Shown in pieces: positions 1 through 33,090 of a stretch of 33,090 nucleotides of DNA. The notes under the pieces are model-generated. The model had not been told where the DNA came from and did no database searches. It saw nothing but the letters and a program-made list of their open reading frames with translations. Position numbers and translations under genes: made by a program. The stretch comes from a virus. The DNA is taken from IMG/VR virus record IMGVR_UViG_3300025640_000036, positions 1-33,090 of that record. One strand, given 5' to 3'. Every line of letters starts with the position of its first letter. The first letter of the stretch is position 1.

Positions 1-136
1 CGTACCCTCAATGGTCACATTGTTGAATGTAGGATTGCGGCCAAATACACCGCCTAATTGTTTAATAGTCATAATAGCCTCATGTATCCGTTGCAATTGT
101 TTTGACAGTGCCATCGCCAAATTTTATTTTAAGATC
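1..136. repeat. Terminal redundancy, left copy (circular contig)
   Basis: These bases are repeated at 32955-33090 with one difference: A at position 10, G at 32964. The simplest reading is that the contig is circular or circularly permuted and was cut inside the end of the tail fibre gene and the start of the S74 fibre gene. The unique length is then about 32,954 bp. A 136-bp physical terminal repeat is possible but less likely, because the repeat lies within coding sequence of two adjacent genes. Confidence 0.9.
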
Positions 137-976
137 ACCGTCAGCAGAATCTACATAAATTAACGCGCTACCTGCCACAGTGCTTGGAGCCGAAACACCA
201 TCAATGACTGAAAGTTGATTGAATGATCCGGAAACTTGTGACGCATCAGCAGAGCCTACTGGCAACGCAGTGACGACCATTACCTCAATCGTACTGAAAT
301 TAGGTGGCGCAGTAGAAAATGTCAGAGTTGTGCTAGATACCGTGTAAGTGTTCTTCTGTTGGTATACGCCATCGATATAGACCTGAGTATTGTTTTCACT
401 GACAGGAGCAATGCCTAGAACAAAGGCAACCGTAGTCCCGTCACCCGTAAAGTTGTACACATTGAACGTACCAGATGCAATAACATCCGTAGCAGATACC
501 GCCTCTGGATTGCCAGTAGTAGCATTGAACTGTAATAGCTTTCCTAGACGAGCCGTTTTAGCAGGGATCGTCATGTTAATGTCAGTAGGATCAGTATTAG
601 GTGCTACTAAAGCTCGGTTTGATACGCCAGTATTCTGCTGGAGTGCCAACCATAGACGGTCATAGTCGTTGTTTACGTCTGCCGCTAGGAAGTCACCGCC
701 ATTGGTGTAGGACGTGAGACGCTCTAATGCCATGTCACGATACAGGGTTATGATATCCCCAGCAGTTGCACCAGTGACCAGTGTGACTACGCCGCCTGTG
801 TCTGAACCTACGCCAGTAACCGCATATTCTCCAGCACCAGCGCCTAAACTAAGCAGTACGCCGTTCTGTAAGACCGCAATATCTCCCTCAGCAGCGATCT
901 CAAACGTGTATGAAAACGCAACTTGCCCACCGGTAGCGGTGTATTGGTCTCTTGGAGTGTTGTCTAATACTGTCAT
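80..976 (-). CDS. Tail fibre protein, T7 gp17 N-terminal-like
   Basis: 298 aa. The first ~115 residues (MTVLDNTPRDQYTATGGQ through the NDYDRLWLALQQN segment) match the N-terminal virion-attachment domain of T7 gp17-type fibres (Phage_T7_tail family). The domain anchors a fibre to the tail tube. The rest is beta-rich and contains a DGTTVAF...VYIDGVYQQKNTYTVS module typical of aquatic phage fibres. It has no receptor-binding tip of its own, so it is probably an adaptor. The next gene across the contig junction is an S74-terminated fibre starting eight bases after this stop, and the two are probably parts of one appendage. The start is ATG at 976 with an AGGTG Shine-Dalgarno. Confidence 0.85.
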   Translation of the reverse strand: MTVLDNTPRDQYTATGGQVAFSYTFEIAAEGDIAVLQNGVLLSLGAGAGEYAVTGVGSDTGGVVTLVTGATAGDIITLYRDMALERLTSYTNGGDFLAADVNNDYDRLWLALQQNTGVSNRALVAPNTDPTDINMTIPAKTARLGKLLQFNATTGNPEAVSATDVIASGTFNVYNFTGDGTTVAFVLGIAPVSENNTQVYIDGVYQQKNTYTVSSTTLTFSTAPPNFSTIEVMVVTALPVGSADASQVSGSFNQLSVIDGVSAPSTVAGSALIYVDSADGDLKIKFGDGTVKTIATDT

Positions 977-1030
977 AGGGCACCTGTAATTCGTTTGATT
1001 TTATCAAAAATAATGGCTAATAACGACCTG

Positions 1031-4000
1031 CTATCTTACACCCATCCCATTTAATTCTAAATTTCTAATGTTCTGATCTAGCACTGCATTAGCTCTTTTG
1101 GCTTGTTCAAGAATCAAATCATCAAGCCTTCTGAGTTCTTCTTGTTTTTCCTGGCCGGTCATCACCAGGTTGTCATAAATTAAATTTCGTCTTTTATTTA
1201 ATCGACTAATATTTTTAGTTGCAGAGTTAAAAGCTCTTTCCGATCTGACTAATGCTATATTTTCTTCTCTGTATTCCGTTCGTTCTTCACCCCTAAGATC
1301 GTCTAGCTTGTTAGTGGTTTGCTTAATTAACCCAGCAGAATCATAAAATATACCCGTACTTTCTGCTACTGATCCCGTTGGCGGCCTCATCGCAAAGGCT
1401 CTAATTAACGGCGTATCCATAGGGCTAGTTGGCCTAGCTGGTATTTCTTCCCCGTTCCATTTATCTACTTCATTGAGAATGTAGTCGCCAGCATCCGTAA
1501 CATACTGAGAACTACCGGCAAGCAAGCCTCTCATTGTATTATCTACTTTGGCCGGTGAAACGCCTAGTATTTCCCCAATTTCTTCCGCAGTTCTACTGGT
1601 GTACTTGCTTTTTCTTTCTTCTGGAGGCAGATCTTTCATCCATGCAGGGTAGATATTACGACCTTGAAAGAAGTTATAGTTGGCAATGTTCTCAATGGTC
1701 ACTTTAACTAACGGAGGGATTGCGGCACTAGGATCGTAAATTGGGCTAATAGAACCAACTACTCCCTTGACTAACTGCATCCAAAAATCTTGCACATCCT
1801 TAATGCCCTTAGACTGACCCCAGGCCATAAATCTTTCTGGGATAGAACCAAATAGGTACCCTAATGAAAATGGCTTTGGATACCTATGCCACTCACCATT
1901 CATCTTAAATATCCAAAACATATCCTTTTGCCACTGGGGAATTTCAGAGTATTCTTCTCGCTCATCATCTGGAGCGCCATACAAATAATAACCAGATAGT
2001 ATCAAGCTAGGCATTGTAATCGTGCCAACTGCCCACATCGTAGTAGCTTTTGGATTGTCTCGCATAGAACGGTAGAGCTTATCTGCACCCTGCATCCCTG
2101 CGTTAAAGAATGGAACGTATTTATTGATTGCCTTAGACGCAGTACCGCCCCTAGCAAAGTCTAAAGTAGCATCCCTAGACTCAAATGCAGCCTTGGTATC
2201 TGACATGCCTTTTCGCTTGGCGGCAGCAAACGTACCAATCCTAACTGCTTGCTCAAACGTCAAACTTATATCTTCAGGTATTCGTAGTGGATTCTTTAAG
2301 TACCTGGCTATTTTCCCGTCATTACTAATAAGCTCTTTCTGAGCTTTAGCCATGCCATTATCGGTTAATTCCATGTAATTATTAAACGAACCACCAGCTT
2401 GCATCCATTGGTTGTGTAAGTCTGTTTTTCCAATTAATGCTACTAACCCACGAATAGGATCAATGATAGGGATAGGTCTGGATTCCGATTGGATAAACGC
2501 ACTTTGCATATCTCGCAGTACGTTACGCACCCAAAACTCAGGGATCAATGTTGCTCCTGCTCTTAAAACAGATGCCGGCGCTTGTAAAAACTTTTGAACA
2601 AAATTAAATTGTTCTGGCCTCATCTGCTCAACAGCTTTCAGTATTGGTGGTGCTACCCTGTAATACTTTCTTTTCCCATCCTCAAATACAGTGACAGTGC
2701 CTTTAGGTGCTTCCTTGCTTGGGCGTTTTACTTTCTTGCCGTCTACTTCTATTGTCTCCATTAATGGGCCAATAGGCTGAATGTACTCAGGCATAATGTC
2801 TGCAAGAGAGGAGATAGAGAGAGCAACCCTGTTTTGGGCCGCAAGGTCTACTATCCTAAAAGTATTTTTAATTATAGATTCTATTGGGTCTTTAATTTCT
2901 CGCTCAGAACCTACAATCTTCTTTATAACTCGATTAATTGTAGCGTTAGTGAATACTTTGCCTTGTCCAGCAGAGTCGTACTCGCCAAATTCTTCATCTA
3001 AAACACGCTGAAACGGAATGTAGTTTTGGTTTTTATCAGTAATATTCTTATAGGTTTCTTCCTTCATATTGCCAGAATCAACTGCTATACGAAGAACACG
3101 CTTCTGAAACTCATAGATTTCCTTGGCAGTCTCGTCAAACCATTTAAGACTATCGCCATATTTCATAGCCAAAGAATCTAGCGTCTTGGCAGAATCTAAT
3201 TTTTGCTGCTCAGTAACCTCAACATCTTCTCGTTGTTGCAGATCGTTCCAGTACCTTCTGGCTATCAGGTAATCTTTTAGATCTTGATTGCGTTGATTCT
3301 TATTAGGTTCCAGCCGAATAATAAGATTGTCAAAATCATCCAAGATAGAACGCAAACCCCTGCCTGTAATCTCTATCTGACCGTCTGGATTTATAGTGTT
3401 GGTGTTGACCGTTAGTATTTGCTTGGCTAGTCCAGCAACAGAATAATATTGACGAATCAAGTAATCCGTAGTTTGCCCGTCTGCTAACGTAGCGCCCCGT
3501 TTAACAGCTTCCCTAGATAAATCTACTAACGCGCCAAATCTGTCAAACCATGTATAGTAAAAATCATTAAAGATGCTTTCATTAGGGTCTATGTTTAACC
3601 CTTCTGACTCTAATCCTGCATCTGTTTGAGATTCTAAAATAGGGTTGTCAAACGATTCTACTAGAGACTCTTGTAACGCAATATAATCTTCCATTAACTT
3701 CATGGAAGCATCAAATTCTTCCAAGCTAATAGTTGGGTATTCTTGCTCTAAACTTGCTTCAAGCTCATCTAGGCTAATCCTTTCTAGTTCCGCAGTTTCG
3801 ACTTCTTGACGAGTCTGTAAATTCTTATAGTAGTCTTCAAGTTCTTCGTTTTTAGTCTGCTCAAGAACCTCGATTTCTTTTTCAATAATGTCCAAGTCAG
3901 CTTGTTTTTCGTTATAAGCTGGCAGCTTTGGGTTTGCTACAATCTGGTCAATAACTTCTATTACGTCAGCTAAACTTGACTCAGGCCCCCAGTATTCAGT

Positions 4001-5746
4001 TTGCGGCAGACTTTCGACTATCTGGTCAATTAACATTCCACCTTCAGCTCGGAATAACGTGTAGCCTAGCTTCTTATTGGTTGATCTTAATTCTGACTTT
4101 TCAGCGCCAGTTTCCATCACATAGGAATCAATGTTGATCCCAGACTTGGTATTGTCTTTGCTTTCACCAGCAGCAGTTTGAACAGTAGTTTGATTCACAA
4201 ACGCTATAAGTTTTGCCAACGGAGTATTGGCCCTAGACGCATTAGTCCTGGCCTTACCCAACTTCTTTAGGCTTTCTTCTTTTGCCTTGTAAACTTGAGT
4301 TATGTCGCCTTCTTTTAGCTGGTCATAAGATTCTAGTATTGCGGACTGAACGCTAGTAGGGATTTTGCCAGTAGCGGCTTCTCGTTCTGTTTCTACTACC
4401 GCAGACTCTAGTTGCAATTGACCTTCAACAAATGCTTCTTGCTCAGTCATTGCCATGTTACTGACAGTTTCTTCTGCTTCCTTTCTAGTAAAACCTTTTT
4501 GAATAAGCAAATTAGTAGCAATATTTGATACAGCTTTAACGCCGCCCAATGCAGAAATTAGACCAGCCTCTAGCAATAACTGATCTTTTGTAGGCGTAAT
4601 CCCGTCTAACACTTGGTCAAACGTATAACCTTCTTCTAGTACAATGTTAGTTGTTTCTCTTAGCACATCGGCAACACGTTCTTCGCCTAGCTCTGCCAGC
4701 ATTCCGTTCCACCCACCAGCGGTAAACGCTTTAGATATGGTGGCGTTAGGCTTGATTTTCTTATATGCCTCAAACAAACCCAGCTTTAGACCTTCTGGCA
4801 GATTGTTAATCCCATTGATTAGCGGTGTTTTTAACCGTTTAGTAACAGGATTGATTGCGTACTTAGCAATAGTGGCACCAGACAATTCACTAGCCACTTC
4901 TGCGCTAACATGGGCATAAGCCTTTAATGCACTCAGGGCAGGGGTATCTTTAGATTCCGTAAAAATCAACTGACCTTTATCAGTAACCATCCAAGGCCCA
5001 AGTCTTTGCTCGCCATAATTAGCGATCCCCATTGGAACCATAAGACCTGATTGTGTAGCTACTCTTGCTACTCGTCCAACTTGTTTTGCAGTAGCTTGTT
5101 GCAATGCACTTTTGGCAACACCCTTTGTTATTGCTTGTACAGTCGCAGTTTGAACGGCCTTTCCTGGGCCTCCAGATGCAGCAAATTCAAGCATAAACGC
5201 TGGCATTTGAGATCCGTAGTACCGAAATTCACCGCCATAAGTCATGCCTCTTACAGACATTTCTATTTGCTTGTTAACAAATTCGTCTAATGTAGACTGT
5301 TCTGAAGTAGTTAATTCTTCTCCAGCTTCTACTTTTTTTGAAACAGAAAGGATATTTAATGCCTCTACGCCTTGAGCAATGCCGCCACCAGGCAAGACTT
5401 GAGACCAAGTTAAAAAATCTCCAGTTTCACCAAAACCAATCGGGTTGTCTTTCCAGCCTTCTACTACATCAGGCGGAAATCTAGTCGATGCTAAGGCAAT
5501 CATTTGCTGCCGTTGAGCGTCAGCCTCATCTAATAGCTCAATACCTTCTGGATCTTTTGTGTCGGGCTTGATTGTATTTCCCAGTGCTAAAGAATTAGTC
5601 TCTGGAATGTTAACTTTAATGGGATCAGATTGGTCTTGACGATAAACATCAAAAATTTGTGACAACTCATCATCTGTTGGTGGAGAATCTCCAGATAGAC
5701 TTAATGTTAAGCCGGTAACAGAATCAGTAACTTCGTAATCCGGCAT
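1031..5746 (-). CDS. Giant internal virion / DNA-ejection protein with LPD38-like domain
   Basis: 1,571 aa, the largest gene of the phage. Its position as third and last of the internal virion proteins, just before the fibre, matches T7 gp16. A hydrophobic, Ala/Gly-rich stretch lies around residues 190-260. A long acidic coiled coil sits near the middle (repeated E, L and D around 600-700). The C-terminal third, with motifs such as FWVRNVLRDMQSA, RDATLDFARGG and INKYVPFFNAGMQGADKLYRS, resembles the large polyvalent protein-associated domain LPD38. I see no lysozyme or transglycosylase motif, unlike T7 gp16. It probably enters the host envelope with the DNA. The start codon overlaps the previous stop (TAATG). 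Confidence 0.75.
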   Translation of the reverse strand: MPDYEVTDSVTGLTLSLSGDSPPTDDELSQIFDVYRQDQSDPIKVNIPETNSLALGNTIKPDTKDPEGIELLDEADAQRQQMIALASTRFPPDVVEGWKDNPIGFGETGDFLTWSQVLPGGGIAQGVEALNILSVSKKVEAGEELTTSEQSTLDEFVNKQIEMSVRGMTYGGEFRYYGSQMPAFMLEFAASGGPGKAVQTATVQAITKGVAKSALQQATAKQVGRVARVATQSGLMVPMGIANYGEQRLGPWMVTDKGQLIFTESKDTPALSALKAYAHVSAEVASELSGATIAKYAINPVTKRLKTPLINGINNLPEGLKLGLFEAYKKIKPNATISKAFTAGGWNGMLAELGEERVADVLRETTNIVLEEGYTFDQVLDGITPTKDQLLLEAGLISALGGVKAVSNIATNLLIQKGFTRKEAEETVSNMAMTEQEAFVEGQLQLESAVVETEREAATGKIPTSVQSAILESYDQLKEGDITQVYKAKEESLKKLGKARTNASRANTPLAKLIAFVNQTTVQTAAGESKDNTKSGINIDSYVMETGAEKSELRSTNKKLGYTLFRAEGGMLIDQIVESLPQTEYWGPESSLADVIEVIDQIVANPKLPAYNEKQADLDIIEKEIEVLEQTKNEELEDYYKNLQTRQEVETAELERISLDELEASLEQEYPTISLEEFDASMKLMEDYIALQESLVESFDNPILESQTDAGLESEGLNIDPNESIFNDFYYTWFDRFGALVDLSREAVKRGATLADGQTTDYLIRQYYSVAGLAKQILTVNTNTINPDGQIEITGRGLRSILDDFDNLIIRLEPNKNQRNQDLKDYLIARRYWNDLQQREDVEVTEQQKLDSAKTLDSLAMKYGDSLKWFDETAKEIYEFQKRVLRIAVDSGNMKEETYKNITDKNQNYIPFQRVLDEEFGEYDSAGQGKVFTNATINRVIKKIVGSEREIKDPIESIIKNTFRIVDLAAQNRVALSISSLADIMPEYIQPIGPLMETIEVDGKKVKRPSKEAPKGTVTVFEDGKRKYYRVAPPILKAVEQMRPEQFNFVQKFLQAPASVLRAGATLIPEFWVRNVLRDMQSAFIQSESRPIPIIDPIRGLVALIGKTDLHNQWMQAGGSFNNYMELTDNGMAKAQKELISNDGKIARYLKNPLRIPEDISLTFEQAVRIGTFAAAKRKGMSDTKAAFESRDATLDFARGGTASKAINKYVPFFNAGMQGADKLYRSMRDNPKATTMWAVGTITMPSLILSGYYLYGAPDDEREEYSEIPQWQKDMFWIFKMNGEWHRYPKPFSLGYLFGSIPERFMAWGQSKGIKDVQDFWMQLVKGVVGSISPIYDPSAAIPPLVKVTIENIANYNFFQGRNIYPAWMKDLPPEERKSKYTSRTAEEIGEILGVSPAKVDNTMRGLLAGSSQYVTDAGDYILNEVDKWNGEEIPARPTSPMDTPLIRAFAMRPPTGSVAESTGIFYDSAGLIKQTTNKLDDLRGEERTEYREENIALVRSERAFNSATKNISRLNKRRNLIYDNLVMTGQEKQEELRRLDDLILEQAKRANAVLDQNIRNLELNGMGVR

Positions 5747-7473
5747 TATTCAACAACCTTTATTGTAAATCTACCAACCTGCCTCGTTTGTGGTTGCTGT
5801 GGAATTTTTGAAGGCTCTAACGATGGGTTTAAAACTGCATTAACCCTTTCTATAGATCTTGCCCTTCTCTTTTCTTGTATGCCAGATACTACGCTTGGAG
5901 CCAGCTCTGACCATAGATTTATTTCTTCCCGCCTACTTACTGTACGACCTTCGTCTTCAATTTCTTGTTTTCTTAAACGAACAGCGTCTAATAAGTCTCG
6001 TCTAGCAACACCCCACAAGTCTGGCTGCAATGATTCTTTGATTGTTCGGTCTGCTTTTGAATTAGCATTAGCAATCTCTGATGTTGCTCCTGCGATCTTT
6101 GCAGCAGTCAGGGTTTTTAATTGATTATTTAACTTTAGTTCATCGTCAGAAGTTAGATCGCCCTTTGATCTGGCAATCAATATGTCTTCTCTAAGATTGT
6201 TTACACCTTGCAAGTAGTTATTTGAGTTAGCATCCATGTCAAAGTCGGCATTTAGATCGTATGCTCTAGCTACAATATCACCCATGACTTCAGAGTTTGT
6301 AACAGCATTAAGGGCCTTAGCTGACGTAACGTACCTTCTAAGCAATACGGCTTCTTCTCGCCCAATGTTTCCTTTCATTTCTGATTCAGCAATAGAAAAT
6401 AATTTATCATTATCGCTTATTGAAACATCTTGAACCGTTTCCATTGCAGAAGAATAGTTAGAAATTTGCGTAAATCTGCTAGCCTGGATCTCTGATTCAA
6501 CCTTCTTAATTTCTTCAGATTCAAAGTCTTTTAGTTCGCTTTCTAGATCTTTTACAAGAGCATCTTTTTCATCAGCATCTAGCGTAATCATCTTTTCAGG
6601 ATCAAACGGATCTTCTACCTGAAACGTATTTCTTTTATTAATTTGATCAATTACGTTTTGACCAGATTCAATTCGTTGCTCTACTGTTTGATCTTCATTT
6701 CTGATTATTAAATCAAATCTTCCTAAAGCAGATTGCGTTGCTAATCGATCTCTTAATTCTGTTGTTTGAGTAGCAAATTTGCCGCTATCAACTAAACCTT
6801 TAGCAACTCCTTGTTTGCCTGTTTCAACCCAAATTAACGCTGCATTACGCAATTGTTCTGCATCGTTACTTCTTGCAAGATTGACAAGGTTTACAGATTG
6901 ATCGACTAATGCCGTTTGAATTGTTGCCGAATCAATATCGTTTTGCTTTTTCTGTTGAGCCTTCCAAATCCTAGATGCAGAAGTTTGATTTAACTGTGAG
7001 AAATAGCTTTCAAAAGCTGGACGCATTTCTTCTGGAGCAACACTAAGCAAACCGTTCATACCGCTTGACGTTAGGTTTCTATACCCCTCAATGTCTTCTG
7101 GGTTTGCAGCCGCAGCTCTTGAGACTATGCCAGTTATTTCGTTTTGAATCCCAGCAGTATATGCAGCTTCAGCAGTAGCGTTAAAAACTCTATCTTGCTC
7201 GTAAGTTTGAACGTCATCGTACTCTCTCAACTCTAATGGAGTAGCACTAATAGCCGACGCATTACCAGCAAGTTTTGCCGCTTTTTCAGCAGCAGCTATA
7301 TCGTTTTTTTCTTTTAAAAAGGCTTGTTCTGCAACTTTCTTTTTGCCAAACGCCGTAGCAATATCGCCTACCTGTCCCGCTATACCAGCAAGCGCCTCAA
7401 ACCTACGTGCAGCAGACTGATCTACTCCCGTGGGTCTGAACTCTCCGTAATATCCAATAGGCTTCTGAGCCAT
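5746..7473 (-). CDS. Internal virion protein, T7 gp15-like position
   Basis: 575 aa, almost entirely predicted helix with heptad-like and Ala-rich stretches; no catalytic motif. It begins MAQKPIGYYGEFRPTGVD, a short polar start followed by a helical body, typical of the middle ejection protein in podovirus core stacks. It lies between a small gp14-like protein and the giant gp16-like protein, the usual place for gp15, and its stop overlaps the next start by one base. Assignment to internal virion protein is by size, composition and order rather than by a recognised motif. Confidence 0.65.
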   Translation of the reverse strand: MAQKPIGYYGEFRPTGVDQSAARRFEALAGIAGQVGDIATAFGKKKVAEQAFLKEKNDIAAAEKAAKLAGNASAISATPLELREYDDVQTYEQDRVFNATAEAAYTAGIQNEITGIVSRAAAANPEDIEGYRNLTSSGMNGLLSVAPEEMRPAFESYFSQLNQTSASRIWKAQQKKQNDIDSATIQTALVDQSVNLVNLARSNDAEQLRNAALIWVETGKQGVAKGLVDSGKFATQTTELRDRLATQSALGRFDLIIRNEDQTVEQRIESGQNVIDQINKRNTFQVEDPFDPEKMITLDADEKDALVKDLESELKDFESEEIKKVESEIQASRFTQISNYSSAMETVQDVSISDNDKLFSIAESEMKGNIGREEAVLLRRYVTSAKALNAVTNSEVMGDIVARAYDLNADFDMDANSNNYLQGVNNLREDILIARSKGDLTSDDELKLNNQLKTLTAAKIAGATSEIANANSKADRTIKESLQPDLWGVARRDLLDAVRLRKQEIEDEGRTVSRREEINLWSELAPSVVSGIQEKRRARSIERVNAVLNPSLEPSKIPQQPQTRQVGRFTIKVVE

Positions 7474-7474
7474 G

Positions 7475-7897
7475 TTATTCTTCTCCAGGCATCAGTTGTG
7501 CTGCTTGCAAACCGCCTTTCAGTAACGTAGAACCAGCAGCCATATATCCTGCTTGCTTGGCATATCCTGCTTGACGGCGCAATTGCGCTTGCTTTAACTT
7601 CTCAGACAAACCGATAGTACCTTCGCTAAGACTTGCTCTTTCAGCACTGGCTAATGAAATACTGGCTGGAGTACCTTCTCCAGATATCCCAGACATAGCT
7701 TGACCTACTACATTAGCAGCAAGTGCTCTGTTCAATTCTTCTCGGCGTTGCAACTCACGGCTTTGTGCAGCTAAACGTTCTTCTTCGGCTTGACGTTGTA
7801 GCTCTATTTGTTGGGTCTTGCCAGAAACATATTGTGCTCTAGCCCCTACTGCTGCCGTTGTTGCTGCAAGTATTGGGAATAAAAATGGAATAGGCAT
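7475..7897 (-). CDS. Small internal virion protein, gp14-like
   Basis: 140 aa. It has a hydrophobic N-terminus (PIPFLFPILAATTAAVGA), then a charged Gln/Arg/Glu-rich helix (~25-62), a Gly-Ser loop and a second helix with a Gly-Ala-rich end. This architecture (membrane-active N-terminus plus coiled coil, 130-200 aa) is usual for gp14-type internal virion proteins that form a pore after ejection. Start and stop interlock with the neighbours: TAATG with the tail tube B stop, and a one-base gap to the next ATG. Confidence 0.65.
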   Translation of the reverse strand: MPIPFLFPILAATTAAVGARAQYVSGKTQQIELQRQAEEERLAAQSRELQRREELNRALAANVVGQAMSGISGEGTPASISLASAERASLSEGTIGLSEKLKQAQLRRQAGYAKQAGYMAAGSTLLKGGLQAAQLMPGEE

Positions 7898-10461
7898 TAG
7901 CTACTTTCAACCTCGTATTCAATCATCTGTATAAATACAGGAGTAGGGTCTGGTGCCGTTATCGATGGCATTTCGTCTCTAGTCCAACCTATATTGTTTA
8001 GCACGTCTTCTATTATGCCAGTTTTAGCGTTAGGTGACGTGTTTAACGGTGAGTCTATCGAGTAATCAAACTCTCTAATCGGCACCGGTTGCCCGTCTAC
8101 ATAGTACCCGTAGGACTGGTAGACCCTGATGTTCATGCGGACGATACGCTTGATACGCATCTGGTTCTCACCACTGCCGATATTCGTATTGAGCGGCATA
8201 CCAGTAATTTGTACAGGAAAGTTTAAACCTACCTCGACGTTGGTATAGCCTACTTCTGCGGCTGTTAAGGTTATTGATCCACCATTAACAGTTCGCTCTG
8301 GTAATACTATACCGTCTGCTACGATCTGAACGGTCAATCCATTTAAATAACTAAGCCCAGATATTGAAGTGTCCGTTGGCCCAGGATTGAATATCGTTGA
8401 ATCATCCATTAAATAATTGAATGACCAGCGTTCAACGTGATACTCAGTCGTGTTATGGGCATTAACTTTTCGTTTAACGATCATATACAACTGATCGTCT
8501 ACTACCGTGGCGTTAGTGACAACTCCAGGCTCAGGAGTGGCAGTAGGGTACGTTGTTGATGCAGTCACCCAATCGGTAAACCCATTAATGTCTTGGTCTC
8601 GCAACGTGTTTAAGACTGTAACCGTACCGTCAGTATTGGTAATAAATAACCAGTTAGCATCTTCGCTAGTCGTGCCAGACAACATAGCCATGTCTGTAGG
8701 CTGTTTAATCAAATGAGACGATAGTACCGACCTGTCATGAGTCACATAAGCATCTTCGTTGAACGAATAGACAAAATCGTAAATGGTCTTACCGTTTCTA
8801 TCTACGAATATGGTAGATCCGTCTACGTCTACGACCTCTACATACGATGCACCGTGGTTTGTTTGCGGCGCTATCCCTACGCTTGTAGGTGTAACAGGCT
8901 TGCTAGTGACAGAGAACTCGGCCCCAGACGTAAATATCTGTAGGTTCCTGCCAGGATATACATCGATAATTTCGTTTAGCTTGCGAGATGAGATAGTGGC
9001 AAAGATACCTTCGTCGTCATCCCCATCGTCAATTTCAAAGTCAAAGAACGACCCAGACTTGGAAAAGAATACCGATGCAGTCTTGGACTTAGTGCCACCA
9101 AGAACTAAGCGGCCTTCAAAGAAACATGCAGTCTTAGGATAGCCCCTAGTAGCAGACCATACAGGTTCTTTTCTAGGCGATCCTACTTGGGTCTGAGTAA
9201 ATACAATCGTGTTATCTTGATTGCCAGATGTTGGAAATCCTGAAAATAACTCAAAGTCTTTGGTAGATTCACCGCTAATCGTAATTGTGTACTGTCTTGT
9301 TCCTGTTCTAGCTACTGCAACACCTGTTTCTCCAAACGTAGGCATTTCTTGTAGGTTTTTTTGAATATTAAATACAGTAGAACTTCGTTCAGCAGCAGTA
9401 GAATCTCCTGCAAAAGTAATATTTTTTGACAATACACTTTCAACATCTATTTGGAATTGATCGCCAAGCTCCCAGTTATGTCCGCTACCATGCGTTAATG
9501 TCATTACTTGTATTTCGTTAACTGGAGTAGGACTAAGTGCATCATCAAAGTCAAACGTAGGCACATTAGTAAATGGAACCTCATCCAAGAACCAATCTTC
9601 ATCCGTACCTAAGTTAATCAATCGTTGTGGTGGCACGTCTTCTTGGAACAGCAACATGACACTTTCAGTTTGCGTATCTCTAATTGTGGATACTTGAGCG
9701 GCAGTATAAGGAACTCGTACATCAGCAACGTGGGTTCCTGGATTCTTAAAGATTCGGATGTTTCCATCAGTAACCGATAACAGATAGTTCCTGTCAGTCG
9801 TTACGCTGAAGTTTAACAGTTTAGATTCTGATGGATCGCCAGCTACAGATGTCTGCTCAATTAAATTAAACTCCCCAAGAGTTACTGTAGCACTGCCTAA
9901 ATCAGTAGAGCCAATTCTTACTAATTTTACGCGCCTAGCAGACGTGTTAACAGCTATTCTAAAATCTTGCGGGTTTGTTCCTATTAATGGAACTGTTGCT
10001 ATTGTTGTATAAGTAGGTGAAGTTTCTGTTTCCTGAATGACAAATTCATCAGATGATCCGCTAGACAAACTGATTTGCCTTATATCTACAAACTTTACCA
10101 ATGTCCTTAATCCGCCGCCAGGAGGTGGGCCACGATCATAGGAAGCTACAGTGTACGGGTTTGAGGTGCCAATAGGATTTGTAGTTGACGTTGTAGTAGC
10201 GTCATCGCCGTCATTAATAACAGACCCAGTGCCGCCATTAACCATGCTTGGAACTATTGTCGTTATACGTTCTATTTTATTTAGAACAGTATCAATATGC
10301 TGAGTGCCAGGACGGCGCTTAACACCACCTTGTGGGACTAACACAACATTCTTGGCGGTCTGCAAGCCTTGGTAATACTGATTAATATCAGTACGGCCTC
10401 GCATTAATGGAGATAACTCTCCACTAACAAAGTTATTTTGGATAAAGCGCGACTTGGCCAC
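7897..10461 (-). CDS. Tail tubular protein B (tail nozzle), gp12-like
   Basis: 854 aa. The N-terminal segment with FVSGELSPLMRGR, YYQGLQTAKNVV and QGGVKRRPGT is the hallmark of T7 gp12-type nozzle proteins, in which an N-terminal strand swaps between subunits. The remainder is beta-rich, as expected for a beta-propeller nozzle. It forms the distal tail tube and docks the fibres. The start codon is GTG at 10461, overlapping the tail tube A stop (TAGTG) with GAGG five bases upstream. It is preceded by tail tube A and followed by internal virion proteins, as in T7. Confidence 0.9.
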   Translation of the reverse strand: MAKSRFIQNNFVSGELSPLMRGRTDINQYYQGLQTAKNVVLVPQGGVKRRPGTQHIDTVLNKIERITTIVPSMVNGGTGSVINDGDDATTTSTTNPIGTSNPYTVASYDRGPPPGGGLRTLVKFVDIRQISLSSGSSDEFVIQETETSPTYTTIATVPLIGTNPQDFRIAVNTSARRVKLVRIGSTDLGSATVTLGEFNLIEQTSVAGDPSESKLLNFSVTTDRNYLLSVTDGNIRIFKNPGTHVADVRVPYTAAQVSTIRDTQTESVMLLFQEDVPPQRLINLGTDEDWFLDEVPFTNVPTFDFDDALSPTPVNEIQVMTLTHGSGHNWELGDQFQIDVESVLSKNITFAGDSTAAERSSTVFNIQKNLQEMPTFGETGVAVARTGTRQYTITISGESTKDFELFSGFPTSGNQDNTIVFTQTQVGSPRKEPVWSATRGYPKTACFFEGRLVLGGTKSKTASVFFSKSGSFFDFEIDDGDDDEGIFATISSRKLNEIIDVYPGRNLQIFTSGAEFSVTSKPVTPTSVGIAPQTNHGASYVEVVDVDGSTIFVDRNGKTIYDFVYSFNEDAYVTHDRSVLSSHLIKQPTDMAMLSGTTSEDANWLFITNTDGTVTVLNTLRDQDINGFTDWVTASTTYPTATPEPGVVTNATVVDDQLYMIVKRKVNAHNTTEYHVERWSFNYLMDDSTIFNPGPTDTSISGLSYLNGLTVQIVADGIVLPERTVNGGSITLTAAEVGYTNVEVGLNFPVQITGMPLNTNIGSGENQMRIKRIVRMNIRVYQSYGYYVDGQPVPIREFDYSIDSPLNTSPNAKTGIIEDVLNNIGWTRDEMPSITAPDPTPVFIQMIEYEVESS

Positions 10462-11018
10462 TAGAACCTCACGTTAACAAAAGGGTTGCTCGTGATAGGT
10501 GTCATTGGGTATTGCTGGGAGTCTGTATATCGGGCCATCCTAGAAGCGTTTACATACTCAGCAGACATTTCTTGCCGTGATGCTGAACTGTCTCGGATGC
10601 TCGTTGCAAAATCTTTAGCCAGTGCATACTCAATCATCTGAGTGAAGTACGGTGGCCATGTTGATTCTGGAGCGTTATAAATATAGTCGCAGTAAAGTGG
10701 GCCTGTATTGTTGGCGTACACTTTATTGCCATAAATCTGGTATCTGATTCCTGGATATATCTTAATCAGGAATAATAAATCTGAAGGTAGCTGATAGATT
10801 GAGTCCCATTCTTGATCGATTGGAACTTCCGTTGTAAGCGATAGCTGTGCTTTTACTCTAGCAAATCCCCATCTGTGCTTTGTTAGCTCAGACCGGACAA
10901 TGCTGTCATACAACGTATTAGCAACTTGTTGGGCCCTAGAACCGCCGATTAGTGAATTGATTGGAGTATCCCCGATCAAGACTAACGCACCATTAACTAC
11001 GCCAATTTTAGTTGCCAT
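10461..11018 (-). CDS. Tail tubular protein A (adaptor), gp11-like
   Basis: 185 aa. The start (VVNGALVLIGDTPINSL), the central SELTKHRWGFARV and the QEWDSIYQLPSDLL segment are characteristic of T7 gp11-type gatekeepers, which form a ring under the portal. Length matches the family (about 180-200 aa). The start is ATG at 11018 with an AGGTAAC Shine-Dalgarno just beyond the leftward terminator that closes the capsid unit, so expression depends on read-through or another promoter. Confidence 0.88.
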   Translation of the reverse strand: MATKIGVVNGALVLIGDTPINSLIGGSRAQQVANTLYDSIVRSELTKHRWGFARVKAQLSLTTEVPIDQEWDSIYQLPSDLLFLIKIYPGIRYQIYGNKVYANNTGPLYCDYIYNAPESTWPPYFTQMIEYALAKDFATSIRDSSASRQEMSAEYVNASRMARYTDSQQYPMTPITSNPFVNVRF

Positions 11019-11027
11019 ATTGTTACC

Positions 11028-11055
11028 TAAAAGAAATGGGGGCCCGAAGACCCCC
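11028..11055 (-). terminator. Rho-independent terminator after the capsid unit
   Basis: On the minus strand, GGGGGTC, a UUCG loop and GGCCCCC form a 7-bp stem (one G-U pair), followed by ATTTCTTTT. It lies just after the small capsid-linked gene and before tail tube A. Together with the promoter at 12315-12342 it isolates the capsid gene and its small partner as an expression unit, comparable to the terminator after T7 gene 10. Confidence 0.8.
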
Positions 11056-11061
11056 GATAAC

Positions 11062-11319
11062 TTATGAATCGCCTAATGCGGTTCCAGATGCACAGTCAAT
11101 GCTTGTGCCACTGTTAGTTTTCACAAACGTGATTGTAACAGCAGCCGCATCGCTATCACTTACGATGATAACGTCATTAACTTGCAGCTCATTGATTGCT
11201 GGAAGGAAGTAATCCGTACCAGTAACCGTGGCGATTGAATCGGAAGACGCATAAGCGAATACCTTTTGTGAATCACCACTTCCGCCAATGCGGGACAGTT
11301 TCGTGTAATCGAAAGCCAT
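11062..11319 (-). CDS. Small capsid-associated protein (possible decoration protein)
   Basis: 85 aa, beta-rich with many Ser, Thr, Asp and Val (FAYASSDSIATVTGTDYFLPAINELQ). I recognise no catalytic motif. Small beta-rich proteins directly downstream of a podovirus capsid gene are often head decoration or capsid-stabilising proteins. The clear ribosome site (AAGGAG) and the terminator after it place it in the same high-expression unit as the capsid. Function is inferred from context. Confidence 0.6.
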   Translation of the reverse strand: MAFDYTKLSRIGGSGDSQKVFAYASSDSIATVTGTDYFLPAINELQVNDVIIVSDSDAAAVTITFVKTNSGTSIDCASGTALGDS

Positions 11320-11332
11320 TGCTAGTTACTCC

Positions 11333-12166
11333 TTAAGCAGTTTTGTCGTATTGAACTTTAACTAAACCACCCTCGTCGCGAACGACAGAGCCAGCTTTCA
11401 ACATACCATTACTTAACCAAGAGGTACGTTCAGCGATCCAGTTAATTTCAGTTTTCATGTCGATACCAACGGCCAAGCCAACAGCAGGACGTTGATAGAA
11501 CCATGAGTCAACGATGTTACCGGCTTCAGTCAAACCACCTTCAGTCCGAGTTTCAATGATGATGAATCGGAACCCTACAAGGGTATTGATCTCACCAGAA
11601 ACCAGAGCTTTGATGTTCTGATAGTCCGTAGACGTTGCCAGTTCATCGTTCAACAAACCACCTAAGCCTTCAGCTTCGATGACTGCGAACAGGTCAGTGT
11701 TGGGTACACCTTGGTCACGCAATTCAACTTGGGCTTGGATTACCTTAGCCATAGTTAAGTTTGCAGCACCAGCAGGTACAGTAGTTGTTAATGGAGTCGA
11801 GGCATCCATAGCATCGATAACCAACTGGTCACAACGACGACCCAAAGCACCAGCAATTGTCATTGCCAATTCTTGTTTCTCATCGAAGTTAACGTCAGCT
11901 TGGTCGAAGATGTCGGTGTACTCAGGCGCATTCCAGTTAGTCAACGTAGCAGTCTTGAACTCATGGCTTACGTCCATAGGAGTTACGAGATCTGAAGTTG
12001 ATTTCTGGTTTGCAAGGCCCTTGCCTTGACGACGGAATTTGTAGGTATCACCTACGACGTTGTTGCGTACAGTTACAGAATTTTTCAGCAAGCCCATGCC
12101 CTGATAGGCGTGTTTAACCATGCTGTCAAATTCTGTTACCGCAACAGAAGATAATTGTTTTGACAT
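11333..12166 (-). CDS. Major capsid protein
   Basis: 277 aa from the chosen start. It resembles the Phage_capsid_2-type coat proteins of aquatic podoviruses: N-terminal FDSMVKHAYQGMGLLKNSV, an extended VGDTYKFRRQGKG segment, LGRRCDQLVIDAMD in the spine helix region and RTSWLSNGMLKAG near the end. It sits directly downstream of the scaffold gene and before the tail tubes. The frame extends upstream to a TTG at 12181, but that would place the GAGGA ribosome site inside the gene, so ATG at 12166 is preferred. It has its own promoter and a long structured leader. Confidence 0.85.
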   Translation of the reverse strand: MSKQLSSVAVTEFDSMVKHAYQGMGLLKNSVTVRNNVVGDTYKFRRQGKGLANQKSTSDLVTPMDVSHEFKTATLTNWNAPEYTDIFDQADVNFDEKQELAMTIAGALGRRCDQLVIDAMDASTPLTTTVPAGAANLTMAKVIQAQVELRDQGVPNTDLFAVIEAEGLGGLLNDELATSTDYQNIKALVSGEINTLVGFRFIIIETRTEGGLTEAGNIVDSWFYQRPAVGLAVGIDMKTEINWIAERTSWLSNGMLKAGSVVRDEGGLVKVQYDKTA

Positions 12167-12203
12167 TAGTCTAATCCTCAAAATTTATAATAATCTACAC
12201 AAG

Positions 12204-12219
12204 TGTTTCACATGAAACA
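12204..12219. promoter_or_regulatory. parS-like inverted repeat in the capsid leader
   Basis: The sequence TGTTTCACATGAAACA differs at one position from the bacterial chromosomal parS consensus TGTTNCACGTGAAACA: the central CACGTG is CACATG here. It lies 37 bp upstream of the capsid start, in otherwise AT-rich DNA and outside any gene. As DNA it could be a weak host ParB site; as RNA it could form a 7-bp hairpin with too small a loop to be very stable. Matching is by eye; ParB binding is inference. Confidence 0.5.
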
Positions 12220-12278
12220 TTTGCTGGTTATGAGGTTTTGACTGAGTGCCCGACAGATCGGTCAGCCTTCAACCCAAA

Positions 12279-12311
12279 TCTGTCAGATCCGCGATGGGAG
12301 TCCCTGACAGA
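12279..12311 (-). promoter_or_regulatory. Leader hairpin / possible operator at the capsid promoter start site
   Basis: TCTGTCAG (12279-12286) and CTGACAGA (12304-12311) form a perfect 8-bp inverted repeat around a 17-nt loop, beginning close to the expected transcription start. A second small hairpin, CCGA-CAGA-TCGG, follows at 12250-12261. No U tract follows, so these are not terminators. They could stabilise the capsid mRNA or serve as a protein-binding site. Confidence 0.5.
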
Positions 12312-12314
12312 CAT

Positions 12315-12342
12315 ATAATATCATTTTACTTTATAAAAGCAA
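12315..12342 (-). promoter_or_regulatory. Sigma70-like promoter for the capsid gene
   Basis: On the minus strand a TTGCTT -35 (12337-12342) and a TATTAT -10 (12315-12320) are 16 bp apart. They lie immediately after the scaffold stop codon in the longest gap of the structural block. Boxes are imperfect, but position, AT-rich context and the downstream terminator support an independent capsid transcript. Confidence 0.5.
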
Positions 12343-13089
12343 CTAACCGAATACCTGAACATTCGGCTTGTCACCACCAAAAGCATACATCATTTCTTGA
12401 ATTTTCTTTTCATGGTTAGAGTCTACTGACCGCAGAAGGTTGCCGTTCTCGTCCTTTCGGAACATCTCTTTCTCGATGTCAGGCCAAGTAATTCCACCAG
12501 GAACAACATGCCCGTCGATAGGAAGTTTTTGCGGTGCCGTACTCTTGATTAGTGCCTCTACCAGCATGATAGATTCAGCAGAGTTAACAGCATAACGAAC
12601 TTGCTCGTAGACCTCAGCGTCCAGATTGTTCTTCATAAACTGTTCTACGGTCTTGATACGATCCGTTGCGTTGTCGCCTAACTTGGCAATCTCAACTTCA
12701 GCAGATACCTCTTCTACGGCCTCTGATTGAGCAGACAACAATTCCCACGCCTTGTTAAAGTAGTCTTGGGACATATTAGTCTCAGCAGCAAAGCCCATTA
12801 GCTCTTGCATCAGCTCGTCTTCTTGGTCGATACCTTCAGGCATTGAGTAGCCGTCTTTAGGAGCGCCCTTGAACGCACCAAACTTCTTTTCTAACTCAGT
12901 ATAAGCAGCGGCTTGATCGGCGACTGACTTGTATCTGTCAGACTTGTACCATTCTGGTGCCTCACCGGTTCCCTTGATCCCGTCAGTTAGGAAGTATTCA
13001 CCCTCAGATAATTCTGGTTGGGCAGCATCTACTAAACTAACTGGCTGTGCTTCTACTGCAACATCGTTTTCTACTGATTGTTCACTCAT
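12343..13089 (-). CDS. Scaffold protein
   Basis: 248 aa, acidic, with no cysteine and long helices. The N-terminal half contains APEWYKSDRYKSVADQAAAYTELEKKFGAF and PKDGYSMPEGID, a pattern common in podovirus scaffolds preceding the capsid gene. It directs procapsid assembly and leaves before packaging. An upstream GTG in frame (13101) is rejected because GGAG lies seven bases before ATG 13089, which itself begins just after the previous stop. Confidence 0.8.
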   Translation of the reverse strand: MSEQSVENDVAVEAQPVSLVDAAQPELSEGEYFLTDGIKGTGEAPEWYKSDRYKSVADQAAAYTELEKKFGAFKGAPKDGYSMPEGIDQEDELMQELMGFAAETNMSQDYFNKAWELLSAQSEAVEEVSAEVEIAKLGDNATDRIKTVEQFMKNNLDAEVYEQVRYAVNSAESIMLVEALIKSTAPQKLPIDGHVVPGGITWPDIEKEMFRKDENGNLLRSVDSNHEKKIQEMMYAFGGDKPNVQVFG

Positions 13090-13091
13090 AG

Positions 13092-13430
13092 TTATCTCCA
13101 CGCATATTGAATTACAGCCCGTTTAGGACTGACCGTTTGATGCTTCAACCGGATTTCATCGAGCCTTCTACCGCCGTTAAGCAAAGATAGATCGTTAACG
13201 TCGATCCAATCTAAATGCTTGTCTTCTCGGTAACATCTGAATGCCCTGAATTTATGAAGATACTCGAACTTATCAAACCCATACTGTGCCGCAAGCAGCT
13301 CTAGCCATTCAAACTTAAAGCCTTTCTCTTGCAAGTATTCCCGTTCGTCGCAAACTACCTCGACGGATGGGGTTTCTTTCTTTGGTCGTCCTTTCTTTTT
13401 AACTTCTTCTACTTCTATTACTTCTGTCAT
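13092..13430 (-). CDS. Hypothetical protein with basic AT-hook-like N-terminus
   Basis: 112 aa, not recognised. After an acidic start it has KKKGRPKKE, which resembles an AT-hook or a basic nucleic-acid-binding patch. The C-terminal part is mixed helix (FEWLELLAAQYGFDKFEYLHKFRAF) and basic. It lies between the Bbp19-like protein and the scaffold, with an ATGA overlap upstream and a two-base gap downstream. A role in head assembly is suggested only by position. Confidence 0.65.
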   Translation of the reverse strand: MTEVIEVEEVKKKGRPKKETPSVEVVCDEREYLQEKGFKFEWLELLAAQYGFDKFEYLHKFRAFRCYREDKHLDWIDVNDLSLLNGGRRLDEIRLKHQTVSPKRAVIQYAWR

Positions 13431-13702
13431 AGTCTCTCCGCTTGCTGGATTTGGTGAACAATAAACCTCATGACTCCGGTCTCCCCGTTATGGTAGGCGG
13501 CCTCATAGTTTATATTCTGTGCAGCAAGAGAAGTGTCGTTCTCTAGTAGAAAGCGTTTGCTCAGGTCTTCTAGTACCCTGTTACCGTCGTCAGTTGCAAA
13601 GCAACGGTTATAAGCCTTGGCTAGTTCGGCTTGTTTTTCCCTGATTGCGCTCTGTGCTTTCTGTGCTTTCCCCGTATCTATCTCTAAGTCTTCCCAGCTC
13701 AT
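13427..13702 (-). CDS. Bbp19-like small structural protein
   Basis: 91 aa. The segment AYNRCFATDDGNRVLEDLSKRFL, followed by an aromatic AAYHNGETGVMRFIVHQI, matches the pattern of Bbp19-type proteins (a Cys/Phe...GxxVLxxL motif then a YxxGxxxxxxxI motif), which occur next to portals in many podoviruses. It is coupled to portal by TAATG and to the next gene by ATGA. It is likely a minor head or connector component; the family function is not well defined. Confidence 0.65.
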   Translation of the reverse strand: MSWEDLEIDTGKAQKAQSAIREKQAELAKAYNRCFATDDGNRVLEDLSKRFLLENDTSLAAQNINYEAAYHNGETGVMRFIVHQIQQAERL

Positions 13703-15291
13703 TAAATCGCCTGTAGTTGTGGTGGTTGTCCAGGTACGGGCGCTTGTGGTTGTTGTTGCGCCTGTTCTGCTTCAGCTCCAGCTTGGATGATCTGCTGCTT
13801 CTCTGCATCATCACGTACCAATTCAGAACTCATGCCTGTTTTCTCTGCCACCCAAGTACCAAAGTCCTCGGTCTTGAATGCTATTAACACTTGCTCAGGC
13901 CCAGCAGTCGATAGAACAAACTCTACAGCTTGTTGTACCGCTAGAATGTCCTCGGAATCCTGTGCTCGTGCTAGTGGTGACGTGAATTTGATCTCTACAT
14001 CACGGCCATCCAACTCAATAGGCGTGATTAACCCGCGACGAATCAAGATAGACACGACTCGTTTAAGGATTGGGATCAATATCTCAGTCTGCAACCGTCC
14101 AAATGCTGAACCAATACGCTTGGCTAGCTCTCTCGACTCGATGGCAATCTCCGTTGCAGTCCTAACCGGCCCTGCTGGGTCTCTCAGATCGTTAAACATG
14201 GCAAGTTTGATAGCATTTTGCAGTTCTGAGATCTCAAATTGTGCTAGTGCTAGACTGCTTGACGTGTCTAAACGCTGTATAGACGGGTTGTTGGTGTTGT
14301 TAGAGCCTACTGGGATCACAATACCTGGCGCTATAACCATATTGTAGGGATTAGTAACCCCGTCATCCGTTGCAGTGTACATACCCGCTAGGTCAATGGC
14401 CGCCTTCTGCAATACAAACTCTTTGGCCTTGTTCAATGACCGCACATCGGGGAGCGTTTGCATGGCTGGCCCACGACCTCGAACCTCACCAGAAACTTTA
14501 GTGTACCGGCCAGTTACCCAAGGCGATGAAACACCAAAATCTTCTGTCCAAGATAGACGTTCTTCCTGTTTAACCCATACACAGCCGTAGTATCGCTTGG
14601 TCTTAGGGTCAAAGATGACACCTTCTGACAGTTCAACCTCTGCATTGGGCTGGTTGTCGATCATTTCTTGGATGGTAGGCGATGGTTCGAACCCTTTCCA
14701 CATCCTTTCCAGTAATCTGGCTTTGACCTTGAACCGTCTCCAGTGGGTCTCGATGCTTCCATACGGGCCTTCTTCAAATGCGATACCTTTCTGTGGCACA
14801 CAATGGAAGACAATCGGCATATCTTCGTCGTCGGTCTCGTCAATCCGTAAGGTAGCAGTCCCGATCAAAAGATCTAGCGCAGCCTCGTAGAATTGAGTCC
14901 CGAAGTTAGACCGGTTGATATAATCAAAGACAATAACGGCCTGTTCTTCTAGGTTCTCCCTGATCTGACGCTCGCTGACGTTGAAGTCGCCTGACTCTAG
15001 CAGCTTGAGAACTTCATTCGACGGGTTGAAAGTGGCCCACCTAGCCCAGATCGGTGCAATGTTCTCCTGTAACTTACTGGCCCCTTGTTGGATAGACGTT
15101 AAAGAAGTGGAATCAAAGATACGCTCCATCTTCTTCTGGCCTGTATCCTGATTGTCGAACAGGTTCCGTTGGGGTAGGAAGTATTCGTACACGTCCGACA
15201 GTTGGTCGTGCCATAGATACTCAGCATCAAAGGCCCTAGCCTCTCGGGTCTTGAGATCCTGCATAGATCCTAGATTGGGTGGAAGTTTCAT
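13702..15291 (-). CDS. Portal (head-to-tail connector) protein
   Basis: 529 aa, the usual length for T7-type connectors (about 510-560). Recognisable segments are WHDQLSDVYEYFLPQR near residue 35, a stretch TSIQQGASKLQENIAPIWARW around 65-90, and the helical AGPVRTATEIAIESRELAKRIGSAFGRLQTE near 375-405 that corresponds to the clip/stem region. The C-terminus is Gln/Pro-rich. It forms the dodecameric DNA gate and packaging-motor platform. It is preceded by a small Ala/Gly-rich protein and followed by the Bbp19-like gene. Confidence 0.92.
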   Translation of the reverse strand: MKLPPNLGSMQDLKTREARAFDAEYLWHDQLSDVYEYFLPQRNLFDNQDTGQKKMERIFDSTSLTSIQQGASKLQENIAPIWARWATFNPSNEVLKLLESGDFNVSERQIRENLEEQAVIVFDYINRSNFGTQFYEAALDLLIGTATLRIDETDDEDMPIVFHCVPQKGIAFEEGPYGSIETHWRRFKVKARLLERMWKGFEPSPTIQEMIDNQPNAEVELSEGVIFDPKTKRYYGCVWVKQEERLSWTEDFGVSSPWVTGRYTKVSGEVRGRGPAMQTLPDVRSLNKAKEFVLQKAAIDLAGMYTATDDGVTNPYNMVIAPGIVIPVGSNNTNNPSIQRLDTSSSLALAQFEISELQNAIKLAMFNDLRDPAGPVRTATEIAIESRELAKRIGSAFGRLQTEILIPILKRVVSILIRRGLITPIELDGRDVEIKFTSPLARAQDSEDILAVQQAVEFVLSTAGPEQVLIAFKTEDFGTWVAEKTGMSSELVRDDAEKQQIIQAGAEAEQAQQQPQAPVPGQPPQLQAI

Positions 15292-15292
15292 C

Positions 15293-15607
15293 TTATCGGC
15301 CCATTGTCGAAGTCATTAAACCAGCACGAGCCGCACCAGCAGCCCCACGTCTAGCAGCACCAGCTAAACCGCCTAGCATTGATCGTCCAGCACCAGCAGC
15401 TGCACCCTTGGATGCCCTGCCACCCATAGCGGCCTCAGTCCTAGAACGTGGAGCACCACCTAGCAAAGATGCAGAGCCTAGCTTTCCTCGTGCTAACGCC
15501 TTGAACCGTTGTTCCTGTTCTCCGATCTCCTCATCTAGTGCTCGTTTCTGCCTGATGTCCATTGCTACTTCTTGAGCTGATGGTTTTGGTGCCTTTGGTT
15601 TCTTCAT
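15293..15607 (-). CDS. Hypothetical Ala/Gly/Arg-rich basic protein
   Basis: 104 aa. The N-terminal half is a charged helix (MDIRQKRALDEEIGEQEQRFKAL split across two runs); the C-terminal half is low complexity, rich in Ala, Gly and Arg (SKGAAAGAGRSMLGG onwards). No known motif. It ends one base before the portal start and overlaps the previous gene by ATGA, so it is translated with the connector. Similar small proteins precede portals in other podoviruses, but I cannot name a function. Confidence 0.6.
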   Translation of the reverse strand: MKKPKAPKPSAQEVAMDIRQKRALDEEIGEQEQRFKALARGKLGSASLLGGAPRSRTEAAMGGRASKGAAAGAGRSMLGGLAGAARRGAAGAARAGLMTSTMGR

Positions 15608-15972
15608 TTTGTTTTCTCCAGATACTTGTACAGCTGGTATGGTGTCCAGATGAACGGTCGGTTGATGCCTAGAATCTGTTTAACGTGTCCTACGCATGTA
15701 TTGAGCATAAATAACGATTGCCTCGCGGTCTTACGATCGATTTTGACAATGATAACCTCATCGATTTTATCCATTTGTCGATCGATAGTAAACAAGTCCA
15801 CATAATGCATTGACTTGCCATAGATTAACCAGCGGCCTCGGTCTGCCATCATCAGATAACAGTGCTTGATGAACGGATGAAGGAACCTTGACCACCAATG
15901 ACCTGAGTCGTTAGTGAATACAACGTAAGCATCAGACACTAAACTGCGGTTAATATGTTCGTTAGAAGACAC
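15604..15972 (-). CDS. Putative permuted papain-like (NlpC/P60-type) protein
   Basis: 122 aa between terminase and portal. N-terminal VVFTND-SGHWWSRFLHPFIKHCYL followed by a beta-rich middle, then NTCVGHVKQILGINRPFIWTPYQLYKYL at the end. The C-V-x-x-V-K-x-I-L-G-I and TPYQLY signature resembles permuted papain-like (YiiX/C92-type) proteins found near phage packaging genes. H37 and C93 are candidate catalytic residues. It overlaps terL by 11 bases and the next gene by ATGA. Enzyme activity is an inference; it could be structural. Confidence 0.5.
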   Translation of the reverse strand: MSSNEHINRSLVSDAYVVFTNDSGHWWSRFLHPFIKHCYLMMADRGRWLIYGKSMHYVDLFTIDRQMDKIDEVIIVKIDRKTARQSLFMLNTCVGHVKQILGINRPFIWTPYQLYKYLEKTK

Positions 15973-17293
15973 TAAACTGCACCTTGGCTTGTCTCGGTTG
16001 TGGTCTATGTCCTGACACCATTGATTCTTGCCATCCTAGTGCAAGGGTCTGTAGTGCATCGGCCCCATGCGATGCCCAGTCATGAACAGGTGTATCACGG
16101 AACACTTGTCGCTTGTCGTCGTATTCCCGATGGTATGATGCGATGCAGTTATACCCGTGTTCGGCCTTCTCGTCATCGATCCAGAATCTAGGAAACATCC
16201 GTCTAACGGCCTGTATGCCTTCAGCCTTTGTTCTCGGTCGCTGTACAGTCCTAAAGTTGATGCCCATCTCTCGGGCCACTTCCTTTCTGCTACGGCCTGA
16301 GGTGAGCTCTCTGACTTCGATGTCGTGTGGTGCAAGGTGAGACCCTAGCATCACGTTGTTGGTCGTCGCGTATTGGTTCAGCCATTGAATGTAATGCTCC
16401 ATGCCCTTGGAGGTGTTCTCGTAGTACCCAATGAGCCTTATCTCTTTGCCCATGGCCTGAAATAGCCAGATGGACATAGCGTCCGATATGCCCAAATCCC
16501 ATGCCGTATGTACTTGCAATGATGGCTCTATTGGCAGCCTTCCGACTCGGCCCTGTTCCTTCGCTGCTGTCAGTTGGTCTGAGTAATAGGCCCCTGCTAT
16601 CTGAGCTTCAAAGGATCCATAGAATTCTTGCTGGATCAGTGCTTCATCCATGCCTTCGAGTCGTTCGTTATCGATGATGTCCGATGATATGACCGGTGAT
16701 CCATCGGCCCGCTTGGTGTCGTTCACCGTTAGATTCTGGCAGAACCACTCGTTAGACTTCTTGGCCATCTGGTACAGTGAATGACCGTGATTCTTTCCCC
16801 GTGGCGTGTAGATGAATACCGCCCATCCACCATTCTCAGCCAGTATCGGCCTGATATAGCCCCATGCGTTAGGGTCGCATAGTGACCACTCATCGAAGAT
16901 GACTCCGACCGGATTGGATCCGACTAGGTTGTTATAGTTGTCCGACCCTGTGAGCTGCCACGTTGACCCGTTCACCAGCTCTATCAGCATCTCCTGAGAG
17001 CTCGTGCGCTTCCGTATGGCGTCAGGAAAGACTTGATCAAGGATTGACCGGCCTTCACTGTCAATACCGTTCCAGATCGCTTTCCTCGCTTGTGTTTGCA
17101 CTGGAAACAGATGCCAGTACGTCCCGACCCTCTTAAACATCTCTTTAGCTGTAAAGTTTAGAGTTGCAGCACCCTTGCCAGCCCTACGGTGCCACACGAT
17201 ACAGGCACGTTTAGCCCCTGAATCCATGGCCTTAAAGAATGGGATTTGGTGTGGCCTAGGTTCCCATTGGTAGGGAATGGATATATCAGGCAT
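15962..17293 (-). CDS. terL: Terminase large subunit
   Basis: 443 aa ATPase-nuclease of the packaging motor. Residues 31-44 (CIVWHRRAGKGAAT) are the Walker A region; GKGA replaces the usual GK(T/S). VGVIFDEW at 129-136 is Walker B with the catalytic DE. LTGSDNYNNLVGSNP precedes it as in related terminases. The C-terminal RNase-H-like nuclease has TAWDLGISDAMSIW around 265 and HDWASHGADAL around 410, giving the acidic metal ligands. The start overlaps terS by eight bases (ATGCCTGA). It translocates DNA into the prohead through the portal. Confidence 0.93.
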   Translation of the reverse strand: MPDISIPYQWEPRPHQIPFFKAMDSGAKRACIVWHRRAGKGAATLNFTAKEMFKRVGTYWHLFPVQTQARKAIWNGIDSEGRSILDQVFPDAIRKRTSSQEMLIELVNGSTWQLTGSDNYNNLVGSNPVGVIFDEWSLCDPNAWGYIRPILAENGGWAVFIYTPRGKNHGHSLYQMAKKSNEWFCQNLTVNDTKRADGSPVISSDIIDNERLEGMDEALIQQEFYGSFEAQIAGAYYSDQLTAAKEQGRVGRLPIEPSLQVHTAWDLGISDAMSIWLFQAMGKEIRLIGYYENTSKGMEHYIQWLNQYATTNNVMLGSHLAPHDIEVRELTSGRSRKEVAREMGINFRTVQRPRTKAEGIQAVRRMFPRFWIDDEKAEHGYNCIASYHREYDDKRQVFRDTPVHDWASHGADALQTLALGWQESMVSGHRPQPRQAKVQFSVF

Positions 17294-17582
17294 TCTTGAA
17301 ATCTGAGACCGTTATCTGAAGATCCCCGCCACCTTCGCCCGTGATTTCTGTAGCCTTCAGCTCTGGCAGATATTTCCCAAGCATTTTATGCCGTACATCC
17401 ACCACCTTAGAGTATTTCGCTAGATCCTGACTAAAAGTCTCAGATTCAGGGTCTAATTTCTCGATCTTCTCAATGATATCAAAAAGATATTGAACCGACC
17501 CTCTTTCTTGCATGTACTCTCGCAATGCATCCTGTCGAGCTAATCTGTTTCTTGTTTTGGTGTGTAGGTTCTTACTACTCAT
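17286..17582 (-). CDS. Terminase small subunit (probable)
   Basis: 98 aa. Highly charged helical N-terminus (NLHTKTRNRLARQDALREYMQ) followed by helices and a flexible Gly-rich C-terminus (TGEGGGDLQITVSDF), a layout common for small terminase subunits, which end with a segment that contacts TerL. It lies directly upstream of terL with an eight-base overlap. An in-frame TTG at 17600 is rejected because the AAGG ribosome site lies between it and ATG 17582. The assignment rests on position and layout; no clear DNA-binding HTH was identified. Confidence 0.7.
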   Translation of the reverse strand: MSSKNLHTKTRNRLARQDALREYMQERGSVQYLFDIIEKIEKLDPESETFSQDLAKYSKVVDVRHKMLGKYLPELKATEITGEGGGDLQITVSDFKNA

Positions 17583-17742
17583 TGTTCTTACCCTTACCAA
17601 AGATTTTATCCCAATTGGCCGAGTATTGAGCCCGACTCTCTACAGTAGTCTTTCTAGCGTGCGATCCCTTGCCACCATGAGACCACTCAGGAAAATGCCG
17701 ATCGGCCGTTTTCTTGTCTAACTTATGACGCATATCAGGCAT
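17575..17742 (-). CDS. Small conserved-looking phage protein upstream of terS
   Basis: 55 aa, basic, beginning MPDMRHKLDKKTADRHFPEW with a following SHGGKGSHARKTT segment and a C-terminal NWDKIFGKGK. ATG at 17742 has AGGG seven bases upstream. Its end overlaps the terS start by eight bases, the same interlock seen between terS and terL, which supports it being real. It is the first gene of the leftward late block. I do not know a function; the His/Lys/Arg content suggests nucleic-acid contact. Confidence 0.65.
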   Translation of the reverse strand: MPDMRHKLDKKTADRHFPEWSHGGKGSHARKTTVESRAQYSANWDKIFGKGKNNE

Positions 17743-17812
17743 GTTTAACCCTATGTTTTACGATATATGCTGTTTGATTCTATATATATAACTAATGGAT
17801 CTAAAAAAAGAT

Positions 17813-17841
17813 TTGACACGTTTCGCGTTATGCCTTATCTT
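17813..17841 (+). promoter_or_regulatory. Sigma70-like promoter of the first rightward cluster
   Basis: A perfect TTGACA -35 (17813-17818) and TATCTT -10 (17836-17841) are separated by 17 bp. The promoter lies 48 bp upstream of the first gene start at 17890 and drives eight small genes to the terminator at 19867. The gap 17743-17889 also separates the leftward late block, whose promoter would lie in the AT-rich 17770-17800 stretch; I cannot define it. Confidence 0.75.
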
Positions 17842-17868
17842 CTCATTCGTTACATCAAATTATACATT

Positions 17869-17892
17869 AAAACAGCAAGGAGTTACACCATG
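17869..17892 (+). repeat. Duplicated ribosome-binding leader, copy 1
   Basis: AAAACAGCAAGGAGTTACAC followed by CATG precedes the first gene. A nearly identical stretch (AAAACAGCAAGGAGTAACAC then ATG, 18282-18304) precedes the second gene, immediately after the hammerhead ribozyme. The AAGGAG is the Shine-Dalgarno. The match extends well beyond what a ribosome site requires. Confidence 0.75.
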
Positions 17893-18246
17893 ACAACAAT
17901 CAGCAAGAAAGCAGCGGAAGAAATCTCTAACCTAATGAGGACAATCGTTTGCAATGACACTTTGTGCGATTATCTTCTAAGTGATTCGTTCAAAGAAAAA
18001 CTAGACCCAACCGATAAATCTATATATTGGAAATTACGATACGAATGGGCCGATGCAATCGTCAGACTAGATGACAAGTTCGGCATTCAGCACCCATCGT
18101 TAGAATATGTTTTAGAAAAAATAGATTATCTCGAAGACCAAAAATTTATGGAACGACAAGAAAATGAATGCTGGACAAACTACAACAAAGCGGAAATGTC
18201 TCGAAGCCACGGCGGCCTAATAACCGCCTTCGGGTCTACCAGTTAG
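17890..18246 (+). CDS. Hypothetical protein; 3' end embedded in a hammerhead ribozyme
   Basis: 118 aa, acidic and helical, no recognised domain. The frame is open from 17767, but the promoter lies inside that extension and AAGGAG precedes ATG 17890, so the shorter form is chosen. The last codons (F-G-S-T-S-stop) are also strand III, the cleavage site and loop I of the ribozyme: the predicted scissile bond falls within the TCT serine codon and the TAG stop is in loop I. Cleaved mRNA would therefore lack a stop codon. As first gene of the promoter-proximal cluster it is probably expressed early. Confidence 0.7.
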   Translation: MTTISKKAAEEISNLMRTIVCNDTLCDYLLSDSFKEKLDPTDKSIYWKLRYEWADAIVRLDDKFGIQHPSLEYVLEKIDYLEDQKFMERQENECWTNYNKAEMSRSHGGLITAFGSTS

Positions 18247-18281
18247 GGACTGGTACTGACGAGGCCATAAGGCCGAAACCC
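18232..18281 (+). ncRNA. Type III hammerhead ribozyme
   Basis: All core elements are present in order. Stem III is open: GGGT (18232-18235) pairs with ACCC (18278-18281). The cleavage triplet is GTC (18234-18236), cutting after C18236. Stem I is TACCAG / CTGGTA (18237-18242, 18250-18255), six perfect pairs with loop TTAGGGA. The conserved CTGACGA follows (18256-18262), then stem II GGCC-ATAA-GGCC (18263-18274) and GAAA (18275-18278). Stem III may extend past one mismatch (TT18229-30 with AA18283-84). A separate hairpin, GGCGG/CCGCC at 18211-18228 with CGAA/TTCG below it, abuts and could compete with stem III. The ribozyme lies between the first two genes of the cluster. Confidence 0.92.
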
Positions 18282-18304
18282 AAAACAGCAAGGAGTAACA
18301 CATG
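18282..18304 (+). repeat. Duplicated ribosome-binding leader, copy 2
   Basis: Second copy of the leader seen at 17869-17892, starting one base after the ribozyme. After self-cleavage the downstream mRNA would begin at 18237 and carry this leader with its AAGGAG site free of the upstream coding region. Confidence 0.75.
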
Positions 18305-18562
18305 AGTTTAGCAACCGACACAATCGTTTTGCACATTGCCAACAATGAAGGCTTTTACAATGACGCGCAGGAAATACTAGAACGCTGCGGTGATTCGTAT
18401 GACGCCTGTATTGAGCTTAAAGACATGGTTGATGAGATCATGTTCCCAGAGGAAGCAGGACAGCCACAAAGCGGTGATCATTTCTTTAGACAGGATATGC
18501 TTCTTGAGGCGTTGTCACAGGTCAATTGGCGCGAAGTTTACGAACGATTGACGGAAGATTAA
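18302..18562 (+). CDS. Hypothetical acidic protein
   Basis: 86 aa, strongly acidic, helical, with an N-terminal TDTIVLHIANNEGFYNDAQ, a single C-x10-region around GDSYDACIELKDMV and a C-terminal LSQVNWREVYERL. Small proteins with an 'N-D/E-E-G-x-Y-x-x-A' start are frequent in aquatic phage accessory clusters, but I cannot name the family with certainty. No enzyme motif. The ribosome site AAGGAG is well placed and ribozyme cleavage upstream would leave it as the first gene of the 3' mRNA. Confidence 0.65.
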   Translation: MSLATDTIVLHIANNEGFYNDAQEILERCGDSYDACIELKDMVDEIMFPEEAGQPQSGDHFFRQDMLLEALSQVNWREVYERLTED

Positions 18563-18581
18563 AAACCCATCCTAACACAAC

Positions 18582-18595
18582 GGGCCTTCGGGCCC
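18582..18595 (+). other. GC-rich hairpin with UUCG loop between genes
   Basis: GGGCC-TTCG-GGCCC forms a stable 5-bp hairpin 26 bp before the next start. Only TT follows, so it is at best a weak terminator; it may instead stabilise mRNA ends. Confidence 0.5.
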
Positions 18596-18620
18596 TTAAC
18601 CAATCCGAGGGGATTATATT

Positions 18621-18863
18621 ATGTTCGAGACAGAAACCTACCGCATTCCACACTTTGCCATTGTGGCGCTACTGTATGACGACTACAGCGGCATTCAGGA
18701 CGACGACGAAGCATTCGTTGACAACTTACACCAATGGCTTGACGATCAACACGGCGAGGGCCAGTGGCATATTGGCGACGTTTCCGAACCCTATCATGGC
18801 CGCGCTGATTTCGAGCGTATTCTAGGCGATATCTGTAACGTCAACATTGAGGTGAGAATATGA
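18621..18863 (+). CDS. DUF6926-like small protein
   Basis: 80 aa. The pattern 'IPHFAIVALLYDDYSGIQDDDE...FVDNL...GQWHIGDVSEPYHGRADF...CNVNIEV' resembles DUF6926-type proteins: an N-terminal P-x-x-x-x-x-L-x-x-x-D-x-SG-L/I-x-x-x-D/E signature and a C-terminal aromatic strand with CNV. The function of that family is not known to me. A GAGGGG site lies upstream of ATG 18621, and its stop overlaps the next start (ATGA). Confidence 0.6.
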   Translation: MFETETYRIPHFAIVALLYDDYSGIQDDDEAFVDNLHQWLDDQHGEGQWHIGDVSEPYHGRADFERILGDICNVNIEVRI

Positions 18864-19081
18864 ACAAAGACAAAGAAATGATCCATTTTTGCCGGTACTT
18901 ATGGGACTACTACGGGCCGCAGGGTTTGTACCCAATATCCCCGACAGTTTGCACGATGCACTTACACGCCGCTTGGATGCACGCCTTACAGTTTGACGGG
19001 TTCTGTGGCGACACCATCGACCGCGAACGTGCGCGAGACTATTTAGTCGACCAACTAGGCTATCAATGGGGGCAAGCATGA
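18860..19081 (+). CDS. Hypothetical small protein with Cys/His residues
   Basis: 73 aa, not recognised. Aromatic and His/Cys-rich: HFCRYLWDYYGPQGLYP, then VCTMHLHAAWMHALQF and FCGDTIDRERARDYL. Three Cys and several His could bind metal but no standard zinc pattern is visible. Translationally coupled at both ends through ATGA overlaps. Confidence 0.6.
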   Translation: MNKDKEMIHFCRYLWDYYGPQGLYPISPTVCTMHLHAAWMHALQFDGFCGDTIDRERARDYLVDQLGYQWGQA

Positions 19082-19254
19082 ACCGCCTTACAAAGATTTG
19101 CATCGCCGTGGCAGTTGTCGCGGCCTTGCTCTGGGTCTCAAATTGGGACTATGAGCACGAGGTCACCATGTCCAAAGAGTACCGATATAACGTCTGTCTA
19201 GGCTACTGGCCGGACTATCAAAACTTAAAACCAAACTGCGAGGGCGTAAGATGA
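19078..19254 (+). CDS. Small membrane or exported protein
   Basis: 58 aa. A short basic start (MNRLTK) is followed by one hydrophobic segment (ICIAVAVVAALLWVSNW, residues 7-23), then an extracytoplasmic or cytoplasmic tail with two Cys (YNVCLGYWPDYQNLKPNCEGV). This looks like an N-terminally anchored protein with a disulphide-capable tail. The C-x-G-Y-W-P-D-Y pattern occurs in small membrane proteins of other aquatic phages as far as I recall. The frame opens at 19066, but ATG 19078 overlaps the preceding stop (ATGA) as in the rest of the cluster. Confidence 0.6.
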   Translation: MNRLTKICIAVAVVAALLWVSNWDYEHEVTMSKEYRYNVCLGYWPDYQNLKPNCEGVR

Positions 19255-19460
19255 CGTGGAAGCGCCATCCCCAATCAACTAGACCAATGAAAAGAGGGCC
19301 TAAACCATCAACGGGCAACTGCTCATCGATGGCCGAGTTAGAATCCGAGGTGGCCAAGCGTAGGGCGCTAGGATGGAGTGCAAACCGCATCGCAAACCGT
19401 TTCAAAATAAATTGGCCAGCCGCTAAACGTATTATCACAAAACTAGAGGGCAACACATGA
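19251..19460 (+). CDS. Small basic HTH-like DNA-binding protein
   Basis: 69 aa, strongly basic. Residues 28-66 (ELESEVAKRRALGWSANRIA followed by NRFKINWPAAKRIITKL) look like a helix-turn-helix: 'W-S-A-N-R-I-A-N-R-F-x-I' then a recognition-like helix 'WPAAKRII'. The N-terminus (KRHPQSTRPMKRGPKPS) is a basic tail. It may regulate transcription; the target is unknown. ATGA-coupled at both ends. Confidence 0.6.
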   Translation: MTWKRHPQSTRPMKRGPKPSTGNCSSMAELESEVAKRRALGWSANRIANRFKINWPAAKRIITKLEGNT

Positions 19461-19615
19461 AACCAACCCGAACCGAACTGTTAACCGCATGGATGACGTT
19501 AGTTAAAGTGCGCGAGACTTACTGCCATCCAGAGGTCGACCAATACGAACAGACCGTACTGCTAGACGTGCTTAAAATGCTGGACAAACTACAACAAATC
19601 GAGGGCAAGAAATGA
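19457..19615 (+). CDS. Small hypothetical helical protein
   Basis: 52 aa, read directly from the sequence: it starts MKPTRTELLTAWMTLVKVRE and ends LKMLDKLQQIEGKK, with one central Cys-His pair (ETYCHPEVDQYEQ). Predicted as two amphipathic helices. ATGA overlaps at both start and stop show it belongs to the coupled cluster. No function recognised. Confidence 0.6.
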   Translation: MKPTRTELLTAWMTLVKVRETYCHPEVDQYEQTVLLDVLKMLDKLQQIEGKK

Positions 19616-19716
19616 TCAAGAAACAACTTGATAAACTAATGGTTCCACGCTTCACAGGCGGGGCGATGATTGTGGCTTTTTTATTCGGGTATGTTTTCGG
19701 AGTTCTTCTCATCTAA
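19612..19716 (+). CDS. Very small membrane protein
   Basis: 34 aa. A basic, amphipathic N-terminus (MIKKQLDKLMVPRFTGG) precedes one membrane segment (AMIVAFLFGYVFGVLLI) that runs to the C-terminus. It is the last gene of the first rightward cluster, ATGA-coupled to the one before. It could be a membrane-perturbing or regulatory miniprotein; no function is recognised. Confidence 0.55.
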   Translation: MIKKQLDKLMVPRFTGGAMIVAFLFGYVFGVLLI

Positions 19717-19782
19717 TGGGTGCGTAGTTTCAGAAGATATCGGCCCCTTGATTTTATGATTTAATGTAATTATAATTTTGAT

Positions 19783-19816
19783 ATCAGTTAACCGTATGCC
19801 AGTGCATTAAACTGAT
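19783..19816. repeat. Inverted repeat in the gap after the first rightward cluster
   Basis: ATCAGTT (19783-19789) and AACTGAT (19810-19816) are complementary around a 20-nt loop. The gap 19717-19866 has no gene; besides this repeat I see an AT-rich stretch at 19753-19782 and two GATATC sites. Function unknown. Confidence 0.35.
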
Positions 19817-19866
19817 TGCAGGGGTCTACCGCCAAGTAATAGTTATCACCCTGTTAAAATTAGAAG

Positions 19867-19893
19867 AACCCAGTTTAATCGCTGGGTTTTTTT
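19867..19893 (+). terminator. Rho-independent terminator of the first rightward cluster
   Basis: AACCCAG (19867-19873), an 8-nt loop and CTGGGTT (19882-19888) form a 7-bp stem running into seven T residues (19887-19893). It faces the end of the leftward replication block, whose last stop codon lies within the T tract. Confidence 0.88.
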
Positions 19894-20113
19894 ATGTCTT
19901 AGATTTAGTGGCCGTTTCTTTTTCTATCAAGATCTGAGTGTAATGCACCACCTTTCGCAAGTCATCAACCCCGCCCTTAGCACGCCACCGGCTGATGTAC
20001 TTCACAACATTGGCTTCACACCATCCCATGTCGTTCGCTAATATGTATTCAGTGGGCTGAATCATCATCAGCTTGTAGTGGTTGCCGCCTATCTGCTCGT
20101 CAAATGCGCTCAT
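19892..20113 (-). CDS. DUF3310 protein (SaV-like)
   Basis: 73 aa. The pattern GGNHYKLMMIQPTEYILANDMGWCEANVVKYISRW (given here only as landmarks: GGNHYK, QPTEYI, WCEANVVKYI) and KGGVDDLRKVVHYTQILIE matches the DUF3310 family, common in phages and sometimes labelled nucleotide kinase-like. The biochemical role is uncertain. It is the last gene of the leftward replication block and overlaps the phosphoesterase stop by ATGA. Confidence 0.9.
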   Translation of the reverse strand: MSAFDEQIGGNHYKLMMIQPTEYILANDMGWCEANVVKYISRWRAKGGVDDLRKVVHYTQILIEKETATKSKT

Positions 20114-21291
20114 TTAATCCGCTCCACGTTTACCTTTAATCGTCCTTCTTCCCCATAGTCTTTGTGAAGAATCACGCATGTCATACTCCGAGAACTGGCA
20201 TAGCCAGAGCCAGCGTGCCAAGCATCTGCGGGTGCTAGGATGTTCCAAGACTCGAACAATGCGCCGCCAAATTCTTCCTGATTCTTGTGGTGTATGTGAC
20301 CCGTCCATACGAAAGTGTGCTCCGCTTCGCCCCATTCTTTCCTGAGATTTGACACGATTGACCCGTGAAGATTGGACATTTTAATCCGATCACCGTGATG
20401 GGTCACTACCAGATTCTTACCCCACTGCCACCAGATAAACTTAGACGCGTTATCGAATACGTGAACACGCGGATCATCCTCAAAGTACAGGCGCATGACC
20501 TCATTCAGCCACAACGCAGCATCTGGATCATGGTTCCCTCGAACATTCACAAGCCAGACCTCGGCATGTTTCTCAAGCATCCGCAAAACCGTACGCTTTA
20601 TCACATTACTTGCAGCCCTGATGGTCTTGGAGTACCGGCCATCAGAGTCTAGGAGATTCTTACTATTAGGCGTTGAGCTGGTGGAGTCGTTGACGTGCAT
20701 GAAGTCGCCAAGGTTCACAAGCACACCGACCTTACCCGCTGGTGCTACACTGACCAGTCGATCAACTGCATCTTCTAAGAGTCGTTGCGAAATCTTGACA
20801 TCATAGTCCTCGCCCATCGTCTCAGTATGGTGAGCAAGCATCCCAAGATGATGATCCCCAATAATGTAGCTAACCATATAATCGTCATCAATGCCTTGGG
20901 GCGGGTTAATGGGAGTGTGTATTCCCGAGACTTCATCTTTGAATCCCTCCACAAATTGAGCGATTAATTCTTCCAGCTTCTGCCGTTCTGGTTCTTGGAT
21001 ATGCCACTGTAAAACGATATCACCGTCCAAATTGTAGGCGGTACTGACTCGCTTAGTGGTAAATCCTGGGACTGTCTGACGGTTTACATTATAGGCTGGC
21101 GCTACACCTTGAAGTGCTGCCCGTCTATGAATAGCCACAACTGCTTTATTAATTCTTCTGGGATTTTTGCCTAACTCTCTAGCAATCTCAGACTGATTCA
21201 TCCCGCTCAAAGTCATCTCAATAATCTGACGCTGGTAATCAGTGTTGCAGAAATCTAGGTGCTCGGTCGTGGTCTTATACTTCGTCGTCAT
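20110..21291 (-). CDS. HTH + calcineurin-like metallophosphoesterase
   Basis: 393 aa. An N-terminal helix-turn-helix (~residues 17-60, MTLSGMNQSEIARELGKNPRR) is joined to a phosphoesterase core with the full motif series: GDHHLG (~145), NLGDF (~195), RGNHDP (~252), VTHHGD (~300) and WTGHIHHKN (~335). These supply the two-metal site of calcineurin-like nucleases and phosphatases. This fusion is frequent in aquatic phages and may act on DNA ends or nucleotides; the substrate cannot be read from the sequence. It overlaps the previous gene by 17 bases and the next by ATGA. Confidence 0.88.
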   Translation of the reverse strand: MTTKYKTTTEHLDFCNTDYQRQIIEMTLSGMNQSEIARELGKNPRRINKAVVAIHRRAALQGVAPAYNVNRQTVPGFTTKRVSTAYNLDGDIVLQWHIQEPERQKLEELIAQFVEGFKDEVSGIHTPINPPQGIDDDYMVSYIIGDHHLGMLAHHTETMGEDYDVKISQRLLEDAVDRLVSVAPAGKVGVLVNLGDFMHVNDSTSSTPNSKNLLDSDGRYSKTIRAASNVIKRTVLRMLEKHAEVWLVNVRGNHDPDAALWLNEVMRLYFEDDPRVHVFDNASKFIWWQWGKNLVVTHHGDRIKMSNLHGSIVSNLRKEWGEAEHTFVWTGHIHHKNQEEFGGALFESWNILAPADAWHAGSGYASSRSMTCVILHKDYGEEGRLKVNVERIK

Positions 21292-21526
21292 ATTCCCAGC
21301 TCATCTGGTAGAACGAATGCGCGGCCATTTGCAACCGGCCAGTGAGTGCAGCTATTGAATCAGGATCTGTTGAGAAGGTTCCAGGCATATCTAGGTCAAA
21401 CCTGTCGAGGTGTTCTGTCACTATGACGGCACCGCAGATGTTGCCAGCCTCACACTGTTCCAACAGGCTACGGAGTACATCCCGCACCTGTTCAGCATTA
21501 CGGTCTAGCGTGGAGACTGTACCCAT
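21275..21526 (-). CDS. Hypothetical protein in the replication block
   Basis: 83 aa, acidic, mixed alpha/beta: a helix (NAEQVRDVLRSLLEQCEAG), a strand ICGAVIVTE, a loop, and a C-terminal helix (SIAALTGRLQMAAHSFYQM). No motif recognised. It overlaps ninG by 22 bases and the phosphoesterase by 17 bases, so it is embedded in the operon. Confidence 0.6.
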   Translation of the reverse strand: MGTVSTLDRNAEQVRDVLRSLLEQCEAGNICGAVIVTEHLDRFDLDMPGTFSTDPDSIAALTGRLQMAAHSFYQMSWEYDDEV

Positions 21527-22032
21527 TTCTTATTCAGTGATTGATACTTGGATAGCATCTCTTGCAGATCCTCAATGGTATATTTGACTGGATCATGCGG
21601 CCCTTCTAGCCACTCGACCCGCTCTAACCCTATCTTTATCAACAAGTTTGACCGATATTCTGATAAATTACCAGACTTGTAGTTATTGCAAACTGAGCAC
21701 TGTTTGTGGCAATTATCTTCTTCAAACCGTAGTGCAGGATGACCGCCCACTGTCTTGTAGTGACCGGCATGGTACTGCCCATCGTGATGACGGTTGCATG
21801 ATATGCAAGGATCTTTCTTATCTCGGTTCCTAATGTACTTATTGAACTCGGTTTGGCACCGTCTCATCCAATAGGATCTGTCTCGCTTGGACTCTCTGGT
21901 TTCTTTGCGATTGATTCTAGTTCTTTCTGTCTTTCCAAACGCGATAAGGCATTGAGTCGCATTACACGTTTTCTGGAAACTTGTGAAAGTTGGCGTGAAC
22001 TTTTCCCCGCAGACTTTACATTTCTTGGCCAT
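21505..22032 (-). CDS. ninG: NinG-like recombination endonuclease
   Basis: 175 aa. N-terminal zinc pair CKVCGEKF with FQKTCN-x-QC, then a basic helix (TRINRKETRESKRDRSYW), then CISC, AGHYKTVGGHPALRF, NCHKQCSVCNNYKSGN. This order is typical of lambda NinG (Rap), a Holliday-junction endonuclease with an HNH-like fold. It begins two bases after ninB, as in lambdoid nin regions. Confidence 0.88.
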   Translation of the reverse strand: MAKKCKVCGEKFTPTFTSFQKTCNATQCLIAFGKTERTRINRKETRESKRDRSYWMRRCQTEFNKYIRNRDKKDPCISCNRHHDGQYHAGHYKTVGGHPALRFEEDNCHKQCSVCNNYKSGNLSEYRSNLLIKIGLERVEWLEGPHDPVKYTIEDLQEMLSKYQSLNKKWVQSPR

Positions 22033-22033
22033 G

Positions 22034-22504
22034 TCATTTGCTCACCTCGGTCAATTGAAAACCCTGTTCCCGCAGATGACGCTCGACCATATCCAGGAAC
22101 TCGCTGTGCTGCTTCACATTCATCAAGTTTGTGACCTCAAAGTTAAAAGGCTCCACCATGAACGATAGCTTTTGCTCGTAGGTGTATGGCTTCACGTCTC
22201 GATCATACACTGCTTTGAACTTCTCGCTGTCACGTCTGAGGATAGGGATTCCAAAGTGCAATTTACAATAGGCCCTGTATTCCCACGCCTTCATATCGCC
22301 CTGCTTCTCGCAGTCTCGATACCATTTGTTAGCAGTGTTGTTCTGGGTAGCGGTACGTTTCTTCTTGTGCTTCTCTATCTGTACGTCAATGGGAAACTCT
22401 AACTCGATCTGCCCTAGCATGTGCATCATGTTGTCCAGACCTTCCTGATTCTGGATTGTCATGCGGACGCATTCGGTGGCTAACTTCTCTTTACTCAATA
22501 TCAT
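22034..22504 (-). CDS. ninB: NinB-like recombination protein
   Basis: 156 aa. Segments KKKRTATQNNTANKWYRDCE, MKAWEYRAYCKLHFGIPILRRD and the C-terminal MNVKQHSEFLDMVERHL match lambda NinB (Orf), a single-strand-binding recombination mediator that replaces RecFOR functions. Immediately upstream of ninG. It would act with the DUF1071 annealase and SSB-like protein of the rightward cluster. Confidence 0.85.
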   Translation of the reverse strand: MILSKEKLATECVRMTIQNQEGLDNMMHMLGQIELEFPIDVQIEKHKKKRTATQNNTANKWYRDCEKQGDMKAWEYRAYCKLHFGIPILRRDSEKFKAVYDRDVKPYTYEQKLSFMVEPFNFEVTNLMNVKQHSEFLDMVERHLREQGFQLTEVSK

Positions 22505-22546
22505 TGGGTTATGGCTCCTGATTAATTGGGTTTTTGAACGAGCTAA

Positions 22547-22789
22547 TTATTCTTCTGACGTAATTGAGTAATAACCAGTATCGTGTAGCCAATCTTCATA
22601 CCAGTCGGCATACCCTTCATCCCAAAATATAAAGTCGTCAATGGTTTCATTTGGTTTTCGTTGTTTGAGCACCATCCATCGTTTGAATTTCCTTACGCAC
22701 CTTAGCATCACATCTTCTGCCATATCTCCTTCGGCATAAAATCCGTCTATAAATCCAGTCCTAACGTCCTGTATATACCAGTCGCTCAT
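22547..22789 (-). CDS. Hypothetical acidic aromatic protein
   Basis: 80 aa, very rich in Asp, Glu, Trp and Tyr, with a basic middle (RCVRKFKRWMVLKQRK). The C-terminus FWDEGYADWYEDWLHDTGYY is strongly acidic and aromatic. Such composition is seen in DNA-mimic or inhibitor proteins, but no family is recognised. It overlaps the primase-zinc gene by ATGA; a 42-bp gap follows before ninB. Confidence 0.6.
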   Translation of the reverse strand: MSDWYIQDVRTGFIDGFYAEGDMAEDVMLRCVRKFKRWMVLKQRKPNETIDDFIFWDEGYADWYEDWLHDTGYYSITSEE

Positions 22790-23178
22790 GCCGCACCCAG
22801 CACCTTAACCCGTTGCTGACTTAGCTTGTACCGGCGGTATTCTTCAAGACTTGGCTTGTGCCCCTTGCTCAATTCATTATCGTATATCGATATGAAATAC
22901 GCATCTTCTAGGGCCTGTTCGCGTTGATCCTTAGAAAAGTAACCTTTTCCGCCCGTCTTTTGTGGTTCATCATTAAACAATGCCGACTCACTTAGACCTA
23001 CTGCCTGGACTACTTCGCTACCCTTGGCCCCGCAAGCATGGCAGTAGATTAATATCCTAGTGCCTTGCTCGCTGATTGACATTGACGGGTTGTTGTCTTG
23101 GTGTACTGGGCAACATGCCACATAATTTTTACCCGCCTTCTTTACCTTATCCAGCCTTCCTAAAATTTCTTGAAGCAT
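22786..23178 (-). CDS. Stand-alone primase-type CHC2 zinc-finger protein
   Basis: 130 aa. C23-x2-H26 (CPVHQDNNPSM) and C46-x2-C49 (YCHACGAKG) form the zinc ribbon of DnaG/T7 gp4-type primases. The TOPRIM catalytic domain is absent: after the zinc domain comes only a charged helical tail. It might recognise priming sites while another protein synthesises the primer, or act as a DNA-binding regulator. It overlaps the helicase gene by 32 bases, suggesting they function together. The only plausible in-frame start is ATG 23178. Confidence 0.8.
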   Translation of the reverse strand: MLQEILGRLDKVKKAGKNYVACCPVHQDNNPSMSISEQGTRILIYCHACGAKGSEVVQAVGLSESALFNDEPQKTGGKGYFSKDQREQALEDAYFISIYDNELSKGHKPSLEEYRRYKLSQQRVKVLGAA

Positions 23179-24607
23179 CTTTTGCCCTCTTGATTTGTAA
23201 ATGTGTCAGATAACTTTGAACCTCTGGCATCCGCTCATTGCTCGGCATGGGTCTAACACGGGGCCAGACACCGAACTTTGATTTGTATGCCCAGCTTGCC
23301 CAGCCAGGTTTGTATCCCTTTTGAGCCGCATAGAATTGCAACTCGTATAACCATCTTCCCTTGTCTTCTCGCTTGATCTCTTTCAAGATCTGCTTGTCTG
23401 TCTTCAGCAGTTCAGCCTTGGGTACTTCATAACCACACGCGCACCGTGGAACCATCATGGTCTGATAACACTGTGGGCAGTCCATTGTCTTGGGTTCTTT
23501 CTTGTCCTTGGTCTGTTCCCGCTCGTTGTATTCTTTCTCACCGTCATGCAGTACATCAGGCACAATGTCTTCAGCGAATCCATGACGCGACACGTTACCC
23601 GCATGGTCTAAGACTATGGCGTATGGTTTATCTTGGTGTATGCGTAGCACTCGGCCTATCCGCTGGACGTAACTAGCCAATGACTTAGTGGGAAAGGCAT
23701 CGATCAGGCACCGGACAGATGGCGCATCGTATCCAGTGTTGAGTAATCTCGAACAGCTTAGAATCTTGAACTTGCCCTCGTCATGTTCGCGGTAAAGTAT
23801 CTGCCTCTCGGCATCGTCCATGTATCCATCGATATGCTCGGCGCTGATACCCGCAGCATTGAACATTCTGACCATCGTTTTGCTATGGTTGATCGACGGG
23901 GAGAACGCTATCGTCTGTGAGTTTTCACCGTACTTAATCCAGTTCTCGATAATGTCCCCGACTAGATTAGTATCTTCTTCGATCCTAGTAGATAGCGCAG
24001 TTGGGTCAAAGTCTGACGCGCCAGTATTCAACCGCCTAGACTTAACACCTTTGAGGTTAGGCTTAGTGCCACCGTAGTATTTAGCTGGTGCCAAGTACCC
24101 TTTATCCGTTAGCTGATTGGCAGTGATCGGAACAATCAGGTCATCATAGTGATTGCCTAGACCTTTGCTGAATGGTGTAGCAGACAGACCTATGACCGGC
24201 ACAGCAGAATACTTTTCCATCAAAGTAGTCGTGGTCTTGTAGTGAATGTGCGCTTCATCAACAATGATTAGCCTGGACATGGGCCATTTTCTACGCCTTG
24301 CCAAAGTTTGAATCGATGCAATTTGGATATTAGAAGTCCAGTTTGACCTAGGATGATTCCACCCTTGGATCACACCAGCCTCGATACCATGCTTATCGAA
24401 TTCTTCTATCGCTTGCTGAACCAGCTTGATCCTGTCACAGATAAAGATACCCTCTTTACCTTTCTTTGCAGCGTTAGCCAGCATCTCTACTGCTACCCTC
24501 GTCTTCCCAAAACTGCATGGTGCAGCTAACATTATTCTTTTATTGCCCTTTCTGATTGAGTCCCTACACATCTCAATCGCTCTTACCTGATGCTCTCTTA
24601 ACTCCAT
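23147..24607 (-). CDS. SF2 DNA helicase (DEAH-type) with C-terminal zinc motif
   Basis: 486 aa. Q-like start HQVRAIEMCRD; motif I APCSFGKTRVAVEM (~30-43); motif II VDEAHIHY (~118); motif III GLSATPF (~140); motif V NTGYDAPSVRCLIDAFPT (~298-315); motif VI QRIGRVLR (~323). A cysteine cluster CPQC...CACG (~383-400) follows. The order matches UvsW/RapA-like SF2 ATPases used for phage replication and recombination. Together with the zinc protein and the nuclease-like protein it forms the front of the leftward replication block. Confidence 0.9.
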   Translation of the reverse strand: MELREHQVRAIEMCRDSIRKGNKRIMLAAPCSFGKTRVAVEMLANAAKKGKEGIFICDRIKLVQQAIEEFDKHGIEAGVIQGWNHPRSNWTSNIQIASIQTLARRRKWPMSRLIIVDEAHIHYKTTTTLMEKYSAVPVIGLSATPFSKGLGNHYDDLIVPITANQLTDKGYLAPAKYYGGTKPNLKGVKSRRLNTGASDFDPTALSTRIEEDTNLVGDIIENWIKYGENSQTIAFSPSINHSKTMVRMFNAAGISAEHIDGYMDDAERQILYREHDEGKFKILSCSRLLNTGYDAPSVRCLIDAFPTKSLASYVQRIGRVLRIHQDKPYAIVLDHAGNVSRHGFAEDIVPDVLHDGEKEYNEREQTKDKKEPKTMDCPQCYQTMMVPRCACGYEVPKAELLKTDKQILKEIKREDKGRWLYELQFYAAQKGYKPGWASWAYKSKFGVWPRVRPMPSNERMPEVQSYLTHLQIKRAKDASRNFRKAG

Positions 24608-24617
24608 AACACCCTCA

Positions 24618-25079
24618 CTATTTACTCCTGTTGATTTTTTCTAAATATCTTAAATCAAATATCCAGCTTGCTTTTGCATTGCCCTTCGTGTCGTCCTTTC
24701 TGTTCTTGTATTCATGGCGCTTGGCCTTGCCTTCCTTAGCTAAATTGATTGCATAAGACACTGGCAATAAATAAACACCCGACCATTTCACATTCAAGAT
24801 CATAATTAAGTTTTGATATAAGTCTCGATAACGCTGCAAATCTTTTTCATTGATGCTGATTGCATACTCAGGCGGTATTCCAAACATTCTTTCTGAATAC
24901 CTCCATTGGCTCATGATTGATTTTAGATCGCATGGTAGCTGAATAAAAAAATCATGCGTGAACTTATCTGACTCTTTCTTTGGGTTCAACGTAACAGGGA
25001 AAGACCCGTCCAAAAACTTATGCTCAAGTTCTTCCCCATATTGACACCAAGATAACTTATCCTCATTGTCCATCTGCAC
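24618..25079 (-). CDS. Putative PD-(D/E)XK-type nuclease
   Basis: 153 aa, first gene of the leftward replication block, ten bases upstream of the helicase. GEELEHKFLDG (~15-25), then HDFFIQLPCDLKS: D43 and D51-L-K53 have the spacing of a PD-(D/E)XK active site, with E18 as the possible N-terminal acidic residue. The rest is helical with a basic C-terminus. Phage PD-(D/E)XK proteins next to SF2 helicases often process recombination intermediates. The match is by motif alone, so this is a tentative call. Confidence 0.45.
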   Translation of the reverse strand: MQMDNEDKLSWCQYGEELEHKFLDGSFPVTLNPKKESDKFTHDFFIQLPCDLKSIMSQWRYSERMFGIPPEYAISINEKDLQRYRDLYQNLIMILNVKWSGVYLLPVSYAINLAKEGKAKRHEYKNRKDDTKGNAKASWIFDLRYLEKINRSK

Positions 25080-25389
25080 CTCTTTTTATTTTAGACACAG
25101 TTCAGCTTTTTCCCTTTGCAAGCCACAATCGTACAACTCGTTAGGTCGCTTAGATTTTGCGTGGCTACATCCTAAGATGCGGTACTAATGTCCTTTCGGT
25201 TTCCTGACTAGGCGCTACCCTAGCCAACCCACTTGGGTCTCTGCGTTTAGGACGTGAATCGGGTCAAGCTGACAGACCTACAACGTGCTCACGGATTACT
25301 GCTTTATGGATTGGACGCACAGTTAAGCGCCACTTTCCATCGGCAGGAAGGTCTTTTATGAGGATTGCAATTGTGCTAGAGTTTGAGTC

Positions 25390-25459
25390 GTGTCGGTTGT
25401 GACAACGATTCTTTCTGGTTGCAATCGGACATTAAAGGGACTGGTAATCCCGCCGACAC
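25390..25459. other. tRNA-sized cloverleaf-like element
   Basis: A perfect 7-bp closing stem GTGTCGG/CCGACAC spans 70 nt. Inside are TTG-TGA-CAA, CGATT/AATCG with a 12-nt loop, and GGGA/TCCC with a 7-nt loop. The layout resembles a tRNA, but there is no TTCGA loop, no GG in a D loop and no usable anticodon loop on either strand. GATTGCAA (25363-) can instead pair with TTGCAATC (25418-), giving a pseudoknot with the closing stem. Confidence 0.35.
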
Positions 25460-25597
25460 ATTTAATCTAACACCTTCCGGTGATAAATCAAACCTTTTTT
25501 CTAGCTCTGTCATCTGATATGATTCCATTGTCGATGTTAATGCTCTCTTGCTGATTGTTGCTCACTCGACCCGCCGTTCCCCTCACGGCACTCCCAC

Positions 25598-25620
25598 GGC
25601 CCACTTCGGTGGGTCTTTTT
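25598..25620 (+). terminator. Orphan rightward terminator
   Basis: CCCAC-TTCG-GTGGG, extended by GG and TC, is followed by five T residues at 25616-25620. Another hairpin precedes it. The T tract overlaps the stop codon of the convergent Cro-like gene, the same arrangement as the terminator at 19867. Confidence 0.8.
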
Positions 25621-25807
25621 AATACACTCTCTTTTCTATCCTAAGATTGATCTCAGTTACAACCCAGTTGTCACCGAACTTGACAAAACAATCGTCACGC
25701 TTCTTCCATGCGTGCATCTTCTGTGGACTGATACCTAGCTTCATGGCCAGTCCATGATTAGTCTGCTGGGTCAGTGCCAGGAATGCTTTTAGTTCTAACT
25801 CTTTCAC
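25619..25807 (-). CDS. Cro-like HTH repressor
   Basis: 62 aa, Cro/YdaS size. Residues 9-36 (FLALTQQTNHGLAMKLGISP then QKMHAWKK) form a helix-turn-helix of the Cro type, followed by a two-strand hairpin (FVKFGDNWVVTEI) as in lambda Cro. The start is GTG at 25807 with AGGGG six bases upstream. It faces a divergent promoter pair, so it probably regulates its own promoter and the rightward early promoter. No CI-type partner or integrase is seen. Confidence 0.75.
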   Translation of the reverse strand: MKELELKAFLALTQQTNHGLAMKLGISPQKMHAWKKRDDCFVKFGDNWVVTEINLRIEKRVY

Positions 25808-25840
25808 GTTATGCCCCTATCTGATTAAACAATAGATGCA

Positions 25841-25869
25841 ACTCTACCATTAAATATTTACAAAAACAA
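25841..25869 (-). promoter_or_regulatory. Leftward promoter for the Cro-like gene
   Basis: On the minus strand TTGTTT (25864-25869) and TAGAGT (25841-25846) are 17 bp apart. The -35 box abuts the -35 box of the rightward promoter at 25871, so one regulator could control both. Confidence 0.45.
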
Positions 25870-25870
25870 G

Positions 25871-25899
25871 TTGACACACGAATTAGTATGGCATATTGT
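25871..25899 (+). promoter_or_regulatory. Rightward sigma70-like promoter of the recombination cluster
   Basis: A perfect TTGACA (25871-25876), 17-bp spacing and TATTGT (25894-25899), 28 bp before the first gene start. It drives the genes from 25928 to at least the terminator at 27257. Confidence 0.75.
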
Positions 25900-25927
25900 T
25901 TAGGTTCATCAGCAAACAGGAGTAGAC

Positions 25928-26188
25928 ATGAACGAGAAACAACAACTAAGCATGATCGAGGACTTGGAAAATTTCGCATTCGAGATAGCCAGGTTATGCC
26001 GATCAGGATACGCCATTGGCGTACAAGACATGGCCATCATCCGATTGTTTCACCGTGAACTAGACCGCATCTCCGAGCAGATGATTGAGGATGAGGACGA
26101 ATGGAACAAAATGCAACAGCATCAGGTAGAAGAAAATAGACGCTTAGATCTCGATGCTATGGGATCAATCAGGAGTGCGCTTAGATGA
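25928..26188 (+). CDS. Hypothetical acidic helical early protein
   Basis: 86 aa. Almost entirely helical and acidic: MIEDLENFAFEIARLCRSG, then FHRELDRISEQMIEDEDEW and a Gln/Glu-rich C-terminus. It looks like a two-helix coiled-coil protein. First gene after the rightward promoter, with AGGAG before ATG. No family recognised. Confidence 0.65.
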   Translation: MNEKQQLSMIEDLENFAFEIARLCRSGYAIGVQDMAIIRLFHRELDRISEQMIEDEDEWNKMQQHQVEENRRLDLDAMGSIRSALR

Positions 26189-26376
26189 TTCCCGATTGGA
26201 TACTATCACTACAGTCTAGTGCTACTTGGGCTCGTCGGTATGAGAACCAAGCCAGCTTTCAGTGGGACGAAGACGTTGTAGAAGAATTGCAAATCATTGC
26301 AGACCGATTAGAAACTTTACTATCTGAACAAAAGGAGAGATACGATGAGTATATGGCAAACACTAAGCTCAATTAA
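26185..26376 (+). CDS. Hypothetical small helical protein
   Basis: 63 aa. Starts with WILSLQSSATWARRYE and continues as one acidic amphipathic helix (WDEDVVEELQIIADRLETLL). ATGA overlap with the previous gene; the annealase start lies inside its last 32 bases. No function recognised; probably works with its acidic helical neighbour. Confidence 0.6.
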   Translation: MIPDWILSLQSSATWARRYENQASFQWDEDVVEELQIIADRLETLLSEQKERYDEYMANTKLN

Positions 26377-26953
26377 TGTAAACGACCACACCGAAAGCAA
26401 AGGCAACTTAACCTACCTATCATGGGCTTGGGCATGGGCTGTCACTAAGCAGCACTACCCAGAGGCTACCTACTCATTCCAAGAGAGTGAGGCCCACACT
26501 GATGGGACAATGACCGTACATTGTACTGTGAGCATTGATGGACTATCGCATGAAATGTGGTTGCCAGTTATGGATCACCGTAACAATGCCGTAGCCAATC
26601 CTAATGCCTTCCAGATCAACACCGCTAAGATGCGATGCTTGACTAAGGGCTTATCAATGCATGGACTGGGTGCCTACATATACGCTGGTGAGGATCTGCC
26701 AGCACCAGAACCAGAGAAGACTTACGAGCAATGGTGTGCAGAAAACAAGGACAGCATCATGGCAATCAAAGTCGGAATAGCAAACGATGATTTCCCATCT
26801 GCCGCTGAAGCATGGTTCGAGTTAAGCAATGAAGTTAAGACTGCACTATGGAAAGCGCCAACCAAAGGCGGATGCTTCACGAAGATTGAACGAGAAATAA
26901 TTAAGTCATCTGACTTTAGAAAGCTGCATTATAACGAAGGAGAGAGTGAGTAA
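26345..26953 (+). CDS. DUF1071 / Sak3-like single-strand annealing protein
   Basis: 202 aa. The N-terminal NLTYLSWAWAWAVTKQHYPEA and the central FQINTAKMRCLTKGLSMHGLG segments are diagnostic of DUF1071 proteins, related to Rad52-like phage annealases (Sak/Redbeta superfamily). The C-terminal third is helical and less conserved. It would anneal complementary single strands during recombination-dependent replication, together with the SSB-like protein next door and NinB/NinG. AAGGAG lies upstream of ATG 26345. Confidence 0.85.
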   Translation: MSIWQTLSSINVNDHTESKGNLTYLSWAWAWAVTKQHYPEATYSFQESEAHTDGTMTVHCTVSIDGLSHEMWLPVMDHRNNAVANPNAFQINTAKMRCLTKGLSMHGLGAYIYAGEDLPAPEPEKTYEQWCAENKDSIMAIKVGIANDDFPSAAEAWFELSNEVKTALWKAPTKGGCFTKIEREIIKSSDFRKLHYNEGESE

Positions 26954-26954
26954 T

Positions 26955-27248
26955 ATGAAATACATTAATGGACTGTATGCTAAGAAGAAACACGAACGAG
27001 CACCAGACTTTGTGATCTGCTCAGGGTCAATCAACAAGACTAAGATGCAAGAGACCTTGAATCAGATGGAAGGTGAATGGATAAACTTCCAAATCTTGAC
27101 ACCGTACTCCCCAGATGAGAAGTACCCTGACCGTCTAACCGTTAAGATCGATGAATACAAGAAAGATGAGCCTAAACAGATTGATAAGTTGCTCGTGTTG
27201 ACAGTAGCATCTGCACCAGTAGACGTTGAAGAAGACATACCTTTCTGA
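26955..27248 (+). CDS. Putative single-stranded DNA-binding protein
   Basis: 97 aa from ATG 26955; a GTG at 26946 is too close to the ribosome site. The body is beta-rich and basic (KKKHERAPDFVICSGSINK...RLTVKIDEYKK). The last residues, DVEEDIPF, reproduce the acidic tip of bacterial SSB (DDDIPF), which binds host repair and replication proteins. It sits right after the annealase, the usual phage SSB position. The OB fold itself is inferred. Confidence 0.65.
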   Translation: MKYINGLYAKKKHERAPDFVICSGSINKTKMQETLNQMEGEWINFQILTPYSPDEKYPDRLTVKIDEYKKDEPKQIDKLLVLTVASAPVDVEEDIPF

Positions 27249-27256
27249 CGCTGTAT

Positions 27257-27281
27257 AGGGGTCTCTAAGGCCCCTTATTTT
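27257..27281 (+). terminator. Terminator after the SSB-like gene
   Basis: GGGGTC (27258-27263), loop TCTAA and GGCCCC (27269-27274) form a 6-bp stem with one G-U pair, followed by TTATTTT (27275-27281). It lies directly before the next start codon. Confidence 0.7.
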
Positions 27282-27725
27282 ATGCTCAGAAGAAATGAAC
27301 ATTCAGCAGTCTATACGACAATACCACCATTGTTATCAAAGGATGGTTTCAGACGGTGCTTGTATTGTGGTGAGCCAGCCAACACAAGAGAGCACTACCC
27401 GCCAGTATCACGAGTGGCTGACTACATGGCGCTTGGGCATGATTTCTATGTAATCTTTGGGGCTTGCAGCGATTGCAATAGCATTGCAGCAGCAGAGTTA
27501 GACGAAACTATTTTTGATAGAATCGAAAGAATCAAAAACAAGATAGCCAAACGAGGCAGGAAGTATACAAAAATACCTGATTGGGATCAGTCAGAGCTTG
27601 ACGAGCTAAGTGATTTTTTACGAGAAGACGTAGAAAAGTCTTTGCGTTTAAAAGAATCTGTACTTTGTAGGGTTAATTATTATGAGGGATTAGAGCACAT
27701 ACAGGATTGCTGCAATTTAAGGTGA
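27282..27725 (+). CDS. HNH-like zinc-binding endonuclease
   Basis: 147 aa. CLYCGEPANTREHYPP and GACSDCNSIAA give a C-x2-C ... EH ... C-x2-C N arrangement as in HNH nucleases, with EHYPP in place of the usual DH-xx-P. The C-terminus is a charged helix (DQSELDELSDFLREDVEKSL) and ends with two Cys. Its ATG directly follows the T tract of a terminator and lacks a Shine-Dalgarno; no better in-frame start is visible. Self-standing HNH genes are often mobile. Confidence 0.6.
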   Translation: MLRRNEHSAVYTTIPPLLSKDGFRRCLYCGEPANTREHYPPVSRVADYMALGHDFYVIFGACSDCNSIAAAELDETIFDRIERIKNKIAKRGRKYTKIPDWDQSELDELSDFLREDVEKSLRLKESVLCRVNYYEGLEHIQDCCNLR

Positions 27726-27773
27726 GCGCGGATTCAAATTGATATAGAAAACCGCTCAGATCGGTTCAAATTG
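27723..27773. repeat. Hairpin and direct repeats at the convergent junction
   Basis: TGAGCG (27723-27728) pairs with CGCTCA (27753-27758), and TTCAAATTG occurs twice (27733-27741 and 27765-27773). It separates the convergent rightward HNH gene and leftward lysis genes. There is no T tract, so termination is doubtful. Confidence 0.4.
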
Positions 27774-27776
27774 CGC

Positions 27777-28127
27777 CTAATACACCCATAGTACGGGTAC
27801 AGTGGTACGAGTATCGACGTGTATGAAGCTCTTATGGATGCCTATGCCGCTGAAACCTAGCTTAATAGCGTTGCTAACGATAATGAAACGCTCAGACCCG
27901 TTAGTAACAGCAATATCAGCAGCAATGCCTCTCGCGTGCTGTCCTGGCCCACTAGATTTCTTAGCTTCAAGGCTATGTTTCTTGCTGCGGAACCCGCTAG
28001 TAATCCGAAACGGTATGCCGCACTCATGGCGCAACGCATCCAAAGCATGGATGAACTCATCTTCCATTTCATTTTCGCCAGTCTCCTGACAGTCAAATTC
28101 TTGACGGGTAAAGTACTTGAAGGTCAT
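27777..28127 (-). CDS. Peptidase M15 endolysin
   Basis: 116 aa. RITSGFRSKKHSL (~41-53), then GQHARGIAAD with H64 and D71, and GIHKSFIHVDTR with H103 and D105: the zinc ligands of M15 (VanY/Peptidase_M15_3) peptidases, which cut peptidoglycan stem peptides. The single-domain size fits a Gram-negative-type endolysin. Last gene of the structural-lysis block; its start overlaps the previous stop (ATGA). Confidence 0.9.
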   Translation of the reverse strand: MTFKYFTRQEFDCQETGENEMEDEFIHALDALRHECGIPFRITSGFRSKKHSLEAKKSSGPGQHARGIAADIAVTNGSERFIIVSNAIKLGFSGIGIHKSFIHVDTRTTVPVLWVY

Positions 28128-28279
28128 CTCTTGTACGCGGTCTTTGCAGAGTCCTTGAATGCCTTAGCAGTGGGAGCGCCTTTGGTTCCTGGCTTACGCA
28201 TCTTCTCGCCAGATCCACCAGCGATACGAGCACGTTTAGCTTGGATGTTTGCGTACAATCCTTTCTTTGGTTTTCTCAT
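28124..28279 (-). CDS. Small basic conserved phage protein
   Basis: 51 aa, Lys/Arg/Ala/Gly-rich: MRKPKKGLYANIQAKRARIA, then GGSGEKMRKPGTKGAPTAKAF. The 'GLYANI-AKR' and 'GSGEKMRKPG' segments recur in small proteins beside holin and endolysin genes in many podoviruses. It probably binds nucleic acid or a virion component, but no function is established. Interlocked with both neighbours (TAATG upstream, ATGA downstream). Confidence 0.75.
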   Translation of the reverse strand: MRKPKKGLYANIQAKRARIAGGSGEKMRKPGTKGAPTAKAFKDSAKTAYKR

Positions 28280-28557
28280 TACCATTTCACCTTGTTTGCC
28301 CAGTAAGCCGCAGACATTTTGCCCTTGGCTATGTTCTTTCTATGACGTGCCTTGAATGATTCACGTCTCTTTCTACGAGATTCAGACTCGCCTTCACGTT
28401 TGGGAGATCCGCTGACACCAGCCTGACCGAACCGAATAGTCTTGACCTGATCGCCAGACTTGGCCACCACGACGTGAGACTTAGTAGGATGCTTAGGTGT
28501 ACGCTTAGGTTTGTTATACCCAGATACACCGATACGTTTTAGTAACGACTCGCTCAC
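28279..28557 (-). CDS. Conserved basic phage protein
   Basis: 92 aa, very basic. KRIGVSGYNKPKRTPKHPTKS, VRFGQ-like TIRFGQAGVSGSP, then RRESFKARHRKNIAKGKMSA and the ending AYWANKVKW. This is a widespread small phage protein family (I believe annotated as DUF6321 or similar, not certain). The pairing with the adjacent 51-aa protein is common. It may be a DNA- or RNA-binding virion protein. ATGA overlap with the holin gene. Confidence 0.75.
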   Translation of the reverse strand: MSESLLKRIGVSGYNKPKRTPKHPTKSHVVVAKSGDQVKTIRFGQAGVSGSPKREGESESRRKRRESFKARHRKNIAKGKMSAAYWANKVKW

Positions 28558-28925
28558 TTCTTCATCTCCATCAGCTTGGATACACCGCGGATACCGAATG
28601 AACTACTGATCGCAATGAACAGCAGGTATTGATACCACTCAGGCAATTGTGACAGCGCCTTGAACCCAGCGTCAACCCTATCGATCACACCAATATCGTT
28701 GATGGCTATGGCATAACCAACCATGAAGATAGGGATTGATAGTATGATAGTCCAGAACTCATCCTTCCACGAATGAGCACTGGCATCTGCCATCTTGGAT
28801 TCCCAATCAGCATTGTTCTGGATGACCTGGAGTTTAGCTTGATGTTTAGCTTGCTTCTCCTCGGCCTTGTTATTCAACCAGCCACCGACTAGATTAGTGA
28901 TCGGCCCTATCAGTGCTTGCATCAT
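28554..28925 (-). CDS. 3TM-type holin
   Basis: 123 aa. A charged amphipathic N-terminal half (NNKAEEKQAKHQAKLQVIQNNADWESKMADAS as a region) is followed by hydrophobic segments FWTIILSIPIFMVGYAIAI (~56-74) and YQYLLFIAISSSFGI (~98-112). This matches the GTA_holin_3TM layout. It would permeabilise the membrane at lysis time for the M15 endolysin two genes downstream. Confidence 0.75.
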   Translation of the reverse strand: MMQALIGPITNLVGGWLNNKAEEKQAKHQAKLQVIQNNADWESKMADASAHSWKDEFWTIILSIPIFMVGYAIAINDIGVIDRVDAGFKALSQLPEWYQYLLFIAISSSFGIRGVSKLMEMKK

Positions 28926-29077
28926 TTTCGGATCAACTCGTTAATGGCTTTCCAAGCCTCGATCATTTTCTGCTCAAGAACTTCTAGCCGGTTTAAGATC
29001 TTTCCAATCGTTAGCACGAGGATGAATACTCCAGCAGCAATGGGCCAGCCTGAGACAATAACCTCCCACGTTTCCAT
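28922..29077 (-). CDS. Small membrane protein upstream of holin
   Basis: 51 aa, read directly: METWEVIVSGWPIAAGVFIL, then VLTIGKILNRLEVLEQKM and a helical amphipathic tail to EAWKAINELIRK. One membrane segment (~7-25) followed by a coiled-coil-like helix. Such proteins in lysis cassettes can be spanin-, antiholin- or second-holin-like. Overlaps both neighbours (TGATG upstream and ATGATG downstream). Confidence 0.65.
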   Translation of the reverse strand: METWEVIVSGWPIAAGVFILVLTIGKILNRLEVLEQKMIEAWKAINELIRK

Positions 29078-29244
29078 CAGCCATCTCGTTTAACAAGTTT
29101 CTGAACAGTATCAGACTCCCAGATACGCAACGCTAACCAGATGATCGTGAACAAACTAGCAACACTAGGAAGCCATCCAGCAAGTGTAGCCACAGTGCCT
29201 CCTACCGCTAATGAATCCATAACTGTTTTAGCTTCTTCCTGCAT
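29077..29244 (-). CDS. Small membrane protein, possible class II holin
   Basis: 55 aa from ATG 29244 (TAGGTG ribosome site); a start at 29271 would add nine acidic residues and overlap the previous gene by 19 bases. One or two hydrophobic segments: SLAVGGTVATLAGWLPSVAS and LFTIIWLALRIW, with a basic end (KLVKRDG). Size and topology are like T7 gp17.5-type holins. It forms a run of three small membrane proteins with the two following genes. Confidence 0.6.
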   Translation of the reverse strand: MQEEAKTVMDSLAVGGTVATLAGWLPSVASLFTIIWLALRIWESDTVQKLVKRDG

Positions 29245-29252
29245 GTCATCAC

Positions 29253-29552
29253 CTACGTCAGAGTCATCCACTTGGCGCCAAAGCGTACCGTGATGTTGGT
29301 TCCAGCACCGAACTCGCCAGTCTTAACGCCAGCACGATAGAACAGTAACTCAGGCTCAAAGCCTACGTTCTCGCTAATGGACGTAAAGGTATCAACGTCA
29401 GTCCAAGTGGAGTCATCGATACTACGTTGTACGGTGACAGTAGTACCCGCAGTTAGTGTGCCTCGGATAGAGAAGTTAAAGTCTCCATCGAACCTGAATG
29501 AATCGCTGAAAGTGTTCTCAGCAGTGATTGTTTTTTCTACTAGAGTAGTCAT
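29253..29552 (-). CDS. Beta-rich virion protein of unknown role
   Basis: 99 aa, Thr/Ser/Phe-rich, all-beta: FSDSFRFDGDFNFSIRGTLTAG, TVTVQRSIDDSTWTDVDTF, then ENVGFEPELLFYRAGVKTG. The 'xxVQRSxDDSTWxDVDTF' pattern is common in small proteins of phage tail regions. Likely a tail- or head-surface protein. Its start overlaps the stop of a relict of the gene that also precedes the tailspike. Confidence 0.6.
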   Translation of the reverse strand: MTTLVEKTITAENTFSDSFRFDGDFNFSIRGTLTAGTTVTVQRSIDDSTWTDVDTFTSISENVGFEPELLFYRAGVKTGEFGAGTNITVRFGAKWMTLT

Positions 29553-29608
29553 TCTTCATTTTCCTTATTGTCTAAATCCGACTTGATGATCGTGTCGTCC
29601 TTTGTTGG
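29549..29608 (-). pseudogene. Relict 3' end of the DUF6447-like gene
   Basis: In frame before the 99-aa gene the sequence encodes ...TIIKSDLDNKENEE-stop, closely matching the end of the protein at 31197-31379 (NTIKSDLDNKEKDPT). The DNA at 29559-29590 matches 31210-31241 at 29 of 32 positions. There is no start codon. The stop forms an ATGA overlap with the 99-aa gene, as an intact gene would. The tailspike gene therefore sits between two copies of this end. Confidence 0.75.
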
Positions 29609-29616
29609 TCAAGCAT

Positions 29617-31200
29617 TTATGCCGAGATTGTTCCGTAAGATTTCCATGTCCCAGGAGTTCCAGCAGTAACACATACCCAGCCGATATTGCCTGAAGCCGA
29701 CGGGACTGAGTTATAAACTTTGTCGCCAACAGCCCATGTTCCTGTTGTGGGAGCTGAAGACCTTTCTAAAGTGCCATCTACCACGTTGCCATAGATATAA
29801 CTACTGTCGAATTTTGTACCAGATACTCCCGCTACTGCAAAAACATAACGTATTTCCGTTATATCATCGTCAGCAGTTGGGATGAATATATACCTGAAGA
29901 ACCCACTAGCTAATGTCTGAGCGTTGTATACCAAGCCTTTAGTGCTTGCATCAACAACCACTCCGCCAACAACAAGTTTAAGTTGGCTTGTCGTTGCAAC
30001 CCATTCTATAGCACTGATCTCTCTTAAATTAACCGGCCCTGCTGATGTGTCCAGCGGCAAAACGGCATACGCACCGGCTGTTGATGTGCTATAGATTGAA
30101 GCTCCGCCAGTTATACTGGTTGCCGTGTCTATGGTAATGGGGTGACTTGCATTATAAGGTTGAAGAATCCTTTTAGAAAAGTCGAAATTGACAAAGGTAT
30201 TTCGGGCGCGTTTGAATGTGATCTGGCCTGTAGTATATGTACTGTGATCTATCCTAATCGTTGGGAAGGAACCATAGTGACCGTTGATAAAGACCTTACT
30301 TTCCGTATCTTTAATTACAATATTCTGCTGAACAGAAGCGTCCCACAAATTACTAATATCCAAAAATGACGAGTTAGTTAGCTCAACTTTTGGTGTAGTA
30401 GTCTGAGCAAATAAACAAGATGTTGCGGTAACTTTTGAGTCCTTGCATTCAACAGGATTTGTGTTTTCAAAATCAACCGCAATAAAATTAACCTGCCCGT
30501 TCTCAAAATAGGACTTACTGTTTGACGATATAATATTGCCGCCAACAAATGTTATGCTGCGACCTGTTCCCACATAATCAATATTGAGCGGAGTAACACC
30601 GCCAACGGTATTGGCAATATTGCAGTCATGGAATGTGATTACAGCAGAATCAACTACATCCCCCGAGGCGGTAGTGTTACGAACTTTTAAATTAGTATAT
30701 GAGCCAAAGATCTCAGTGTTGTATCCCGCAAACTCACTACCACCTAACAAAGACAATCCAATGCCTGTGTCTGCTCTAACCAGACAGTTGTACAAGGCAG
30801 TTTTCCCGAATCCAGAAAATGTCAGTGCGTTACCACTGCCGTTATACAAGCATACATTGTCGAATATCATGCCTGTAAATCGGCTGTTGTAATCTACATA
30901 AGGCGTGATAGCACTAAATGTCAGCGATCCATTCAGCCGTGAATCTGTCCTGCTTTCGCCAACGATCCTTATGCCACGCTCGCCGTAGGTAGATATCGGA
31001 TAGTCTGCTGCATTGAACTCAAGCGCAGTGAAAACAAAGTTCCCCACCGGAATGTAGAGAGATTTTTTATTTGTCAGGCAATAGCTGATTGCAGATTGCA
31101 CTGCCGCAGTATCATCTCCGCCATCACCTGCCGCCCCAAAGTCTTTAATATTGACAGGGGCATCTTCTATCATTCTGTTATGAACTTTTGTAAGGCTCAT
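29617..31200 (-). CDS. Tailspike with pectate-lyase-like beta-helix
   Basis: 527 aa. The N-terminus VNIKDFGAAGDGGDDTAAVQSAI is the Pectate_lyase_3 entry motif that starts right-handed beta-helix tailspikes. The middle has repeating short strands (for example IRIVGESRTDSRLNGSLTFS). The C-terminus (TTGTWAVGDKVYNSVPSASG then GWVCVTAGTPGTWKSYG) is a typical carbohydrate-associated or trimerisation end in phage tailspikes. It likely binds or depolymerises host surface polysaccharide. It is flanked by 32-bp direct repeats, suggesting a cassette. ATGA overlap with the previous gene. Confidence 0.85.
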   Translation of the reverse strand: MSLTKVHNRMIEDAPVNIKDFGAAGDGGDDTAAVQSAISYCLTNKKSLYIPVGNFVFTALEFNAADYPISTYGERGIRIVGESRTDSRLNGSLTFSAITPYVDYNSRFTGMIFDNVCLYNGSGNALTFSGFGKTALYNCLVRADTGIGLSLLGGSEFAGYNTEIFGSYTNLKVRNTTASGDVVDSAVITFHDCNIANTVGGVTPLNIDYVGTGRSITFVGGNIISSNSKSYFENGQVNFIAVDFENTNPVECKDSKVTATSCLFAQTTTPKVELTNSSFLDISNLWDASVQQNIVIKDTESKVFINGHYGSFPTIRIDHSTYTTGQITFKRARNTFVNFDFSKRILQPYNASHPITIDTATSITGGASIYSTSTAGAYAVLPLDTSAGPVNLREISAIEWVATTSQLKLVVGGVVVDASTKGLVYNAQTLASGFFRYIFIPTADDDITEIRYVFAVAGVSGTKFDSSYIYGNVVDGTLERSSAPTTGTWAVGDKVYNSVPSASGNIGWVCVTAGTPGTWKSYGTISA

Positions 31201-31379
31201 GTTGGATCCTTTTCCTTGTTATCTAAATCCGACTTGATGGTATTAATATACCCAGTGATTACAAATCGGATCTCCTCGATCTGATCGTTCAGCTCTGAGA
31301 CGCGCCTGACCATCTTCTGCTGTTCAGGTGACATGTCATCAATTTCGTACTCAGCATCATCGACCTTTAATGTTGGCAT
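31197..31379 (-). CDS. DUF6447-like small protein
   Basis: 60 aa from ATG 31379, overlapping the previous stop (TAATG); the frame opens two codons earlier with TTG. PTLKVDDAEYEIDDMSPEQQ then VRRVSELNDQIEEIRFVITG: a short beta start ('YEIDDMS') and a coiled-coil helix, resembling DUF6447-type phage proteins found among tail genes. The last ~14 codons are duplicated downstream of the tailspike. Possibly a tail accessory or assembly factor. Confidence 0.65.
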   Translation of the reverse strand: MPTLKVDDAEYEIDDMSPEQQKMVRRVSELNDQIEEIRFVITGYINTIKSDLDNKEKDPT

Positions 31380-31693
31380 TACCAAGGCACTCCGCTAGCA
31401 GTAACAGGATTAATCTGTCCGTCAATGTTAGCCTGGAGACTGGCCTCAATAGCATCCTTATCTACCCCATCAGCGAAGCACCAGGACAATGCCAATTCTT
31501 CGGTAACATCTGCATAGGGTACATACGTTGGGCTAGACGGGTCTGGCGTGAAGCCACAAGTGCCGTAGCTGGTAGCAGAGTAGTCGTCCTGAGACGCATT
31601 GCAGCGCCAATGGGCCACGATTACCGCACCGTCCATGTCTTCTGGTTGTAAGTCACGCTCAAGGGTAGAGATTACCCAGTTAAATGTTGCCAT
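31379..31693 (-). CDS. Conserved tail-region protein (DUF7936-like)
   Basis: 104 aa. FNWVISTLERDL, AVIVAHWRCNASQDDYSATSY-GTCGFTPD, YVPYADVTEELALSW: this pattern (a strand with 'AHWR', a 'YGT-GF' turn, and 'F/Y-x-P-Y-x-x-L/V-T-E-E') is widespread among aquatic phage tail genes. I believe it is the DUF7936-type group but cannot confirm. Starts with an AGGAG site 13 bases after the S74 fibre gene. Confidence 0.65.
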   Translation of the reverse strand: MATFNWVISTLERDLQPEDMDGAVIVAHWRCNASQDDYSATSYGTCGFTPDPSSPTYVPYADVTEELALSWCFADGVDKDAIEASLQANIDGQINPVTASGVPW

Positions 31694-31706
31694 GTTGTTT
31701 CTCCTG

Positions 31707-33026
31707 TTAAGATTCTAGTTGTGCGACTCGTGCGCGTAATGATTGGATTTCTTTAAGCATCATTGGGACTAGCTTTGCAGGATCGACACTCATCATTTCT
31801 TCGGGGTCTTCTGGAGTTGTAACAGCATCAGGCGCAACCCCTACGAGTTCCTGCGCGATGAAGCCATAATCTTGATGCTCGCCACCAGTCTTCCAGTCAA
31901 ACTTCCGAACCTGAATTGAGTCTATCTTTGTGCCAGAGTCGTCAGAGTCTTCAATGTTTTCTTTTAATCGTTCATCAGAGACAGAGTTATAATTCGTCAC
32001 GTTCGTGCTTGTGATTGTTATACTGCCTGTGGGAGTCGTGTTGTTGTAAAACGCGAATAAAGTGCCTGTCGCAGAGGTTAATCCATCGTTTGTTATCCAA
32101 TAGGCAGAAGTTGCTGTCGTTTTGGAATAAAGACCGTTTGCGCCACCGCCGTAAATTGTCACGCCTTGATCGCCTGCTACAGTAGTACCCACCAGTAGGT
32201 TCTGCGATGAATCGATGGTGGCCGCTAAAGTGTTATCAGTGTAAAACGATTGTGTAGTAACCCCACCACCAGCAGCGCCATGCTTAATGTTCCCGCTGAC
32301 GAATTGTAAAACGTTTCTTGCGGCACCACCTGCATCGTGAAAAGCGACAATCCCGCTGTTAGGCAGGGTTAAGCTGCCGCCCGTAAGCGTTGTTGACGTG
32401 ACACCAACCAATAAATTGCCCAAGGAATCGATACGAAGCCTTTCGGTCGGAGATGTTGACCCGCTGGCAGAGGTTGCAAGCATCATATACCCGCCATCAG
32501 CACCAGTCGTGGTTTGCTCAATCCTAAGCCATCCCAGTACTCCACGGTTGCTTTCGCCAACAAAACGACCACCAGCAGTTGCGAGATCTAGCGATTGTTT
32601 TGACGTGATAAAACCGTTTGATCCAAGCGTGACCACGCCGCCTGTTGGATTTGCCGTGACGGTGCCCGTGGCATCGATGCGCATGCGTTCTGTGCCGTCA
32701 ACCGCAAATCGTATGTTTGACGAAGTGGCCTCATTATTTAAATCTGCATTAAGAATAAGACTTCCTGCGTTATCCATTGAGATAACACCTTCAGTATTAT
32801 TAGTTGTATCAGTCATGTAAAAAGCTGGGGCAGAAGAACTAATATGCAAAGTCCCACTAGGCGTAGTCGTCCCGATTCCCACGGAGCCTAAAACATAAAG
32901 ATTATCTTCAATAGTCAGGTCTGAATTAATATCTATGTCACCGTCAAAGGTTAGCGTACCCTCGATGGTCACATTGTTGAATGTAGGATTGCGGCCAAAT
33001 ACACCGCCTAATTGTTTAATAGTCAT
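31707..33026 (-). CDS. Tail fibre with C-terminal S74 chaperone
   Basis: 439 aa. Begins MTIKQLGGVFGRNPTFNNVT, then a repetitive beta region with recurring TTPSGTLHI, AMRIDATG-like ERMRIDATGTVT and ERLRIDSLGNLLVG units. The last ~90 residues are the Peptidase_S74 intramolecular chaperone (VSDERLKENI, YGFIAQELVGVAPDAV, VPMMLKEIQSLRARVAQL), which trimerises the fibre and cuts itself off; S350 and K355 are the likely catalytic dyad. A longer frame from TTG 33074 is rejected because GAGG lies five bases before ATG 33026, overlapping the stop of the previous fibre gene. Confidence 0.9.
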   Translation of the reverse strand: MTIKQLGGVFGRNPTFNNVTIEGTLTFDGDIDINSDLTIEDNLYVLGSVGIGTTTPSGTLHISSSAPAFYMTDTTNNTEGVISMDNAGSLILNADLNNEATSSNIRFAVDGTERMRIDATGTVTANPTGGVVTLGSNGFITSKQSLDLATAGGRFVGESNRGVLGWLRIEQTTTGADGGYMMLATSASGSTSPTERLRIDSLGNLLVGVTSTTLTGGSLTLPNSGIVAFHDAGGAARNVLQFVSGNIKHGAAGGGVTTQSFYTDNTLAATIDSSQNLLVGTTVAGDQGVTIYGGGANGLYSKTTATSAYWITNDGLTSATGTLFAFYNNTTPTGSITITSTNVTNYNSVSDERLKENIEDSDDSGTKIDSIQVRKFDWKTGGEHQDYGFIAQELVGVAPDAVTTPEDPEEMMSVDPAKLVPMMLKEIQSLRARVAQLES

Positions 33027-33090
33027 AATAGCCTCATGTATCCGTTGCAATTGTTTTGACAGTGCCATCGCCAAATTTTATTTTAAGATC
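32955..33090. repeat. Terminal redundancy, right copy
   Basis: Same sequence as 1-136 except G at 32964 (A at position 10). The difference falls in the S74 fibre coding region, in a GAG/GAA-type codon (minus strand), and may be a population variant or an assembly error. Confidence 0.9.

Follow-up and report, generated by a model that had tools for sequence, protein, structure and literature searches.

Hammerheads between phage genes have been known since 2011, when Perreault et al. described them flanking or lying between genes in prophages and phages, found that the identities of those genes were not constant, and proposed processing into shorter, single-gene messages (PMC3088659). Some of these (pro)phage hammerheads cleave in vitro and in E. 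coli, and in vivo cleavage was reported for tandem prophage hammerheads (PMC3088659). In haloviruses HF1 and HF2, the hammerhead HHphage sits 13 nt upstream of an early-gene start codon, and a halovirus transcript 5' end has been mapped to within 3 nt of the hammerhead site (PMC3088659). RiboJ, an sTRSV-type hammerhead, cleaves to give a standardised leader that is capped by a hairpin and precedes the ribosome-binding site, and it makes expression independent of upstream sequence (PMC6206723). The role of phage and bacterial hammerheads has been open since their discovery, and a review calls that of prokaryotic hammerheads an open question (PMC6155905).

Here, we analyzed a 33,090-nt virus record (IMGVR_UViG_3300025640_000036; its whole length is hereafter the window) that carries a hammerhead between two small genes. 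Like HHphage, it lies just upstream of an early-gene start codon; HHphage, however, is a structural variant located before a helicase gene at the head of a transcript in an archaeal virus, whereas the window ribozyme lies between two exchangeable genes. RiboJ differs in being engineered, 75 nt long, equipped with an added 3' hairpin, and placed behind promoters; here, the capping hairpins would be the ribozyme's own stems I and II. Compared with the hammerheads of Perreault et al., the one described here occurs once, at a fixed locus whose flanking genes are exchanged, is found only behind an extra gene, and in some relatives gives way to type I at this junction. The hammerhead class, the intergenic position in phages, and a proposed processing role (2011) were thus already known; in open-access papers, we found no description of a fixed junction with exchanged genes, of coupling to an inserted gene, of exchange between type III and type I, or of loss with fusion.

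A complete type III hammerhead

Judged by its sequence, an independent covariance model, and the variation in its family, the element is a complete type III hammerhead ribozyme of the established class, with self-cleavage predicted (Table 1). It reads GGGU-C↓UACCAG-UUAGGGA-CUGGUA-CUGACGA-GGCC-AUAA-GGCC-GAA-ACCC (arrow, predicted cut), so that the conserved core CUGANGA ... GAA and the NUH cleavage site (here GUC) are all present, with a loop I of 7 nt and a loop II of 4 nt. When the window was shuffled 12,518 times with its dinucleotides preserved, a motif requiring a perfect core plus three stems, each of 4 bp or more, turned up 10 times, a chance of 0.0008 per window.

The element resembles the type III members of Rfam family RF00008 in having helix III open and stems I and II closed, and in its CUGANGA and GAA core, GUC site, and 50-nt length. 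It differs from them in its short 4-bp stem III and in residing in a DNA phage operon, not a circular RNA. The RF00008 model gave only 22.2 bits (gathering cut-off, 48.5; whole-window E = 1.9), and its alignment took part of loop I as stem III. That register is wrong, because loop I varies in the family while GGGUCUACCAG is constant. As RF00008 was both below threshold and misregistered, a separate covariance model was built from 23 motif-picked type III hammerheads of other viral contigs, the ribozyme's own family being excluded. It matched the window with 54.3 bits (E = 5.8e-15), its sole match in 33 kb. The 23 training sequences were chosen by pairing, so their pair counts carry no independent weight, whereas the score of the window does. 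The strong match to this model suggests that the Rfam miss reflects a poor Rfam model, and that intact phage hammerheads may escape the type III model of Rfam.

A prior sequence-only reading had called a complete type III hammerhead of an established family here, with every core base, three stems (6 bp in stem I, 4 bp in stem II), and a cut after position 18236. All of this held, down to both ends of the element, which the covariance model reproduced exactly, and to the placing of the cut at the GUC site; the Rfam comparison that it had proposed as a check came out against it.

Thermodynamic folding was less clear-cut. The isolated 50-mer had a more stable alternative fold (-18.8 versus -16.0 kcal/mol for the hammerhead), and stem III reached a pairing probability of only ~0.2 in longer context, in programs that leave out the loop-loop tertiary contacts by which natural hammerheads are stabilised. 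The predicted pairing of stem II went from 0.42 to 0.95 when the sequence of the upstream hairpin was included, apparently because CCGCC was then occupied.

Table 1. Positions of features in the window
Feature	Position	Strand	Remarks
Sigma-70-like promoter (TTGACA, 17 nt, TATCTT)	17813-17841	+	weak alone
ORF1, promoter-proximal "A" gene, 118 aa	17890-18246	+	relatives L196-L202
26-nt stretch	18167-18192	+	repeated at 19576-19601, 25/26 identical
Hairpin GGCGG-CCTAATAA-CCGCC	18211-18228	+	directly 5' of ribozyme; fold -9.4 kcal/mol
Type III hammerhead ribozyme	18232-18281	+	sequence, independent covariance model, family variation
Stem III, 4 bp	18232-18235 with 18278-18281	+	open helix
Predicted self-cleavage site	18236..18237 (between C18236 and U18237)	+	core position 17, after GUC; inferred
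Stem I, 6 bp	18237-18242 with 18250-18255	+	loop-closed
Core CUGACGA	18256-18262	+	
Stem II, 4 bp	18263-18266 with 18271-18274	+	loop-closed
Core GAA	18275-18277	+	
Leader and ribosome-binding site AAAACAGCAAGGAGTAACAC	18282-18301	+	between ribozyme and ORF2
ORF2, "B" gene behind ribozyme, 86 aa	18302-18562	+	26 relatives
Sak single-strand annealing protein	26345-26953		PF06378, E 1.2e-46

Genes and junction sequences around the ribozyme

An exact 126-nt direct repeat near the ends of the window (11-136 and 32965-33090) suggests that the record is probably a complete genome of ~33 kb. Its terL matched best an uncultured phage record (47% identity), with 44% identity to Alteromonas phage ZP6, and by this comparison the phage has no close isolate. 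Neither ORF1 nor ORF2 had a Pfam or PHROG match.

The surroundings given in the sequence-only reading needed several amendments. Two small genes do flank the ribozyme, but the stop codon of the first (TAG, 18244-18246) lies inside ribozyme loop I. The consensus promoter said to precede them corresponds to a promoter-like TTGACA-17-TATCTT site, which carries little weight alone, 5.1 such sites being expected in the region. That the ribozyme is not near a packaging gene was half right: terS and terL are immediately upstream, with the start of terL ~0.94 kb from the ribozyme, but they are divergent, on the opposite strand.

A hairpin was usual upstream of the ribozyme in relatives as well, and the stop codon of the A gene often lay in its loop. 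The upstream junctions (24 distinct) folded with a mean of -9.5 kcal/mol, versus -4.9 for random 36-mers of the same contigs, and 20 of the 24 folded below -7 kcal/mol. Downstream, the family shared the leader AAA(A)CAGCAAGGAG, with 13-22 nt in total between ribozyme and start codon (26 nt in L189, whose motif is incomplete). In the window, the leader at 18282-18301 is identical at 19 of 20 positions to 17869-17888, in front of ORF1. In one relative (L007), the promoter sequence of the window stands directly before the ORF2 relative, with neither ORF1 nor ribozyme.

A second junction block, AACACAACGGGCCTTCGGGCCCTTAACCAATCCGAGGGGATTATATTATG, made up of hairpin and leader without a ribozyme, was observed at 18570-18620 of the window; the same block occurred in L217, L218, L230, and L232, between exchanged genes, one junction further downstream.

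The run of ORF1 into the ribozyme was traced to the 26-nt stretch in Table 1. Its second copy forms the end of another, downstream gene, and the copy near the ORF1 end stands in another frame; it is a short patchwork insertion. The stretch holds ~22 extra bases before the window hairpin, which shift the ORF1 frame past its usual stop, while the ORF1 relative in L202 and L172 ends in ..TTAA (stop codon TAA) within the hairpin loop. The overlap is therefore derived, owing to the extra bases and frameshift in this phage, and was rejected as a conserved feature. In the window phage, cleavage before translation would leave the ORF1 mRNA without a stop codon.

The stop codon in loop I invites the alternative that the ribozyme is a regulated switch, its cleavage controlled by ORF1 translation through or up to the hairpin and ribozyme, or by a ligand or ion. 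The A-gene stop codon lies 6-14 nt before the ribozyme in most relatives, within reach of a terminating ribosome, as a switch of this kind could use. Against it, the overlap in the window derives from a frameshift in this phage, the position of the stop codon varies between relatives, and loops I and II have no large conserved aptamer-like insert. We regard a switch as improbable.

Conservation of the ribozyme family

In IMG/VR, a search pattern that fixed stem I and most of the core, but not GGGU, GAA, ACCC, or anything in stem II after the first base, returned 49 loci with the same stem I. A second pattern, which required the same stem II and the same end of stem III but left stem I and the cleavage site unfixed, likewise returned 49 loci, and the two sets largely overlapped. 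The 16 distinct intact variants differed only in loop I, loop II, stem II, and core position N7 (C, U, or A). Stem II carried a compensatory change from G-C to C-G in L165 and L190, and a mismatch at its loop-closing pair in L151 and L161. Between phages whose terL genes were 75-80% identical (DNA), ribozyme stems and core were 99% identical. One copy was found in 14 of the 16 records searched whole, and never more than one; the two records without a type III match were a ribozyme-less relative and a type I carrier. A similarity search of phage isolates gave no match for the locus, and for the ribozyme chance fragments only; bacterial and archaeal genome contigs held no exact match to the pattern of the ribozyme family.

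Alternatively, the ribozyme could be a relic, whether inert or parasitic, or could hitch-hike with A genes as a mobile element. The truncated copies and the many relatives that lack the ribozyme would sit well with this, yet the core is conserved at 75-80% terL identity, type I elements occupy the same junction, and a mobile repeat would not be expected to occur once per record and at a single locus. We consider this account very improbable, and its mobile-repeat form was rejected on the last of these grounds.

A fixed junction with exchanged genes

In terminase-linked relatives, the ribozyme always lay between the first two genes of a small operon that diverges from terS/terL; other surroundings were seen in more distant contigs (L150, L151, L158, L161, L164, L165, L168, and L174). 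Both neighbour genes were exchanged: at least 4 families in the first position (slot A) and 8 in the second (slot B) were combined around the type III element, as delimited by coverage-limited clustering (single linkage had merged unrelated genes). ORF2 relatives themselves were preceded by the ribozyme in some cases and not in others. On these comparisons, the ribozyme keeps its place at the first operon junction while its neighbours are swapped between relatives. The purpose of the ribozyme, left open by the sequence-only reading, is narrowed by this evidence from relatives, which that reading did not include.

Presence and absence were counted with terL as anchor at the 70 loci (window included) that reached far enough: 27 had type III, 5 type I, 3 a truncated element, and 35 none. 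Where an f9 or f6 gene came first, a hammerhead followed in all 24 loci; where a gene of a slot-B family came first, none of 28 loci had one (L235, whose first gene was missed by the ORF finder, was set aside). Common descent and partial redundancy link these loci, so the counts overstate independence and do not stand for independent events. Most ribozyme-less relatives had the promoter leader running straight into a slot-B family gene; an exception was L225/L269, in which an A gene (f21) occurred without the ribozyme.

Type I hammerheads and gene fusions at the same junction

Five relatives carried a type I hammerhead instead, in each case between the A gene and the ribosome-binding site of the B gene. 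Four of them (L252, L253, L256, and L271) followed the form UCUCA-CUGAUGA-stem II-GAA-(ACCC UUCG GGGU or ACGCC GCAA GGCGU), then C or A, the predicted cut, and UGAGA; the fifth (L227) read ACCCA-CUGACGA-GCCUG..CAGGC-GAA-ACGCC GCGA GGCGU-C↓UGGGU. The type I motif scan gave 19 matches in 196 Mb of shuffled sequence, or 0.025 expected in the 261 kb examined, where 5 loci were seen. Rfam matched none of the five, and the element of L256, which lacks the usual G-C pair beside the core, may be weak. Point mutation cannot convert type III into type I, so that replacement or separate acquisition must have occurred; the four similar elements may represent one event and L227 another.

At other loci, the element was lost together with the gene boundary. 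L199, L200, and L201 have a deletion of the 5' half of the ribozyme including the cleavage site, and ORF1 reads in frame across what is left of it to form one gene with its neighbour. L247 has no ribozyme; there, an A-type gene contributes its initial 28 residues to a fusion with ORF2. Where A and B are fused, no intact cutter is left between them, as a functional cutter would require.

A proposed transcript insulator

The ribozyme probably separates the message of the promoter-proximal accessory gene (ORF1) from the rest of the early operon, a RiboJ-like insulation. The proposal builds on the structure, conservation, and fixed position of the element, the exchange of its neighbours, its replacement by type I, and its loss with fusion, from which we infer intracellular cleavage, the chemical nature of the ends, and an effect on stability or translation. 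Co-transcriptional self-cleavage would split the slot A message (ORF1) from the slot B message (ORF2 onwards). After the cut at 18236, the upstream product would end in the hairpin, UUCGGGUC, and a 2',3'-cyclic phosphate, its 3' end being capped by the hairpin at 18211-18228. The downstream product would begin with a 5'-OH and the stem I hairpin (its first 19 nt), followed by the stem II hairpin and, as the ribozyme stands directly before the ribosome-binding site, by the A-rich ribosome-binding leader, ~20 nt before the AUG. As with RiboJ, the B message would receive the same 5' leader whichever A gene precedes. Apparently, the A gene and ribozyme entered together, separating the early promoter from the gene that formerly followed it directly; for this gene, the ribozyme would restore a clean leader.

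Against insulation are the 35 of 70 loci without an intact or truncated element and the A gene without a ribozyme in L225/L269; in the window itself, ORF1 runs into the ribozyme, so that ribosomes could unfold it or ORF1 could lose its stop codon to cleavage. The more stable alternative fold of the 50-mer and the low stem III pairing also count against it. More tentatively, and with slightly less than even confidence, we suggest that self-cleavage at the first early-gene junction is a selected trait, the inserted gene travelling with or acquiring an insulating self-cleaving RNA, for which either topology (type III or type I) fits. If true, the phages of this group would possess natural insulators of transcripts that allow their gene cassettes to be interchanged. 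The phage group constitutes a natural experiment (type III, type I at the same junction, broken and fused, neither gene nor ribozyme) and makes the processing or insulation idea directly testable.

The exchange of neighbours could also be read the other way round, with the block as a homology patch for gene exchange at which Sak annealing recombines the hairpin-ribozyme-leader sequence, the ribozyme being kept as a seam. The same 50-nt block does occur between many different gene pairs, the leader AAAACAGCAAGGAG lies on both sides of ORF1, the phage encodes Sak (Table 1), a candidate driver of gene exchange at the locus, and homology that has diverged still lets Rad52-like recombinases promote phage mosaicism (PMC3945230). 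A seam, however, gives no reason for keeping the stems and catalytic core when N7 and the two loops are free to vary, and does not account for the compensatory stem II change or the type I replacement. At the next junction downstream, hairpin and leader lack a ribozyme, and the neighbours were exchanged too. As the main explanation, it is unlikely. Insulation and a seam can coexist, and since the phage encodes Sak, gene exchange at a conserved seam is plausible as a second role alongside insulation.

Hammerheads in other viral contigs

Type III hammerheads of other viral contigs likewise favoured a place shortly before a gene, in keeping with the proposed insulation: 19 of 38 lay within 30 nt of a ribosome-binding site and start codon (7.8% for random positions), and only 3 of 38 lay inside a long ORF (53% for random positions). 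The type I hammerhead CACTGANGAGCCTG..CAGGCGAAACGCC was common to L227 (= L276) and four other viral contigs, together L276-L280, in different surroundings. Six unrelated viral contigs (L064, L083, L094, L112, L124, and L137) each had two to three type III hammerheads on the same strand, spaced from a few hundred bases to ~2 kb apart, which resemble the clustered prophage hammerheads in the literature.
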